Assembly: GCA_016929525.1 (NCBI GenBank)
Contig: JAFGIP010000003.1
Coordinates: 58,795-122,794, forward strand
DNA from: Bacteroidales bacterium
GTDB lineage: Bacteria; Bacteroidota; Bacteroidia; Bacteroidales; UBA10428
Reading direction: 5' to 3'
DNA length: 64,000 nt
A model generated the notes under the pieces. The model saw nothing but the letters and a program-made list of their open reading frames with translations, searched no databases and was not told where the DNA came from. Every line of letters starts with the position of its first letter. Positions within the stretch are counted from its first letter, which is position 1. A program made the translations under genes and the position numbers. Positions 1 through 64,000 of the stretch are shown here, in pieces.

Positions 1-2
1 AA

Positions 3-344
3 ATTATAAAAGCTTCCAGAGGATATAACAAAGGGGCTGGTAATATGATAAAAATAAAACATAATAGTGTTTATACAACGGCATACTTACATTTATATGC
101 CTTTGCAAAAGGTGTTAAAGTAGGCAAATATGTAAGGCAGGGAGATATTATAGGTTATGTTGGAACTACTGGCCTTTCAACAGGTCCCCATCTCGATTTT
201 CGCTTTTATAAAAATGGTAAACCAATTGATCCGTTAAAAGTAAAAGCACCACCGGTTGAACCTGTTCATGAACAAAATCTGGAAGCATTTAAAATAGAAA
301 AAAACATAGTACTTAAATTACTTTCTGAAGTTAAAGCTCACTGA
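3..344 (+). CDS. M23 family metallopeptidase, C-terminal part (truncated by window edge)
   Basis: Frame is open from the window start (IIKASRGYNKGAGNMIKIKHNSVYTTAYLHLYAFAKGVKVGKYVRQGDIIGYVGTTGLSTGPHLDF); H-x-YLHL, V-x-QGxxIGxVGxTGxSTGPHLxF is the LytM/M23 core. Confidence 0.9.
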   Translation: MIKASRGYNKGAGNMIKIKHNSVYTTAYLHLYAFAKGVKVGKYVRQGDIIGYVGTTGLSTGPHLDFRFYKNGKPIDPLKVKAPPVEPVHEQNLEAFKIEKNIVLKLLSEVKAH

Positions 345-900
345 TTATTTTTTCTACAATTATCGGAAAATGCTTATACTCTAGTTTATGCACCTTCTCA
401 GCCAGAGTTTCCGGAGTTTCATCCTTTGAAATTTCACATTTTGCCTGAAATATTATATTCCCTTCATCGTATTTTTCATTCACATAATGAATTGTAATCC
501 CGGATTGCTTCTCCTGATTTTGAATTACAGCTTCATGGACATACATTCCGTACATACCTTTTCCACCGTATTTGGGTAAAAGTGCAGGATGAATATTTAT
601 AATCCTGTCAGGATAAGACCTGATTAAATTCGTTGGAACCAACCAAAGGAATCCTGCCAGTACGATAAAATCAATATTATTAGAAAGCAGTAGTTTTAGA
701 ACACTATCTGAATCATAAAATTTATCCTTTGTAAATATAAAAGATTGTATGTTTAATACTTTTGCCCTTTCAAGTACATATGCCTTTGCATTGTTTGTCA
801 GGATACATTTTACTCTGGCATTTGAGTTATTTGTAAAATACCTGACCAAAGCTTCTGCATTTGAACCAGAACCTGAAGCGAATATTGCTAAATTCTTCAT
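331..900 (-). CDS. purN: phosphoribosylglycinamide formyltransferase; start trimmed to MKNLAIFASGSGSN
   Basis: FASGSGSNAEAL N-terminus, FIVLAGFLWLVP, NIHPALLPKYGGKGMYG active-site motifs; supplied ORF extends 18 codons further upstream. Confidence 0.95.
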   Translation of the reverse strand: MKNLAIFASGSGSNAEALVRYFTNNSNARVKCILTNNAKAYVLERAKVLNIQSFIFTKDKFYDSDSVLKLLLSNNIDFIVLAGFLWLVPTNLIRSYPDRIINIHPALLPKYGGKGMYGMYVHEAVIQNQEKQSGITIHYVNEKYDEGNIIFQAKCEISKDETPETLAEKVHKLEYKHFPIIVEKIISEL

Positions 901-991
901 AAACAGATTAATCAAGAGAATATTCCTGGAATAGTAACAGATTTTTATAAACAAAAAAAGCTAATTTTAATCCAATATTTCAATCATTTTG

Positions 992-1022
992 TTTGTTTTT
1001 TTTCAATTATTGCATTTCTTTG
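992..1022 (+). promoter_or_regulatory. candidate Bacteroidetes promoter for acpP-fabF-rnc
   Basis: TTTG (992-995), 19-nt spacer, TTTCTTTG (1015-1022) close to TAnnTTTG. Confidence 0.45.
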
Positions 1023-1065
1023 CACCGTTATTTTTTAAACCTAAGTATAATTTAAAATTGGAATT

Positions 1066-1302
1066 ATGTCTGATATTGCATCTAGAGTAAAAGCTATAAT
1101 CGTTGACAAACTTGGAGTTGATGAAAGCGAAGTTACACCCGAAGCAAGTTTTACAAACGATTTAGGTGCAGACTCACTGGATACAGTTGAGTTAATTATG
1201 GAATTCGAAAAAGAATTTAACATTGGTATTCCTGATGATCAAGCAGAAAAAATTGGTACTGTAGCTGAAGCTATTAAGTACATTGAAGAGAATGCTAAGT
1301 AA
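1066..1302 (+). CDS. acpP: acyl carrier protein
   Basis: 78 aa with [31 protein letters not shown] phosphopantetheine site. Confidence 0.98.
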
Positions 1303-1335
1303 ATTTTTCATTTAGGAAATTAACCTCACTACAGT

Positions 1336-2586
1336 ATGGAATTAAAGCGAGTAGTGGTTACCGGACTAGGTGCCCTGACCCCTATTGGAAATAATGTTAA
1401 AGAATACTGGGAAAATCTTGTTAATGGAACAAGTGGTGCCGACATTATAACTCGGTTTGATGCCACAAATTTCAAAACTCGATTTGCTTGTGAGGTTAAG
1501 AATTTTAACACTGAAGATCACTTCGACCGTAAAGAGGGCAGAAAGCTTGATTTGTTTACGCAATTTGCACTTGTTGCAGCAAAAGAAGCAATGGCTGATT
1601 CAGGATTAGATACTGAAAAGGTTAACCTTGATAAAGCCGGGGTGATCTTTGGTTCTGGAATAGGTGGATTCGGGACTTTTTATGATGAGATGAAAACTTA
1701 CATAGAAGGAAATGGGATACCCAGATTCAATCCCTTCTTTATTCCAAAGCTAATTTCCGATATTGCAGCCGGGCATATTTCAATGAAATATGGTTTTAGA
1801 GGACCTAATTATGCTACTGTATCGGCTTGTGCTTCTTCAACAAATGCCATAATCGACGCATTTAACTACATCAGGCTTGGGAAGGCCATAGTATTTATAA
1901 CAGGTGGTGCGGAAGCTGCAATTAATGAACCCGGAGTTGGGGGTTTCAACGCAATGCAAGCTATATCAACTAACAACGATGAATATAAATCAGCATCACG
2001 TCCGTTCGATGTAAATCGCGATGGTTTTGTTATAGGTGAAGGTGCAGGGGCTTTGATTCTCGAAGAATATGAGCATGCTAAAAAACGAGGTGCTAAAATA
2101 TATTGTGAACTTATCGGAGGTGGTTTGGCGGCCGATGCTTACCATTTAACAGCACCTCACCCAGATGGAATCGGAGCAGCTAACGTTATGAGATTCACGC
2201 TTGAAGATGCAGGAATGAATCCGGATGAACTGGATTATATCAATGCACATGGTACAGCTACACCAAGAGGCGATATTGCCGAAACTAAAGCCGTTGTAAA
2301 CGTTTTTGGCAGTCATGCTTATAAACTAAACATTAGCTCGACAAAATCAATGACAGGACACCTGTTGGGTGCCGCGGGTGCCATTGAAGCTATTGCTTCA
2401 ATTCTTGCAATTGTAAATGGAGTGATACCTCCTACAATAAACCTTAATAATATCGATCCTGAAATTGATTCAAAATTGAATCTGACACCAAATACTGCTC
2501 AGGAAAGACCCGTAAATTCAGCATTAAGTAATACATTTGGTTTTGGTGGCCATAACACATCAGCAATCTTCAGAAAGATCTCTTAA
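1336..2586 (+). CDS. fabF: beta-ketoacyl-ACP synthase II
   Basis: 416 aa; VSACASSTNAI Cys site, NAHGTATPRGD, KSMTGHLLGAAGAIEA, NTFGFGGHN. Confidence 0.97.
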   Translation: MELKRVVVTGLGALTPIGNNVKEYWENLVNGTSGADIITRFDATNFKTRFACEVKNFNTEDHFDRKEGRKLDLFTQFALVAAKEAMADSGLDTEKVNLDKAGVIFGSGIGGFGTFYDEMKTYIEGNGIPRFNPFFIPKLISDIAAGHISMKYGFRGPNYATVSACASSTNAIIDAFNYIRLGKAIVFITGGAEAAINEPGVGGFNAMQAISTNNDEYKSASRPFDVNRDGFVIGEGAGALILEEYEHAKKRGAKIYCELIGGGLAADAYHLTAPHPDGIGAANVMRFTLEDAGMNPDELDYINAHGTATPRGDIAETKAVVNVFGSHAYKLNISSTKSMTGHLLGAAGAIEAIASILAIVNGVIPPTINLNNIDPEIDSKLNLTPNTAQERPVNSALSNTFGFGGHNTSAIFRKIS

Positions 2587-3316
2587 AAGTTTGCATCCTG
2601 AAAAGAGAAATCATAAGAGGTTTATTTTTATCCCTGATAAAAAGTATAAAAAACAAATTAAACGCGTTTTAGGCTTTAAGCCCGTTAAACATAAACTTTA
2701 CCAACTGGCACTGATCCATAAATCAGCATCAGGTAAATTCTCCAGTAATTATGAAATTAATAATGAAAGACTGGAATTCCTTGGTGATGCCATTCTCGAT
2801 TCAATCGTATCTGAACATTTATACAATAAATTTCCCGATAAAGATGAAGGATTTCTTACACAGATGCGTTCGAAAATTGTTAACAGGGAAACTTTAAGAA
2901 ATGTTGCAATAAAAATGGGCATAAATAAATTAGTTATTGCCCACTTAACAAAAGATAACCATAAATCGCTTTACGGTGATGCCCTGGAAGCATTAATTGG
3001 TGCAATATACCTGGATAAAGGATATAAAGCTGTAAATAAATTCATTTTAAAGAAAATATTCAAATATTATATCGATCTCGATGAGTTAAGTGAAACAGAA
3101 ATAGATTTTAAAAGCAGAATTATTGAATGGGGACAAAAAAACAAAAAAGACATTAATTTTACTTGTCAGGAACAACTGGATGGTGATGATAAAATTCCCG
3201 TGTTTATTTCTCATTTGCTGGTTTTTGACGATATTGTTGGCATGGGATTGGGAAAATCAAAGAAAGAAGCTGAACAAAATGCAGCACGCCAGGCAATCCA
3301 AATAATTGGTTTATAG
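2537..3316 (+). CDS. rnc: ribonuclease III; true start may be TTG at 2591 just after fabF stop
   Basis: NNERLEFLGDAILD signature, GDALEALIGAIYLDKG, C-terminal dsRBD (GLGKSKKEAEQNAARQA). Confidence 0.95.
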   Translation: MVLVAITHQQSSERSLKSLHPEKRNHKRFIFIPDKKYKKQIKRVLGFKPVKHKLYQLALIHKSASGKFSSNYEINNERLEFLGDAILDSIVSEHLYNKFPDKDEGFLTQMRSKIVNRETLRNVAIKMGINKLVIAHLTKDNHKSLYGDALEALIGAIYLDKGYKAVNKFILKKIFKYYIDLDELSETEIDFKSRIIEWGQKNKKDINFTCQEQLDGDDKIPVFISHLLVFDDIVGMGLGKSKKEAEQNAARQAIQIIGL

Positions 3317-3323
3317 TCTGCTC

Positions 3324-3746
3324 ATGAAAAAAAGTATACTTAAGTTATCATCAGAAACAGAACATGAAAACAGACAGATGTTTTCAATATCTACCGGTGA
3401 AAAAGATATTCGTATCTGCTGGATTTTAAATCAGGTGCTGAAAGCAAATTTATTTTTGGTTGATGATATTATTGTCTCTATAAAGCAATCTGATGTTGTA
3501 TTCAGAAATTATTATTTTGAAAGTGATGAAGGTATAGACAAATATCACCTCTTTGTAAATCGGGGAAATGGTGCCTTTTTATTTCCTGAATTAAAAAATG
3601 TCGACTATTTACTCTTAATTAGAAGTGAATCAGTTATCCCTCCGACTGAAGATTTTATTTTTCAGTTAAAATCCTTTCCCGAAATATCTGCTTTTTTGCC
3701 TGTTGATATACGCAAATTAAAATCGTTCTCCCGTCTGAAGCTATAG
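3324..3746 (+). CDS. IPExxxVDY family protein
   Basis: Contains FPELKNVDYLLLI; position directly after rnc is typical for this family in Bacteroidetes. Confidence 0.8.
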   Translation: MKKSILKLSSETEHENRQMFSISTGEKDIRICWILNQVLKANLFLVDDIIVSIKQSDVVFRNYYFESDEGIDKYHLFVNRGNGAFLFPELKNVDYLLLIRSESVIPPTEDFIFQLKSFPEISAFLPVDIRKLKSFSRLKL

Positions 3747-3896
3747 TTTTAAATAATTTGCTATAATTCTTAGTGATTAATATCACCTAATCAGTATATA
3801 ATATATCATATCTCCGGGGACCTTTAAGAATGAGGCATAGAGTAATTTTGTTTTATCTGAATTCAATCAGGGAACCTGATCAAATATTATTATTCG

Positions 3897-5960
3897 ATGT
3901 TGGGCAGTTCGGAGGATTATATCAAACTTTTATTAGGCAATGAAGATTGGTTAATGTCACGTGTCTTGATGTATGCAAAGAAGCAGGGTTATGCAAAGTA
4001 TACATCAACGTTACAGGAAGCATGGAGGTTATCGATAAGTGGTCTTACAGAGTCTTTAGTAATGGCAGTGAAAACCTTCGATATAGTCCCGCCAGAATTA
4101 AATCCGGACGCAAGTTATACAGACGACCCGGTTTCAAGATTTGGAGTTATTGAAGCCAAGCGACACCGTGAAAGAGGAGTTACTCTCAGTATGTTTCTGG
4201 GGCTTATGAAATACTATCGTCAGTCATATCTCGATCTTATTAATGCCTCCGGAAATTCGAAACAATTAAAACAAAGATTTAATTTATTTACTGACAGATG
4301 TTTCGACAGAATAGAAATTGGTTATGTGAATGAATGGACTCATACCCCTGAAGAAAAAATATTTCAGGAACTCCAGGACACCAACAGAAAGATTGTTAAT
4401 GAAAAGAATAGATATCTGACAATATTCGAGAGTTTGTTTGCTCCAATAATTCTCTTAGACGATCATAATAAAATTGTTAACTTCAATTTAGCAGCATCCA
4501 GACTATTTACCGATATTAAAATTGCAGGAACTCTTTATTATAATAAAGAACAGGCTTCGGAAGCATTACAAATTGTTGAAGATAAACTGAATGAGCTTGT
4601 AAAATCTAACAATGAATTACTGAAATTCGAAACTTATATTAATACCAATGTAGGTGAAAGATATTTCCAGGTTTTATTAAAAAAAATGTTGGATGTGAGT
4701 GAAAAGTTCAAGGGTACAATAATTATGCTTGATGACCTCACAAATCGTATTGAAACTGAAAAACATCTGCAGATAGCTAAGGTGAAAGCAGAAGAGGCTG
4801 ACAGACTAAAAACAGCATTTCTGGCAAATATGTCTCACGAAATCAGGACTCCGATGAATGCAATAATTGGTTTTACCGAATTATTAATTTCATCCAGTTA
4901 TAACAAGAAAGAACGTAAAGATTATCTGAATCTGATCCGGAAAAGTAGTGCCGATCTTTTAAATATAATTGAAGATATTATTGATGTCGCAAAAATAGAA
5001 TCGAAACAAATAAGAATTAAATATAAGATCTGCAATCCGTTTGATATTCTGCAGGATCTTCAGGCTGTTTATTATGAAACCCTTCGACGATATGGTACAA
5101 ATGATGATGTTGAACTAATAATAAAAGTTAAACAGGAAGAAAGGAATATTACATTATATACCGACTGTGAAAGGTTAAAACAGGTTATGACAAATTTGTT
5201 GAATAACGCAGCCAAATTTACCAGTAAAGGATTTATAGAGTTTGGATACAAAGTTGTTAATCAGGCAAACATATTTTTCTTTGTGAGGGATACAGGAAGA
5301 GGAGTACCTCCTGGCATGAAAGATAAAATATTCGATCGGTTTGTACAAGTGGAAAAACATAATGACACAAATTGTGGCGGGGCAGGTTTGGGACTGGCTA
5401 TATGTAAAAATATCATTAACCTGATGGGAGGTAAAATATGGGTAGAATCGGAAGAAGGAAAGGGTTCGGTGTTCTACTTTCAGTTACCGATCAGAGAAGT
5501 GCCCAATGAAATCAGGAATAAAGTTGGTCAGTTAAAAGAAAGTGAAAATGCAATAATTGATTTGAGTGATAAAGTTTTGCTTGTCGCAGAAGATGATAAT
5601 ATAAATTATATTTATCTGAACGAAATACTTAAAAAAACAGGTGCTAAAATTCTATGGGCCAAAAACGGATTGGAAGCAATCAATCTGGTAGAGTCAGAAG
5701 AACATATAGATCTAATCCTTATGGATATTAAAATGCCTGAGGTGGATGGTTTGGAAGCTTCACGCTATATTTCTGGGATTAAACCCGAAATCCCTATAAT
5801 TGCACAAACAGCATTAGCTGTGGACGGGGATAAATCTAAATGTTTAAGTGCCGGTTGTTCTGCTTATATAACAAAACCTATTGAATCGAAAAATCTGTTT
5901 TTACTTATCCGGAACCAACTTATGAAAAAGAAAAACATTAATAAGGTAATCTATAAATAA
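3897..5960 (+). CDS. hybrid sensor histidine kinase with C-terminal receiver
   Basis: PAS-like region, H-box FLANMSHEIRTPMNAIIGFTELL, N-box NLLNNAAKF, G-box DTGRGVPPG/GGAGLGLAICKNI, receiver with LMDIKMPEVDGLEA and KPI. Confidence 0.93.
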   Translation: MLGSSEDYIKLLLGNEDWLMSRVLMYAKKQGYAKYTSTLQEAWRLSISGLTESLVMAVKTFDIVPPELNPDASYTDDPVSRFGVIEAKRHRERGVTLSMFLGLMKYYRQSYLDLINASGNSKQLKQRFNLFTDRCFDRIEIGYVNEWTHTPEEKIFQELQDTNRKIVNEKNRYLTIFESLFAPIILLDDHNKIVNFNLAASRLFTDIKIAGTLYYNKEQASEALQIVEDKLNELVKSNNELLKFETYINTNVGERYFQVLLKKMLDVSEKFKGTIIMLDDLTNRIETEKHLQIAKVKAEEADRLKTAFLANMSHEIRTPMNAIIGFTELLISSSYNKKERKDYLNLIRKSSADLLNIIEDIIDVAKIESKQIRIKYKICNPFDILQDLQAVYYETLRRYGTNDDVELIIKVKQEERNITLYTDCERLKQVMTNLLNNAAKFTSKGFIEFGYKVVNQANIFFFVRDTGRGVPPGMKDKIFDRFVQVEKHNDTNCGGAGLGLAICKNIINLMGGKIWVESEEGKGSVFYFQLPIREVPNEIRNKVGQLKESENAIIDLSDKVLLVAEDDNINYIYLNEILKKTGAKILWAKNGLEAINLVESEEHIDLILMDIKMPEVDGLEASRYISGIKPEIPIIAQTALAVDGDKSKCLSAGCSAYITKPIESKNLFLLIRNQLMKKKNINKVIYK

Positions 5961-5963
5961 AAA

Positions 5964-5988
5964 AAAAGGAGGCAAACCGCCTCCTTTT
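5964..5988 (+). terminator. rho-independent terminator after hybrid kinase
   Basis: AAAAGGAGGC-AAACC-GCCTCCTTTT, perfect 10-bp stem. Confidence 0.85.
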
Positions 5989-6101
5989 ATTAACCCTAAC
6001 CCATTATTACCTATGAAAAGAATCAGAAACCTATTACCTTAATTATGAAACTTATAAGTTTTATTTATATTGTTCGTTGTAATTTTTTTCTTTCCTATTT
6101 G

Positions 6102-6147
6102 ACGAAAAAAAATATTAAAGGTTGCTTTTAATGTCATTTTTTTTCGT
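6102..6147. repeat. long imperfect hairpin in the hybrid kinase / two-component intergenic region
   Basis: ACGAAAAAAAAT (6102-6113) and ATTTTTTTTCGT (6136-6147) are exact reverse complements; inner ATTAAAGG/CTTTTAAT extends the stem. Confidence 0.7.
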
Positions 6148-6207
6148 TTTCATCCTATTTCTATACCGAAACAAAGCTATATCAAAGTTTAGTTAACAGA
6201 TATCAAT

Positions 6208-6227
6208 GATTGTTAAAGATTGTTAAA
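6208..6227. repeat. tandem 10-bp direct repeat upstream of two-component pair
   Basis: GATTGTTAAA GATTGTTAAA, exact, ends 41 nt before the ATG at 6269. Confidence 0.75.
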
Positions 6228-6268
6228 CCCATAAGATCGAAACGAACAGCAGTGTATCTTTACCTGAA

Positions 6269-7813
6269 ATGAGTAAACGATTTATATTATTATTGAGTGT
6301 AATTATAAGTTTTGCGCTGCTATCTTTAATTGTAGTTCAGGTACTCTGGATTATTAATGCTTTCGGAGTAAAAGAGAAACAATTTAACCAGCTGGCACAA
6401 AAGTCGCTGGCCGAGGTAGTTTATTCAATCCAACAGCAGGAAACAATGAATCTGATCTACGATGAGATCCAGCCTTATAATGTCGACACTACTTTTCAAC
6501 AAACAACAGATAACTATTATTTTGACACTGTTATTCATTTTGAGGCAGACACTTTATCCGGGGTGAAATTTACTCAGGATTTAAAGATAACCAGCCGGAC
6601 CCGTGAAGGAAATATTACTGCAAATATTTCATTTTCTTCAGACAATGATTATGGAAAAGCATCTCGTATTGCAGATTCGTCTTTCCAAAGAAAGATTTCA
6701 AACAGAAGATCTTTCGTTGATCAGGTTGTGTCACGTATGTTTTCTTTTAGTCCGCTAATCGAAGATCGGGTTTCTCCGCAAATAATCGAACAGGAACTTA
6801 ATAAAGCATTTTCTGAAAATGGCATATCTGCTAATTTTGAATTTGCAGTTATTAGACCGAATCGCGATATTGCCCTTAAATCGAAAAATTACGATCAGAA
6901 TAAAACTCTGCAATTATATTATGCAAGGCTATTCCCCGACGACTTTTTCGATAACCCAAACTATTTAACTGTCTATTTTCCGCGCAGAAGAAATTATATT
7001 ATGCGTTCTGTAGGTTTTATGGGAATATCTTCATCGTTATTGACCTTATTTTTAATACTGACTTTTACGTTCACACTATATATTATATATAAACAAAAAA
7101 AGCTTTCCGAAATGAAAAGCGATTTTGTAAATAATATGACCCATGAATTAAAAACTCCCATATCTACTATTTCTCTGGCATCACAGATGTTGGCTGATAA
7201 ATCTATTCCCGATCAAAGTAAAAACTTTGACAGAATTTCAACAATGATATCCGAGGAAAGTAAAAGACTGGGCTACCAGGTGGAAAGAGTTTTGCAAATG
7301 GCAAAATTTGATCAGGATAAACTTAACCTGAATTTAAAGGATGTTAATGTTCATGAGCTGATTGAATCGGTCATATCCAACTTTTATATACAAATCGAAT
7401 CAAAAAACGGAATGCTGGTGCCATCATTACACGCAGATTACGATCTTGTCGCCGCAGACCCTGTTCATTTTACTAATGTTGTATCTAATTTACTGGATAA
7501 TGCAGTGAAATATACAACGGATAGCCCGGAAATTTTTATTGAAACCCGAAATGAAAATAATAAAATCCTCATTTCGGTTCGTGATAATGGTGTTGGGATA
7601 AGTAGAGCAAATCAGAGACGGATTTTTGATAAGTTTTACAGAGTCTCAACAGGTAATATTCATAACGTCAAGGGATTTGGTCTGGGACTAAGCTATGTCA
7701 AAAAAATTGTGGAAATGCATGGAGGCATTGTCAGTGTCAGTTCGGAACCAGGTCAGGGATCTGTGTTTTCCGTATCAATACCTTTAAAAAATAATAAGCA
7801 TGGAAGGAATTAG
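6269..7813 (+). CDS. sensor histidine kinase (RprX-like)
   Basis: Two TM segments flanking a periplasmic domain; FVNNMTHELKTPISTISLASQML, NLLDNAVKYT, DNGVGI, GFGLGLSYV. Confidence 0.93.
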   Translation: MSKRFILLLSVIISFALLSLIVVQVLWIINAFGVKEKQFNQLAQKSLAEVVYSIQQQETMNLIYDEIQPYNVDTTFQQTTDNYYFDTVIHFEADTLSGVKFTQDLKITSRTREGNITANISFSSDNDYGKASRIADSSFQRKISNRRSFVDQVVSRMFSFSPLIEDRVSPQIIEQELNKAFSENGISANFEFAVIRPNRDIALKSKNYDQNKTLQLYYARLFPDDFFDNPNYLTVYFPRRRNYIMRSVGFMGISSSLLTLFLILTFTFTLYIIYKQKKLSEMKSDFVNNMTHELKTPISTISLASQMLADKSIPDQSKNFDRISTMISEESKRLGYQVERVLQMAKFDQDKLNLNLKDVNVHELIESVISNFYIQIESKNGMLVPSLHADYDLVAADPVHFTNVVSNLLDNAVKYTTDSPEIFIETRNENNKILISVRDNGVGISRANQRRIFDKFYRVSTGNIHNVKGFGLGLSYVKKIVEMHGGIVSVSSEPGQGSVFSVSIPLKNNKHGRN

Positions 7814-8486
7814 AATTTTACTTGCAGAAGACGATGAAAATCTCGGTTCGCTTTTAAAAGAATATCTCGTTGCTAAGAAATATAATACTGATTGGTATCC
7901 AAATGGTGAAATTGCCTATAAAAATTTTGTTAAGCGACATTATGATTTATGTATACTTGATATTATGATGCCTGTTAAGGATGGAATAACTGTCGCAAAA
8001 GAAATCAGAATGACTAATGCAGAGATTCCTATTATCTTTCTTACAGCAAAATCATTAAAAGAAGATGTACTGGAAGGCTTTAAGGCTGGTGCAGACGACT
8101 ATATTGCCAAGCCTTTTAGCATGGAAGAATTACTATACAGGATTGAGGCAATTCTAAGACGTACTAATAAACAGGGACAGTTCAATACGCAGAAGGAATT
8201 TACTGTTGGTAAGTATCATTTCGATACGGAAAAGCAGTTACTAAAACTGGGTGATAAAATTCAAAAACTTACAACAAAAGAAACCGATTTATTAAAATTA
8301 CTTTGTCTTAATAAAAATTCTGTTTTGGAAAGGAATTTCGCATTAAAAGCTATCTGGATTGATGATAATTACTTTAATGCCCGTAGTATGGATGTTTACA
8401 TTGCTAAACTTCGCAAATACCTTAAAGACGATCCCAGTGTTGAAATTATTAATATACATGGAAAAGGGTTTAAGTTATTGGGTTAG
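7800..8486 (+). CDS. OmpR-family response regulator (RprY-like)
   Basis: ILLAEDDENLG, LDIMMPVKDGI, KPF, C-terminal winged helix (LTTKETDLLKLL, YIAKLRKYL); overlaps the kinase stop. Confidence 0.93.
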   Translation: MEGIRILLAEDDENLGSLLKEYLVAKKYNTDWYPNGEIAYKNFVKRHYDLCILDIMMPVKDGITVAKEIRMTNAEIPIIFLTAKSLKEDVLEGFKAGADDYIAKPFSMEELLYRIEAILRRTNKQGQFNTQKEFTVGKYHFDTEKQLLKLGDKIQKLTTKETDLLKLLCLNKNSVLERNFALKAIWIDDNYFNARSMDVYIAKLRKYLKDDPSVEIINIHGKGFKLLG

Positions 8487-8504
8487 TTAATTTAAGTTCA
8501 TAAT

Positions 8505-8873
8505 TTAATTCAACACGAATAATGAACATTTTAGTTTATTGATGCTGTCCATGGAAATTGCTTCACAATTAATCATCTGATCAGCTCTTTGATTAAGCAG
8601 TTCGATAGTTAAAAATTCATTAAAATTTTCAGATTTGTAACTCCATGATCCTGATTTTACTTATTCAATAATCTCATTGAGACATTCAATCAACATATTA
8701 ACACCGACCTGTTGAAAATATTTGAATGATTTTATTTGCTGCCTTGGTATTATTAATACTTTTGGTGCTTGAATTTTAAATGCATACCGATGTTTTCTGT
8801 TGAATTCTACAATCGGACCTATATCATTTCTTCCTACAATATCAGGCGTATTAATTTTAAATATGCTGAGAAT
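8505..8873 (-). pseudogene. possible decayed gene of unknown function (one in-frame TAA)
   Basis: Minus frame open for 70 codons (8873-8664), a TAA at 8661-8663, then 51 more open codons to TAA at 8505-8507; overlaps the 5' end of the plus-strand STAS ORF. Confidence 0.3.
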
Positions 8874-9128
8874 TTAAGAAAGCTGGTTCTTCAGGCAATG
8901 AAGCAAAAATGTTCGCAGGTTGTTTTAAATCTTGTAGGGGTAAGGATATTTGATAACATCGCCATTGAGACGTTAAGATTTCTGTGTGGTCTATGCTCAA
9001 ATATGAATATTAAACTGATTATTGTCAATATCGACAGTGAACTGTGTACACAGTTACAGAAAACCGACTTTAGGAATATGTTCGAAATTTCATCACCGGA
9101 AGAAGTAAGCGAACTTACACAGTTGTAG
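8790..9128 (+). CDS. STAS-domain (anti-anti-sigma-like) protein
   Basis: QVVLNLVGVRIFDNIAIETLRFLCGLCSNMNIKLIIVNIDSEL resembles the STAS core; start chosen at MFSVEFYN rather than TTG at 8769. Confidence 0.55.
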   Translation: MFSVEFYNRTYIISSYNIRRINFKYAENLRKLVLQAMKQKCSQVVLNLVGVRIFDNIAIETLRFLCGLCSNMNIKLIIVNIDSELCTQLQKTDFRNMFEISSPEEVSELTQL

Positions 9129-9324
9129 TATTGATCTGGGTTTTAATATTCTAAGATTATAGTTCTCAAAGAAATCCTCTTTCATATCCGTACTTTCCAT
9201 TATCCAATATTTATCGCAGAAATATCCTCCATTAACTATAGTGCATAAGTAATTTACTATTTAAAATTGTCTTTATAGTGTTATATAATTATTTCTGCAT
9301 TCATCAAGAAAACCGTATCAAAGA

Positions 9325-10977
9325 ATGATTCAACCCAGATCATCGAAAATAATTATTGCATCTTTATTCTTGTTTCTGTGTTTCAATGCATTTTCAGCTA
9401 ATGAGTTTATTCTGACCGAAGAAAGTGACTTTCATTATGTATATATCCAGACGAATGAGCCTTATTCAAAACATGATGAACTGATGAGGCAATTCTACCA
9501 GGAATGCATGAAACAAAACCTGGAAAAATATATTACAGGTAAGATGCTAACCATTTATTTTGATGATGATGTACCGTTATGGCGAATAGGCTTTGAAATA
9601 AAAACACAGATCCGGGTTGACAGCCCGCTTACAACAGATGAAATAAACTATAAAAAATGTATACAGAAACAATATACCGGGAACGATATCAAATCGACCA
9701 TACAAATTCTTAAGTTCCGGCTGCAGGAAATGGAACTAATCCAGACAGGACCAACTATAATAAAATGGACAGAAAAATCAAAACTAAGCGAACAATCTGT
9801 TCCTGAGGTTGATATAATAATTCCAACCTCTAGTACCGACTCAACCTCTTTTATAATAGCAAAAACTTCACGTTATATTGTTCTTATATCTATAGTTTTA
9901 TACTTGATGCTGGGTTTTATGGTGCTGATTATAAAAACCAACTGTAAAATCAGAAATCTACTGTTGGCATTTTTTTTATTTTCTTCTGCTCTGGTATTAT
10001 CAGGATGGATCGTTGGCGCATTCCAATATTCCATCTTCTCTGGTTTCCCTTTTTTTTATTATATCGCAAATTTGTTTTGTTTTTTACCCGCTCCGCTTTT
10101 GTTTTTATATACCAGATCACTAATAAAAATGAAATCCAGACTTATAGGTTGGGATCTTCTTCACTTCATACCATTTACCGTTTCTCTTATACTTTGGATA
10201 GATAAATTTTATATACAACCCGCAGAAGTTAAAAGATCATTAATTCTTTCAGAAGAAATCTTTTCAAATTTCTGGGAATTAACAGGATTTATAGTATTAA
10301 ACGGACAAATAATCGGATACATTGGAGCAGCGCTGGTTCTTATTTATACAAGCAGAAAAAAAGTAAAAAACCTTTATGGTATGCAAAACATGCAATATTC
10401 GTGGCTGAACTTTATTTTATGGGGATTTCTCGTAACAAGCTATATCGCTCATCTAAAACACTTGCTGTATAACTATATTGGTGTTTATAGTGAATTACTG
10501 TATATTTTGAGAATTTCAAGCAACCTTGCATTTGTTATAGTACTTTTTTATAAAGGAGTGCTGCATCCATATTTATTTATGCACGGTATTTATCCACTGT
10601 CAAACGGTAGAGATCCATCACTGTCGAGAAGAATGTTTGAGCAATATCGAAACCAGCTTATTGATTATATGAATCATCACAAACCATATTTGATTCCTGA
10701 GATTACATTAGCCGGACTTTCCAATATGACCTCCATACCACAACGTTCCTTGTCAGAAGTGATCAATAAAGGATTTCAACAAAACTTTTTCGAGTTCATA
10801 AACAGCTTTAGAATTGAAGAAGCAAAGAAACTGATTGGCAGTTCGGTTGATAATAACAAAACAATACTTGAAATTCTATATGAGGTTGGTTTCAATAACA
10901 AGTCAGTATTCAATGCTTCTTTTAAAAAACTTACCGGAAAGACACCGACTGAATACAGGTTAGAGGGAGTCAGTTAA
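9325..10977 (+). CDS. membrane-anchored AraC-family transcriptional regulator
   Basis: Signal/TM-rich N-terminus, ~7 hydrophobic segments, C-terminal double HTH (EEAKKLIGSS...TILEILYEVGFNNKSVFNASFKKLTGKTPTEYR). Confidence 0.9.
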   Translation: MIQPRSSKIIIASLFLFLCFNAFSANEFILTEESDFHYVYIQTNEPYSKHDELMRQFYQECMKQNLEKYITGKMLTIYFDDDVPLWRIGFEIKTQIRVDSPLTTDEINYKKCIQKQYTGNDIKSTIQILKFRLQEMELIQTGPTIIKWTEKSKLSEQSVPEVDIIIPTSSTDSTSFIIAKTSRYIVLISIVLYLMLGFMVLIIKTNCKIRNLLLAFFLFSSALVLSGWIVGAFQYSIFSGFPFFYYIANLFCFLPAPLLFLYTRSLIKMKSRLIGWDLLHFIPFTVSLILWIDKFYIQPAEVKRSLILSEEIFSNFWELTGFIVLNGQIIGYIGAALVLIYTSRKKVKNLYGMQNMQYSWLNFILWGFLVTSYIAHLKHLLYNYIGVYSELLYILRISSNLAFVIVLFYKGVLHPYLFMHGIYPLSNGRDPSLSRRMFEQYRNQLIDYMNHHKPYLIPEITLAGLSNMTSIPQRSLSEVINKGFQQNFFEFINSFRIEEAKKLIGSSVDNNKTILEILYEVGFNNKSVFNASFKKLTGKTPTEYRLEGVS

Positions 10978-11043
10978 AAGTTTGTTTGTTTAACACCCTA
11001 AATTTCAGATTTTCCAAATTCACTCCTACGATAAAATGGTCAG

Positions 11044-11125
11044 ATTTTATGCGCTCCTCCTAAAATCAGTCGATCTGAGTATTTCTGTTTTGTAGGTTTG
11101 AACTAAACCAAAACAATAAGGAGGA
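11044..11125 (+). promoter_or_regulatory. candidate cis-acting leader: anti-SD in a hairpin loop complementary to the downstream SD
   Basis: GATTTTA...TAAAATC hairpin with TCCTCCT (11055-11061) in and next to its loop; exact complement of AGGAGGA (11119-11125) just before ATG 11132. Confidence 0.4.
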
Positions 11126-11131
11126 CAGAAA

Positions 11132-12772
11132 ATGAAACTTTCAGTTAAACTTACAAAATTGATCTATGTGTTTTGCCTTTTAATAGTCACTTTTCCTCTT
11201 AAATCTCAGAATAAGGAAAAAGTACAGATTAAGTGGTATGTTCAACTAAGTAATGATGAAGACGATCCATACACACTCTCACTGAATGAGCATGTAGAAA
11301 ACTACAACAATTCGCAGGACTCGATCGAATTAATTATTGATCCTTGTTATGTTGGTTGCTCATTTGATGCTACAGACAGTTTGCTTTTAAAAATACAGGA
11401 AGGAAATCCACCTGATATCACCACGCTGAACTATAGTGAACTCTGGGAACATCTTATGGATATAAAACCTTATCTGTCAGGGTATAATCTGAGTAATGTC
11501 GATTCCACATACTTTTTTAAACATGAATACAATGATTCATTGTTATATCTGTCTTTCAGCATATGCCATAATATGCTGTTTTACAATAAAAGTATGTTTG
11601 ATTCTCTTGACATTCCATATCCCCCGGCTGAATATGGTGAGTTATACAATGGTACAGATGTCTGGGATATGGACAAACTGGAAGAAGTAGCGATGCTGTT
11701 AACCATGGATGCAAACGGCAACAATGCTTATGATGAAGAGTTTAATCCTGATACCATTGTTCAGTACGGATATCACTGGCGTTATTCCAATGGGATGGCT
11801 TTTATTAAACCGTTTGGCCAGCCACAGATTGTTAATGAAGACTGTGAAGTGAGTATTCCCTATCAAACCAGACTGGGTTATTCATGGATCAATGAAGGCA
11901 CGTGGAACAAGCATTTTATTCTGCCCGGAGAGGAAAACGAAAATCTGAATTTTGATCCGCTAGGTTCCGGAAAGGTTGGAATGTTAATTACCGGTTCTTA
12001 TTATGTTGAAGAGCTTGATAGTTTACCTTTTGAATGGGATATTGCAGCTACCCCCGAATACAATGGAAATACCAACATTGCATGGAATACAAGCTCATTT
12101 GGAATTTTAAATACATGTGAACACCCGAAAGAAGCTTTGGAAGTAATCTTTGCAATTACCAATATAATAGAGTTGTATGGAACAACAATACCTACTATGA
12201 AAAACCTTAGAACCGGAGTCAGGGATAGTTTGTTATCAAAGTATCCGGATATTAACTGGCAAGTTTTAGATAATACATCCGATCTTATACAGCCTGATGA
12301 AAGTACCGGCGATGCACTTTATTACAATATGGCCGCCTGGAGGCTGGCCAATGACATGCGCGATTACCTGCAATACGATCCATATGCCGATGTAAACGGA
12401 TCACTTGATTTTTATTTCATACCAAGGTGGGAAATTATATTTGCTGATGCATGTACTTCTAATCCTCCAACAGGAGTTGATGAATTAGCTAATGATCAGT
12501 CCACTGTTGAGCCTGATAATATTTGTAAAGTGTATCCTAATTTATTATGCAGCAATACCACGTTTTTTTTCAATATACCTCATAGGGGAATGGTTAAACT
12601 GATTGTGTATAATTCAAATGGACAAAAAATAGAGACACTGATTGAACAATCCTTTCAGCAGGGTGAATATGAGTTTATATGGACAACGCATAATCTGCCG
12701 GCAGGTATGTATTTAGCCAGGTTTGAGCTGGATGATTACTATGAAATAGAAAAACTAATATGTATAAGATAG
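11132..12772 (+). CDS. family-1-like extracellular solute-binding protein with C-terminal T9SS type A sorting domain
   Basis: Signal peptide; SBP features (GNPPDITTLNYSELWEHLMDIKPYL, MLFYNKSMFDSLDIPYPP, GSGKVGMLITGSYYVEEL, EALEVIFAI); tail VYPNLLCSNTTFFFNIPHRGMVKLIVYNSNGQKIETL...WTTHNLPAGMYLARFELDDYYEIEKLICIR. Confidence 0.85.
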   Translation: MKLSVKLTKLIYVFCLLIVTFPLKSQNKEKVQIKWYVQLSNDEDDPYTLSLNEHVENYNNSQDSIELIIDPCYVGCSFDATDSLLLKIQEGNPPDITTLNYSELWEHLMDIKPYLSGYNLSNVDSTYFFKHEYNDSLLYLSFSICHNMLFYNKSMFDSLDIPYPPAEYGELYNGTDVWDMDKLEEVAMLLTMDANGNNAYDEEFNPDTIVQYGYHWRYSNGMAFIKPFGQPQIVNEDCEVSIPYQTRLGYSWINEGTWNKHFILPGEENENLNFDPLGSGKVGMLITGSYYVEELDSLPFEWDIAATPEYNGNTNIAWNTSSFGILNTCEHPKEALEVIFAITNIIELYGTTIPTMKNLRTGVRDSLLSKYPDINWQVLDNTSDLIQPDESTGDALYYNMAAWRLANDMRDYLQYDPYADVNGSLDFYFIPRWEIIFADACTSNPPTGVDELANDQSTVEPDNICKVYPNLLCSNTTFFFNIPHRGMVKLIVYNSNGQKIETLIEQSFQQGEYEFIWTTHNLPAGMYLARFELDDYYEIEKLICIR

Positions 12773-12838
12773 GTTTTTGATCATTTGCGTTATCTATCAT
12801 TCCACGGGGTGACTACTTAACCTAATAATACAATCAGA

Positions 12839-12867
12839 ACGTAGAGACACCCCATGGTCTCTCCGGA
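12839..12867. repeat. decayed REP-like palindrome (GTAGAGACACCCCATGGTCTCT)
   Basis: AGAGAC...GTCTCT arms around CCCATGG; resembles GTAGAGAC..GTCTCTAC intergenic palindromes found in Bacteroidetes. Confidence 0.4.
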
Positions 12868-13044
12868 TATATCCTGCATTTTATGGGTAAATTACTGTTG
12901 CAATTCTGGTAAAGCCCATCCTGCTATTCTTGGCTATAACAATTCTTCCTGATCAGCTACAGAAAACATATTCCTGAAATTTACTTGAAATTTTATCATG
13001 GATAAAGTCAGAGAACATGTGCAACTTTAGAGATTAGTTGGACA

Positions 13045-15450
13045 TTAGTATTCAAAAACCATAATTTCCGAACCGAAATTCCCCTTCATATCAGTACCTT
13101 CCAAAACTGTTATAAATTTCCCTTCAGCTTTAAGAGGAATTAAAATTGTGATGTTATTATTGTTTATTAATTGTAAATCCGGATTCCAGTATATTGTTAA
13201 AGGATATTTACCTGATTCTTTTCTATCATTGATTCGTTGCTCTGAAGGCATAGAAAAACGTTCTGCTTTATGATAACCAAGCATTGAAAACGCTATTTCT
13301 CCCTTTTTCATAAACTGTCCTCTTTTTGTGTAAATTGCGACCACTCCATTTGCACCTCTGGAACCATATATTGCAGCACTCGGGCCTTTGAGTATTTCAA
13401 TTCTGTCGACATCTTCAACGGGGATGCTGTTTATCACACTAAAGTCAGTAGGCATACCATCGATAAGAAGCAATGGATCTGTGCTGCCATAAATAGTGTT
13501 TCTGCCTCTGATTATCATACTGTTACCTGTGATATCCACACCCGGTACTCTCCCACGCATAGCATCAAGCAGATTACTATAACTGCTGGAAAGTTCATGT
13601 CCCCAAATAACATGATCGGGTGTACCATGGATCGACTCTGAAAATATTGAATCGAGTTCTTTTTGTCTTTTTTTCTGCATTTCTCTTATTTCTTCACCCT
13701 TTCTTCGACGATATTCCGACATGTCCATTGCAGAAGTTGATGTACTGAAAAAATTTCCCTGGTAGTTGACTATTGTTTTATCATTATCCTGACCTATATC
13801 GATAAGCAGGTTTTTGCCTCCCCCGGATTTCCTGGTAACAATTTTCACCTCAACTGTATCGTAATAATTGAGATTTTCAAACTTAAAATACCCCTTTTCT
13901 CCCGAAGATGTTTCGAACTCATCATTGTAGGAACTCTGAATATACAATTTTACGCTTGCTCCCGGATATGGTATATCAAAAAGCTCACGTGTAATTCTTC
14001 CTTCAATTGTAATACCTTTTTCGAAATTATATTCCGGAGCCATCTCCTTGTTTTCAAGGATATCTGACCAGCTGAACCTGCTCCAGCCATGCGTTAACAT
14101 AAGAAGTTCGCTATGTCTTTTAACACTGTCAATACTCTGGTCCAGGTAATAAGAGGGATTTTCGATATATCCGTCCAGATCAGATGAAAGTAACATTTTA
14201 GTTATAATATTTTCAGGGGAAGTAAAAGCCTCTTCAGAGTCGATTAACATTGTTGAAAGAGATGCATAGAATGTATGATCGTTAAGACTCTCATCACTTG
14301 ATTCTAAATTTAATTCTAAAGTATCATTTATTTTTTGTGTAGTAATGGAAAAATGAATTAACCTGTCGTGTAAGATAAAATGTAATCTTTCAGCGACAGG
14401 CAGTAGTCTGTTATTGAAAAGTGTAAAATGAATTATGCCGGAAGGAAATATACTTTCATCAATTGACACATTACTATCTCCATCTAAAAGGTTAACTGAT
14501 GTCTGGTAATACATTTTACCACGCACATGCCCAATGATCAGTATTTCATTGGCAGGTCTGTCATTCGATGGGGGTTTGTTTGATCTTACTTCAAGGAATA
14601 TTTTATTTTTTCTAGTCTGTAGCTTCATACCTATCTTATTCTGAACGGCATTCGGAATTTCATACTTTTCTACTTTTCTGTGGTCATTAAATTTTATATA
14701 AGCAGTGTATGTTTCATTTTTTTGCGGCGTGATATCGAAAGATCCCATACCATCATGTTGTGAATTTATTAAAGCAACTACCTCTTTTTTATTATTTTTC
14801 ACAACACCATGGGCATCTGCCGAACCTCCCAGATTATTTACAGCCTTGAAAGCAACACGTGCACTTAGCCCTTCTAAAAGTTCGCCACCTTCAGGGAAAA
14901 ATTTAATGGTATACTGCAAAGTATTTTTTTTAAGCTTCTTTATATTTTTATTGTTCCATTTAGCTTCTTTTGGAGTAATCTGTAATTTTTTAAATTCATT
15001 TCGAACTTCGATGTTTTTAGTAAAAAAGAATTCAGAACCGAAATTTTTCATCCGGTTCGTATAAGATCTGATTTGGTATATACCCTCTGTAATGGTGTCC
15101 TGAAGAAAGAAGCTCCCTTTCCCGGTTCCGTTTTTCATTTTAATTCTGATTGCCTGTACTGCTATTTTCTTAGGGTTGATCAATTCAACATAGATATGAT
15201 TGCTTTTTTCATCGGCTTCATGTGATTCAGCATTAAATAAATAAGCCTTTATCCAGATATGTTCATTAGCAAAGTAATTGGACTTATCTGTATGTACATA
15301 AATTTTTTGAGGATACATTTCTGATAAATACCTGCTTAAAGCACTTTTAATACGTCCAAGATTTTTCTGGGTACTATCCGTCTGAATAAAAGAAAACATT
15401 ATAAAGGCACATGCAATAACAGATATTATATGTTTAGTTCTTTCTTTCAT
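13045..15450 (-). CDS. MG2-like / TonB-dependent receptor plug-domain protein lacking a beta-barrel
   Basis: IYVHTDKSNYFANEHIWIKAYLFNA (MG2-like), carboxypeptidase-regulatory-like repeat (EGRITRELFDIPYPGASVKLYIQ), plug domain MRGRVPGVDITGNSMIIRGRNTIYGSTDPLLLIDGMP...VEDVDRIEILKGPSAAIYGSRGANGVVAIYTKRG; ends about 90 aa after the plug. Confidence 0.85.
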   Translation of the reverse strand: MKERTKHIISVIACAFIMFSFIQTDSTQKNLGRIKSALSRYLSEMYPQKIYVHTDKSNYFANEHIWIKAYLFNAESHEADEKSNHIYVELINPKKIAVQAIRIKMKNGTGKGSFFLQDTITEGIYQIRSYTNRMKNFGSEFFFTKNIEVRNEFKKLQITPKEAKWNNKNIKKLKKNTLQYTIKFFPEGGELLEGLSARVAFKAVNNLGGSADAHGVVKNNKKEVVALINSQHDGMGSFDITPQKNETYTAYIKFNDHRKVEKYEIPNAVQNKIGMKLQTRKNKIFLEVRSNKPPSNDRPANEILIIGHVRGKMYYQTSVNLLDGDSNVSIDESIFPSGIIHFTLFNNRLLPVAERLHFILHDRLIHFSITTQKINDTLELNLESSDESLNDHTFYASLSTMLIDSEEAFTSPENIITKMLLSSDLDGYIENPSYYLDQSIDSVKRHSELLMLTHGWSRFSWSDILENKEMAPEYNFEKGITIEGRITRELFDIPYPGASVKLYIQSSYNDEFETSSGEKGYFKFENLNYYDTVEVKIVTRKSGGGKNLLIDIGQDNDKTIVNYQGNFFSTSTSAMDMSEYRRRKGEEIREMQKKRQKELDSIFSESIHGTPDHVIWGHELSSSYSNLLDAMRGRVPGVDITGNSMIIRGRNTIYGSTDPLLLIDGMPTDFSVINSIPVEDVDRIEILKGPSAAIYGSRGANGVVAIYTKRGQFMKKGEIAFSMLGYHKAERFSMPSEQRINDRKESGKYPLTIYWNPDLQLINNNNITILIPLKAEGKFITVLEGTDMKGNFGSEIMVFEY

Positions 15451-15597
15451 GCATGGTAAGTTAGAAATTTCATCGATGGAAGTCAATTCTTTCATATTCT
15501 TTTATTAAATTATTAATGCTTCTTAATATGCTCTTTTCTGATAATTTCTAAATTTTTAAATTTACGCCCTGATTTGTGATAACTAATAAATAAATAT

Positions 15598-16338
15598 ATG
15601 TCAGGTCACAGTAAATGGTCAACAATTAAAAGAAAGAAAGGCGCGGTCGATGCAAAAAGAGGCAAGATATTTTCCCGCATTGTAAAGGAGATACAGATTG
15701 CAGTTAAAGAAGGAGGGCCCGATGCTGAAGCTAATCCGCGATTGCGTTTGGCAATGCAAAATGCCAAAGGTGCTAATATGCCAAAAGATAATGTTGAACG
15801 TGCTATTAATAAAGCAAGTAATGAGGGTGGTGATCTGCAAGAGGTGACTTTCGAGGGTTATGCCCCGAACGGAGTTGCAGTGTTTATTGAGTGTCTGACC
15901 GATAATAACCTGAGAACTGTCAGCCAGGTTCGTTCGGTATTCAATAAACGTGGAGGAAACCTCGGAACAAATGGTTCATTGAGTTTTATTTTCGATCGCA
16001 AAGGAGTGTTTACTGTTAAGAAAGGAGACCTGGATCCTGATGAATTCCAGCTTGAAATAATTGATGCCGGCGTTGAGGAATTTGAAGTTGAAGGCGATGT
16101 ATTTATTATTACCACGGCTATGGAAGACTTCGGCAGTGTTCAAAAGAAACTTGACGAGATGGGTATTGAGATTGAAAATGCAGAACTGCAACGTGTTCCC
16201 AACAACACTAAAGAACTTGCAATTGAAGATGCAAAGCAGGTATTAAGAACAATAGAAGAGTTTGAAGATTTAGACGATGTCCAGAACATTTATCATAATC
16301 TGGAGCTTACCGAAGAGGTAATAGCATCGTTGGAGTGA
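15598..16338 (+). CDS. yebC: YebC/PmpR family DNA-binding/translation-related protein
   Basis: MSGHSKWSTIKRKKGAVDAKRGKIFSRIVKEI N-terminus, 246 aa. Confidence 0.96.
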   Translation: MSGHSKWSTIKRKKGAVDAKRGKIFSRIVKEIQIAVKEGGPDAEANPRLRLAMQNAKGANMPKDNVERAINKASNEGGDLQEVTFEGYAPNGVAVFIECLTDNNLRTVSQVRSVFNKRGGNLGTNGSLSFIFDRKGVFTVKKGDLDPDEFQLEIIDAGVEEFEVEGDVFIITTAMEDFGSVQKKLDEMGIEIENAELQRVPNNTKELAIEDAKQVLRTIEEFEDLDDVQNIYHNLELTEEVIASLE

Positions 16339-16426
16339 CAGAACTTTTTTCAGTAAATTTTGTTCTGTGAATAGCATTATATAATACATTTTTTAAATTC
16401 AGTTTTTAATTTCTGATTTTTATCAA

Positions 16427-16434
16427 TACATTTG
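16427..16434 (+). promoter_or_regulatory. -7 element of leu/ile operon promoter
   Basis: TACATTTG, exact match to the Bacteroidetes TAnnTTTG -7 consensus, 19 nt before the leader ATG. Confidence 0.6.
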
Positions 16435-16453
16435 CAATTCAATTTTAAAACGT

Positions 16454-16519
16454 ATGACAAATAGCATATCTATATTAAGCCTCATTATTCTTCTTGGTAT
16501 TCTTAAATTTCCAGAGTGA
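16454..16519 (+). CDS. leuL: leu/ile operon leader peptide MTNSISILSLIILLGILKFPE
   Basis: 21-codon ORF with 5 Ile and 5 Leu codons; stop overlaps the 5' arm of the antiterminator. Confidence 0.85.
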   Translation: MTNSISILSLIILLGILKFPE

Positions 16520-16586
16520 GAATGGAGTGCATATAGATTAAAATTATAGGAGGCCATTCTCACCAGAGAATGGCCTTCAGCTTTTT
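16516..16586 (+). terminator. attenuator: antiterminator arm plus intrinsic terminator
   Basis: Terminator AGGCCATTCTC (16551-16561)-ACCA-GAGAATGGCCT (16566-16576) then TCAGCTTTTT; competing GTGAGAATGG (16516-16525) is the exact complement of CCATTCTCAC (16554-16563). Confidence 0.88.
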
Positions 16587-16607
16587 ATAGATACTTATAA
16601 TAAGACA

Positions 16608-16715
16608 ATGAAACAATTTCCGCGTAACCTGACAAAAATTTTTGATACTTTGCTACCCCTGCGGGGGGAAGAATGTACAATACGGATCACGCATCCGTTT
16701 TTAATGGAATTCTAA
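16608..16715 (+). CDS. short ORF (35 aa) in the leuA leader, MKQFPRNLTKIFDTLLPLRGEECTIRITHPFLMEF
   Basis: ATG 16608 to TAA 16713-16715; overlaps hairpin CGGAT-CACGC-ATCCG-TTTTT (16683-16702). Confidence 0.35.
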   Translation: MKQFPRNLTKIFDTLLPLRGEECTIRITHPFLMEF

Positions 16716-16751
16716 AACAAAGCAAAGTAATAACAAATAAATAAAATTATC

Positions 16752-18248
16752 ATGAGCGAAAGATTATATATTTTCGATACCACGCTGCGCGATGGTGAAC
16801 AAGTTCCGGGGTGTCAGCTGAACACCGTTGAAAAGATCGAAGTAGCCAAAGCTCTTGAAGCGCTTGGTGTTGATATTATTGAAGCAGGTTTTCCAATTTC
16901 AAGCCCCGGCGATTTCAAATCGGTAGTTGAGATTTCAAAAGCTGTTCGCAAACCAACAATTTGCGCTCTTACAAGAGCTGTTGAAAAGGATATTGAAGTT
17001 GCTGCAGATTCACTGAAACATGCCAAGTATAAGAGAATTCATACTGGTATTGGAACTTCTTTTTATCATATTCATTACAAACTGAATTCAAATGAGGAGG
17101 AAATAATTGAACGAGCAGTTAAAGCTGTTAAATATGCAAAGAAATTTGTTGAAGATGTTGAATTCTATGCAGAAGATGCAGGTCGTACTGAAAATGAATA
17201 CCTGGCAAGGGTAATTGAAGCGGTGGTGGCGGCCGGAGCAACAGTGCTGAATATTCCTGATACAACAGGTTATACATTGCCGCATGAGTTTGGAGCGAAA
17301 ATTAAATACTTGAAGGAAAACGTTAAAAACATTGATAAAGCAATTATTTCAACGCATTGCCATAACGATCTTGGAATGGCAACGGCGAATACGGTCTCGG
17401 GTATTTTAAATGGTGCAAGACAGGCAGAAGTAACAATCAATGGAATTGGTGAACGCGCCGGTAATACTTCGCTTGAGGAGGTTGTAATGACTCTGAAAAG
17501 CCGAAAGAATATCGATATTGAAACTAATATTAATACCAAAAATATCTACAAAACAAGTCGTCTTGTTTCATCATTGATGAATATGCCGGTCCAACCTAAT
17601 AAGGCTATTGTAGGTCGTAATGCATTTGCTCATTCATCGGGTATTCATCAGGATGGTGTTTTGAAAAATCGTGAGAATTATGAGATAATTGATCCGATAG
17701 ATGTTGGAGTTAGTGAATCAAGCATTGCTTTAACAGCCAGAAGTGGTCGTGCAGCTTTGAAACATAGATTGAAACTTTTAGGTTATGAACTTAATGGAGA
17801 TAAACTGGATAAGATCTATGAGAAATTTCTGGAACTGGCCGATAAGAAAAAAGATATTAAAGATGAAGACCTTGAGGTATTAGTTGGCAAAACACCTTCC
17901 AGCGAGACAGCAAAAATTAAATTGGCTCACCTGCAGGTATTAGCAGGAAAATCGACAATACCTATGGCAACTGTTACATTGGATATTGATAGTGAAGAAT
18001 TTACCGCTACCGAATCGGGAAACGGACCGGTTGATGCGGCATTGAAAGCTGTAAAGTCACTGATCCGACATAAAGTGCGCCTTGAAGAATATCTTGTGCA
18101 AGCGATTACTAAAGGTTCTGACGATCTGGGTAAAGTTCATATCCAGATAGAAAACAAGGGTAAAGTTTACTATGGTTTCTCAGGAAATACAGATATTATA
18201 ACTGCATCGGTTGAAGCATTTATCGACGCAATAAATAAAATTGTTTAA
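16752..18248 (+). CDS. leuA: 2-isopropylmalate synthase
   Basis: [58 protein letters not shown]-terminal LeuA allosteric domain. Confidence 0.95.
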
Positions 18249-18266
18249 TTTTTAAAACTTAAAAAG

Positions 18267-19664
18267 TTGGGAAAAACATTATTTGATAAGGTTTGGGATT
18301 CGCATGTAGTTTCGCAGATAGAAGGCGGTCCAAGTGTGCTGTATATCGACAGGCACCTGGTTCATGAGGTAACAAGTCCACAGGCATTTGCAGGTCTCGA
18401 TCGAAGAGGTATCTCAGTGTTCCGTCCGCAAAATACCGTTGCAACACCCGATCATAACGTGCCTACAGTTAATCAGGACTTGACAATTCAGGATAAACTT
18501 TCAAGAATGCAGGTAGAAAAGTTAAAAGAAAATACAAAAAAGCACGGTATTAATCATTACGGTCTCAATCATCCCTATCAGGGTATTGTACACGTTATTG
18601 GTCCTGAGCTGGGATTAACTCAGCCCGGAATGACTATTGTCTGTGGTGATTCTCACACTTCTACTCACGGTGCATTTGGCTGTGTTGCATTTGGTATTGG
18701 AACTAGTGAGGTTGAAATGGTACTTGCAACACAATGCATATTACAGCCAAAACCAAAACGCATGCGCATTACAGTCGATGGGAAACTTAAGAAGGGTGTT
18801 GGTGCAAAGGATATTATCCTATATATCATTTCAAAGATATCGGCAAGCGGTGCAACCGGATATTTTGTTGAATATGCAGGATCAGCAATAAGAAACCTGA
18901 GTATGGAAGGAAGAATGACCATATGTAATATGAGTATTGAAATGGGTGCTCGTGGTGGACATATTGCCCCGGATGCGACTACTTTCGAATACATCAAAGG
19001 CCGTGAGTTCGCACCTAAGGGTGATGAATGGGAAAAGAAACTTGCTTACTGGAAAAATCTGTTTACTGACGATGATGCTGTGTTTGATCTTGAACTGAAT
19101 TATGATGCAGCTGATATTGAACCTATGATTACATATGGAACAAACCCGGGAATGGGGGTTGGTATTACAGGATCTATTCCAAAGTTGGATGAAATTGAGG
19201 AAAGTACAAAAGCCAGTTTTATGAAGTCAATGAAGTACATGGATTTTGAAGCTGGATCAAATATTCTGGGTAAAACTGTAGACTATGTATTCGTTGGAAG
19301 TTGTACAAACGGACGTATTGAAGATTTAAGAGCTTTTGCAAAATTTGTTGAAGGGAAAAAGAAGGCCGATAATATTGTTGCCTGGATTGTTCCTGGTTCA
19401 CGCCAGGTTGAAGCGCAGGCAAAAGCAGAGGGTCTGGATAAAGTACTTGAAGCTGCAGGTTTTGTTCTGAGACAACCTGGTTGTTCAGCATGTCTCGCTA
19501 TGAATGATGATAAAATACCTGAGGGTAACTATGCAGTTTCTACATCAAACAGAAACTTTGAAGGAAGACAGGGCCCCGGTGCACGTACTATGCTTGCAAG
19601 TCCGATAACTGCAGCTGCAGCTGCAATTACCGGTAAAGTCACCGACCCAAGGGAATTTCTATAA
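18267..19664 (+). CDS. leuC: 3-isopropylmalate dehydratase large subunit (TTG start)
   Basis: [42 protein letters not shown]. Confidence 0.95.
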
Positions 19665-19668
19665 AATT

Positions 19669-19717
19669 AAGATATGAGCTTTGAGATTTTAGAATTAAGC
19701 CTCATTTCTCATATCTT
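19669..19717. repeat. inverted repeat between leuC and leuD
   Basis: AAGATATGAG (19669-19678) / CTCATATCTT (19708-19717), exact 10-bp arms; flanked by TTAAATCTTAAATCT tandem motifs. Confidence 0.7.
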
Positions 19718-19743
19718 AAATCTTAAATCTAAAAAATTGAAAA

Positions 19744-20340
19744 ATGGCAATAGATAAATTTGTTACACTTAAAACAACCTGTGTCCCGCTACCTGTTGAA
19801 AATGTGGACACAGATCAAATAATACCGGCACGCTTTTTAAAAGCTACTACCCGGGATGGTTTTGGTGAAAACCTTTTCCGCGACTGGAGATATGATAAAT
19901 CGGATAAGCCGGTAAAAGAATTTGTTCTTAATAACCCTGCATATTCAGGAAAAGTACTTGCAGCAGGAAAAAACTTCGGTAGTGGCTCAAGCCGTGAACA
20001 TGCAGCATGGGCAATCCACGATTATGGATTCAAAGCTGTAGTTTCAAGTTTTTTTGCCGATATCTTTAAGAACAATGCACTTAACAATGGTTTGTTACCT
20101 GTACAGGTATCACCTGAATTTTTGGCAAAAATCTTTAAAGAGATCGATAAGAACCCAGAAACTGAGGTTGAAATTAATCTTGAAATGCAGAAGATAACAT
20201 TGCTTAGTACAGGTGAATCGGAAAACTTTGAAATTTCTCCTTATAAAAAGAAATGTTTGCTTAACGGATACGATGATATTGATTATCTGCTGAGTATAAA
20301 GGACAAAATTGAAGCTTTCGAAGCAGGTAAATCAATATAA
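19744..20340 (+). CDS. leuD: 3-isopropylmalate dehydratase small subunit
   Basis: [30 protein letters not shown]. Confidence 0.95.
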
Positions 20341-20406
20341 ATTATCATAAAGTCTGATTCGGTTATCAAATATTACTGAGTCAGGTTTTATTTTATAATC
20401 ACAAAA

Positions 20407-21927
20407 TTGGAACAAATGAAAATATTAGTAATGGATACCACGCTTCGCGATGGGGAGCAAACATCCGGGGTATCGTTCACTTTCGATGAAAAGCTTAGCA
20501 TAGCCAAATTGTTGTTGGAGGAACTCAAAATTGATCGTCTTGAGATTGCCTCTGCACGCGTTTCGGAAGGTGAACTTGAGGCTGTAAAGAAAATAGCCGG
20601 ATGGGCAGCCGATCATCATGACTTGGATAAGATTGAAGTTCTGGGTTTTGTGGATAAAAATGTTTCTGTTGACTGGATATTGGGGGCTGGTTGTAAAACA
20701 ATCAATCTGCTTACAAAAGGTTCGCTTAAGCATGTGACTCACCAACTCAGAAAATCACCCGAAGAACATATCCAGGATATTAAAGAGGTTATAGCTTATG
20801 CTGTTTGTAAAAATGTTAAAGTTAACATCTACCTCGAAGATTGGTCCAATGGTATGCGTAATTCACCGGAGTATGTTTACAATATGATCGATAAATTATC
20901 TGATGAACCTGTCGAAAGATTTATGTTACCCGATACACTCGGTATCTTAAATCCCGATGAGACCTACGCATTTTGTAAACAAATGAAAGACAATTATCCA
21001 AATCTTAAATTCGATTTTCATGCTCACAACGACTACGATCTGGCAACTGCTAATGTCTATTCAGCAATTAAAGCAGGAATCGATTGTATCCATACAACAG
21101 TTAATGGCCTTGGTGAAAGAGCGGGAAATGTTCCTTTATCAAGCGTAATTGCTATTACAAAAGACCATTTTAAGTACCAAATGTCGGTGGATGAGTCGAA
21201 GCTCAACCTGGTGAGTAAAATGGTGGAATCATTTTCGGGCATTAGAATACCACCAAATAAACCACTTATTGGCGATAACGTATTTACACAGACGAGCGGT
21301 GTGCATGCCGATGGTGACAAAAAACACGACCTGTACTTCAATGATCTTCTTCCAGAGCGATTTGGACGTAAACGAAGCTATGCCCTTGGCAAAACATCAG
21401 GGAAAGCCAATATCGCCAAGAACCTGGAAGCACTCGGAATTGAACTGGATCCTGAATCAATGAAAAAAATAACTAAAAAAATTATTGAACTTGGCGATAA
21501 GAAAGAAACTGTTACTCAGGAAGACCTGCCTTATATAATTTCAGATATCCTCAGAAGTAAATCGATTGATGAAAAAATTAAGATCATGAATTTCTCATTG
21601 TCTACAGCAAAAGGATTAAAACCTGTTGCATGCCTGAAAGTAAAAATTTCGGGAAAAGAATATGAAGAAACTTCTGTAGGCGATGGTCAGTACGATGCCT
21701 TTATGAAAGCGTTAAAATTGATATACAAGCGCCTGGATAAAAAAATGCCAAAGCTTATCGATTATAACGTTTCAATACCTCCCGGGGGTAAAACCGATGC
21801 TTTGGTACAAACTGTTATTACATGGAATTTAGGTAAAAGAGAATTTCGAACACGCGGTCTGGATTCCGATCAGACAGTTGCTGCAATTATTGCAACAGTT
21901 AAGATGCTCAATATTATTGAACACTAG
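20407..21927 (+). CDS. cimA: (R)-citramalate synthase, Leptospira CimA type, with C-terminal regulatory domain
   Basis: [109 protein letters not shown] match remembered Leptospira citramalate synthase. Confidence 0.8.
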   Translation: MEQMKILVMDTTLRDGEQTSGVSFTFDEKLSIAKLLLEELKIDRLEIASARVSEGELEAVKKIAGWAADHHDLDKIEVLGFVDKNVSVDWILGAGCKTINLLTKGSLKHVTHQLRKSPEEHIQDIKEVIAYAVCKNVKVNIYLEDWSNGMRNSPEYVYNMIDKLSDEPVERFMLPDTLGILNPDETYAFCKQMKDNYPNLKFDFHAHNDYDLATANVYSAIKAGIDCIHTTVNGLGERAGNVPLSSVIAITKDHFKYQMSVDESKLNLVSKMVESFSGIRIPPNKPLIGDNVFTQTSGVHADGDKKHDLYFNDLLPERFGRKRSYALGKTSGKANIAKNLEALGIELDPESMKKITKKIIELGDKKETVTQEDLPYIISDILRSKSIDEKIKIMNFSLSTAKGLKPVACLKVKISGKEYEETSVGDGQYDAFMKALKLIYKRLDKKMPKLIDYNVSIPPGGKTDALVQTVITWNLGKREFRTRGLDSDQTVAAIIATVKMLNIIEH

Positions 21928-22013
21928 ATTTTGGATAAAAATTAATCGGAGGCTTTTGTTTATACAGATTTTTAGTATAATTGCGCAACTAAAATTTGAT
22001 TAAAATTTAATAC

Positions 22014-23075
22014 ATGAGTAAATCTTACAATATTGCAGTATTACCAGGCGATGGTACAGGTCCGGAAGTAGTTATCGAAGGTAAAAAAGTTCTGAAGACA
22101 GCAGCAGATAAATTCGGTTTTAAACTTAATTTCGAAGAATTTGATTTCGGTGGTGATAGATATCTCCGTACAGGAGAAGTTTTACCCGATTCAGCATCAG
22201 AAGAAATGAAGAAATTTGATTCAATATTCCTCGGTGCTATTGGACATCCTGATGTTAAACCAGGTATTCTTGAAAAAGGAATTCTACTAAGGCTTCGTTT
22301 CGAACTGGATCAGTATATCAATCTTCGTCCTGTAAAACTGTACCCCGGTGTGCCTACTCCTTTAAAGGATAAAGGACCGGAGCACATCGATTACGTTGTT
22401 GTACGTGAAAATACAGGCGGTCTTTACACGGGCATAGGCGGGTTTACAATGAAAGGAACACCGGATGAGGTAGCAGTACAAAGCATGGTATATAATCGTA
22501 AGCAGGTTGAACGATGTTTGCGTTACGCTTTTGAATATACCCGTAAGAGAAATAAAAATAACAAACTAGCGCTATGTGGTAAAACCAATGTTCTGACCTA
22601 TACTTATGATCTGTGGGAAAGGGCATTTCATGAAATTGGTCAGAAAGATTATTCTGAAATCAAGCGTGAATATTACCACGTAGATGCTACATGTATGTGG
22701 ATGGTTAAAAATCCTGAATGGTTCGATGTTATCGTAACCGGTAATATGTTTGGTGATATTATTACCGACCTTGGAGCTATCACCCAGGGAGGTATGGGAA
22801 TTGCTGCCGGTGGAAATATCAACCCTGAAGGTGTATCGATGTTTGAGCCTATCGGTGGCTCTGCTCCAAAATATACAGGTAAGAATGTTATCAATCCTTT
22901 GGCATCAATTGCCTGTGGAGCAATGATGCTTGATCATCTGGGAGAAGAAGAAGCCGCACTAAAAATAGAAGAAGCTATTATGGATGTAACTGCCAATAAG
23001 CTTAAAGATATGGGTGCCGGAAGAATGGGATATTCAACAACTGAAGTTGGTGATTTGGTAGCTGAAAGGATTTGA
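22014..23075 (+). CDS. isopropylmalate/isocitrate dehydrogenase family protein (first leuB-like copy)
   Basis: NIAVLPGDGTGPEVVIEG, VVVRENTGGLYTGIGG, NMFGDIITDLGAITQGGMGIAAGGNINPEG. Confidence 0.88.
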   Translation: MSKSYNIAVLPGDGTGPEVVIEGKKVLKTAADKFGFKLNFEEFDFGGDRYLRTGEVLPDSASEEMKKFDSIFLGAIGHPDVKPGILEKGILLRLRFELDQYINLRPVKLYPGVPTPLKDKGPEHIDYVVVRENTGGLYTGIGGFTMKGTPDEVAVQSMVYNRKQVERCLRYAFEYTRKRNKNNKLALCGKTNVLTYTYDLWERAFHEIGQKDYSEIKREYYHVDATCMWMVKNPEWFDVIVTGNMFGDIITDLGAITQGGMGIAAGGNINPEGVSMFEPIGGSAPKYTGKNVINPLASIACGAMMLDHLGEEEAALKIEEAIMDVTANKLKDMGAGRMGYSTTEVGDLVAERI

Positions 23076-23107
23076 TTAAATCAGACCTTCGAAAATAAGT
23101 TATTAAA

Positions 23108-23157
23108 CTGTATTATTATAGTTAAACAGACAGGGTATAAATAATACAGCTCTTTTT
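23108..23157 (+). terminator. candidate intrinsic terminator between the two leuB-like genes
   Basis: CTGTATTATTATA...TATAAATAATACAG with one bulge (CTGTATTAT 23108-23116 / ATAATACAG 23141-23149) followed by CTCTTTTTT. Confidence 0.6.
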
Positions 23158-23247
23158 TGCACTTTGACAGGGATAATTCTGTATTAGATTACTACTAACC
23201 TGAACAACCTTGGTTTTCGACTGATAAGTTTTATAAACAGATATTCA

Positions 23248-24315
23248 ATGAAATTCAGAATTGCTAAATTGCCAGGCGATGGTATAGGACCGGAGATTGT
23301 TGAGCAGGCAGTAAAAGTGATGAAAGCTGTTGGTGAAAAGTATGGTCACCAATTCGATTTTGAATTCGGACTGGCAGGTGCAACAGCTATTGTCCAGGTT
23401 GGTGATCCTTATCCTGAAACAACTCATAAGCTGTGTATGGATTCCGATGCTGTACTATTCGGTGCTATCGGCGATCCGAAATTCGATAATAATCCTTCGG
23501 CAAAAGTTAGACCTGAACAGGGTTTACTCGAAATGAGAAAAAAACTACAATTGTATGCTAATATCCGACCGGTCAAGACATATCCCACCCTGATTGATAA
23601 TTCACCACTTCGCCGCGATTTAATAGAAGGTGCCGATTTTATTGTAATTCGTGAACTGACAGGTGGTATTTATTACGGTGAATTACGTGGCCGTACCGAA
23701 AATGGTATGAAAGCATTTGATACCAATGTTTATTCAAAAGAAGAGATTATCAGGGTTACCAAACTGGCTTTCGATTACGCAGCGAAAAGAAGAAAAAAAC
23801 TTACCGCTATTGATAAAGCCAATGTATTGGCAACATCCCGTTTGTGGCGCGAAACCATACAGGAAATGGAGGATGACTACCCCGAGATTGATGTAGAACA
23901 TATGCTGGTCGATAACGCAGCAATGCAAATCATTCAATGGCCAACAAAGTTTGATGTACTCATTACAGAAAATATGTTTGGCGATATCCTCTCGGATGAA
24001 GCCAGTGTAATAACAGGATCAATGGGATTGCTTCCTTCGGCATCAATTGGGGTGCATACTTCTGTTTTTGAACCCATTCACGGTTCATACCCGCAAGCAG
24101 CAGGGAAAGACCTGGCCAATCCCCTGGCAACCATTTTATCTGCAGCAATGCTTCTCGATTCATTAAATCTTATAGATGAGGCCGAGAAAGTAAGAGAAGC
24201 TGTTGATGCTTCGATGGATAAAGGATTTGTAACGGCTGATATTGCTTCCGGTAAACCAAGAAGTACTTCTGCTGTCGGTGACTGGCTGGCAGAGTGGATT
24301 ATTAAGGATAAATAA
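23248..24315 (+). CDS. leuB: 3-isopropylmalate dehydrogenase
   Basis: [88 protein letters not shown]. Confidence 0.93.
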
Positions 24316-24338
24316 TTTGGATATTATTAACGGACTAA

Positions 24339-24369
24339 AAAAAAGCCCGGCTTTTAGCAGAGCTTTTTT
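24339..24369 (+). terminator. candidate terminator after leuB
   Basis: AAAAAAGC (24339-24346) / GCTTTTTT (24362-24369). Confidence 0.55.
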
Positions 24370-24528
24370 CTGAGAGTCTTTCATTCCAGTTGGTGACTCA
24401 CCTGAATCATGTAGGTTTTATATCCAATTATTCACTACATGTTAATCACCTTACGATATAAAAAAGCATTTGATTTTATAATAAATAAAAGGCAGTTATT
24501 ATAAACTAGTAATAGCTTGTTTTTTACG

Positions 24529-24957
24529 TCAATATGCTAGTTTAAGATTAAAACCTTCGGGCCTCATAATTACACCTGTTTCATGGTTTAAAACATGAAT
24601 ATCCTCAATAAAAAATATACCACCTGGTCTGACCAGCTGGTGTATTTTATCCAGAGCCTCCTTATTTAGACATGATCCTTTTACTATTTCATCCTGCAGA
24701 ACATAACCTTCAGCTAAAAATTTTACTGTAAAACGCACGACTTCCAGATTGTCGGGAGGTGAAAGTGTATCGTTTCTTTCTTTTACCATTCCTTCATAAA
24801 CTGTCACACAGCCATAAGTATGCAGGAAACTGTAAGTTACTTTACTACATCGCTCTCCTGACATGCTTGCCTCAAGTTGCCAGTCAAACTGTGAAAAAAG
24901 GGAAATCGAGTTAAAAAGCAAGTAGAAAATAATAATACTTAGACTGAATGTTTCCAC
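24529..24957 (-). CDS. secreted small protein with GldM C-terminal-like region
   Basis: Hydrophobic signal peptide; VRFTVKFLAEGYVLQDEIVKGSCLNKEALDKIHQLVRPGGIFFIEDIHVLNHETGVIMRPEGFNLKL resembles the end of GldM. Confidence 0.55.
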   Translation of the reverse strand: METFSLSIIIFYLLFNSISLFSQFDWQLEASMSGERCSKVTYSFLHTYGCVTVYEGMVKERNDTLSPPDNLEVVRFTVKFLAEGYVLQDEIVKGSCLNKEALDKIHQLVRPGGIFFIEDIHVLNHETGVIMRPEGFNLKLAY

Positions 24958-24987
24958 TTATATATAACGTTTTTTTTATACATGTTG

Positions 24988-25458
24988 TTACTTTGGCAAT
25001 CCTCCAAAGATCTTTACCAGTGTGCGATGAAATCTATGCACTCCTGCTACTGGTTCGGTAAACATATAAATACATTTTCCGGTAATTATTTCCTTTTGAT
25101 ATTCTTCTGCAATTTTTAGTGTTTCGTCTGTATTTGACATCTGTTGTACCCAGATATTCTTAATACCTTTCTTTATTGCAGAACGTAAAATTTCATCGGT
25201 TTTTTCTTTCGGGGTTAATATCAACAGACTTTCAATATCACCGGGAAGATCTTCAACCCTTTTGTAACATTTAACATTGTCAATGGCATCAGCTTCGGGA
25301 TTTATGGGTAAAATTGTATATCCTTTTTCTGATAATTCCTTGAATGTTCTGTGACCAAATTTTTTTGGATTCCTTGATACACCTGCAATAGCGATCTTTT
25401 TATTCTTAAAAAAATCATTTACTTGCTTTCTGCTTATTTTTTTTGTTTTATGTCCCAT
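24988..25458 (-). CDS. CoA-binding domain protein
   Basis: KIAIAGVSRNPKKFGHRTFKELSEKGYTILPINPEAD Rossmann-like CoA_binding_2. Confidence 0.85.
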   Translation of the reverse strand: MGHKTKKISRKQVNDFFKNKKIAIAGVSRNPKKFGHRTFKELSEKGYTILPINPEADAIDNVKCYKRVEDLPGDIESLLILTPKEKTDEILRSAIKKGIKNIWVQQMSNTDETLKIAEEYQKEIITGKCIYMFTEPVAGVHRFHRTLVKIFGGLPK

Positions 25459-25532
25459 ATTGTTTAATAGTAATTTGTTTAAGAATAATTTGCCATATTT
25501 AGCCGTTATTTGGCAGCAAGTTATAACATTCT

Positions 25533-25985
25533 ATGATTCGATTAAAAAGTTTTTTACCCATTGTTTTTTTATTACTGGTTACGTCATGTGCAAATCTTTC
25601 AGAAATTGAAATTGGCGAGGTAAACTATTTTGCTGTTAAAGGATTTGAAGATAATGCCTTGATGATAGCTGTTACGGTTCCAGTCGAAAATCCTACTGTA
25701 TATAAGTTTACGGTGTCCGATATTGATTCGAGGGTATATCTTGATGACCACTATCTGGGGAAAATCAGCTCATTTGAACCATTGGAGATACCAAGGCGAA
25801 GCAATGCGTATTATACAATCGACCTTAAGATAAGACTGGCTAACTTTTTGGGTACTGCACTAAAAGTGATGAGCCTGAGAGAAGGGCAGAAAATTAAAGT
25901 GCGTTTCGAAGGGGAGATTACTGCTAAATCTTTTTTACTTAAAAAGAGGATTCCGTTTGATGAAGTCAGAAAAATTACAATCTGA
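25533..25985 (+). CDS. LEA type 2-like lipoprotein
   Basis: Lipobox LLVTSCANLSE; VTVPVENPTVYKFTVSDIDSRVYLDDHYLGKI. Confidence 0.7.
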   Translation: MIRLKSFLPIVFLLLVTSCANLSEIEIGEVNYFAVKGFEDNALMIAVTVPVENPTVYKFTVSDIDSRVYLDDHYLGKISSFEPLEIPRRSNAYYTIDLKIRLANFLGTALKVMSLREGQKIKVRFEGEITAKSFLLKKRIPFDEVRKITI

Positions 25986-26102
25986 CATCCTGATCATGAA
26001 ATTTAAATTCATAATAAATATTGACAATCGTCATCATTATTTAACATTAGGAACCTCAAATAAAAAAAATCTTTAATTTTACGATTCATTAAGTGATGTA
26101 CG

Positions 26103-26549
26103 GTGAGAGTATCTTTCCTTTTTCATATCCTGTTTATTTCCATCATTTTCAATGCCAATGCTCAGTTGGCCGGAACGAAACTTATGCGTGATATTCAGTA
26201 TTCGGATTCCCCGGGGAAAGTAACTATTGTTCAGAATTCAGATATTGTTAAGCTGGTTGACAAACATCTTTTTGAGGAGGGAAAAAGAAAAGGGATAAGC
26301 GGTTATCGTATTCGCATCTTTTCCGATTCAGGCTCACAGGCACGTAAACAGGGAAGAATTATAGAAGCAGGTTTTATTGGAAGATTTAAAGGTATTAATA
26401 CATATTTCCTTTTCGATTCACCTTTTTACAGATTGTATATTGGCGATTTCAGAACTCAGAGTGAAGCTTTGAAGTTTCTAAGGCAAATAGAAGGAGAATA
26501 TCCGGATGCATTTGTTGTCCGGAGCAACATAAATTATCCCTCTTTGTAG
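26103..26549 (+). CDS. secreted SPOR-domain-like protein
   Basis: Signal peptide; GYRIRIFSDSGSQARKQGRI...YRLYIGDFRTQSEALKFLRQIEGEYPDAFVV. Confidence 0.75.
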   Translation: MRVSFLFHILFISIIFNANAQLAGTKLMRDIQYSDSPGKVTIVQNSDIVKLVDKHLFEEGKRKGISGYRIRIFSDSGSQARKQGRIIEAGFIGRFKGINTYFLFDSPFYRLYIGDFRTQSEALKFLRQIEGEYPDAFVVRSNINYPSL

Positions 26550-26567
26550 GGAGTAGAAAAACAGAAA

Positions 26568-28469
26568 ATGACTGACGAGATCAAGCATGAATGTGGGATT
26601 GCCCTGATACGATTGCTTAAGCCTCTTGAACATTACCAGTTAAAGTACGGAACCTGGCGTTGGGGCTTAAATAAGTTGTACCTTCTCATGGAGAAACAGC
26701 ATAACAGGGGGCAGGATGGAGCAGGAATAGCATGTATTAAGTTAAATGCAAAACCTGGATATGAATATCTCGATCGACTAAGATCTATTGCACCTTCCGC
26801 TATAAACGATATATTCGATGTAATTCGTAACAGTTTTACAGAAACAGAGAAGAAATCACCAGGCCTGATAAAGGATATATCCTGGGCTAAAAAAAACCTT
26901 ACATTCAGTGGTGAGGTTTTACTTGGTCACCTTCGATATGGAACCTATGGGAAAAACAAAGTTGAAAATGCCCACCCTGTTGTCAGACAGAATAACTGGA
27001 AATCGCGTACCCTGGTGCTTGCAGGTAATTTTAACCTAACCAATGTTGAAGAAATGTTTAACATTTTGGTAGAACTTGGCCAGCATCCTCGTGGAATGAT
27101 CGATACAGTTACTATGCTTGAAAATGTAGGCCATTTCCTCGATACCGAAAACCAGAAAAACTTTAACAGTTATAAAAAGCAGGGTTACACCAATGTTGAA
27201 ATTTCAAAGTTGATAGAGGATAATATTGATGTGGGAAATATTTTACGTGAATCGAGTAAAAAATGGGACGGTGGATACGTAATTGCAGGCTTACTGGGTC
27301 ATGGAGATAGTTTTGTACTGCGCGACCCGTGGGGAATACGCCCGGCATTTTATTATCAGGATGATGAGATTGTGGTAGCGGCATCGGAACGTCCGGTGAT
27401 TCAGACAGTTATGAATGTTCCCGGCAAAGAGGTAAAAGAAATAACACCTGGAAGCGCACTTATTATTAAAAAGAATAATGATGTTTCACTCGAAAATATC
27501 AGAGGACCATATGGTAATCACGCCTGTTCTTTTGAAAGGATTTATTTCTCGAGAGGTAGTGACAGCGAAATATACCAGGAAAGAAAAAAGCTTGGGGAGC
27601 TACTAACACCTTTGATCATCAAAAATATAAACGGGGAAATTGAGGATACTGTATTTTCATTTATTCCTAATACAGCAGAAACAGCATTCTATGGTATGAT
27701 TTCGGGTGTCGAAAAATACATGCAGGAAATGGCGAAAAAACAAATACTTGATCGTGGAAAAGACATTACCATTGAAGAGTTGAATCTGATAGTTACTAAA
27801 AAACCCAGAATTGAAAAGGTGGCACTTAAAGATATTAAGCTGCGCACATTTATTTCACAGGATGCCGGACGTGATGACCTGGTTGGTCACGTTTACGATA
27901 TTACTTATAACACAATTCATGAAGATACTGATAACCTTGTAGTCATAGATGATTCAATTGTCCGTGGAACAACGCTGAAATACAGTATTATCAGAATTCT
28001 TGACAGGTTACACCCAAAAAGAATCGTCATCGTTTCTTCATCACCCCAGATAAGATATCCCGATTGTTATGGAATCGATATGGCAAAACTGGGTGATTTT
28101 ATTGCTTTCAGAGCAGCTATTGAATTACTAAAAGAATCGGGCAGAGAAAGTGTTATCAACGATGTTTACAAGAAATCAAAAGTACAGGAAGATTTAGCAA
28201 AAGAAGAAATTGTAAACTACGTAAAGGATATTTACAAACCATTTACTGCTGACCAGATTTCAGATAAAATAGCACAGATGCTTAAAACGCCCGAAATAAA
28301 CGCTGAATTAAAAATTGTATACCAATCTATTGAAAATTTACACCAGGCATGTCCAAATCATAGAGGAGACTGGTATTTTACGGGTGATTATCCGACACCG
28401 GGCGGAAACAAGGTAGTGAACAAATCTTTTATCAATTTTATTGAAAGAAGGAATGCCAGGGCTTATTAA
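26568..28469 (+). CDS. amidophosphoribosyltransferase-family protein (long Bacteroidetes form)
   Basis: CGIALIRL after short propeptide, HNRGQDGAGIA, GHLRYGTYG, PRPP motif LVVIDDSIVRGTTLKYSI. Confidence 0.88.
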   Translation: MTDEIKHECGIALIRLLKPLEHYQLKYGTWRWGLNKLYLLMEKQHNRGQDGAGIACIKLNAKPGYEYLDRLRSIAPSAINDIFDVIRNSFTETEKKSPGLIKDISWAKKNLTFSGEVLLGHLRYGTYGKNKVENAHPVVRQNNWKSRTLVLAGNFNLTNVEEMFNILVELGQHPRGMIDTVTMLENVGHFLDTENQKNFNSYKKQGYTNVEISKLIEDNIDVGNILRESSKKWDGGYVIAGLLGHGDSFVLRDPWGIRPAFYYQDDEIVVAASERPVIQTVMNVPGKEVKEITPGSALIIKKNNDVSLENIRGPYGNHACSFERIYFSRGSDSEIYQERKKLGELLTPLIIKNINGEIEDTVFSFIPNTAETAFYGMISGVEKYMQEMAKKQILDRGKDITIEELNLIVTKKPRIEKVALKDIKLRTFISQDAGRDDLVGHVYDITYNTIHEDTDNLVVIDDSIVRGTTLKYSIIRILDRLHPKRIVIVSSSPQIRYPDCYGIDMAKLGDFIAFRAAIELLKESGRESVINDVYKKSKVQEDLAKEEIVNYVKDIYKPFTADQISDKIAQMLKTPEINAELKIVYQSIENLHQACPNHRGDWYFTGDYPTPGGNKVVNKSFINFIERRNARAY

Positions 28470-28485
28470 AGACAAAGAAGATTAA

Positions 28486-29412
28486 TTATCTGTCGTAAGT
28501 TTTAATATGCCTTTCAATTTTCTCAGGATACATATCTTTTATAGTGAGTAGAATTGCTGTTTCCTCTACATTTCCGAAATGATCGTTAAGAACAGTACCA
28601 AAACATTGTAGAGTAGGTGATAGATTAATGTATGAATTGATTAGCGGAGGTATCACCTCTCCACGAGCCCTTACAGCCTGCGAAAGCAATTTCAGGTCGT
28701 CCTGGAAATTGTCACTTGTTAAAATTGAATCTGCGTAATCCTCATCAATGTCTATAGTTAAAGGATTGTAAGGGTATAACAAAGATTCCGGTCCTTTAAA
28801 ATGTTTTTCGAGAAAGTAAAGAATAAGATTGCGGGCTTCCCTGTTATAGGAAGTATACATTGTGACTTTACCAAAGAAGTAAATATATTCAGGATTTTTC
28901 TTCCAAAGCGCACCTAGACCATCCCATAAATTATCTAAGGCATACAGGCTTTTTTTATTTCTGTTTGTCGACTGATAAGCTGGCTGCACAAATGATCTGC
29001 CTAACTCAATCATTCTTGGGATATAGTTTTTCTTAAATTCATCAGAAAAATGAAATAATTTTCCCGTTGCTAGCTCTGCCTCACCTTCTTCATTTGATCT
29101 AAGATCACCGCATAACATATACCTGTAACCGCCCAAAATATCTCTTTGCTGCGGATCCCAAACAATTAACTGTTTGTATGGGATTTCAGCAGTGTCGTAA
29201 TCATCAATATCCGCTTCTTTGCCTGTACCACCACCAGCCAGACGAAAGGTTATTTCACGTAACCTTCCAATTTCACGCATCGTATTTGGCGAATCATGAC
29301 TCGTAAGAATATAAAGTCTATTGTTAGCATTATTGGTATTTCGCAGGAATTTATCTTTTGTGAGTTCCCGTTCAATGAGTTCCTTATCTACCGGAGGGAT
29401 AACCTCTTTCAT
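28486..29412 (-). CDS. glsB: GNAT-family N-acyltransferase, glycine lipid biosynthesis GlsB-like
   Basis: REIGRLREITFRLAGGGTGKEADIDDYD, LGGYRYMLC, IELGRSFVQPAYQS; pairs with adjacent acyltransferase. Confidence 0.68.
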   Translation of the reverse strand: MKEVIPPVDKELIERELTKDKFLRNTNNANNRLYILTSHDSPNTMREIGRLREITFRLAGGGTGKEADIDDYDTAEIPYKQLIVWDPQQRDILGGYRYMLCGDLRSNEEGEAELATGKLFHFSDEFKKNYIPRMIELGRSFVQPAYQSTNRNKKSLYALDNLWDGLGALWKKNPEYIYFFGKVTMYTSYNREARNLILYFLEKHFKGPESLLYPYNPLTIDIDEDYADSILTSDNFQDDLKLLSQAVRARGEVIPPLINSYINLSPTLQCFGTVLNDHFGNVEETAILLTIKDMYPEKIERHIKTYDR

Positions 29413-29584
29413 ATAATATGACTAAGTCTGTTAAAGGAAAACAAATTTATGAAACAAGCATTAAAAAAATAATCATATTTTACACAAAAATTTATGATTA
29501 TTTTTTTAATGCAAGACTTATACAAACTTAAGAATTAAAAGTTATTGGATGTAATTATTGATCACTATCTTTTATCATCGTCCT

Positions 29585-30436
29585 TTAAAAAGGAATATCG
29601 TAAACACCATCTAAAGCATATGCTTTTTCCTTTACCCATCTGGCCCAATCCAACGGTTTTTTTGAACTGTCAAATGTTTGCCATGGTATTGGTTCTCCAA
29701 ATTTTACTACCAGATGTTTATTCTTGTGCTTGTATGTTTCGTCAACCAGGTAAAGCATTTCAATATTTGATTTGATTCCTATGAATTTTCTGATATTTGC
29801 CAGATTATAAAAGAAATTAGTATTGTTGCCACTAAAATGAACCGGGATAATTTCACGCTTGAACTGTTTAGCTTTCATTATAAATTGTTTTTGCCAAGGC
29901 AGGTCAATAATCTGACCTCTTATTTTTCTTGACACTAATCCTGCAGGAAATGTAAGTATCTGGGTTCCGTCTCTGAATGCTTCATCAATTTCCCGAACAG
30001 CATCTGTAGCTTGTTTTCCATGCTTGTTGATCGGTATAAACAATTCCTGAATATTTTTCAGGTTCATCAGAATATCGTTTACCAAAAATTTATACTTATT
30101 GAAATACCTGTTCACTATCTGCATTAATACCAGTCCGTCAAAACCCCCAAGCGGATGGTTAGAGGCGAATATAAATCTGCCATCCATTTTAAGGTATTCT
30201 TCTCCCTGTGTTTCAATGCTTACTTTAAAATCTGTAATAGCAGCATTGATAAAATCCATATTGAATTTGTTTCCGTGCTTATCGAGAAATTCATTAATAT
30301 CATTTTCGTGTATCACTTTTCTTAAATACCTGTATATAAAACCGGGAATCAACTTTGCCAATCCGGGATTTTTACTGTAGAATACTCCTCTCAGATCTAC
30401 TTTTTGTATTTGTTCTTTATCTGCTTCAGGGCTCAT
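29585..30436 (-). CDS. glsA: PlsC-like O-acyltransferase, glycine lipid biosynthesis GlsA-like
   Basis: FIFASNHPLGGFDGLVLM (acyltransferase H-x4-D), ILTFPAGLVSRKIRG, IIPVHFSGNNTNFFYNLA. Confidence 0.68.
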   Translation of the reverse strand: MSPEADKEQIQKVDLRGVFYSKNPGLAKLIPGFIYRYLRKVIHENDINEFLDKHGNKFNMDFINAAITDFKVSIETQGEEYLKMDGRFIFASNHPLGGFDGLVLMQIVNRYFNKYKFLVNDILMNLKNIQELFIPINKHGKQATDAVREIDEAFRDGTQILTFPAGLVSRKIRGQIIDLPWQKQFIMKAKQFKREIIPVHFSGNNTNFFYNLANIRKFIGIKSNIEMLYLVDETYKHKNKHLVVKFGEPIPWQTFDSSKKPLDWARWVKEKAYALDGVYDIPF

Positions 30437-30570
30437 TTTACACGGAAAATTAGGGATTAAAAACCGGCTAAAATTATAAAAAAACCCAATTCCTTATCGA
30501 TTCTGATGTTTGAAACATTACCACTGTTTAGGTATTTATTTCAAACAGAGCAGCAAAAGTTATTAACAAA

Positions 30571-30610
30571 GTGGGAAAAAGTGGGGTAAAATGGTTGAAA
30601 GTGGTTAAAA
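30571..30610 (+). promoter_or_regulatory. candidate MraZ operator: four ~10-bp direct repeats
   Basis: gtgggaaaaa / gtggggtaaa / atggttgaaa / gtggttaaaa in exact 10-bp register. Confidence 0.75.
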
Positions 30611-30645
30611 TTTACTTACTTTTACATCCATTATTTAAATTCAGC

Positions 30646-31110
30646 ATGATAACCTTTATCGGAGACTATACCTGTAAGCTCGATGCAAAGGGTCGGGTTA
30701 TACTGCCGGCAGCTTTTAAAAAGCAGATGTCTGGCAGTACACAGGATAAGTTTGTGGTAAAGAAGGACATTTTCGAAGACTGCCTTGTGTTATATCCTAT
30801 TGAAGAATGGGAGAGACAGAATAAAATCATCAGAAAAAAGATCAATCCCTATAAAAAAGAACACAACATGTTTCTCCGTAGGTTTTTTAAGGGTGCAGCT
30901 GAAGTGGTCCTCGATGCGAACAACAGAATACTAATTCCTAAACGCCTCCTCGATGAAATAAAAGCCGATAAAGAACTGATGATGGCTGGTCAGTTTGGTA
31001 AAATTGAAATATGGGCCAGAAACAGGTATGAAAAGATCGAGGTTGGAGATTCAGAATTTGCCGAAATGGCAGAGAAAATTATGGAAGGTTTGGTCGATGA
31101 AACTGAATAG
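30646..31110 (+). CDS. mraZ: division/cell wall cluster transcriptional repressor MraZ
   Basis: FIGDYTCKLDAKGRVILPAAFKKQM, second AbrB-like half AEVVLDANNRILIPKRLL; start trimmed to ATG 30646. Confidence 0.94.
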   Translation: MITFIGDYTCKLDAKGRVILPAAFKKQMSGSTQDKFVVKKDIFEDCLVLYPIEEWERQNKIIRKKINPYKKEHNMFLRRFFKGAAEVVLDANNRILIPKRLLDEIKADKELMMAGQFGKIEIWARNRYEKIEVGDSEFAEMAEKIMEGLVDETE

Positions 31111-31112
31111 TA

Positions 31113-32009
31113 ATGGATTACCATCAGTCGGTATTACTGGAAGAAAGTATTGAGGGACTTAATATAAAGCCCAACGGGATATATGTCGATGCAACCTTCG
31201 GGGGCGGCGGCCACTCAAGAGAGATTCTTAAAAAGTTGAAAAACGGCAGATTGGTTGCCTTTGATCAGGATGAGGACGCATTACAGAATATACCAAATGA
31301 TAACAGGATAATATTTGTCAGGCAGAACTTCCGATTTCTTAAAAACTTTTTGAAATACTATAGTGTAGATCATATCGATGGATTAATAGCCGACCTTGGA
31401 GTTTCCTCACACCATTTTGATACACCTCAAAGAGGTTTTTCATTTCGTTTTGATACCAACCTGGATATGCGCATGAATATGAAATCAGAATTTTCAGCCA
31501 GGAATTTTTTAAATGATTATTCCAAAGCGGAAATGACAAGGGTTTTCAGAGAATATGGAGAGTTAAAAAATGCAGCTACCCTTGCATCTAAGATATATGA
31601 ATATAGGAATAAAAACTCGCTGGTAACTAATCATGATCTTTTTGAAGCAATAGCATCATGTCTCCCCAGGCATAACGAAAATCAGTACCTGGCTAAGGTC
31701 TTCCAGGCTATGCGCATAGAAGTAAATAAAGAAATCGAACATCTTAAAAAGTTGTTAATTCATACGGTCGATGTGCTGAAGCATAAAGGCAGGGTTGTTA
31801 TAATAAGTTATCATTCTCTGGAAGACAGGTTAGTAAAAAACTTCTTCAGGAATGGAAATTTTTCGGCGAAAAATAAAACGGATCTATACGGAAATGTAAT
31901 CAGACCATTGATCCCGGTAAACCGAAAAGTAATCGTTCCGGATGAGGCTGAAATAAAACAGAATAGTCGCTCAAGGAGTGCCCGGTTGCGAATTGCAGAA
32001 AAACCATAA
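31113..32009 (+). CDS. rsmH: 16S rRNA (cytosine1402-N4)-methyltransferase
   Basis: HQSVLLEESIEGL, GIYVDATFGGGGHSREIL, DLGVSSHHFDTPQRGFSF, LRIAEKP C-terminus. Confidence 0.96.
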   Translation: MDYHQSVLLEESIEGLNIKPNGIYVDATFGGGGHSREILKKLKNGRLVAFDQDEDALQNIPNDNRIIFVRQNFRFLKNFLKYYSVDHIDGLIADLGVSSHHFDTPQRGFSFRFDTNLDMRMNMKSEFSARNFLNDYSKAEMTRVFREYGELKNAATLASKIYEYRNKNSLVTNHDLFEAIASCLPRHNENQYLAKVFQAMRIEVNKEIEHLKKLLIHTVDVLKHKGRVVIISYHSLEDRLVKNFFRNGNFSAKNKTDLYGNVIRPLIPVNRKVIVPDEAEIKQNSRSRSARLRIAEKP

Positions 32010-32018
32010 CAATTAATT

Positions 32019-32402
32019 ATGGAGAAAAAGGAGAAAATAGAATTTGTTGATTCAGGACTTGAGAAAGAAGAAATAAAGGGGTTCACTTTCAGGGGCTTTA
32101 TTGATGGTAGCATACTTACTCTCAGCTCTGTTATGAAACAGCTGCCTTTTATCTTATTTCTGGTATTTCTGGCAGTAGTATATATAGCCAACCGCTATCA
32201 CGCGGAGAAGATTGTCCGACAGATCACAAAAATGAAAGATGAAGTAAAGGATTTGAGATCGGAACAAATTACAACTGCATCGGAATTAATGAACTTAAGT
32301 AAACCATCGAATGTAAAGTTGCTTATTGAACAAAAAGGGATTGACCTGGAGGAACCTGAAGATCCGCCGAAAGTAATAGTGGCTAAAAAAAAAGATAGAT
32401 GA
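32019..32402 (+). CDS. ftsL: FtsL-like cell division protein
   Basis: Small single-TM coiled-coil protein between rsmH and the PBP. Confidence 0.8.
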   Translation: MEKKEKIEFVDSGLEKEEIKGFTFRGFIDGSILTLSSVMKQLPFILFLVFLAVVYIANRYHAEKIVRQITKMKDEVKDLRSEQITTASELMNLSKPSNVKLLIEQKGIDLEEPEDPPKVIVAKKKDR

Positions 32403-34522
32403 TGTCAATAAAGACCGACATACTATGGAGAGTTGCGCTGGTTTATCTGGCAATTGCACTTTTTGCTGCTTTAATTGTCGTGAAGATCATCGTATTGCAG
32501 TTTGTGAATGACGATAGGTACAGAGCGATGGCAGAGCAAACCAGAATACAGTTATTTAATATCCCCGCTCACAGGGGAGATATTTATGCAGCCGATATGC
32601 GCTTGCTTGCGAGTTCTGTTCCAAGTTACGAGATACGGATGGATTTGAAATGCCCGGGTCTGACCAATGATATTTTTCTGGATGGTGCAGATTCCCTGGC
32701 ATTATGTCTTTCAGAACTGTTTCATGATAAAAGCAAATCTGAATACAAACAACAACTTCTTAAAGCTAGACAGAAAGGAGACAGATATCATCTTATACGA
32801 TCAAAAGTAAATTATATTGAACTTAAAGAACTTAGATCATTCCCAATATTCCGCGAGGGAAGGTATAAAGGAGGTCTTATAGTTAATCAGCAGAATATAA
32901 GAAAAAAGCCGCACTATAATCTTGCTGCACGAACAATAGGTTATACAACCAAAGGACAAAGTGGTAATATCGTCGGTATAGAAGGTGCTTATGATAAATA
33001 TCTGGCAGGGATTCAGGGTGTAAAAAGAATGCAGAAACTCTCCGGTAATGTTTGGATGCCTCTTGATGAATCGGGTGAGATTGAACCACAAGATGGGAGC
33101 AGTATTGTAACTACAATTGATGTCGATCTGCAGGATATAGCGGAAAAGGCCCTTATAAAACAACTTATAGCCCACAGAGCACATGCAGGTACTGCAGTTT
33201 TAATGGAAGTCCGGTCAGGTGATATAAAAGCCATAGTTAATCTGACAGATACCTTCGGAGCATACCATGAATATTATAACTATGCTGTCGGACTTAGTAC
33301 TGAGCCAGGATCAACATTTAAGCTTCCTGTTATTGTTACGGCTTTGGAAGACGGATTAATTGACATAGATGATACAATAAATACAGGAAACGGAATTTAT
33401 GAATACTACGACCTGGTTATACGTGATGATAATTATCTGAATGGGGGTCATGGGAAACTTACAGTCGAAGAAGTTTTCGAGATATCATCTAACATTGGGA
33501 TGGTTAAGATAATTGATTCGGTTTATAGAAAACATCCACATCGTTTTATTGACAGGCTTTACAGTATGAGCCTAAACGAGCCTTTGAATCTTGAAATTAA
33601 AGGAGAAGGTAAACCTGTAATTCGCTATCCTGGCGATAAATTATGGTCAGGGGTTACACTTGCATCCATGTCATACGGGTATGAAGTAAAACTTACGCCT
33701 TTACAGATTCTTACTTTTTATAATGCCATTGCCAATGATGGGAAAATGGTCAAGCCGCGATTTGTTAAGGAAATCCGTAATCATGGAAAACTCGAACAGG
33801 CAATAATTACAGAGGTAATAAATCCTTCAATCTGTTCAAAATCAACGCTGAAGATGGCTAAAAAATTATTAAGGGGTGTTGTTGACAATGGTACTGCAAA
33901 AAACCTTAAACTGGATAATCTGTCATTTGCGGGTAAAACAGGTACTGCACAGATATATAAAACGGAGACAGGTTATCGACAGCGCGATTATCAGGCATCA
34001 TTTGCAGGATACTTTCCGGAAGATAAACCTCTGTATTCATGTATTGTTGTCATTTACTCGCCACGTAAAGGTTCTTATCATGGAGCGCAGGTAGCAGGTC
34101 CTGTATTTGCAGAGATTGCCAGAAAAACCTATGCAATAAGTATGAATAGCGGTGAACCTCTGAATGCGGTTAAGATTCAAACCAATGATCTGCCATATTC
34201 AAAAAACGGATATCAGGCTGAAATATCGGATGTACTGAATCAGCTAAATATAAAACAGAAATCGAAGGATCAGAGTTATGACTGGGTTACAACAACCAGA
34301 CAAGAGGATTGTGTTGAATTAAACAAGAAATCAGTTTTAAATAACCTGGTTCCTGATGTAACCTCTATGGGACTCAAAGATGCTATTTACCTTCTGGAAA
34401 ACCTGGGTTTAAAAGTTGTGATTTATGGCAGGGGAAGTATCAGGGAACAATCAATTCTTCCTGGCACGAGGGTGCAAAAGGGAGATGTAATAAAACTTAA
34501 AATGTCATTTACGGAAGGATAA
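32399..34522 (+). CDS. ftsI: penicillin-binding protein 2/FtsI-type transpeptidase with PASTA domain
   Basis: IPAHRGDIYAADMRLLA, EPGSTFKLP (SxxK), SSN, FAGKTGTAQIY, C-terminal PASTA VPDVTSMGLKDAIYLLENLGL. Confidence 0.95.
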   Translation: MMSIKTDILWRVALVYLAIALFAALIVVKIIVLQFVNDDRYRAMAEQTRIQLFNIPAHRGDIYAADMRLLASSVPSYEIRMDLKCPGLTNDIFLDGADSLALCLSELFHDKSKSEYKQQLLKARQKGDRYHLIRSKVNYIELKELRSFPIFREGRYKGGLIVNQQNIRKKPHYNLAARTIGYTTKGQSGNIVGIEGAYDKYLAGIQGVKRMQKLSGNVWMPLDESGEIEPQDGSSIVTTIDVDLQDIAEKALIKQLIAHRAHAGTAVLMEVRSGDIKAIVNLTDTFGAYHEYYNYAVGLSTEPGSTFKLPVIVTALEDGLIDIDDTINTGNGIYEYYDLVIRDDNYLNGGHGKLTVEEVFEISSNIGMVKIIDSVYRKHPHRFIDRLYSMSLNEPLNLEIKGEGKPVIRYPGDKLWSGVTLASMSYGYEVKLTPLQILTFYNAIANDGKMVKPRFVKEIRNHGKLEQAIITEVINPSICSKSTLKMAKKLLRGVVDNGTAKNLKLDNLSFAGKTGTAQIYKTETGYRQRDYQASFAGYFPEDKPLYSCIVVIYSPRKGSYHGAQVAGPVFAEIARKTYAISMNSGEPLNAVKIQTNDLPYSKNGYQAEISDVLNQLNIKQKSKDQSYDWVTTTRQEDCVELNKKSVLNNLVPDVTSMGLKDAIYLLENLGLKVVIYGRGSIREQSILPGTRVQKGDVIKLKMSFTEG

Positions 34523-36000
34523 TGTCAGAACTTAAAAAACTAGAACATATTATCAAAGGCATTGATTGCCGGGTTTACGGCCAGACCGATGTGGAAGTAA
34601 ATGGTGTTGTATTTGATTCGAGAAAGATTGCTCGCGGAAATGTGTTTGTTGCAGTCAGAGGTACTCAGGTAGATGGCCATAATTATTTGTCGGAAGCTGC
34701 AAGCAAAGGTGCAGTTGGGATAATTTGCGAACATTTTCCCGAAGATCTTGATGATGCTATTTCTAAAGTTGTCGTTAAAAATTCTTCTATAGCCCTTGGT
34801 ATTGCAGCAGCAAATTTTTACGATAATCCTTCCGAAGAACTTAAAGTAGTAGGTATTACGGGTACAAACGGTAAAACATCAATTGCTACGCTTCTATATA
34901 GGTTATTCTCAAAACTTGAACAAAAATCAGGGTTGTTATCGACAGTTAAAAATATGGTCGGTGATAAAGAAATTACAGCTACTCATACAACTCCCGATGC
35001 AGTTACCATTCAATGGATATTAAAGGAAATGGTCGATGCGGGATGCAGATATGCATTTATGGAAATCAGCTCACATGCAATAGATCAGAACAGAATAACA
35101 GGACTGGATATCGACATTGCTGTATTTACAAACTTAACACATGATCATCTCGATTATCATAAAGATTTTAACAGCTATCTCAAAGCAAAGAAAAAACTAT
35201 TTGACGGATTACCATCTCATGCAATTGCTTTGATAAATACCGATGATAAGCATAGCGGAATTCTTGTTCAGAATACCGATGCTACCGTTAAAACTTATGG
35301 GGTTCACTCTCTGGCTGAATACAAGGCAAAAATAATAGAAAATCATTTCGATGGAATGCTTATACAAATTGATAATACCGAGGTCTGGACAAAGATCATT
35401 GGTGAATTCAATGCCTCAAACCTGCTTGCAGTATATACTGTAGCTCGTCTTATGGGATTTCAGAAACATGAAATTCTCAGGATACTAAGTTCACTCGACA
35501 CTGTAGAGGGGCGGTTCGAATATGTTCAGTCGAATTCTGGTGTTATCGCAATTATTGATTATGCGCACACTCCCGATGCTTTAAAGAATGTGTTAAAAAC
35601 AATAAATCAGATCATTGGTGATAAATCACAAATAATAACAGTTGTTGGTGCCGGCGGTGATCGCGATAAAACAAAAAGACCCATAATGGGGGGAATTGCC
35701 GCTGAGCTTAGTAACAAAGTTGTATTAACCTCGGATAATCCACGTGGTGAAGAGCCACAGGTCATTATAGATGAGATGATGAAAGGAGTCCCTTCTAATT
35801 TGAAAAACCAGGTACTCTCTATAGCCGATAGAAAAGAAGCCATACGTACAGCATGTATGCTGGCTAAAAGTGGCGATGTAATTCTTATTGCCGGGAAAGG
35901 GCACGAAACATATCAGGAGATTAAAGGTGAGAAACACTTTTTCAGCGATAAGAAAGTGGTATCGGAACTTTTTATGACTAACAATTTTAACCTGCAATAA
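34522..36000 (+). CDS. murE: UDP-MurNAc-L-alanyl-D-glutamate ligase
   Basis: [44 protein letters not shown]. Confidence 0.96.
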
Positions 36001-36005
36001 GTATT

Positions 36006-37253
36006 ATGATTTATTTTTTATTTGAATACTTAGAAAAATTTGATGTTCCGGGCGCAGGAATGTTTCAGTATATTTCATTTCGCACAGGGCTTTCAATTAT
36101 TACATCTCTTGTTATTTCACTTCTTTTCGGAAAGCGAATTATCAGTTTGCTTCAACAAAAACAAATTGGTGAAACTGTTCGCAATCTTGGACTTGAAGGT
36201 CAGATGCAGAAAAAAGGTACTCCAACTATGGGGGGAATAATAATTCTGGCATCTATCCTGATTCCTGTTCTGCTTTTTGGAGACCTCACAAATATTTATG
36301 TTATCCTGATGCTTATCACAACAACCTGGCTTGGTTTTGTTGGTTTTCTTGATGATTATATCAAAGTATTTAAGAAAAATAAAGAAGGTTTACGCGGTAA
36401 GTTTAAAATAAGCGGACAGGTAGTTCTCGGACTTATTGTTGGTTTTACTATGTATTTCAGTGATGACGTTGTAATTAGGGAAAGAATAGAGCTCGAACCG
36501 CAACAGGTAATTAATCTGGAACCAGATCAGGAAGCATCACTACCGGATCATGCAGTACTGACGCGTGATATAAAATCGACCAAAGTGAATGTTCCGTTTT
36601 TTAAAAACAACGAATTTGATTATTTCATGTTGATCAGTTTTCTGGGGCAGAAAGCTAAAAAATATACCTGGATTGTATTTGTTATTGCGATTATTCTTAT
36701 AATAACAGCAGTCTCAAACGGAGCAAATCTTACAGACGGTTTGGATGGTCTGGCTGCCGGAAGTTCAGCTATAATAGGTACAACACTTGGAATTCTGGCT
36801 TATATATCCGGTAACCTTATCTATTCTGATTATTTGAATATAATGTATATACCATATACCGGTGAACTGGTGGTTTATATGGGTGCGTTTATAGGTGCGA
36901 TGATTGGTTTCATGTGGTATAATTCATTTCCTGCACAGGTATTCATGGGTGATACTGGTAGCCTGGCAATAGGAGGTATTATCGCTGTATTCGCAATTCT
37001 GATAAGAAAGGAACTTTTAATTCCTATACTGTGCGGAATTTTTGTCGTTGAAAGTATTTCTGTGGTAATGCAGGTGGGATACTTCAAATATACCCGGAAA
37101 AAATATGGAGAAGGGAAAAGAATATTTCTAATGTCACCCTTACATCATCATTATCAAAAGAAAGGATATCCCGAACCAAAAATAGTAACACGTTTCTGGA
37201 TTGTGGGGATTCTACTGGCTGTAATTACAATCGTAACTCTAAAAATAAGGTAG
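36006..37253 (+). CDS. mraY: phospho-MurNAc-pentapeptide transferase
   Basis: [60 protein letters not shown]. Confidence 0.96.
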
Positions 37254-37256
37254 TCT

Positions 37257-38594
37257 ATGGAGAAAAGAATTGTTATACTCGGAGCAGGTGAAAGCGGTAC
37301 AGGTTCCGCCGTACTTGCCAAAACAAAAGGATATGATGTTTTTATATCCGACATTGGCAAAATAAAAAGCCATTATAAAGAGATCCTTTATAATTATGAG
37401 ATCGACTGGGAGGAGGAACAACATACCGAGCGGTTTATAATCAATGCCGATGAAATTATTAAAAGCCCTGGTATTTCTGATAATTCTGAGATTATCCAGA
37501 TAATAAAGAAAAAGGAAATTCCTGTTGTTTCAGAAATTGAATTTGCAGGCAGATATTGCCTTGCCCGTAAAATCTGCATTACAGGCAGCAATGGGAAAAC
37601 TACCACAACATCTTTATTGCATCATATGTTGCGTAAGGCAGGATTAAACTGCGGACTGGCAGGGAATGTCGGTAAAAGTTTTGCCATGCAGGTGGCAACA
37701 AAAAACTATGATTACTATGTAATAGAGCTAAGTAGTTTCCAGCTGGATGGGATGTTCGATTTTAAAGCTGATATAGCAATCCTGTTAAATATAACTCCAG
37801 ATCATCTTGATCGTTATGGTTTTAAAATGCAAGACTATGTTGATTCAAAATTCCGGATAACTCGTAATCTTTCCGAAGATGACTACTTTATTTATTGCTC
37901 AGACGATGAGATAACAATTACAGAGCTGGAAAGAATAGTGTTACGTGCAAAACAGTTTGAATTTTCCCAGAAGAAGAAGGTTAAGCAAGGTGCATTTATT
38001 GAGGATGGAAACATGATTGTAAATGTTGACCATAGTAAAATGTCGGTGCCTATTTCGGAGTTGGTCCTGAAAGGAAAGCATAATACTTATAATTCAATGG
38101 CGGCAAGTATTGCCGGTCGTGTTCTTGATATTAAAAAAGAAATTATAAGAGAAAGTCTGAAAGATTTTACCGGCGTTGAGCATAGGCTGGAACGATTTAT
38201 TAAAGTACACGGAATTGAGTTTATAAACGACTCTAAGGCAACCAATGTAAATTCAACCTGGTATGCGCTTGAATGTATGACAACCCCTACTATCTGGATT
38301 GCAGGTGGTGTGGATAAAGGAAATGACTATTCTTCTCTTGAATCGCTTGTAAAGGAAAAAGTTAAAGGAATAGTCTGCCTTGGAACAGATAACGAAAAAC
38401 TGCACAAGGTTTTCGGAAATATGGTAGAACATATCGAAGATGCTTCATCAATGAAGGAAGCTGTTATTAAAGCCTACAGAATGGGAGAAAAGGATGATAC
38501 GGTTTTGTTATCACCGGCATGTGCCAGCTTCGATTTATTTAAAAGTTATGAAGACCGGGGAACTCAGTTTAAAGAATGTGTCAGAGAGCTATAA
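37257..38594 (+). CDS. murD: UDP-MurNAc-L-alanine--D-glutamate ligase
   Basis: VILGAGESGTGSAVLAKTKG, ITGSNGKTTTTSLLHHML, LLSPACASFDLFKSYEDRG. Confidence 0.96.
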   Translation: MEKRIVILGAGESGTGSAVLAKTKGYDVFISDIGKIKSHYKEILYNYEIDWEEEQHTERFIINADEIIKSPGISDNSEIIQIIKKKEIPVVSEIEFAGRYCLARKICITGSNGKTTTTSLLHHMLRKAGLNCGLAGNVGKSFAMQVATKNYDYYVIELSSFQLDGMFDFKADIAILLNITPDHLDRYGFKMQDYVDSKFRITRNLSEDDYFIYCSDDEITITELERIVLRAKQFEFSQKKKVKQGAFIEDGNMIVNVDHSKMSVPISELVLKGKHNTYNSMAASIAGRVLDIKKEIIRESLKDFTGVEHRLERFIKVHGIEFINDSKATNVNSTWYALECMTTPTIWIAGGVDKGNDYSSLESLVKEKVKGIVCLGTDNEKLHKVFGNMVEHIEDASSMKEAVIKAYRMGEKDDTVLLSPACASFDLFKSYEDRGTQFKECVREL

Positions 38595-38597
38595 ATT

Positions 38598-39755
38598 ATG
38601 TCAGAAAAACTAAAGAAATACTTTAGAGGCGACAGCATTATCTGGGCAATTCTGATTGCCTTATCAATACTGTCATTACTGGCAGTCTATAGCTCAACAT
38701 TTACCCTGGCATATAAGTACAGGGCAGGAAACATTGGCTATTATCTGGTAAAACACGTATTGTTTATTTTCTTTGGTTTTTCAATTGTTTATATAACACA
38801 TCTGATTCCATATATCTATTATTCGCGGATATCGCAATTATTACTTATTATTTCAGTCCCCCTGCTGATAATAACAATGTTTTTCGGAACAAGTATAAAC
38901 GAAGCTTCACGATGGTTAACCCTGCCGGGAACCGGTATAACCTTTCAAACTTCAGACCTGGCAAAACTGGCACTTATCATGTACGTTGCCAGGTTATTAT
39001 CATTAAAGCAGGGTAATATACGTTCTTATAAAGATGCTTTCCTGCCGATTATTCTGCCTGTATTGCTTATATGTGCTTTAATTATGCCTGCAAACCTTTC
39101 TACAGCAGTGCTTCTGTTCATGGTTTCGGTAATACTTATGTTTATTGGAAGAATAAGATTTACATATATTGCTCTTGTAGTCGGCGGGATTATGATTATT
39201 CTGAGCATTGTGATAACAATTGCTGTAAAATCAGAATGGGAAGGTCGCTGGGAGACATGGTACAACAGGGTAATACATCATATGGAACAGGATAGTGAGG
39301 GTAACTATCAGTCAGAGCAATCGAAAATTGCTATTGTAAATGGCGGCCTGTTTGGGAAAGGTCCTGGTAACAGCATGCAAAGAAATTTTCTTCCACAGCC
39401 CTATTCAGATTTTATTTTCGCAATTATAGTTGAAGAATATGGTTTGCTTGGAGGTGTATTCGTGATATTGATTTACCTGGCATTACTGTTCAGGGCAGGT
39501 ATGCTGGTAAGAAATAGTACGCGAACATTCCCGGCATTTCTGGCTTTTGGTCTGGCTCTTATGCTTGTTCTACAGGCTATGGTCAATATTTCTGTTGCAG
39601 CCGGGCTGATACCTGTTACCGGTCAGCCTTTACCAATGATAAGCATGGGGGGGACATCGGTGCTTTTTACTTCCGCAGCTATCGGGATAATACTTAGTGT
39701 AAGTAGTGGTATAAACAGACAAAAAAGGGAGGCGGCTCTTGCAAACGTATCGTAA
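38598..39755 (+). CDS. ftsW: FtsW/RodA/SpoVE lipid II polymerase
   Basis: 10-TM SEDS protein; GINEASRWLTLPG, NGGLFGKGPGNSMQRNFLPQPYSDFIFAIIVEEYGLLGG. Confidence 0.95.
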   Translation: MSEKLKKYFRGDSIIWAILIALSILSLLAVYSSTFTLAYKYRAGNIGYYLVKHVLFIFFGFSIVYITHLIPYIYYSRISQLLLIISVPLLIITMFFGTSINEASRWLTLPGTGITFQTSDLAKLALIMYVARLLSLKQGNIRSYKDAFLPIILPVLLICALIMPANLSTAVLLFMVSVILMFIGRIRFTYIALVVGGIMIILSIVITIAVKSEWEGRWETWYNRVIHHMEQDSEGNYQSEQSKIAIVNGGLFGKGPGNSMQRNFLPQPYSDFIFAIIVEEYGLLGGVFVILIYLALLFRAGMLVRNSTRTFPAFLAFGLALMLVLQAMVNISVAAGLIPVTGQPLPMISMGGTSVLFTSAAIGIILSVSSGINRQKREAALANVS

Positions 39756-40863
39756 ACATATAAAAGCTATTATAAGTGGTGGCGGAACCGGGGGGCATAT
39801 ATTCCCTGCAATCTCAATTGCCAATGAACTAAAGAGACAAAATTCCAGTACCGAGATACTGTTTGTTGGTGCTATTGGAAGAATGGAAATGGAGCGTATA
39901 CCAGCTGCCGGCTATAAGATCGAAGGATTGCCAGTAAGCGGATTTCAACGCAAATTGAGTTATAGAAATTTTGGTGTATTAATTAACCTTATAAAAAGTC
40001 TTTCATTAGCTGGTAAAATACTGAAACGCTTTAAGCCTGATATAGCTATAGGTGTTGGAGGATATGCCAGTGGACCAATTATATATAAAGCAGCGAAAAT
40101 GAATTTACCCTGCATTATTCAGGAACAAAATTCGTATGCAGGAATAACAAATAAACTGCTGGCAAGAAAAGTCTCGAAGATTTGTGTGGCTTACAGCAAT
40201 ATGGAAAAATATTTTCCGGCAGATAAAATAGTACTAACGGGAAACCCGGTAAGAAATATTGAAATAAATGAAAAGCTTAAAAATGAAGCTTATGAATATT
40301 TTGGTTTACATAAGGATATACCCGTGATTGTTGTTGTTGGCGGAAGCCTTGGTGCAAGAACTTTCAATGAATCCCTGATTGAAAAAAAGGAACTGTTGCA
40401 ATCGGGAAATTTGCAGGTTATATGGCAGACAGGTAAGTATTACTATGAAAAAGTAAAGAATGAAATGCACGATGCTATAACCGGTAATATTCATATATAC
40501 GATTTCATATCCAGAATGGACCTAGTATACAACATTGCAGATCTTATGATCAGCAGGGCAGGAGCAATAAGCATTTCGGAAATTTGTCTTACCGGCAGGG
40601 CAGCAATACTTGTACCGTCTCCAAATGTTGCAGAAGATCATCAGACCAGAAACGCTTTGGCACTAACAGGTGAAAATGCCGCTATAATGATCACTGATAA
40701 AGAAGCAAGAGAAAAGTTGATACCAACAGCATTAGAAATTATTAATAATAAAGAGTTGCTGATGAGTTTGTCAAGTAACAGTAAAAAACTGGCAAAACCC
40801 AATGCAACAAAAGATATAGTAAATGAAATACTAAAACTGACAGAACGAATAAATGAATCTTAA
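39739..40863 (+). CDS. murG: MurG lipid II glycosyltransferase
   Basis: IISGGGTGGHIFPAISIA, GVGGYASGP, QEQNSYAGITNKLLA, SRAGAISISE. Confidence 0.96.
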   Translation: MQTYRKHIKAIISGGGTGGHIFPAISIANELKRQNSSTEILFVGAIGRMEMERIPAAGYKIEGLPVSGFQRKLSYRNFGVLINLIKSLSLAGKILKRFKPDIAIGVGGYASGPIIYKAAKMNLPCIIQEQNSYAGITNKLLARKVSKICVAYSNMEKYFPADKIVLTGNPVRNIEINEKLKNEAYEYFGLHKDIPVIVVVGGSLGARTFNESLIEKKELLQSGNLQVIWQTGKYYYEKVKNEMHDAITGNIHIYDFISRMDLVYNIADLMISRAGAISISEICLTGRAAILVPSPNVAEDHQTRNALALTGENAAIMITDKEAREKLIPTALEIINNKELLMSLSSNSKKLAKPNATKDIVNEILKLTERINES

Positions 40864-42226
40864 TTCAATACATAATGTTTATTTTCTGGGAATCGGGGGT
40901 ATTGGAATGAGTGCTCTGGCCAAATACTTTCATGCTCATAACAAACATGTGGCAGGCTACGATCTTACACCTTCTGCAATTACACATGAACTGGAAGATA
41001 TCGGAATTAAAGTTCATTATTCGGAGGATATATCACTAATTCCTGCCGACTTTAAACCAACAGATACTCTGGTGGTTCGTACACCTGCTGTTCCTGATGA
41101 ACATTCCGGCTTTGTTTATTTTAAACAGGAAAGTTTTAAGATTAGAAAAAGAGCAGAGGTGCTGGGAATACTTTTTAATGCAAAAAGAGGAATAGCAGTG
41201 GCAGGAACCCATGGTAAAACTTCAGTCTCCTCAATGCTTACACATATTATGCATTTGTCATCTTTAGGCTGCAATGCTTTTCTGGGAGGTATCTCAAAAA
41301 ATCTGCAAAGTAATTTACTGATCAATGAAAAAAGCGACTGGCTGGTTGCCGAGGCTGATGAATTCGACAGGTCTTTTCTTCAGTTATTTCCTGAAATGGC
41401 ACTGGTTACATGGATCGATGCCGATCATCTGGATATATATAAAACCAAAAGTGAGATTGTTAAGGCTTTCGGTGAATTTTTATCCCGGGTTAATAACAAT
41501 GGTAATATTGTATTGAAACACGACATTAAAATCTCTTTTAATAAATCAGGGAAAACAGTATTTACTTATTCGTTTGATAATCCAAAATCCGACTTTCATG
41601 CTTCTGATATACAATTCAATTCAGGCAGGTATCAGTTCAGTCTTAATACACCCCGAGGTAAAACTGAGGGAGTTACTTTAACACAACCAGGTCAGACTAA
41701 TGTTGAAAATGCCGTTGGTGCTGCATCACTGGCATATCTTGCAGGAGTTGAAACTGAAAGAATTTCTGAGGCTTTAAGCAGTTACAAAGGTGTTAAACGA
41801 CGCTTCGATATTCGGTTTGAAAGTCCGAAAATTACTTATATAGATGATTACGCGCACCATCCGAGAGAACTGGATGCGATAATAGGTTCGGTTAAAAAAC
41901 TTTATCCCGACAGGAAAATCACGGGGGTTTTTCAACCTCACCTGTTTTCTCGTACACGAGATTTTGCAGCAGAATTTGCCAGAAGCTTAAGTAAACTCGA
42001 CGAACTTATTTTGCTGGATATTTATCCGGCACGCGAAAAACCGATTGAGGGTGTTAGTTCTGCTATAATTTATAATGAAGTCCGGAACAATGCTAAATCG
42101 ATGTGCAAGAAAGAAGAATTGATTGAAGGATTAAAGAATAAAGATATTGATGTTCTTCTTACCATGGGCGCCGGTGATATCGACAGATACCCCGATGTAA
42201 TAACTAAAATATTGCGGGAGAAATGA
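40853..42226 (+). CDS. murC: UDP-MurNAc--L-alanine ligase
   Basis: YFLGIGGIGMSALAKYF, VAGTHGKTSVSSMLTHI, DDYAHHPRELDA, FQPHLFSRTRDF. Confidence 0.96.
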   Translation: MNLNSIHNVYFLGIGGIGMSALAKYFHAHNKHVAGYDLTPSAITHELEDIGIKVHYSEDISLIPADFKPTDTLVVRTPAVPDEHSGFVYFKQESFKIRKRAEVLGILFNAKRGIAVAGTHGKTSVSSMLTHIMHLSSLGCNAFLGGISKNLQSNLLINEKSDWLVAEADEFDRSFLQLFPEMALVTWIDADHLDIYKTKSEIVKAFGEFLSRVNNNGNIVLKHDIKISFNKSGKTVFTYSFDNPKSDFHASDIQFNSGRYQFSLNTPRGKTEGVTLTQPGQTNVENAVGAASLAYLAGVETERISEALSSYKGVKRRFDIRFESPKITYIDDYAHHPRELDAIIGSVKKLYPDRKITGVFQPHLFSRTRDFAAEFARSLSKLDELILLDIYPAREKPIEGVSSAIIYNEVRNNAKSMCKKEELIEGLKNKDIDVLLTMGAGDIDRYPDVITKILREK

Positions 42227-43008
42227 GATTATTGAAGAAAACGGCAATATGGGTAATAGTTCTGATCTATATGATCATTGTTTTCGGTTTTATGTCAAAC
42301 CGGTACAATGGGCAATTATGTAATTCAATAGAGATAAATATTTATGATAGCGTAAATACAGGTTTCCTTTCGAAAGAAGATATAATTGAGTTGCTTGAAT
42401 CGAAAGGAATTCAGTATCTCGGGATACAGCTATCAGAAATTAATCTTGATTTACTTGAAGAAAAAGTCAAAGAGAACCAGATTGTTGAAGTTTGCGAGTC
42501 CTACCTTGGGATAAACGGAACACTTAACCTTGATATCATCCAGCGGAAACCGTTTATTCGAATTATTGATCAAAAAGGGTTGGGGTATTACTTTGATCAG
42601 AAGGGTAATGTTATCAGTCTTTCACCACGGTTTACACCACATGTTCTTGTGGTAAATGGTCATATCAATACACCATTTACAGTTGGCAAGGCTGTGAACA
42701 TATTCAACATCGATGAGAGCAGAGGTCAGAAACAATTAAAAGACATTTTTATTCTTTCTAAATATATAGCTGGTCATGAACTATGGAAATCGCAGTTTGT
42801 GCAGATTTATGTGAATAAGTCGGGTGAGTTTGAACTTATTCCCCGTGTCGGGCCGCATATAATATTACTGGGCAATATCGAAAACTTTGAGCAAAAACTG
42901 GACAAACTTGAGACATTTTATGAAGATGGGCTCAACACTATTGGCTGGAATCAATATTTAACTATAAATCTAAAATACAGAGATCAAGTTGTATGCACTA
43001 AAATATAA
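42223..43008 (+). CDS. ftsQ: cell division protein FtsQ/DivIB
   Basis: N-terminal TM, POTRA-like region, position between murC and ftsA. Confidence 0.85.
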   Translation: MRLLKKTAIWVIVLIYMIIVFGFMSNRYNGQLCNSIEINIYDSVNTGFLSKEDIIELLESKGIQYLGIQLSEINLDLLEEKVKENQIVEVCESYLGINGTLNLDIIQRKPFIRIIDQKGLGYYFDQKGNVISLSPRFTPHVLVVNGHINTPFTVGKAVNIFNIDESRGQKQLKDIFILSKYIAGHELWKSQFVQIYVNKSGEFELIPRVGPHIILLGNIENFEQKLDKLETFYEDGLNTIGWNQYLTINLKYRDQVVCTKI

Positions 43009-43013
43009 CAATT

Positions 43014-44339
43014 ATGATGAGGCAAAAAAATAATTACGTTGCAGCAATCGATATTGGTACAACAAAAATTGTATCGCTTATCGGGAAAGTAAACGAGAAC
43101 AATCGTCTCGAAGTACTGGGAATGAGCAAATCAATTTCTAAAGGTGTTAAACGCGGTGTAGTATTGAACATTGAAGAAACAGTAAGTGCAATCAGGCAAA
43201 CTATAGAAGAAGCACAAAAACAGTCAGGTGTTGAATTCACCGATGTTTTTGTTGGTATCGCGGGACAGCATATAAAGAGTATAAAAAACAGAGGGTATAT
43301 CAATCTTGGTAAAGATCGCGATGAAATTTTTCAGAAAGATATCGATGCTTTGATAGTGGATATGTACAAAATACCTATCGATCTTGGCGAAGAGATAATA
43401 CATGTGTTACCTCAGAATTTTATTGTTGATAGTGAAACGGGAGTTAAAAACCCTGTTGGAATGTCGGGAAGGAGATTGGAAGCTAACTTTCATATCGTAA
43501 TCGGACAGATTGCCTCTGCAAAGAATATCGAGAAATGCGTAAATCGCGTTGGCTTAAGAGTTAATCAACTCATACTTGAGCCGCTGGCATCTTCTGCAGC
43601 TGTTCTTACCGACGATGAGAAAGAAGCCGGAGTTGCGCTTGTTGATATCGGAGGTGGCACAACAGATGTAGCAGTCTTCTATGACGATTCTATTCGTCAT
43701 ACAGCTGTGATACCTTTCGGAGGAAATGTTGTTACAAAAGATATCAAGGAAGGTTGTAAAATTCTTCACAGACAAGCAGAGGCTCTTAAAACACAGTTTG
43801 GTTCTGCTCTCGGCGATCTGGCACCTGATGATAAAGTGGTTACTATTCCGGGGATAAATGGTCGCGATCCGAAAGAAATATCTTTTAAGAACCTGGCTTA
43901 TATAATTCAGCTTCGAATGGAAGAAATCATTGATGCTGTCATGTTCGAAATTGAGAACAGCGGGTGTCTCGATAAACTTAGTGCAGGAATTGTATTAACA
44001 GGCGGGGGAGCATTATTACGTCATCTTTCGCAACTGGTCAGGTTTCATACCGGACTTGATGTCCGCATCGGATATCCCATTGAATATCTTGCCGGTGAGA
44101 ATAATGAAGAAATTAATAAACCGCAGTTTGCAACAAGTGTTGGATTGCTGCTTAAAGGCTGGGAATTGATGAATAAGACAGGAGAAGGAAAAATGTCTGA
44201 AACGATTGTAATAGGAGAGGATGAAGAAGAAGCAATACTTGCTGAAGCAGATGAGAACAGGATTGGAAGTGGAATAATAGCTGCATTTAAAAGACGCATT
44301 ACCGACATCTTTGAAGAAAAAGGTGCCGATATGGAATAG
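43014..44339 (+). CDS. ftsA: cell division protein FtsA
   Basis: AAIDIGTTKIVSLIGKV, GISGQHI-like FVGIAGQHIKSI, DIGGGTTDVAVF, GIVLTGGGALL. Confidence 0.96.
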   Translation: MMRQKNNYVAAIDIGTTKIVSLIGKVNENNRLEVLGMSKSISKGVKRGVVLNIEETVSAIRQTIEEAQKQSGVEFTDVFVGIAGQHIKSIKNRGYINLGKDRDEIFQKDIDALIVDMYKIPIDLGEEIIHVLPQNFIVDSETGVKNPVGMSGRRLEANFHIVIGQIASAKNIEKCVNRVGLRVNQLILEPLASSAAVLTDDEKEAGVALVDIGGGTTDVAVFYDDSIRHTAVIPFGGNVVTKDIKEGCKILHRQAEALKTQFGSALGDLAPDDKVVTIPGINGRDPKEISFKNLAYIIQLRMEEIIDAVMFEIENSGCLDKLSAGIVLTGGGALLRHLSQLVRFHTGLDVRIGYPIEYLAGENNEEINKPQFATSVGLLLKGWELMNKTGEGKMSETIVIGEDEEEAILAEADENRIGSGIIAAFKRRITDIFEEKGADME

Positions 44340-44372
44340 AATTTTTTTGCCTCACATTGAAATTTAATAACT

Positions 44373-45854
44373 ATGGAAGAAGATTTAATGAATTTTCAAC
44401 TGCCAGTCAATAAATCATCGATCATTAAAGTGATTGGTGTAGGAGGAGGAGGAAGCAACGCTGTTAACCACATGTACAGGCAAGGTATAAAAGATGTCGA
44501 TTTTGTTGTATGTAATACAGATGCTCAGGCACTGGAAAACAGTCCCGTGCAGGTAAAAATTCAGCTAGGCTCATCCTTAACCGAAGGACGCGGAGCAGGG
44601 AATAAACCTTCAATAGGAAGGGAAGCTGCCATTGAAAATCTCGACGAGGTAATTGATGTACTGGCTAATAATACCAAAATGGTATTTATTACTGCAGGAA
44701 TGGGTGGAGGGACCGGCACAGGTGCCGCACCTGTAATTGCCAAGGCAGCAAAAGAACTTGGTATTCTTACTGTTGCAATTGTTACAATCCCGTTCCGAAA
44801 TGAAGGACAAAGGAGAATAAATCAGGCACTGGAGGGTATTGCTGAAATTGAAAAATATGTCGATTCTCTGCTTGTTATCAATAACGAGAAAATCAGGGAA
44901 ATGTACGGCAACCTGAAAGTGTCGGAGGCATTTTCAAAAGCAGACGACGTTTTGGCAATTGCAGCAAAGGGTATCGCTGAAATAATTACCGTACACGGAT
45001 ATATCAATGTTGATTTTGCCGATGTTGAAACGGTTATGACTAACTCGGGGGTAGCTATCATGGGTTCTTCAAAATCAAAAGGAGAAGATCGCGCTGTCAA
45101 AGCTGTTACAGGAGCTTTGAGTTCACCTTTGCTTAACGATAATATAATTGACGGTGCCAGAAACATACTTATTAATATAACATCGGGAAATGATGAGATT
45201 ACCATGGATGAAATAAGCCAGGTAACCGATTATATTCAAAGTTGTGCAGGTGATGATGCCGATCTGATATGGGGTAACGGTACAGATTCCAACCTGGGTG
45301 AATACCTGAGCGTAACGGTAATAGCTACCGGCTTTAGCACGAACAGCATACCAGAGCTGTATGTACGTAAACGACAACTTGATAAAATACCATTAGACGA
45401 TAAAGAAGATCAGAATATTAGCTCGGAAATGGAGTCTTCTGAATTTAAAGTTAAGGAAGTACCTAAATCGAAAAACAGAACGGAAAGCAATATTATTACC
45501 CAACGTGAGATAGAGTTCGACCTCACGGAACCATACGAAAGTCAAAATAGTGCTGAAGGAATAAGAATTCATCAGATAAGTTCCAATGCTGAAATGAAAA
45601 AGGGAGCTGAAAGAGTTAAAAGTATTAAAAAGACTTATGAAAAGCTTTGTGAGATGAACCTTAACAGCCAACAGGCTAAATCAAGCATTGACGAAATGGA
45701 AAACCAACCGGCATATATGCGCAGAAATTATGAGCTTGACAAATCGCAGCCTTCAAAAGAGAAAAAAATATCAAAGTACTCACTATCAGATGACGAGAAT
45801 AAATCAACTAAGCTTAGTAATAACAACAGGTACCTGCACGAAAATGTCGACTAA
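44373..45854 (+). CDS. ftsZ: cell division protein FtsZ
   Basis: KVIGVGGGGSNAVNHM, CNTDAQAL, TAGMGGGTGTGAAPVIA. Confidence 0.98.
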   Translation: MEEDLMNFQLPVNKSSIIKVIGVGGGGSNAVNHMYRQGIKDVDFVVCNTDAQALENSPVQVKIQLGSSLTEGRGAGNKPSIGREAAIENLDEVIDVLANNTKMVFITAGMGGGTGTGAAPVIAKAAKELGILTVAIVTIPFRNEGQRRINQALEGIAEIEKYVDSLLVINNEKIREMYGNLKVSEAFSKADDVLAIAAKGIAEIITVHGYINVDFADVETVMTNSGVAIMGSSKSKGEDRAVKAVTGALSSPLLNDNIIDGARNILINITSGNDEITMDEISQVTDYIQSCAGDDADLIWGNGTDSNLGEYLSVTVIATGFSTNSIPELYVRKRQLDKIPLDDKEDQNISSEMESSEFKVKEVPKSKNRTESNIITQREIEFDLTEPYESQNSAEGIRIHQISSNAEMKKGAERVKSIKKTYEKLCEMNLNSQQAKSSIDEMENQPAYMRRNYELDKSQPSKEKKISKYSLSDDENKSTKLSNNNRYLHENVD

Positions 45855-45868
45855 AAATAAAATTACCG

Positions 45869-46261
45869 ATGAACGAAAAACTTAGTCTGATAACAGAACT
45901 CATAAAACTGGCAAAAAGTGATAAGAATTTACGTGATGAGGAGTTTAGTTTTATTATGACAATTGCCGGCAGGCTGGGTTTATCAAATAGCGAGGTAGAA
46001 TCAATATTTTCAAAGTATATTGATTTTATTCCTCCGAAACTTGAAACAGACAGGATCATTCAATTCTACAGGTTGGTACTTTTAATGAATATTGATCAGG
46101 AGACAAATGAATCGGAAGAAGAATTTGTCAGAAACCTTGGGATTAAAATGGGTCTGAATCCTGTTGCAACAGAAACTGTTTTGAAGGAAATGAAATTGCA
46201 TCGTGACAAAGGGATTCCTTCTGAAAGATTAGTGCAGATATTCACGGAATACTACAATTGA
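45869..46261 (+). CDS. TerB-like/DjlA-N-terminal-like small helical protein
   Basis: 130 aa all-helical, LIKLAKSDKNLRDEEFSFIMTIAGRLGLSNSEVESIF. Confidence 0.6.
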   Translation: MNEKLSLITELIKLAKSDKNLRDEEFSFIMTIAGRLGLSNSEVESIFSKYIDFIPPKLETDRIIQFYRLVLLMNIDQETNESEEEFVRNLGIKMGLNPVATETVLKEMKLHRDKGIPSERLVQIFTEYYN

Positions 46262-46294
46262 TATTATTTCTCCGAATTTAAATTCAGGTAAACA

Positions 46295-46747
46295 ATGAAA
46301 ATAAGTGAACAAATTAACAATGATCTTAAAGATGCCATGCGCAACAAGGATAAAATAGCTCTTGAGGCACTAAGGGCAGCTAAAACGGCTTTTACTCTGA
46401 CCAGAACGCAGACAGGCAGTTCACATGTGGTAAGTGATGCGGATGAACTGAAAATAATTCAGAAACTTGTTAAGCAGCGAAAAGAATCTGCAGAAATATA
46501 TAAGAGTCAGTCCCGGACCGATCTTTCTGATAAAGAAATTGCAGAGGCAGAAGTACTGGAGAAATATCTTCCCGAAAAGATATCTCCGAAGGAACTTAAA
46601 AGAATTTTAGAAAAAATAATTGAAAAAGCCGGAGCCAGCTCACCTGCCGATATGGGTAAAGTTATGGGTATAGCCACTAAAGAACTGGCAGGGAAGGCCG
46701 ATGGCAAAGAGATAGCAGCAATAGTAAGAAGTATACTTACAGGGTAG
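46295..46747 (+). CDS. GatB/YqeY domain-containing protein
   Basis: MKISEQINNDLKDAMRNKDKIALEALRAAKTAF, KQRKESAEIYKSQSRTDLSDKEIAEAEVLEKYLP. Confidence 0.94.
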   Translation: MKISEQINNDLKDAMRNKDKIALEALRAAKTAFTLTRTQTGSSHVVSDADELKIIQKLVKQRKESAEIYKSQSRTDLSDKEIAEAEVLEKYLPEKISPKELKRILEKIIEKAGASSPADMGKVMGIATKELAGKADGKEIAAIVRSILTG

Positions 46748-46774
46748 GAATTGCATGGATGCCGTCTGATAAGA

Positions 46775-46810
46775 GAAACCCTGTCAGGTTGCGACTGCTG
46801 ACAGGGTTTC
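46775..46810. terminator. bidirectional intrinsic terminator between dcw cluster and ppiD-like gene
   Basis: GAAACCCTGTCAG / CTGACAGGGTTTC, perfect 13-bp stem followed by TATTTTT. Confidence 0.9.
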
Positions 46811-46841
46811 TATTTTTAAGGTAACAGGTTATTATATCACC

Positions 46842-48941
46842 CTAGAAAAATTTCACTCTGTTATCTTTAATATTGGCCATATCAATCAGCGTTTCATAAG
46901 CTGAACGGTTGGCGCGTGCTTTATATGAACTTTCGATATTATTTTTAAAGTAAGCTTCATTATTGTATTGTGCACCCTCTTCATTTTTATTATCGACATA
47001 AATAACATATACACCATTCTCACCTGCAATCGGTTCCGATAAAGTATTTACTTCAATACTGATAGCTGCTGCAATTACTTTTGGCTCTCTTCCTGCATTT
47101 GGTAATGAGTATGTCGTAAATCTTATTCCTGTGGCAGATTCAACACCGAAACCCAGTTTTTCTGCTAACTCGTCAATTGAAGCTGCATCCGTGTTATTTA
47201 TTTCATCGATAATTAATTCCGCTTTCTTTTGCTTTATTACTTCGGCTTTAATATTCTCCTCAATATCTTCGAGTGGGGTATAACCTTTATTATTGACTTT
47301 GGTAACCATTGCTACTACGTATTTGCCACCATAGTTTTTAATATCTTTCATAAGTTCTCCTTCTTCAGCCTTAAATGCCCAGTGAACAATTGATCGGGAC
47401 TGCTCGAGTCCCTGTACGTTATTGTCCATCGGATTTATGTCATATACAGGTACCAGAGTCAGATTCTTATTTTTAGCAACAGTTTCAAAATCTTCAACTG
47501 AATGTACACTGCTGGCAAATTCAACCGCTTTTGTATAGAAGTGCTGGTCTGTTTGTCCACCAGGTTCAACCTCACGATATATTATTCCTACCTGCACTTT
47601 CTTAACAGGTTTCGATTTGTCTGTAATTTTAACAATGTGAAGTGAATTTTCATTATAAGTGATTTTAACATCTTCTTTTTCTGCGTAGAAACAGCTATCG
47701 ATAAACATTTGCGTATACGCATTATTATTTTCCTTTATCCAGCCAATATCTCCTCCCGGACCGGCACTTATATCAGCAGAATTTTGTTCAACAAGTGTAC
47801 TGAAGCTATAGCCTTTTGTGGCAAGCTCTGCCAGGCTATCGGCAAGTGTTTGCATTTGCATTATATTATTTTGGTCAACGGGAAGCATAATATGGCTTAC
47901 ACGCACCGAGTCCGGCAGATAATTGATTTCTGCAAGCTTAGCTATTTTATAGGCATTATCTTCGAAATAAGGACCGTAAACATCACCAATTTCAGCATTG
48001 AACATAAACTCATCCAGTGTGTCAGGTAATTCTCCTTTTTTATAATTAGCAGGATTATAAGGTGGTGAGTTAAAATTGACAAACTGTCTGACGTCTTCTA
48101 CTTCTTTGAAATCAGGAAGAATATCTTTTACCCAGTTTTCTGCATCGAGAAAATCCCTTTCAAACGGCACAACTTCGATGGCTACATACATAAGGTTCCT
48201 GGTTTCTTCCTGCTTATATTGTTCTTTATGGATTTTATAATACGTCTTCAGATCAGCTTCATTAACAGATATTGTGCTGTCAGAAATTGCAGTATAAGGT
48301 TTTTGGGTAAAACTGAAATCTACAGCCGTATTCATTTCAATACCCCTTTCCTCTGCCTGAAGCTTATTTACATAAAGTCCTTTTCTGATCAGAGTCTGGT
48401 ATTTATTAAATAATCTTTCTTTAGTTATAAGATTTTCGTAGTACGACCACATCAGCTTCTGGCTTTCCGGGAGTTCTCCAATGCGTCTGATAAAATTTGT
48501 AAGTTGTAATCTGTCAATAGTTCCCGTTTCGGGATTCTGAAATAATTGTTTGATATAAGGATGGGGATCTTGTCCCTGGACAAGATCGGAAAATTCCTCA
48601 TCAGGTACAGCTATGCCCAGTTTGTCAAGTTCTCTCGTTAAAACATACTCTTGCAGTATATCTTGCCATGCCTGAGTCCTTATTCTTTCATACATCTCTT
48701 CATTAAGGGTAGTAACCTGATATTGGGATTTACTGATGTTTTCAAGATAAGTAAGTATTTTCTGGTATTCCTGGTACCCGACCTTTTTATTATTGATCTC
48801 AGCAACAACAGTCTGAGATTTTCTGTTTAAGGAACTGCCCGATGTTAAAAGATCGCCCATGATAAAAGCAAATAGTGCAGCTCCTACTACAACCATTAAT
48901 AAAACTCCAGCCCTGGTTCTGATGGTTTGAATTATTGCCAT
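46842..48941 (-). CDS. PpiD/SurA-type peptidylprolyl isomerase
   Basis: N-terminal TM (MAIIQTIRTRAGVLLMVVVGAALFAFIMGDLL), SurA_N region, parvulin-like VSHIMLPVDQ...GGDIGWI. Confidence 0.9.
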   Translation of the reverse strand: MAIIQTIRTRAGVLLMVVVGAALFAFIMGDLLTSGSSLNRKSQTVVAEINNKKVGYQEYQKILTYLENISKSQYQVTTLNEEMYERIRTQAWQDILQEYVLTRELDKLGIAVPDEEFSDLVQGQDPHPYIKQLFQNPETGTIDRLQLTNFIRRIGELPESQKLMWSYYENLITKERLFNKYQTLIRKGLYVNKLQAEERGIEMNTAVDFSFTQKPYTAISDSTISVNEADLKTYYKIHKEQYKQEETRNLMYVAIEVVPFERDFLDAENWVKDILPDFKEVEDVRQFVNFNSPPYNPANYKKGELPDTLDEFMFNAEIGDVYGPYFEDNAYKIAKLAEINYLPDSVRVSHIMLPVDQNNIMQMQTLADSLAELATKGYSFSTLVEQNSADISAGPGGDIGWIKENNNAYTQMFIDSCFYAEKEDVKITYNENSLHIVKITDKSKPVKKVQVGIIYREVEPGGQTDQHFYTKAVEFASSVHSVEDFETVAKNKNLTLVPVYDINPMDNNVQGLEQSRSIVHWAFKAEEGELMKDIKNYGGKYVVAMVTKVNNKGYTPLEDIEENIKAEVIKQKKAELIIDEINNTDAASIDELAEKLGFGVESATGIRFTTYSLPNAGREPKVIAAAISIEVNTLSEPIAGENGVYVIYVDNKNEEGAQYNNEAYFKNNIESSYKARANRSAYETLIDMANIKDNRVKFF

Positions 48942-49172
48942 TGATAAAGTATTTTAATTTGAACCGTTTTATTTATTTACAATTTCTAGTGCTAATTATT
49001 TTGGTGCATTTTGAGCAAATGTGATATTCAGGCACCTATAAAAAATCAGGCTACGAATATAGTAATTAATAACATTTTAAGGAAAAAGTGGGATAATTTT
49101 CAGGATGACTTGCAAATAACTGAAAAGCAATATCTTATATTATCGGTTTCAGACTACTTGTATCATGTTTAA

Positions 49173-50435
49173 TTAGCTCTCGATTACTTTTAAATGAACA
49201 AGATCAATTTTTGTTTTTGAAGCATTTAATATTTTAATTTCAAATGGTTCAATAACAATCCTTTCATTTAGCTCAGGAATATTCTCATAATGAAAAAAGA
49301 TAAAACCCGCCAACGTTTCATAATCTTCTGATTCAGGTATATTAATTTTGTACTTATCATTAATATAGTCTATCTCCATTCTTCCTGAAAAAATAAATTC
49401 CTCATTGTTAATCTGTTTTTCGATAAGCTCAACAGTGTCATGTTCATCTTCAATTTCCCCGAATATTTCTTCAAGGATGTCTTCAATGGTAAGGATACCT
49501 GAGATACCTCCAAACTCATCGACAACAATCGCAAGACTTTTTTTATCCTGAATTAATTTTTCCAGCAAACGATTAGCTGACATGGTTTCCGGCACAAAAG
49601 AAGTCTCAATTATGTTGTCATTAATTGAGTTAATATTTTTAAAAAGGGTTTTGGCTGTTATATAACCAAATATATCGTCGATTGAATCTTTATAAATTAC
49701 AATCTTTGAATAACCTGTTTCGATGATAGTTTTGCGCAAATCACCAATTGTACTTTGCACATCCATGGCTACGATTTCTGTTCTGGGCACCATGCAGTCA
49801 CGTATTTTAACAGAAGAAAAATCAAGTGCATTTTGAAAGAGTTTAAGATCATTATCGTCTTCTGTTTCTTCTGTTTCCTGAGAATGTGCCTGATTTATTA
49901 AATGGGCAAGATCAATTTTATTAAAAACTTGCTTCGAATTTGAACTTATACTTCCGGTTTTGTGCATTGCCTTTATTATCGACTCTGATACCCATGTAAT
50001 TAGCGATGTGATCGGATAAAAAATTGTATAGAAAAACAATACAGGTACTGAAAATATGTTGAGTGTTTGGTTTGCAACAGCACGAAAAACAACTTTTGGT
50101 AAAAATTCAGCTGTAATAAGTATCAGTAGTGTTGATATTAAAGTCTGAATTAAAAGTATAACGGGATCTGAAGAAATATAACTGATGATAAACGGTTCAA
50201 GCAGATTAGCCATAATAATACCGTAAACAACCAGGGCGATGTTATTACCAACTAACATGGTTGTAAGATATTTGCCAGGATTCCCGGTGAAAATTGATAT
50301 AATTCGCGATGCGAAAAGTTCCTGTTTTTTATCAATTTCCATTCTTAACCGGTTGGCAGAAATATATGCTATTTCCATCCCTGAAAAGAATGCGCTGAAT
50401 ACCAACATAATTAATATTATAAGAATATTGTGCAT
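49173..50435 (-). CDS. CNNM/CorC-type hemolysin family protein (DUF21-CBS-CorC_HlyC)
   Basis: FSGMEIAYISANRLR, VGNNIALVVYG, MVPRTEIVAMD, VVDEFGGISGILTIEDILEEIFGEIEDE. Confidence 0.92.
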   Translation of the reverse strand: MHNILIILIMLVFSAFFSGMEIAYISANRLRMEIDKKQELFASRIISIFTGNPGKYLTTMLVGNNIALVVYGIIMANLLEPFIISYISSDPVILLIQTLISTLLILITAEFLPKVVFRAVANQTLNIFSVPVLFFYTIFYPITSLITWVSESIIKAMHKTGSISSNSKQVFNKIDLAHLINQAHSQETEETEDDNDLKLFQNALDFSSVKIRDCMVPRTEIVAMDVQSTIGDLRKTIIETGYSKIVIYKDSIDDIFGYITAKTLFKNINSINDNIIETSFVPETMSANRLLEKLIQDKKSLAIVVDEFGGISGILTIEDILEEIFGEIEDEHDTVELIEKQINNEEFIFSGRMEIDYINDKYKINIPESEDYETLAGFIFFHYENIPELNERIVIEPFEIKILNASKTKIDLVHLKVIES

Positions 50436-50650
50436 TAATTATGTTTCTTTACTTTTTTATCCAGTTTATATCTGATATAAAATAATGTCAGGGATAATAA
50501 TGCCATAATTAAAAACATATAAGCACTTTCAAATCCTCTTATTATTAGATTATAAATACCAAGTGCTCCCGTGAATATAGCCAGTATAAGCCATAAAATT
50601 TTCATACCGGGTTGTATTTTACCAATAATTTTACTGGTGTTATAATTCAA
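50435..50650 (-). CDS. small two-TM membrane protein
   Basis: 71 aa with two hydrophobic stretches; abuts the CorC-type gene. Confidence 0.6.
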   Translation of the reverse strand: MNYNTSKIIGKIQPGMKILWLILAIFTGALGIYNLIIRGFESAYMFLIMALLSLTLFYIRYKLDKKVKKHN

Positions 50651-50736
50651 TGTAAAAATAGCATTATTACCATTAGGACTCAGAAATTTAATTTACATTG
50701 ATCTTCATTACGGGATTTAAAAAGAAGTGTACCACA

Positions 50737-51348
50737 TTACTCAAATTCTTCATCTTCAACATCAACAGTTCCACTGCTTCCTTTTAGTACATAATTGTTC
50801 AGATCCTGGTCCGACTCGAATCCGTCCTGGCCATAAAATACCCCGTCATTATTTGTGATCTTGGTGAAAACATGTGAATAAACTCTTTTATCTTTTTCAT
50901 TCCAGAACAATTCTTCCGTATTCAGCTGTTCAAGTGTTTTTACATTTCTGGCAACAACGCTATCGCTTGCTTTCCAAAGATTCTTTTCTTCTAAATATTT
51001 TGCATAACCAGCTTTAATAGTTGATTCAAGTTCTTCATTATTATCATAGAAATACACTTCAATACCCTCCGGAAATTCATAATAGGGTCCTTCCTCTCCA
51101 CGATCCAGATACCTTTCCATTACCGGAGCTTTAAAAATAAGCTGTAACCTTGCTGAATCGGAATATTGAACTTCAATATTTTTACCTGACTGATTTGGTA
51201 TATCAAGGCCGGCAGTCAATTCATTGATACGCTCAATATCGTTACTGCATCCTGATAAATACAAAATGGGCATCAGTACTACCAATGCCCTTAAAAAATT
51301 GATCGCTTTGCAATTATTAATCGTTAAATCTCGCTTTAGTTGTTTCAT
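50737..51348 (-). CDS. lptC: LPS export periplasmic lipoprotein LptC
   Basis: Lipobox LYLSGCSNDIE; IEVQYSDSARLQLIFKAPVMERY, EGIEVYFYDNNEELESTIKAGYAKYLEEKNLWKA. Confidence 0.88.
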   Translation of the reverse strand: MKQLKRDLTINNCKAINFLRALVVLMPILYLSGCSNDIERINELTAGLDIPNQSGKNIEVQYSDSARLQLIFKAPVMERYLDRGEEGPYYEFPEGIEVYFYDNNEELESTIKAGYAKYLEEKNLWKASDSVVARNVKTLEQLNTEELFWNEKDKRVYSHVFTKITNNDGVFYGQDGFESDQDLNNYVLKGSSGTVDVEDEEFE

Positions 51349-52660
51349 TTATCCAACATCCTATTGAATATGTTTCACCTTCTGTAACATCCTGAAAGAA
51401 TGCCTCTTCTTTATTAGGGAAATAGGCTGTATAAGTAAGAATATTCCGATTAGCTTTTTCTTCAACTGACGGATCAACCATTTTTGCTTTCATAAACATG
51501 TCAACTGCTGCCCAGTATACGGCCTTTGGTAATGTATTTGAACTACAATCATCGAGGCTTTCCGCATATAGCTTACCGATCAGCAAATACGGTTCACCCC
51601 AGTCTGGCCTTATGCTGCTGGCTTTTCGAGCATATTCACGAGCTTTAACTTTATTGTTCAGCTCACTGTTACATGCTGCCAACCCAAAATAGTAATCGGC
51701 TTTTTTATTATTGATTGCTTCAAGATTTAAGGCTTGCAGATAATAATTTGCAGCCTCCTGATATTTACCGGATGTAAATGCCAGAATAGCAATATTTAAC
51801 GCTGACTCTGAAGTTGGTGCAAGCTTATGCAGATCTTTTGACGAATTATAAAAAAGTGCAGATTCTGTGCATTCTCTGTTTCTAAGCAGAGATGTTAGCA
51901 TACGCAGAAATTCAATATTATCACGTTTTGTTTCAATTTCTTTTGAGAAGAATTCTATTAATTTATCACAATCACCGGGTCCGTCTTTAACAAAATTTTC
52001 ATCAATGCTTGCTTTCAATCCTGTCAGATTGCTATCGTTTGGTTTTTCAGCAATGAGTTTGTCAATTATTTCAGTAACTTTCAGATAGTCTTTTATAACA
52101 ATATCAGCTTCAAGTTTTTCGAACTGGAAAAGAATTATTGATGCAGACATATAACTACCCAGAACAGCCTGTGATGTTTTAATTTTTCTTAATTCAATTG
52201 ATTCGTTCAAATATTTGTATGCTTGTTCTATGTACTCAATTTTATCGCGACCATATTTAAGCAGATCAACACCTTGTCTTCCAAGTACATTTCCTTTTTC
52301 CCCAAAATATTTTATTCTTCTGTCGTAGACAATCATTAGCGTATCAATAAGATCAGCTTTTCTTTCTTCTGTTTGTGCTTTGTCTAATAAATAGCGATAT
52401 AGTTTTACACCATCCAGGTAAATGTTTTTTGATGATTTCGGACATTCATCAAAAACAATCTTCCAATAGGGTAAAGCCACATTATAATCATTATGTTTGA
52501 CATATTCGCGATAAAGTGAAAGATTTCTGATACACCTTATACTATCCTCGCCGTGTCCGTATTTTGAACCATCTTCAATTCCTTTCTGACCATTTACTGT
52601 AAAAAATAAAGCAATACTAAAAGCTGAAAGGACCAATCTTTTTAACAATAAATTTTTCAT
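51317..52660 (-). CDS. secreted tetratricopeptide-repeat protein
   Basis: Signal peptide; repeated helical units AILAFTSGKYQEAANYYLQAL, YYFGLAACNSELNNKVKAREYARKA. Confidence 0.82.
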   Translation of the reverse strand: MKNLLLKRLVLSAFSIALFFTVNGQKGIEDGSKYGHGEDSIRCIRNLSLYREYVKHNDYNVALPYWKIVFDECPKSSKNIYLDGVKLYRYLLDKAQTEERKADLIDTLMIVYDRRIKYFGEKGNVLGRQGVDLLKYGRDKIEYIEQAYKYLNESIELRKIKTSQAVLGSYMSASIILFQFEKLEADIVIKDYLKVTEIIDKLIAEKPNDSNLTGLKASIDENFVKDGPGDCDKLIEFFSKEIETKRDNIEFLRMLTSLLRNRECTESALFYNSSKDLHKLAPTSESALNIAILAFTSGKYQEAANYYLQALNLEAINNKKADYYFGLAACNSELNNKVKAREYARKASSIRPDWGEPYLLIGKLYAESLDDCSSNTLPKAVYWAAVDMFMKAKMVDPSVEEKANRNILTYTAYFPNKEEAFFQDVTEGETYSIGCWINETTKARFND

Positions 52661-52671
52661 GACTCATACTT

Positions 52672-53964
52672 TTAATCATATTTAGGCTTATGAAACCAAA
52701 AATCATGCAAAGTAAACCCAATAGTAATAATATGATATTTTTCCTTAATTAATTGATTTTCTGTTGTTCCTCTTATTCCATATTCATATGTAAGATTAAA
52801 GTTTGAATACGTATATAATTTTTTTGGGTTTCGCCATGGTAGTCCTAAACCAACGCTAATACCATAGTCAGTTATCTGAGTATTATTAAATTTAATGTAT
52901 GTATTGGTGTAATGAGCTCCGATCCGATAGTGCATCCTTTCAATGTAACTTGCTCTTTGCCGGTTTGTAATGGGTACAGGAGTGAACTCAGCCCCAAATC
53001 TCAGTGAAGAATAATCTGCAATATTTTTAAATTCGTTTTTATCAAATGCTTTTTTAAATTTTTGTTGCGAATATTCTAATGTCATTAGCACCTGTTCATT
53101 TAAAACATAGGAAAGTCCAATTCCAATTTTTGCCGGCATTTGTAACTGCATAACAGAATCAGTCACTACATTAAAAGTATCGACAAATATCCCGGGATTG
53201 TAACCATATGGGAAGTTTCTTCCTTCAAACGACTGTTGTTTAATGTCAATTTTAGTTTTAGTATCGTATGTTAGTCCGAAGATGAACTGATGTTTTTCCC
53301 AAAATATTTTATATGCTTGTATACCAAAGCGGTAATAAAAGTCACTGGCAATAAATTTTTCATTGACTATTGTACTTGCAGCTGTTATTTCAGGCAGATA
53401 AATCTCACGTCTTTTATCAAGTTTGCCAAACAGGTAACCTGCATTGATCCCAACTGATATGTAATCGTTTATTTCAAATGCAGTTCCGAAGTAGAACTCA
53501 TTAAAGCCTCCGTCACCCTTGTAGTCGATTACAATGATATCATCGGTTATTTCAGGATATTCTCTGAATAGGTATTGTATTCTGCTATATGGGACAATTC
53601 CTGCACTGAATTTCCACCATTTCGATATTGGAAATCCGATTAGTAGATACTCGATATTCGAATTATTTGTTCTGTCTTCATCTATATCGGTAACAAGTAA
53701 TGAACTGCGAGCTGCAATACCAGCCTGAAAAAGGAAAGACATAGTGTCTTGAGATGTATAAGATGCAGGACTCAAATAGTTAACTTGATTAAGCGGACGT
53801 AATGCAATTGAACTTCCACCAAGTGAACGGTTATAACTTAACCCTGTATTCATAAGATCTCCGATCCCATATCTTGAATAAGGAGTATTAATATAATTCT
53901 GACCAAATATTGAAAATGGAATTAGTAATAATCCAATAAAAATAACCTTAAAACGTCTGCGCAT
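52672..53964 (-). CDS. outer-membrane beta-barrel protein of unknown function
   Basis: Signal peptide, YINTPYSRYGIGDLMNTGLSYNRSLGGSSIALR, alternating aromatic-rich strands. Confidence 0.75.
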   Translation of the reverse strand: MRRRFKVIFIGLLLIPFSIFGQNYINTPYSRYGIGDLMNTGLSYNRSLGGSSIALRPLNQVNYLSPASYTSQDTMSFLFQAGIAARSSLLVTDIDEDRTNNSNIEYLLIGFPISKWWKFSAGIVPYSRIQYLFREYPEITDDIIVIDYKGDGGFNEFYFGTAFEINDYISVGINAGYLFGKLDKRREIYLPEITAASTIVNEKFIASDFYYRFGIQAYKIFWEKHQFIFGLTYDTKTKIDIKQQSFEGRNFPYGYNPGIFVDTFNVVTDSVMQLQMPAKIGIGLSYVLNEQVLMTLEYSQQKFKKAFDKNEFKNIADYSSLRFGAEFTPVPITNRQRASYIERMHYRIGAHYTNTYIKFNNTQITDYGISVGLGLPWRNPKKLYTYSNFNLTYEYGIRGTTENQLIKEKYHIITIGFTLHDFWFHKPKYD

Positions 53965-54682
53965 TGTATTCTAAGATGAAATTAAGTCCTTTAAGAGTCA
54001 AATTTGAATCAACAAAGATGGGTTTTTTTAGTTTATTATCAAAAAATTGAGCGTCTCCTCCAGTCAGTATGACAACAAGTTCGGGATGATCACTTATAAG
54101 TGTTTCGATATAACCATTAAGTTCAAATATTAATCCGTTTTGTACTCCATTAATAATTGCCTCTTCAGTTGTATTTCCAAGGAAATTCATTGTTTTGGAT
54201 GGATTTAAAAGAGGAAGCCTTGATGTGAATTTGTGCAGGGCATTGAATCGTGTATTAAGCCCCGGAGAAATGTTACCTCCACTATAAATACCTTCATTTG
54301 TTAAGAGATCAAATGTTATGGCGGTTCCTGCGTCAATTACAAGGACATCTTGATTTGGATACAGCTTGTAAGCACCGGCAACTGCAGCAAGTCTGTCTTT
54401 CCCCAGTGTTTCTTTAGTCTTGTAACTGTTTTTGAATGGCAATGGTGTTGACGAATTCAATTCCAATGTTTTTATATCATTACACTCAACAAATGATTTA
54501 AGTAGAACAGGATAATCTGATACAGAACATATAATACATTTATTTACTTTTTTAAGCTTTTTTAACTCCTGCTTTAATTTCTGTGCCGAATCGGTATCAA
54601 ATGCTGATACTGATTCAATTTCATCATCACGAAACAGCGCAAGCTTTGTTTTTGAATTACCGATATCAATAACCAGATTCAT
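53948..54682 (-). CDS. coaX: type III pantothenate kinase
   Basis: NLVIDIGNSKTKLALF, LGKDRLAAVAGAYKL, VIDAGTAITFDLL, GGNISPGLNTRF. Confidence 0.94.
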   Translation of the reverse strand: MNLVIDIGNSKTKLALFRDDEIESVSAFDTDSAQKLKQELKKLKKVNKCIICSVSDYPVLLKSFVECNDIKTLELNSSTPLPFKNSYKTKETLGKDRLAAVAGAYKLYPNQDVLVIDAGTAITFDLLTNEGIYSGGNISPGLNTRFNALHKFTSRLPLLNPSKTMNFLGNTTEEAIINGVQNGLIFELNGYIETLISDHPELVVILTGGDAQFFDNKLKKPIFVDSNLTLKGLNFILEYNAQTF

Positions 54683-54705
54683 AATATTCTTAAAAAAACA
54701 TAAAG

Positions 54706-57700
54706 TTATAATTTCCAGGTTGAGTTCATATCCAGCATTAAACGGTATGTCTGATCTATATCTGTTATATTTTCGATAGTTAAAGTCAGTTTATCTGCAC
54801 CTTCTTTCATTCTGCATTTCATTTCATTCTGCTGTACAAAAGTCAGAATATTTTGGAAAACAGGCGAACTATAGAATGAAGAATTCTGATTACTGGTAAA
54901 ATAACCAATGAATTTATTGTTTTTAATAATAATTTTTTCATATCCGAGTTTTTGTGCTAGCCATCTTAACTGAACTACTTTAAGAAGTTCTTCTGTTGCA
55001 GGTGGTATAGGTCCGAATCTGTCTGTTATTTCATTTCTGAAATTTATAAGTTCTTCATCTGTCTCTATTGAGTCTAATTTGCGATACAATCGGATACGTT
55101 CTGAAATGTTTGAAACATAAGTTTCGGGGATGTGAATTCCTAGATCTGTATCTATTATACAGTCTGAGGTATAATTCTGGTCCTTTTCTTCTAATACAGC
55201 TTCTCTTACCTCTTCATCAAGGAAAAGATCCTTAAATTCAGCGGCTTTCAATTCAAGCAGTGCCTCGTTAAGTATCCTGTTATAGGTTTCAAACCCTATA
55301 TCTGCAATAAACCCACTTTGCTCGGCACCAAGCATATTTCCTGCACCACGAATATCGAGATCCTGAAGTGCAATATTCAACCCACTACCCAGATCAGAAA
55401 ATTCTTCTATTGCTTTTAATCTTCTTCTTGCTTCGGATGAGACTGACACGAGAGGTGGTGCAATAAGATAGCAGAACGCTCTTTTATTCGAACGACCCAC
55501 CCTCCCTCGCAGTTGATGTAGATCACTTAAACCGAAATTCTGGGCATCATTAATATAAATGGTATTTGCGTTTGGTATATCCAGTCCCGACTCAACTATT
55601 GATGTCGCAATCAGTACATCATAGTCGCCATTCATGAAATCGATCATGACCTTCTCCAGCTTAGAACCTTCTAATTGTCCATGTCCAACCGCTGTTTTTA
55701 TACCCGGACAAATTTTATTAATCAATGCTTCGACCTCATAAATATTCTGGATTCTGTTATGGATTACAAAGACCTGTCCACCACGTGATACCTCGAAATT
55801 AATGCCTTCTTCAAATATACTCTCATTAAAAGTATGAAGCTCTGTTACAATTGGATTTCGGTTTGGAGGCGGGGTATTAATAACCGATAAATCACGTGCC
55901 CCCATTAATGAAAATTGCAGGGTACGAGGAATAGGAGTAGCAGTCATTGTTAATGCATCAACATTAATCCTGAAATTCTTTAATTTTTCTTTTGCTGCCA
56001 CACCAAATTTCTGCTCTTCATCTATTATCAGTAATCCAAGGTCTTTGAAATGAATATCTTTACCTAAAAGCCGATGTGTACCTATTATTATATCTACAAG
56101 ACCTTTTTCAACATCTGCCAGGATCTTTTTCTGCTCTGCAGGTTTCTTCAATCTGCTTATATGTTCAATTCTGCATGGAAAATCTTTAAGGCGCTCTCTG
56201 AAAGTTGTGAAATGCTGAAGTGCAAGAATCGTTGTTGGTACAAGAACTACTACCTGTTTACTGTCTGTTACTGCTTTAAACGAAGCACGGATCGCCACTT
56301 CTGTTTTCCCAAATCCCACATCACCACAAATTAGCCTATCCATCGGGATTTTAGATTCCATATCTTTTTTTACAGCAACAGTGGCTTTTAGTTGATCGGG
56401 GGTATCTTCATAAATGAATGAAGCTTCTAATTCTTCTTGTAAATATGTATCTGCTGAGAACTGAAATCCTTCCTGCTCTTTTCTTTTAGCATAAAGCATA
56501 ATAAGATCTTTGGCAATATCCTTTACTTTCCGCTTTGTGTTTTCCTTTAATTTCTGCCATGCGCCCGTACCTAATTTATAAATCTTAGGTTCTGTATCGT
56601 CTTTACCTTTGTATTTCGATATACGATGCAGTGAATGAATATTTACATACAACACATCGTTGTCACGATAAACCAATTTGATTTTTTCCTGTATTTTACC
56701 GTTCTCCTCGATTTTCTCAAGACCCCCGAATTTACCAACCCCATGATCTACATGTACTACATAATCTCCTGGGTTGAGATATTTTAATTCATTGATTGAT
56801 ACTGAAGCTTTACTTGAAAAATATTTTTGAAGCCTGTATTTATGATAACGGTCGAAAATCTGATGGTCGGTATAAAGTGCGAATTTCAGATCTTCATCAA
56901 TAAATCCCTGATGGATTGTCTGGTTGATTTCCTTAAACGGTATTCCCTGGTGAGTATCCTGGAAAATTAACCTTAGTCTTTCAATTTGTTTTTCATTTTC
57001 AGAAAGTATGTATGTTTCGAATTTCTGGCTAATTAACAATTTCAAATTGTCGCCCAGCAGGTTGAAGTTTTTCTGAAAAACAGGCTGTTGTTTTGTATTA
57101 AATGAAAACTGGTTTGCTTCTTTATAAAAACACTGTGTACCAAATTCTATAAAATTATTTAATGATATAAATCTTGTTATTTTTTCCTTTCTGATTAAAG
57201 GCTTTTTTTCAGTGGAGTATTTAATAATTTCTTCAAACTGGTCGAAAAGGTATGAGGTATTGTTACACCAAATACAGGGTTTTATCTCTGTAAAATCCAG
57301 AAAAGACTGGTTGATATCAGAGGCCGCATATTCCTGTAAGTTGGGCAGGATATTTATTTTACCATATTTTTTAACCGACAACTGACTTTCAACTTCAAAC
57401 GAGCGGATTGATTCAACTTCGTCGCCAAAGAAATCGATGCGGAAAGGATATTCCTCTGCAAATGAGAAGATATCAATAATACTTCCTCTTAAGGCATACT
57501 GACCCGGTTCATAAACAAAATCTACAAGTTCAAACTGATATTCATCCAAGACTTCTTTAATAAATGATGTTGAAAGTTTTTCACCGGCTGTAATATTCAG
57601 GGTCTCCTTTTGCAGCTGTTGTTTTCCGATTACCGCCTCTGCCAGTGCTTCGGGGTAGGTAACCAATACTAGTAAACCTGAAGAATATGCACTGATTTTG

Positions 57701-58038
57701 TTTAATGCATGAGTTCTTAGAATAATATTTCCGTTATCAGTTTGTTCATACTGTATTGTTCGTTTATAGGACGATGGGAAAAACATGATGCTGTCACTGC
57801 CGGTGCAGCTAAGTAAGTCGTTGTAAAAATATGCTGCTTCTTCTTTGTCGGATAAAATAAAAATGTTATAGTTCTGAAGATCATAAATTATTTTAGAGAT
57901 TAAAAGTGATGCTGAAGATCCTGAAAGTCCCTTCAAATGAATTTTCCCATCATCCTTATTCTTAATACTTTCAATTAATGAATTATATAAAGGATGTGAT
58001 TCGTATATATTTTTAAACTTTTTTAACTCTGTTGCCAC
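54706..58038 (-). CDS. mfd: transcription-repair coupling factor
   Basis: 1110 aa; YVVHVDHGVGKFGGLEK, DRLICGDVGFGKTEVAIRASFKAV, IDEEQKFGV, GRVGRSNKRAFCYLI, DLGSGLNIALQDLDIRGAGNMLGAEQSG. Confidence 0.97.
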   Translation of the reverse strand: MATELKKFKNIYESHPLYNSLIESIKNKDDGKIHLKGLSGSSASLLISKIIYDLQNYNIFILSDKEEAAYFYNDLLSCTGSDSIMFFPSSYKRTIQYEQTDNGNIILRTHALNKISAYSSGLLVLVTYPEALAEAVIGKQQLQKETLNITAGEKLSTSFIKEVLDEYQFELVDFVYEPGQYALRGSIIDIFSFAEEYPFRIDFFGDEVESIRSFEVESQLSVKKYGKINILPNLQEYAASDINQSFLDFTEIKPCIWCNNTSYLFDQFEEIIKYSTEKKPLIRKEKITRFISLNNFIEFGTQCFYKEANQFSFNTKQQPVFQKNFNLLGDNLKLLISQKFETYILSENEKQIERLRLIFQDTHQGIPFKEINQTIHQGFIDEDLKFALYTDHQIFDRYHKYRLQKYFSSKASVSINELKYLNPGDYVVHVDHGVGKFGGLEKIEENGKIQEKIKLVYRDNDVLYVNIHSLHRISKYKGKDDTEPKIYKLGTGAWQKLKENTKRKVKDIAKDLIMLYAKRKEQEGFQFSADTYLQEELEASFIYEDTPDQLKATVAVKKDMESKIPMDRLICGDVGFGKTEVAIRASFKAVTDSKQVVVLVPTTILALQHFTTFRERLKDFPCRIEHISRLKKPAEQKKILADVEKGLVDIIIGTHRLLGKDIHFKDLGLLIIDEEQKFGVAAKEKLKNFRINVDALTMTATPIPRTLQFSLMGARDLSVINTPPPNRNPIVTELHTFNESIFEEGINFEVSRGGQVFVIHNRIQNIYEVEALINKICPGIKTAVGHGQLEGSKLEKVMIDFMNGDYDVLIATSIVESGLDIPNANTIYINDAQNFGLSDLHQLRGRVGRSNKRAFCYLIAPPLVSVSSEARRRLKAIEEFSDLGSGLNIALQDLDIRGAGNMLGAEQSGFIADIGFETYNRILNEALLELKAAEFKDLFLDEEVREAVLEEKDQNYTSDCIIDTDLGIHIPETYVSNISERIRLYRKLDSIETDEELINFRNEITDRFGPIPPATEELLKVVQLRWLAQKLGYEKIIIKNNKFIGYFTSNQNSSFYSSPVFQNILTFVQQNEMKCRMKEGADKLTLTIENITDIDQTYRLMLDMNSTWKL

Positions 58039-58171
58039 AAAAACATCTTCAAATGGGCAACAAAAATCGGATATTGTTTTATCTATTCCAAAAGCTAGCA
58101 GAGGTTTATAATAAACCTTGTAATTGTGTCAGGCGTAGCTTAATTTTATGTATATACTAATAACCCGACAA

Positions 58172-59428
58172 ATGAAGGTATATAAATTCGGCGGAGCTTC
58201 GGTAAAAGATGCTGCTTCTGTAAGGAATCTGGCAGATATTGTTAAATCGTCTGACAGACCTTTGGTGGTTGTAATATCAGCAATGGGAAAAACTACTAAT
58301 GCTTTGGAAAAAATTCTCAGACAATATTTTGATCATGATAATAGTTTGCGGGAAAGCGTTGATAAATTGTTTTCTTTTCATTTTGATATTGTAAAGGATC
58401 TATTTAGAAAGGAAAGTGAAATAATAGAACAACTACAAAAGATTTTTGATAAGCTTTATGAGAAACTGTCAGATGAACCTACTATGACATATAATTTTGA
58501 ATACGATCAGATTGTATCTTATGGTGAAATTATTTCAACAACAATTGTTAATGCATATCTGAATGAATCAGGTTGTTCAAGTGAATGGTACGATATTAGA
58601 AAAATTCTGAAAACTGATGAAAATTACCGTGAGGCAAAGGTCGACTTTGAAACATCGGCAGAAATGGTACGTTCTGCTTTTAACACATTGGGGAACCATG
58701 TTTATGTAACCCAGGGATTTATTGGGTCTACAAAAAATAATCTGACTACCACATTGGGAAGGGAAGGGTCGGACTATACAGCAGCATTACTGGCATATTT
58801 TCTAGATGCTGAAAGTGTCACTGTCTGGAAAGACGTACCAGGGGTATTAAATGCCGATCCAAAGTGGTTTGATAATACGGTTAAATTAGACTCATTGTCA
58901 TATACCGATGCTGTCGAACTTGCTTTTTACGGAGCCAGTGTAATTCATCCTAAAACCATTCAGCCGTTAAAACAGAAAAAAATTCCGCTGTGGGTAAAAT
59001 CCTTTGTTGAAACCAATGCAAAAGGGACACTGGTGGGCGAAACACATTATAAGGAACTTATACCTTGTTTCATTTTTAAAATGGATCAGGTTCTTATCGA
59101 TATATTCCCAACCGATCTAAGTTTTATTGCCGAAGATAATCTGCAGGATATCTTTGCAGTCTTTTCCAAATTTGGACTAAAAGTAAATATCATGCAAAAT
59201 ACTGCAGTACATTTCAGTGTTTGTGTTAACAACGATAAATCACTTCTAGAACAAATCATTAATGAATTAAAGCAAAAATTTCAGGTATCAGTTACAAAAG
59301 ATCTGGAACTCATTACCATCCGTTACTATGACACGGAAACGATAAACAGGGTGATTGTGAATAAGGAACTGGTTCTTGAACAAAGAAGTCGGACCACTAT
59401 TCAGATGTTGGTCAAAGATAAAGGCTGA
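58172..59428 (+). CDS. aspartate kinase; start trimmed to MKVYKFGGASV
   Basis: KVYKFGGASVKDAASV, ITQGF-like VTQGFIGSTKNNLTTTLGREGSDYTAALLA, VWKDVPGVLNADPKWFDN. Confidence 0.93.
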   Translation: MKVYKFGGASVKDAASVRNLADIVKSSDRPLVVVISAMGKTTNALEKILRQYFDHDNSLRESVDKLFSFHFDIVKDLFRKESEIIEQLQKIFDKLYEKLSDEPTMTYNFEYDQIVSYGEIISTTIVNAYLNESGCSSEWYDIRKILKTDENYREAKVDFETSAEMVRSAFNTLGNHVYVTQGFIGSTKNNLTTTLGREGSDYTAALLAYFLDAESVTVWKDVPGVLNADPKWFDNTVKLDSLSYTDAVELAFYGASVIHPKTIQPLKQKKIPLWVKSFVETNAKGTLVGETHYKELIPCFIFKMDQVLIDIFPTDLSFIAEDNLQDIFAVFSKFGLKVNIMQNTAVHFSVCVNNDKSLLEQIINELKQKFQVSVTKDLELITIRYYDTETINRVIVNKELVLEQRSRTTIQMLVKDKG

Positions 59429-59447
59429 AACTAATTATTAATAAGTG

Positions 59448-60833
59448 TTATTTGGTTGCACACAAAACATCATTCATAACAACGATCGCTTTTTTATACT
59501 GATCTCGCTGAATAACAAACTGCATATTCACCTGCTTTAACGATTGAGAGAAACATTCAATATTTATTTTTTTATTGGCAAGAGCCGTGCTGGCTTTGGC
59601 TAAAATCCCGGGTTGTGCGATGTTGGTGCCCAGAACACATACTAGGGCAACTTCCTTTATAGTGATTTCCTGGAAATTGTCTTGCAGTTCTTTTATCATT
59701 TCCTTATTTAAATCTTTCTCCCAGATTACCTGCGTTATACTGTTGGCATTGGTTGATTTAAGTATATAACTGACTCCGTACTTTTTAAATGTTTCCATAA
59801 TATTAAGATCGAAACCCACTTCGCCAACCATGGACGGGTCGTGAACTTCAATGGCAACTACCTTATCTGTACCTGATATTATTTCAACCTTCGATTTTTC
59901 ACCAATATATGTTTTTGAGATAACTGTTCCCGGATGATCAGGTTCGAATGTATTTTTTATTCGGATATTTATGCCTGCAATTTCAAGTGGTTTGGAAGCT
60001 TTTGGATGAATAGCTTCCATTCCCAGATCGGCAAGCTGATCAGCAACGTTATAATTAGTTAAACCAACCGGGATTGATTTTTTTATGCCAACAATATTCG
60101 GATCAGCTGAAGAAAGATGGAATTCCTTATGGATAATAGCCTCATCTGCTTTGAGATCTACAGCAATTTTGCTGAAAGTTACTTCTGAATATCCTCTGTC
60201 GAATTCCCGCATAATACCCTCTGTCCCTTTTGTATATCCTGTTACTATAGGTATGGTTTTGCTATAATCGATGTTTTTGAATGATTTATGAATACGTTCG
60301 TCGATAGTTAAAAATTCTGAATCGTTAAAACCACACAGATCAACAAACGTAGCATTTATTCCATGATTCTCAAGAATATTAGCAGAATTGAATGCAGAAT
60401 GCGCTTCACCAATGGAAGCTAAAATTTCACGTGCTGCAAGAAGAATATTATTCTGATTTATATAACCTGTTGCAAGTACATCGGCAAGACTATTCAAATA
60501 GTTTCTGGCTTGCACAATGCGATTTGTAATAAAATTATTGGCGGCCTCAAGGTCTAACTTCAGGTCTTTGAATCCGTTATTAATCTCAATTAGCTTTGTC
60601 AGAACCTCTTGTAATGCCCTGTTAAAACCGGCATGTTCGACAAATAATTTGTACACTCCCTGTTTGTTGTTCTTTTTATGTTCAAGCAACCAGTTGGTAA
60701 CCCCGGAGTAAGCAGAAACTACGAATATACGATTATAAAGATCAAAATCGTTACGGTTTCCTATTATAATATTTGTGAGTACATCTCCAAATTTACTCAT
60801 TGATGTACCACCGATTTTTTCAATTGTCAACAT
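59448..60833 (-). CDS. aspartate kinase, Ask_Ect-like subclass, with ACT domains
   Basis: MLTIEKIGGTSMSKFGDVL, IPIVTGYTKGTEGIMREFDRGYSEVTFSKIA, HKEFHLSSADPNIVG; resembles ectoine-associated aspartokinases (EKIGGTSM start). Confidence 0.87.
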   Translation of the reverse strand: MLTIEKIGGTSMSKFGDVLTNIIIGNRNDFDLYNRIFVVSAYSGVTNWLLEHKKNNKQGVYKLFVEHAGFNRALQEVLTKLIEINNGFKDLKLDLEAANNFITNRIVQARNYLNSLADVLATGYINQNNILLAAREILASIGEAHSAFNSANILENHGINATFVDLCGFNDSEFLTIDERIHKSFKNIDYSKTIPIVTGYTKGTEGIMREFDRGYSEVTFSKIAVDLKADEAIIHKEFHLSSADPNIVGIKKSIPVGLTNYNVADQLADLGMEAIHPKASKPLEIAGINIRIKNTFEPDHPGTVISKTYIGEKSKVEIISGTDKVVAIEVHDPSMVGEVGFDLNIMETFKKYGVSYILKSTNANSITQVIWEKDLNKEMIKELQDNFQEITIKEVALVCVLGTNIAQPGILAKASTALANKKINIECFSQSLKQVNMQFVIQRDQYKKAIVVMNDVLCATK

Positions 60834-60909
60834 AGAAAAAATATAGTTAGTTTAACTGGCATGCAAAATTATGGAAATTATTTCTGTGATGAAACAGGGT
60901 TGATCAATA

Positions 60910-61413
60910 CTAATGATTAAGAAACAGTTTAAATACAGGTTTATAACCTCTTATAAAACCATTATCATCTTCAACTTCATATCCAAGGACAACAGAGATA
61001 ACTTCTTTTTGAAACAGCCCGTTGGTCGAGCTAAAGTACCACCTTTCAGTAAATTGAATCTTTCCAATTTTATCCCTTGTAAAGCCTTCTTCCTGTTCCA
61101 TTTTTTTAACATCCATAACTTTCATTACTTTGTTTGTAAAAAAATCATAGGCTGTAACTTTTTCTTCATAAACCATTTTGAAAAGGCTGTCAACTAATCT
61201 TGAATGTTGTAATAATTTAAGCCTTTCAGTTTCCCATAAATCATCCTGGTCAGGGTTTCGAATTACTACGTCATAAATGATAGTATCGGCAATCAATTCG
61301 CCGTATATAGAATCCTGTTTAATTATAATAGCATCTGTAATCTTTTTATTTGTGTGTTTACATGATATACTAATCAATAATAAAAACGCATAAAAAATAT
61401 ATGACTGTCTCAT
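60910..61413 (-). CDS. lipoprotein of unknown function (weak GldN-like resemblance)
   Basis: Lipobox LLLISISCKHTNK; VTAYDFFTNKVMKVMDVKKME...FTERWYFSSTNGLFQKEVISVVLGYEV. Confidence 0.55.
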   Translation of the reverse strand: MRQSYIFYAFLLLISISCKHTNKKITDAIIIKQDSIYGELIADTIIYDVVIRNPDQDDLWETERLKLLQHSRLVDSLFKMVYEEKVTAYDFFTNKVMKVMDVKKMEQEEGFTRDKIGKIQFTERWYFSSTNGLFQKEVISVVLGYEVEDDNGFIRGYKPVFKLFLNH

Positions 61414-61470
61414 TTTAAACCTTTTTTACTAAAGATAAAGAATATTCTTCTAATTAAATACTTGCAGATA

Positions 61471-62808
61471 TTAGCGCTCGAATTCAAGAGCTTTTGCGGC
61501 TTTTGCTTCAATTATCTTACCCTGGTCATAAACCAGTGAACCATTTATAAATGTGGAATGCACTGCCGATCTGAATTCATATCCTTCAAATGGTGACCAG
61601 CCACATTTATATAATATATTGTTGCGGTGTACTGTCCATTTTACCGCCGGATCGACAAGCACAATGTCGGCCCAGTAACCTTCCCTTATATAACCCCTTT
61701 CAGATACATGAAAAATTTCTGCCGGAAAATGACACATTTTTTCAACGATTTTTTCCAGCGAAATTTTACCATTGCGATGCATCTCGAGCATTGCAACCAG
61801 AGAATGTTGCACCAAAGGCCCACCCGACGGGGCTGAAAAATAAAGATTATTCTTTTCTTCAACAGTATGTGGTGCATGGTCAGTAGCTATTATATCGATT
61901 TTGTCTTCAATAACACCTTTTAACAAACCTTCCTGGTCTGAATGTTTTTTTATAGCAGGATTCCATTTAATTCTGGCTCCGTACTTTTCATAATCTTTTT
62001 CATTAAACCACAAATGATGGACACAGACTTCCGATGTGATCTGTTTATCTCTTAGATTTCCGCCCGATGTGAACAGATCAAGCTCTTTGGCAGTAGAAAT
62101 GTGCAGTATATGTAAACGTGTCCCATATTTATTTGCCATGTTTACTGCTAATGAGGAAGAAGCATAACATGCTTCTTCACTTCTTATTTCAGGATGATAC
62201 CTGAAAGAAATTTGTTCTCCGTATTTATGTTTATATGATTTTAAATTAGCCTGTACAATACTTTCATCTTCACAATGCACAGCAACCGGAAGCTCAGCTT
62301 GTGAAAAAATATTTTTCAGACTTTCCGGATTATCTACAAGCATATTACCGGTTGATGATCCCATAAAAACCTTAATACCACAAACTTTTTTCTTATCTGT
62401 TTTAAGAATTTCTTCTATATTATCGTTGGTAGCCCCTATGTAAAATGAATAATTTACCAATGATCTCTCAGCACCGAGTTTGAATTTCTTTTCTAGTTCA
62501 GCCTGGGATGTCGTTTGTGGGTTAGTATTAGGCATTTCCATAAAGCTGGTAATACCACCTGCTGCAGCTGCTCTGGATTCAGAGTAAATATCTCCTTTAT
62601 GGGTCAGCCCCGGTTCTCTGAAATGTACCTGGTCGTCAATGACACCGGGAAGCAGCAGCAGGCCCCGGGCGTCAATTATTTTCTTTGCTTTAAGGTTGCA
62701 TTCACCTTTAATGACGGAAGTAATTTTACCGCCATTAATTATTACAGCTCCCTCAAAGCGATGGTTCTCATTTACAATAGTTGCATTTTTAATCAGGAGA
62801 TCATGCAT
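61471..62808 (-). CDS. pyrC: dihydroorotase (class I)
   Basis: LLPGVIDDQVHFREPGLTHKGDIYSESRAAAAGGITSFMEMPNTNP, HILHIST, IATDHAPHTVEEK. Confidence 0.93.
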   Translation of the reverse strand: MHDLLIKNATIVNENHRFEGAVIINGGKITSVIKGECNLKAKKIIDARGLLLLPGVIDDQVHFREPGLTHKGDIYSESRAAAAGGITSFMEMPNTNPQTTSQAELEKKFKLGAERSLVNYSFYIGATNDNIEEILKTDKKKVCGIKVFMGSSTGNMLVDNPESLKNIFSQAELPVAVHCEDESIVQANLKSYKHKYGEQISFRYHPEIRSEEACYASSSLAVNMANKYGTRLHILHISTAKELDLFTSGGNLRDKQITSEVCVHHLWFNEKDYEKYGARIKWNPAIKKHSDQEGLLKGVIEDKIDIIATDHAPHTVEEKNNLYFSAPSGGPLVQHSLVAMLEMHRNGKISLEKIVEKMCHFPAEIFHVSERGYIREGYWADIVLVDPAVKWTVHRNNILYKCGWSPFEGYEFRSAVHSTFINGSLVYDQGKIIEAKAAKALEFER

Positions 62809-63538
62809 GATTGTATTTTGGATATTTCTTAAACCAGCTGATTAGTTTCAGCTTAATTACCCCCCAAAAAGCTTCATTAAAAATTCCCCCTGACATTTTA
62901 GATACTCCAACTCTTCGGTCGGTAAAGACTATTGGAACTTCTTCAATCTGAAACCCCATTTTCCAGGCTGTAAATTTCATTTCAATCTGGAAAGCATAGC
63001 CTTTGAACTTTATCTTCTCAAGATCAATATTTTTTAAAACCCTGTTACGGTAACACTTAAAACCAGCCGTCGTATCCATAACCGGTAATCCGGTAATAAC
63101 TCTTACATAAGCCGATGCAAAATAAGACATGAGTACTCTTCCCATTGGCCAGTTTACTACATTCACACCAGATTTATATCGTGAACCAATAGCAACATCG
63201 GCTCCCGAAACACATGCTTCTCTTAATCGTAGCAAGTCTTCCGGATTGTGTGAGAAGTCAGCATCCATTTCAAAAATAAACTCATAACCTTTTTCAAGTG
63301 CCCATTTAAAACCTTTTATATAAGCAGTCCCTAGTCCCAGCTTTCCTTTTCTTTCTTCCAGAAACAGTCTGTTATTGTATGAATCCTGTAAAGATTTTAC
63401 AATATTAGCAGTACCATCCGGAGAATTATCATCAACGACTAAAATATCATAATCAGAGATTTCAGTAATTTTTCTGATTAGCTTTTCGATATTATCTATC
63501 TCATTATAAGTCGGTATAATAACCAGGGAATCATTCAT
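62801..63538 (-). CDS. polyprenol-phosphate mannosyltransferase-type GT2 glycosyltransferase
   Basis: VIIPTYNEIDNIEKLI, ILVVDDNSPDGTANIV, EMDADFSHNPEDL, TTAGFKCYRNRVL. Confidence 0.93.
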   Translation of the reverse strand: MNDSLVIIPTYNEIDNIEKLIRKITEISDYDILVVDDNSPDGTANIVKSLQDSYNNRLFLEERKGKLGLGTAYIKGFKWALEKGYEFIFEMDADFSHNPEDLLRLREACVSGADVAIGSRYKSGVNVVNWPMGRVLMSYFASAYVRVITGLPVMDTTAGFKCYRNRVLKNIDLEKIKFKGYAFQIEMKFTAWKMGFQIEEVPIVFTDRRVGVSKMSGGIFNEAFWGVIKLKLISWFKKYPKYNHA

Positions 63539-63935
63539 TGTTGTAAGATCGTTATACTCTTAGTTTAAATTTAAGACCTTTATATTACAGAACTTAAATA
63601 TCTTATAAATTATTCAAGACTGTTTGTTCTGTTTATTAATTTAAGTGCGAATATATTCAATGTAACCTAAAATTTAAGATCAATATTCTTCTAAAGATGA
63701 AAATATGTTTTAGAAAAAGAAACAATTTTGTATTTTTACAGTTCGCAATTCGCACTTATTTAATCCCTTTACATTCATATCTGTTGGTAAAAAAACCTTG
63801 AGTAATTTATTCTTTTTTCGTATGAATGTATTTGGCTGAAGGTGGATTTGAAAATTGCGACGCGGATTTTAATCTAAAAAATGCAGATTTTTAAAGGGTT
63901 ATCAATTAATCGAAAAAAAAGATTGCAAAAAGTTA

Positions 63936-63965
63936 TTGAAAAAAGGAAAAAAGCATATACATTTG
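63936..63965 (+). promoter_or_regulatory. strong Bacteroidetes-type promoter reading out of the window
   Basis: TTG (63936-63938), 19-nt spacer, TACATTTG (63958-63965, exact TAnnTTTG). Confidence 0.65.
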
Positions 63966-64000
63966 CAGCCGCTTTTCCCGGGAGGGGATAAGCAAAGGAA

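Follow-up and report, generated by a model that had tools for sequence, protein, structure and literature searches.

An ABC solute-binding protein with a T9SS sorting tail in a Bacteroidales genome, probably a captured importer receptor

The receptors of ABC importers are usually assumed to act together with a permease. The locus described here, found in a window of 64,000 nucleotides (the whole stretch of Bacteroidales DNA that was analysed), raises the question of what such a receptor could do when no permease or ATPase gene adjoins its own gene and when the protein ends in a sorting domain of the type that directs cargo to the T9SS. The gene and its parts are the following:

11132-12772, plus strand: fusion gene of a solute-binding protein (SBP) and a T9SS tail, 546 amino acids (P0001); exact intact ORF, supported by homology and predicted fold
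11120-11125, plus strand: Shine-Dalgarno-like GGAGGA, shortly 5' of the start codon of the fusion gene, read from the sequence
11132-11206, plus strand: putative Sec (SPI-type) signal peptide, residues ~1-25, without lipobox; n, h and c regions read by eye
11216-12451, plus strand: family-1 (CUT1) solute-binding domain, residues ~29-440, from homology and AlphaFold2/Foldseek
12470-12529, plus strand: linker, residues 447-466, with a putative PorU site between T447 and G448
12530-12760, plus strand: type A T9SS C-terminal sorting domain, residues 467-543, TIGR04183 above cut-off

Comparisons with Rfam, PADLOC and PHROG gave no match of note.

The N-terminal part of P0001 had been described in the initial annotation as a family-1-like SBP, a reading that is borne out by several collections of sequences and by structure prediction. 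With P0001 alone as the query, a sequence search of the PDB retrieved the ABC SBP Lmo0181 (5f7v, E 1.2e-4), and eight of the nine plasmid matches were SBPs (from Actinomycetota, Bacillota and Pseudomonadota, best E 3e-8); seven of these carry a sugar ABC SBP annotation, and the eighth lies in a record without annotation. At least six Chloroflexota SBPs align with P0001 near full length (E 6e-40 to 4e-30); these are among the matches listed and were chosen by their similarity to P0001, and other phyla may hold relatives too. Chance resemblance is excluded because of these E-values and the full-length alignment. P0001 matches neither of the Pfam SBP models PF01547 and PF13416, unlike its Chloroflexota relatives, which give strong PF01547/PF13416 matches, and a contig scan with P0001 as the sole query found no relative, while an alignment-based scan succeeded. 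An AlphaFold2 model made from 73 aligned sequences has a mean pLDDT of 74, with values mostly around 90 across residues 31-380 that dip at about 219-250; from about 391 onward the values are low, and the T9SS tail, a region with no aligned relatives, was modelled poorly. When this model was compared with the PDB using Foldseek, family-1 oligosaccharide SBPs came out on top, with some MBP-fusion constructs below them, and the solved CUT1 relatives are Lmo0181 (5f7v), UspC (5k2x), AbnE (6rjy) and CpMnBP1 (4r9g). The two-lobed SBP fold is present in the model, so that the outcome that would have spoken against the annotation, an N-terminal region devoid of this fold, did not occur. The input alignment included SBPs, which makes the fold only partly independent of homology, and a single-sequence prediction was uninformative (pLDDT 32). 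Judged by homology and predicted structure, the N-terminal part of P0001 is a complete family-1 (CUT1) ABC solute-binding fold.

The type A T9SS tail that had been noticed after a short linker was recognised by TIGR04183 with 24.1 bits (cut-off 23) over residues 467-543 of 546, and with 27.9 bits in the genome scan, although PF18962, the second model used to check it, reached 20.3 bits, under the Pfam cut-off of 27. Since the first model is passed and the second is not, the tail is a divergent type A domain, and the other outcome that would have spoken against the annotation, a tail that does not score as a T9SS domain, did not arise either. Its type A motifs are legible: VYPN at 467, VYNSNGQ from 492, LPAGMY at 522 and EKLICI at 540. 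T9SS export of P0001 is plausible because the same genome codes for SprA/Sov (TIGR04189, 2537 bits) and for about 142 T9SS tails (144 matches to TIGR04183, 142 of them above cut-off). In Flavobacterium johnsoniae it is the PorV shuttle that recognises type A tails (PMC12618676). PorU cleavage follows a rule in which T, E, D or N precedes the cut and G, A or S follows it (PMC10202324), to which T447 and G448 in the linker conform.

The lack of a transporter partner, initially observed around the gene, extends to the whole genome. The host genome (4.06 Mb, 97.7% complete) contains five PF00528 permeases, belonging to two Pst-type (phosphate) sets and one Mod-type (molybdate-type) set, as assigned by gene order and by reading of the proteins, and the genome-wide PF00528 search found no sugar-type ABC permease. 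As the genome is a draft, an unassembled sugar permease is possible; within what the assembly shows, ABC sugar import through P0001 is not plausible.

A tree of 47 proteins places P0001 inside a Chloroflexota SBP clade (support 100/100, 25-30% identity), on a long branch (1.78), and in an inner group with the Chloroflexota proteins L113, L109, L108 and L110 (support 99/97); the sampled Bacteroidota SBPs, including those from the window's own order, lie on separate, distant branches. An insertion between YP and W178 is common to P0001, L108, L109 and L110 and absent from L111 and L112, and it is also legible in L113. Two genes for permease-type membrane proteins (read by eye, not by HMM) come after the SBP gene in L108, L109, L111 and L112. 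LacI regulators lie near the SBP gene in L108, L110, L111 and L112, with glycosidase-like genes also near L108 (by reading); the neighbourhood of L110 is less clearly legible for permeases, and the short contig of L113 shows no such cassette. P0001 is thus apparently a captured importer receptor of Chloroflexota type, with Bacteroidota as the probable recipient.

The membrane-anchored AraC-family regulator that had been noted beside the fusion gene was confirmed by its AraC-HTH, N-terminal signal and several TM segments. Both genes lie in one segment with the following features:

9325-10977, plus strand: membrane-anchored AraC-family regulator, 550 amino acids (N-terminal signal/TM, several TM helices, C-terminal HTH_18)
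9129-13044, unstranded: two-gene segment between the STAS and TonB-plug genes, with no counterpart found at the syntenic position of seven relatives
9051-9199, unstranded: left copy of a degenerate direct repeat (STAS 3' end and possible vestigial plug 3' end)
12954-13103, unstranded: right copy of the degenerate direct repeat (possible vestigial STAS end and real plug-gene 3' end)

The surrounding order (HK-HK-RR-STAS, then the site of the two genes, then plug-yebC-leuA-leuC) is traceable by tblastn in eight relatives, and neither the AraC nor the SBP gene was found by tblastn at this locus in the relatives examined. The cleanest cases are G003 and G001, in which STAS adjoins the plug gene and the two genes between are absent. 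STAS is kept and the plug is not seen in G005 and G007, the plug is kept and STAS is not detected in G010 and G012, and in G014 neither is seen, with the flanking response regulator and yebC kept; the stretch examined in G013 covers the plug-yebC-leu side only. The gene at 13045-15495 encodes the TonB plug, and several relatives have a plug gene without an SBP. Because the AraC and SBP genes are jointly absent from the syntenic site, 9129-13044 looks like a two-gene insert within an otherwise housekeeping region. The copies of the direct repeat flanking the pair have a start-to-start spacing of 3903-3904, and their local alignment scores 107, whereas no score above 56 arose in 300 shuffles and none above 79 among slightly fewer than 300 random pairs from the window; this best local alignment begins at the repeat coordinates and extends through poorly matching sequence. 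Such a repeat would agree with a circle having entered by a single crossover, or with a local duplication long ago, but it is suggestive only, and on the right flank the STAS C-terminus is also matched weakly on the inverse strand, which competes with the in-register reading.

How widespread is this arrangement? A survey for SBP and T9SS fusions took in two draws from the order, which overlap (295 and 393 genomes), as well as 396 genomes from the phylum and 23 from the family. Neither another intact copy nor a second genome with the AraC and SBP pair came to light in these sets, which for order and phylum amount to about 800 genomes. The one other trace is a frameshifted remnant in G012 (L028 1-600, G012:C3), in which an SBP C-terminus is followed by the tail; it matches residues 371-438 in one frame and the tail in another, lacks the N-terminal two thirds, and lies close to a contig end beside an unrelated aldo/keto reductase gene, not at the syntenic site. 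Among about 175 SBP ORFs (not deduplicated), only P0001 (as L082) bears a T9SS tail, according to a tail profile that was built from P0001-like tails and therefore favours these, so that distant ones may escape it. Weak matches to the SBP part only, in G004 and G014:C52, were unrelated proteins when read, and the candidate long-frame fusions in G245, G567, G551, G605, G444, G347 and G429 end like permeases and not in a T9SS tail. As a separate observation, in several genomes of the phylum an ABC sugar permease apparently carries an SBP fused in frame to its N-terminus (L077/L190 in G429:C19, L226-L230 and L233). With one intact copy and one decayed remnant known, and the pair absent from the site in relatives, the label of an undescribed system given in the initial annotation is too strong.

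Several explanations for this protein have to be weighed, since its sequence alone would suit the scavenger, the sensor and the adhesin that the initial annotation proposed. P0001 retains 45 of the 81 columns that are invariant in five Chloroflexota SBPs, with the scaffold motifs YNKxxFD, DANG and GxxGM well preserved, and it is changed at other invariant positions, including the GTGT glycine-rich first loop (38-42), W290 and R356, which plausibly lie close to the sugar site. Since these positions are changed, ligand binding is possibly altered or lost, and the lost invariant residues suggest an altered ligand site. A repurposed adhesin or structural surface protein, keeping the SBP scaffold without its ligand binding, would account for these lost glycine, tryptophan and arginine positions and for the long branch of P0001; however, the scaffold motifs are well preserved and the substitutions may equally signal a new ligand, and this explanation is considered unlikely. 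The remnant in G012, truncated and frameshifted, and the sampled relatives, which lack an intact orthologue, could instead indicate a captured gene that is heading for decay without a present function. This is improbable to a greater degree, as the 546-codon frame, the signal peptide, the ribosome-binding site and the tail are all intact in the P0001 gene and its GC (0.368) matches the window mean (0.367), from which it follows that the gene has persisted; the GC gives no sign of a recent arrival either.

SBPs pass ligand information to some chemoreceptors and kinases, and the two genes could likewise form a sensing module, in which the exported SBP would signal its ligand to the AraC regulator by way of the latter's extracytoplasmic domain. 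Both genes are co-directional, 154 bp apart and jointly missing at the site in seven relatives, and the regulator combines some 150 extracytoplasmic residues with an N-terminal signal and several TM helices. On the other hand, a T9SS-exported protein would be outside the outer membrane, remote from an inner-membrane sensor; the extracytoplasmic domain belongs to no recognised family (no Pfam match and no PDB relative were found), and the pair occurs in no second genome of the sample, so that a relay of this kind is doubtful. Even more speculative is the idea of a transferable two-gene unit for importer-less surface nutrient sensing, in which the surface ABC receptor would be the external ligand-capture arm of the membrane-anchored AraC regulator.

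The explanation that is favoured, with a probability of roughly 0.6, is that a Chloroflexota-type importer receptor was captured, was given a T9SS tail and is now a surface carbohydrate-binding protein, probably under AraC control. A carbohydrate ABC-importer receptor of this type would have been taken up by a Bacteroidota lineage, where it would have parted from its permeases and acquired the type A tail. P0001 would then be directed by its Sec signal, cross the outer membrane via SprA and lose the tail, being displayed at the cell surface or released. There it may bind carbohydrate and keep oligosaccharide close to the cell, and would not serve as an ABC-importer receptor; the AraC regulator of the same insert probably controls its expression. 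Ancestry, genome content and export tag argue for this cross-phylum capture and rerouting outside the cell. If this explanation is true, a T9SS tail can make a surface protein of what was a component of an importer, and fusion genes like this one should not carry a sugar-transporter annotation.

Among known systems, P0001 resembles the CUT1 SBPs in its two-lobe fold and full-length homology, its nearest relatives being Chloroflexota receptors, four of them with adjacent permease-like genes, but it differs from them in its T9SS tail, the lack of a lipobox, a genome that yielded no sugar permease and the absence of a Pfam SBP match. SusD and the SGBPs of Bacteroidota have a fold other than that of SBPs, a lipoprotein anchor and a SusC partner. 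The role that P0001 may share with them is glycan binding at the cell surface; it differs in its SBP fold and the lack of a lipobox, and its gene has the AraC regulator gene on one side and the plug-domain gene and yebC on the other, with neither a SusC-SusD pairing nor a lipoprotein anchor at the locus. In Synechococcus MITS9220, MsBP is an orphan sugar-SBP gene outside ABC operons, for which the use of a transporter encoded elsewhere was proposed (PMC8938411). The P0001 gene also lies outside any ABC operon, but in its genome a sugar permease was not found and its product carries a tag for export outside. A review of T9SS cargo (PMC11205867) covers carbohydrate-binding proteins and does not mention ABC, solute or substrate-binding ones, and in the searched literature, which covered few subscription journals, a single paper has both T9SS and an extracellular solute-binding protein, as separate Fibrobacter proteins. 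With the type A cargo recognised by TIGR04183/PF18962, P0001 shares the Sec signal, the C-terminal type A domain and a SprA-bearing genome, and it is set apart by its passenger, an ABC-importer receptor.
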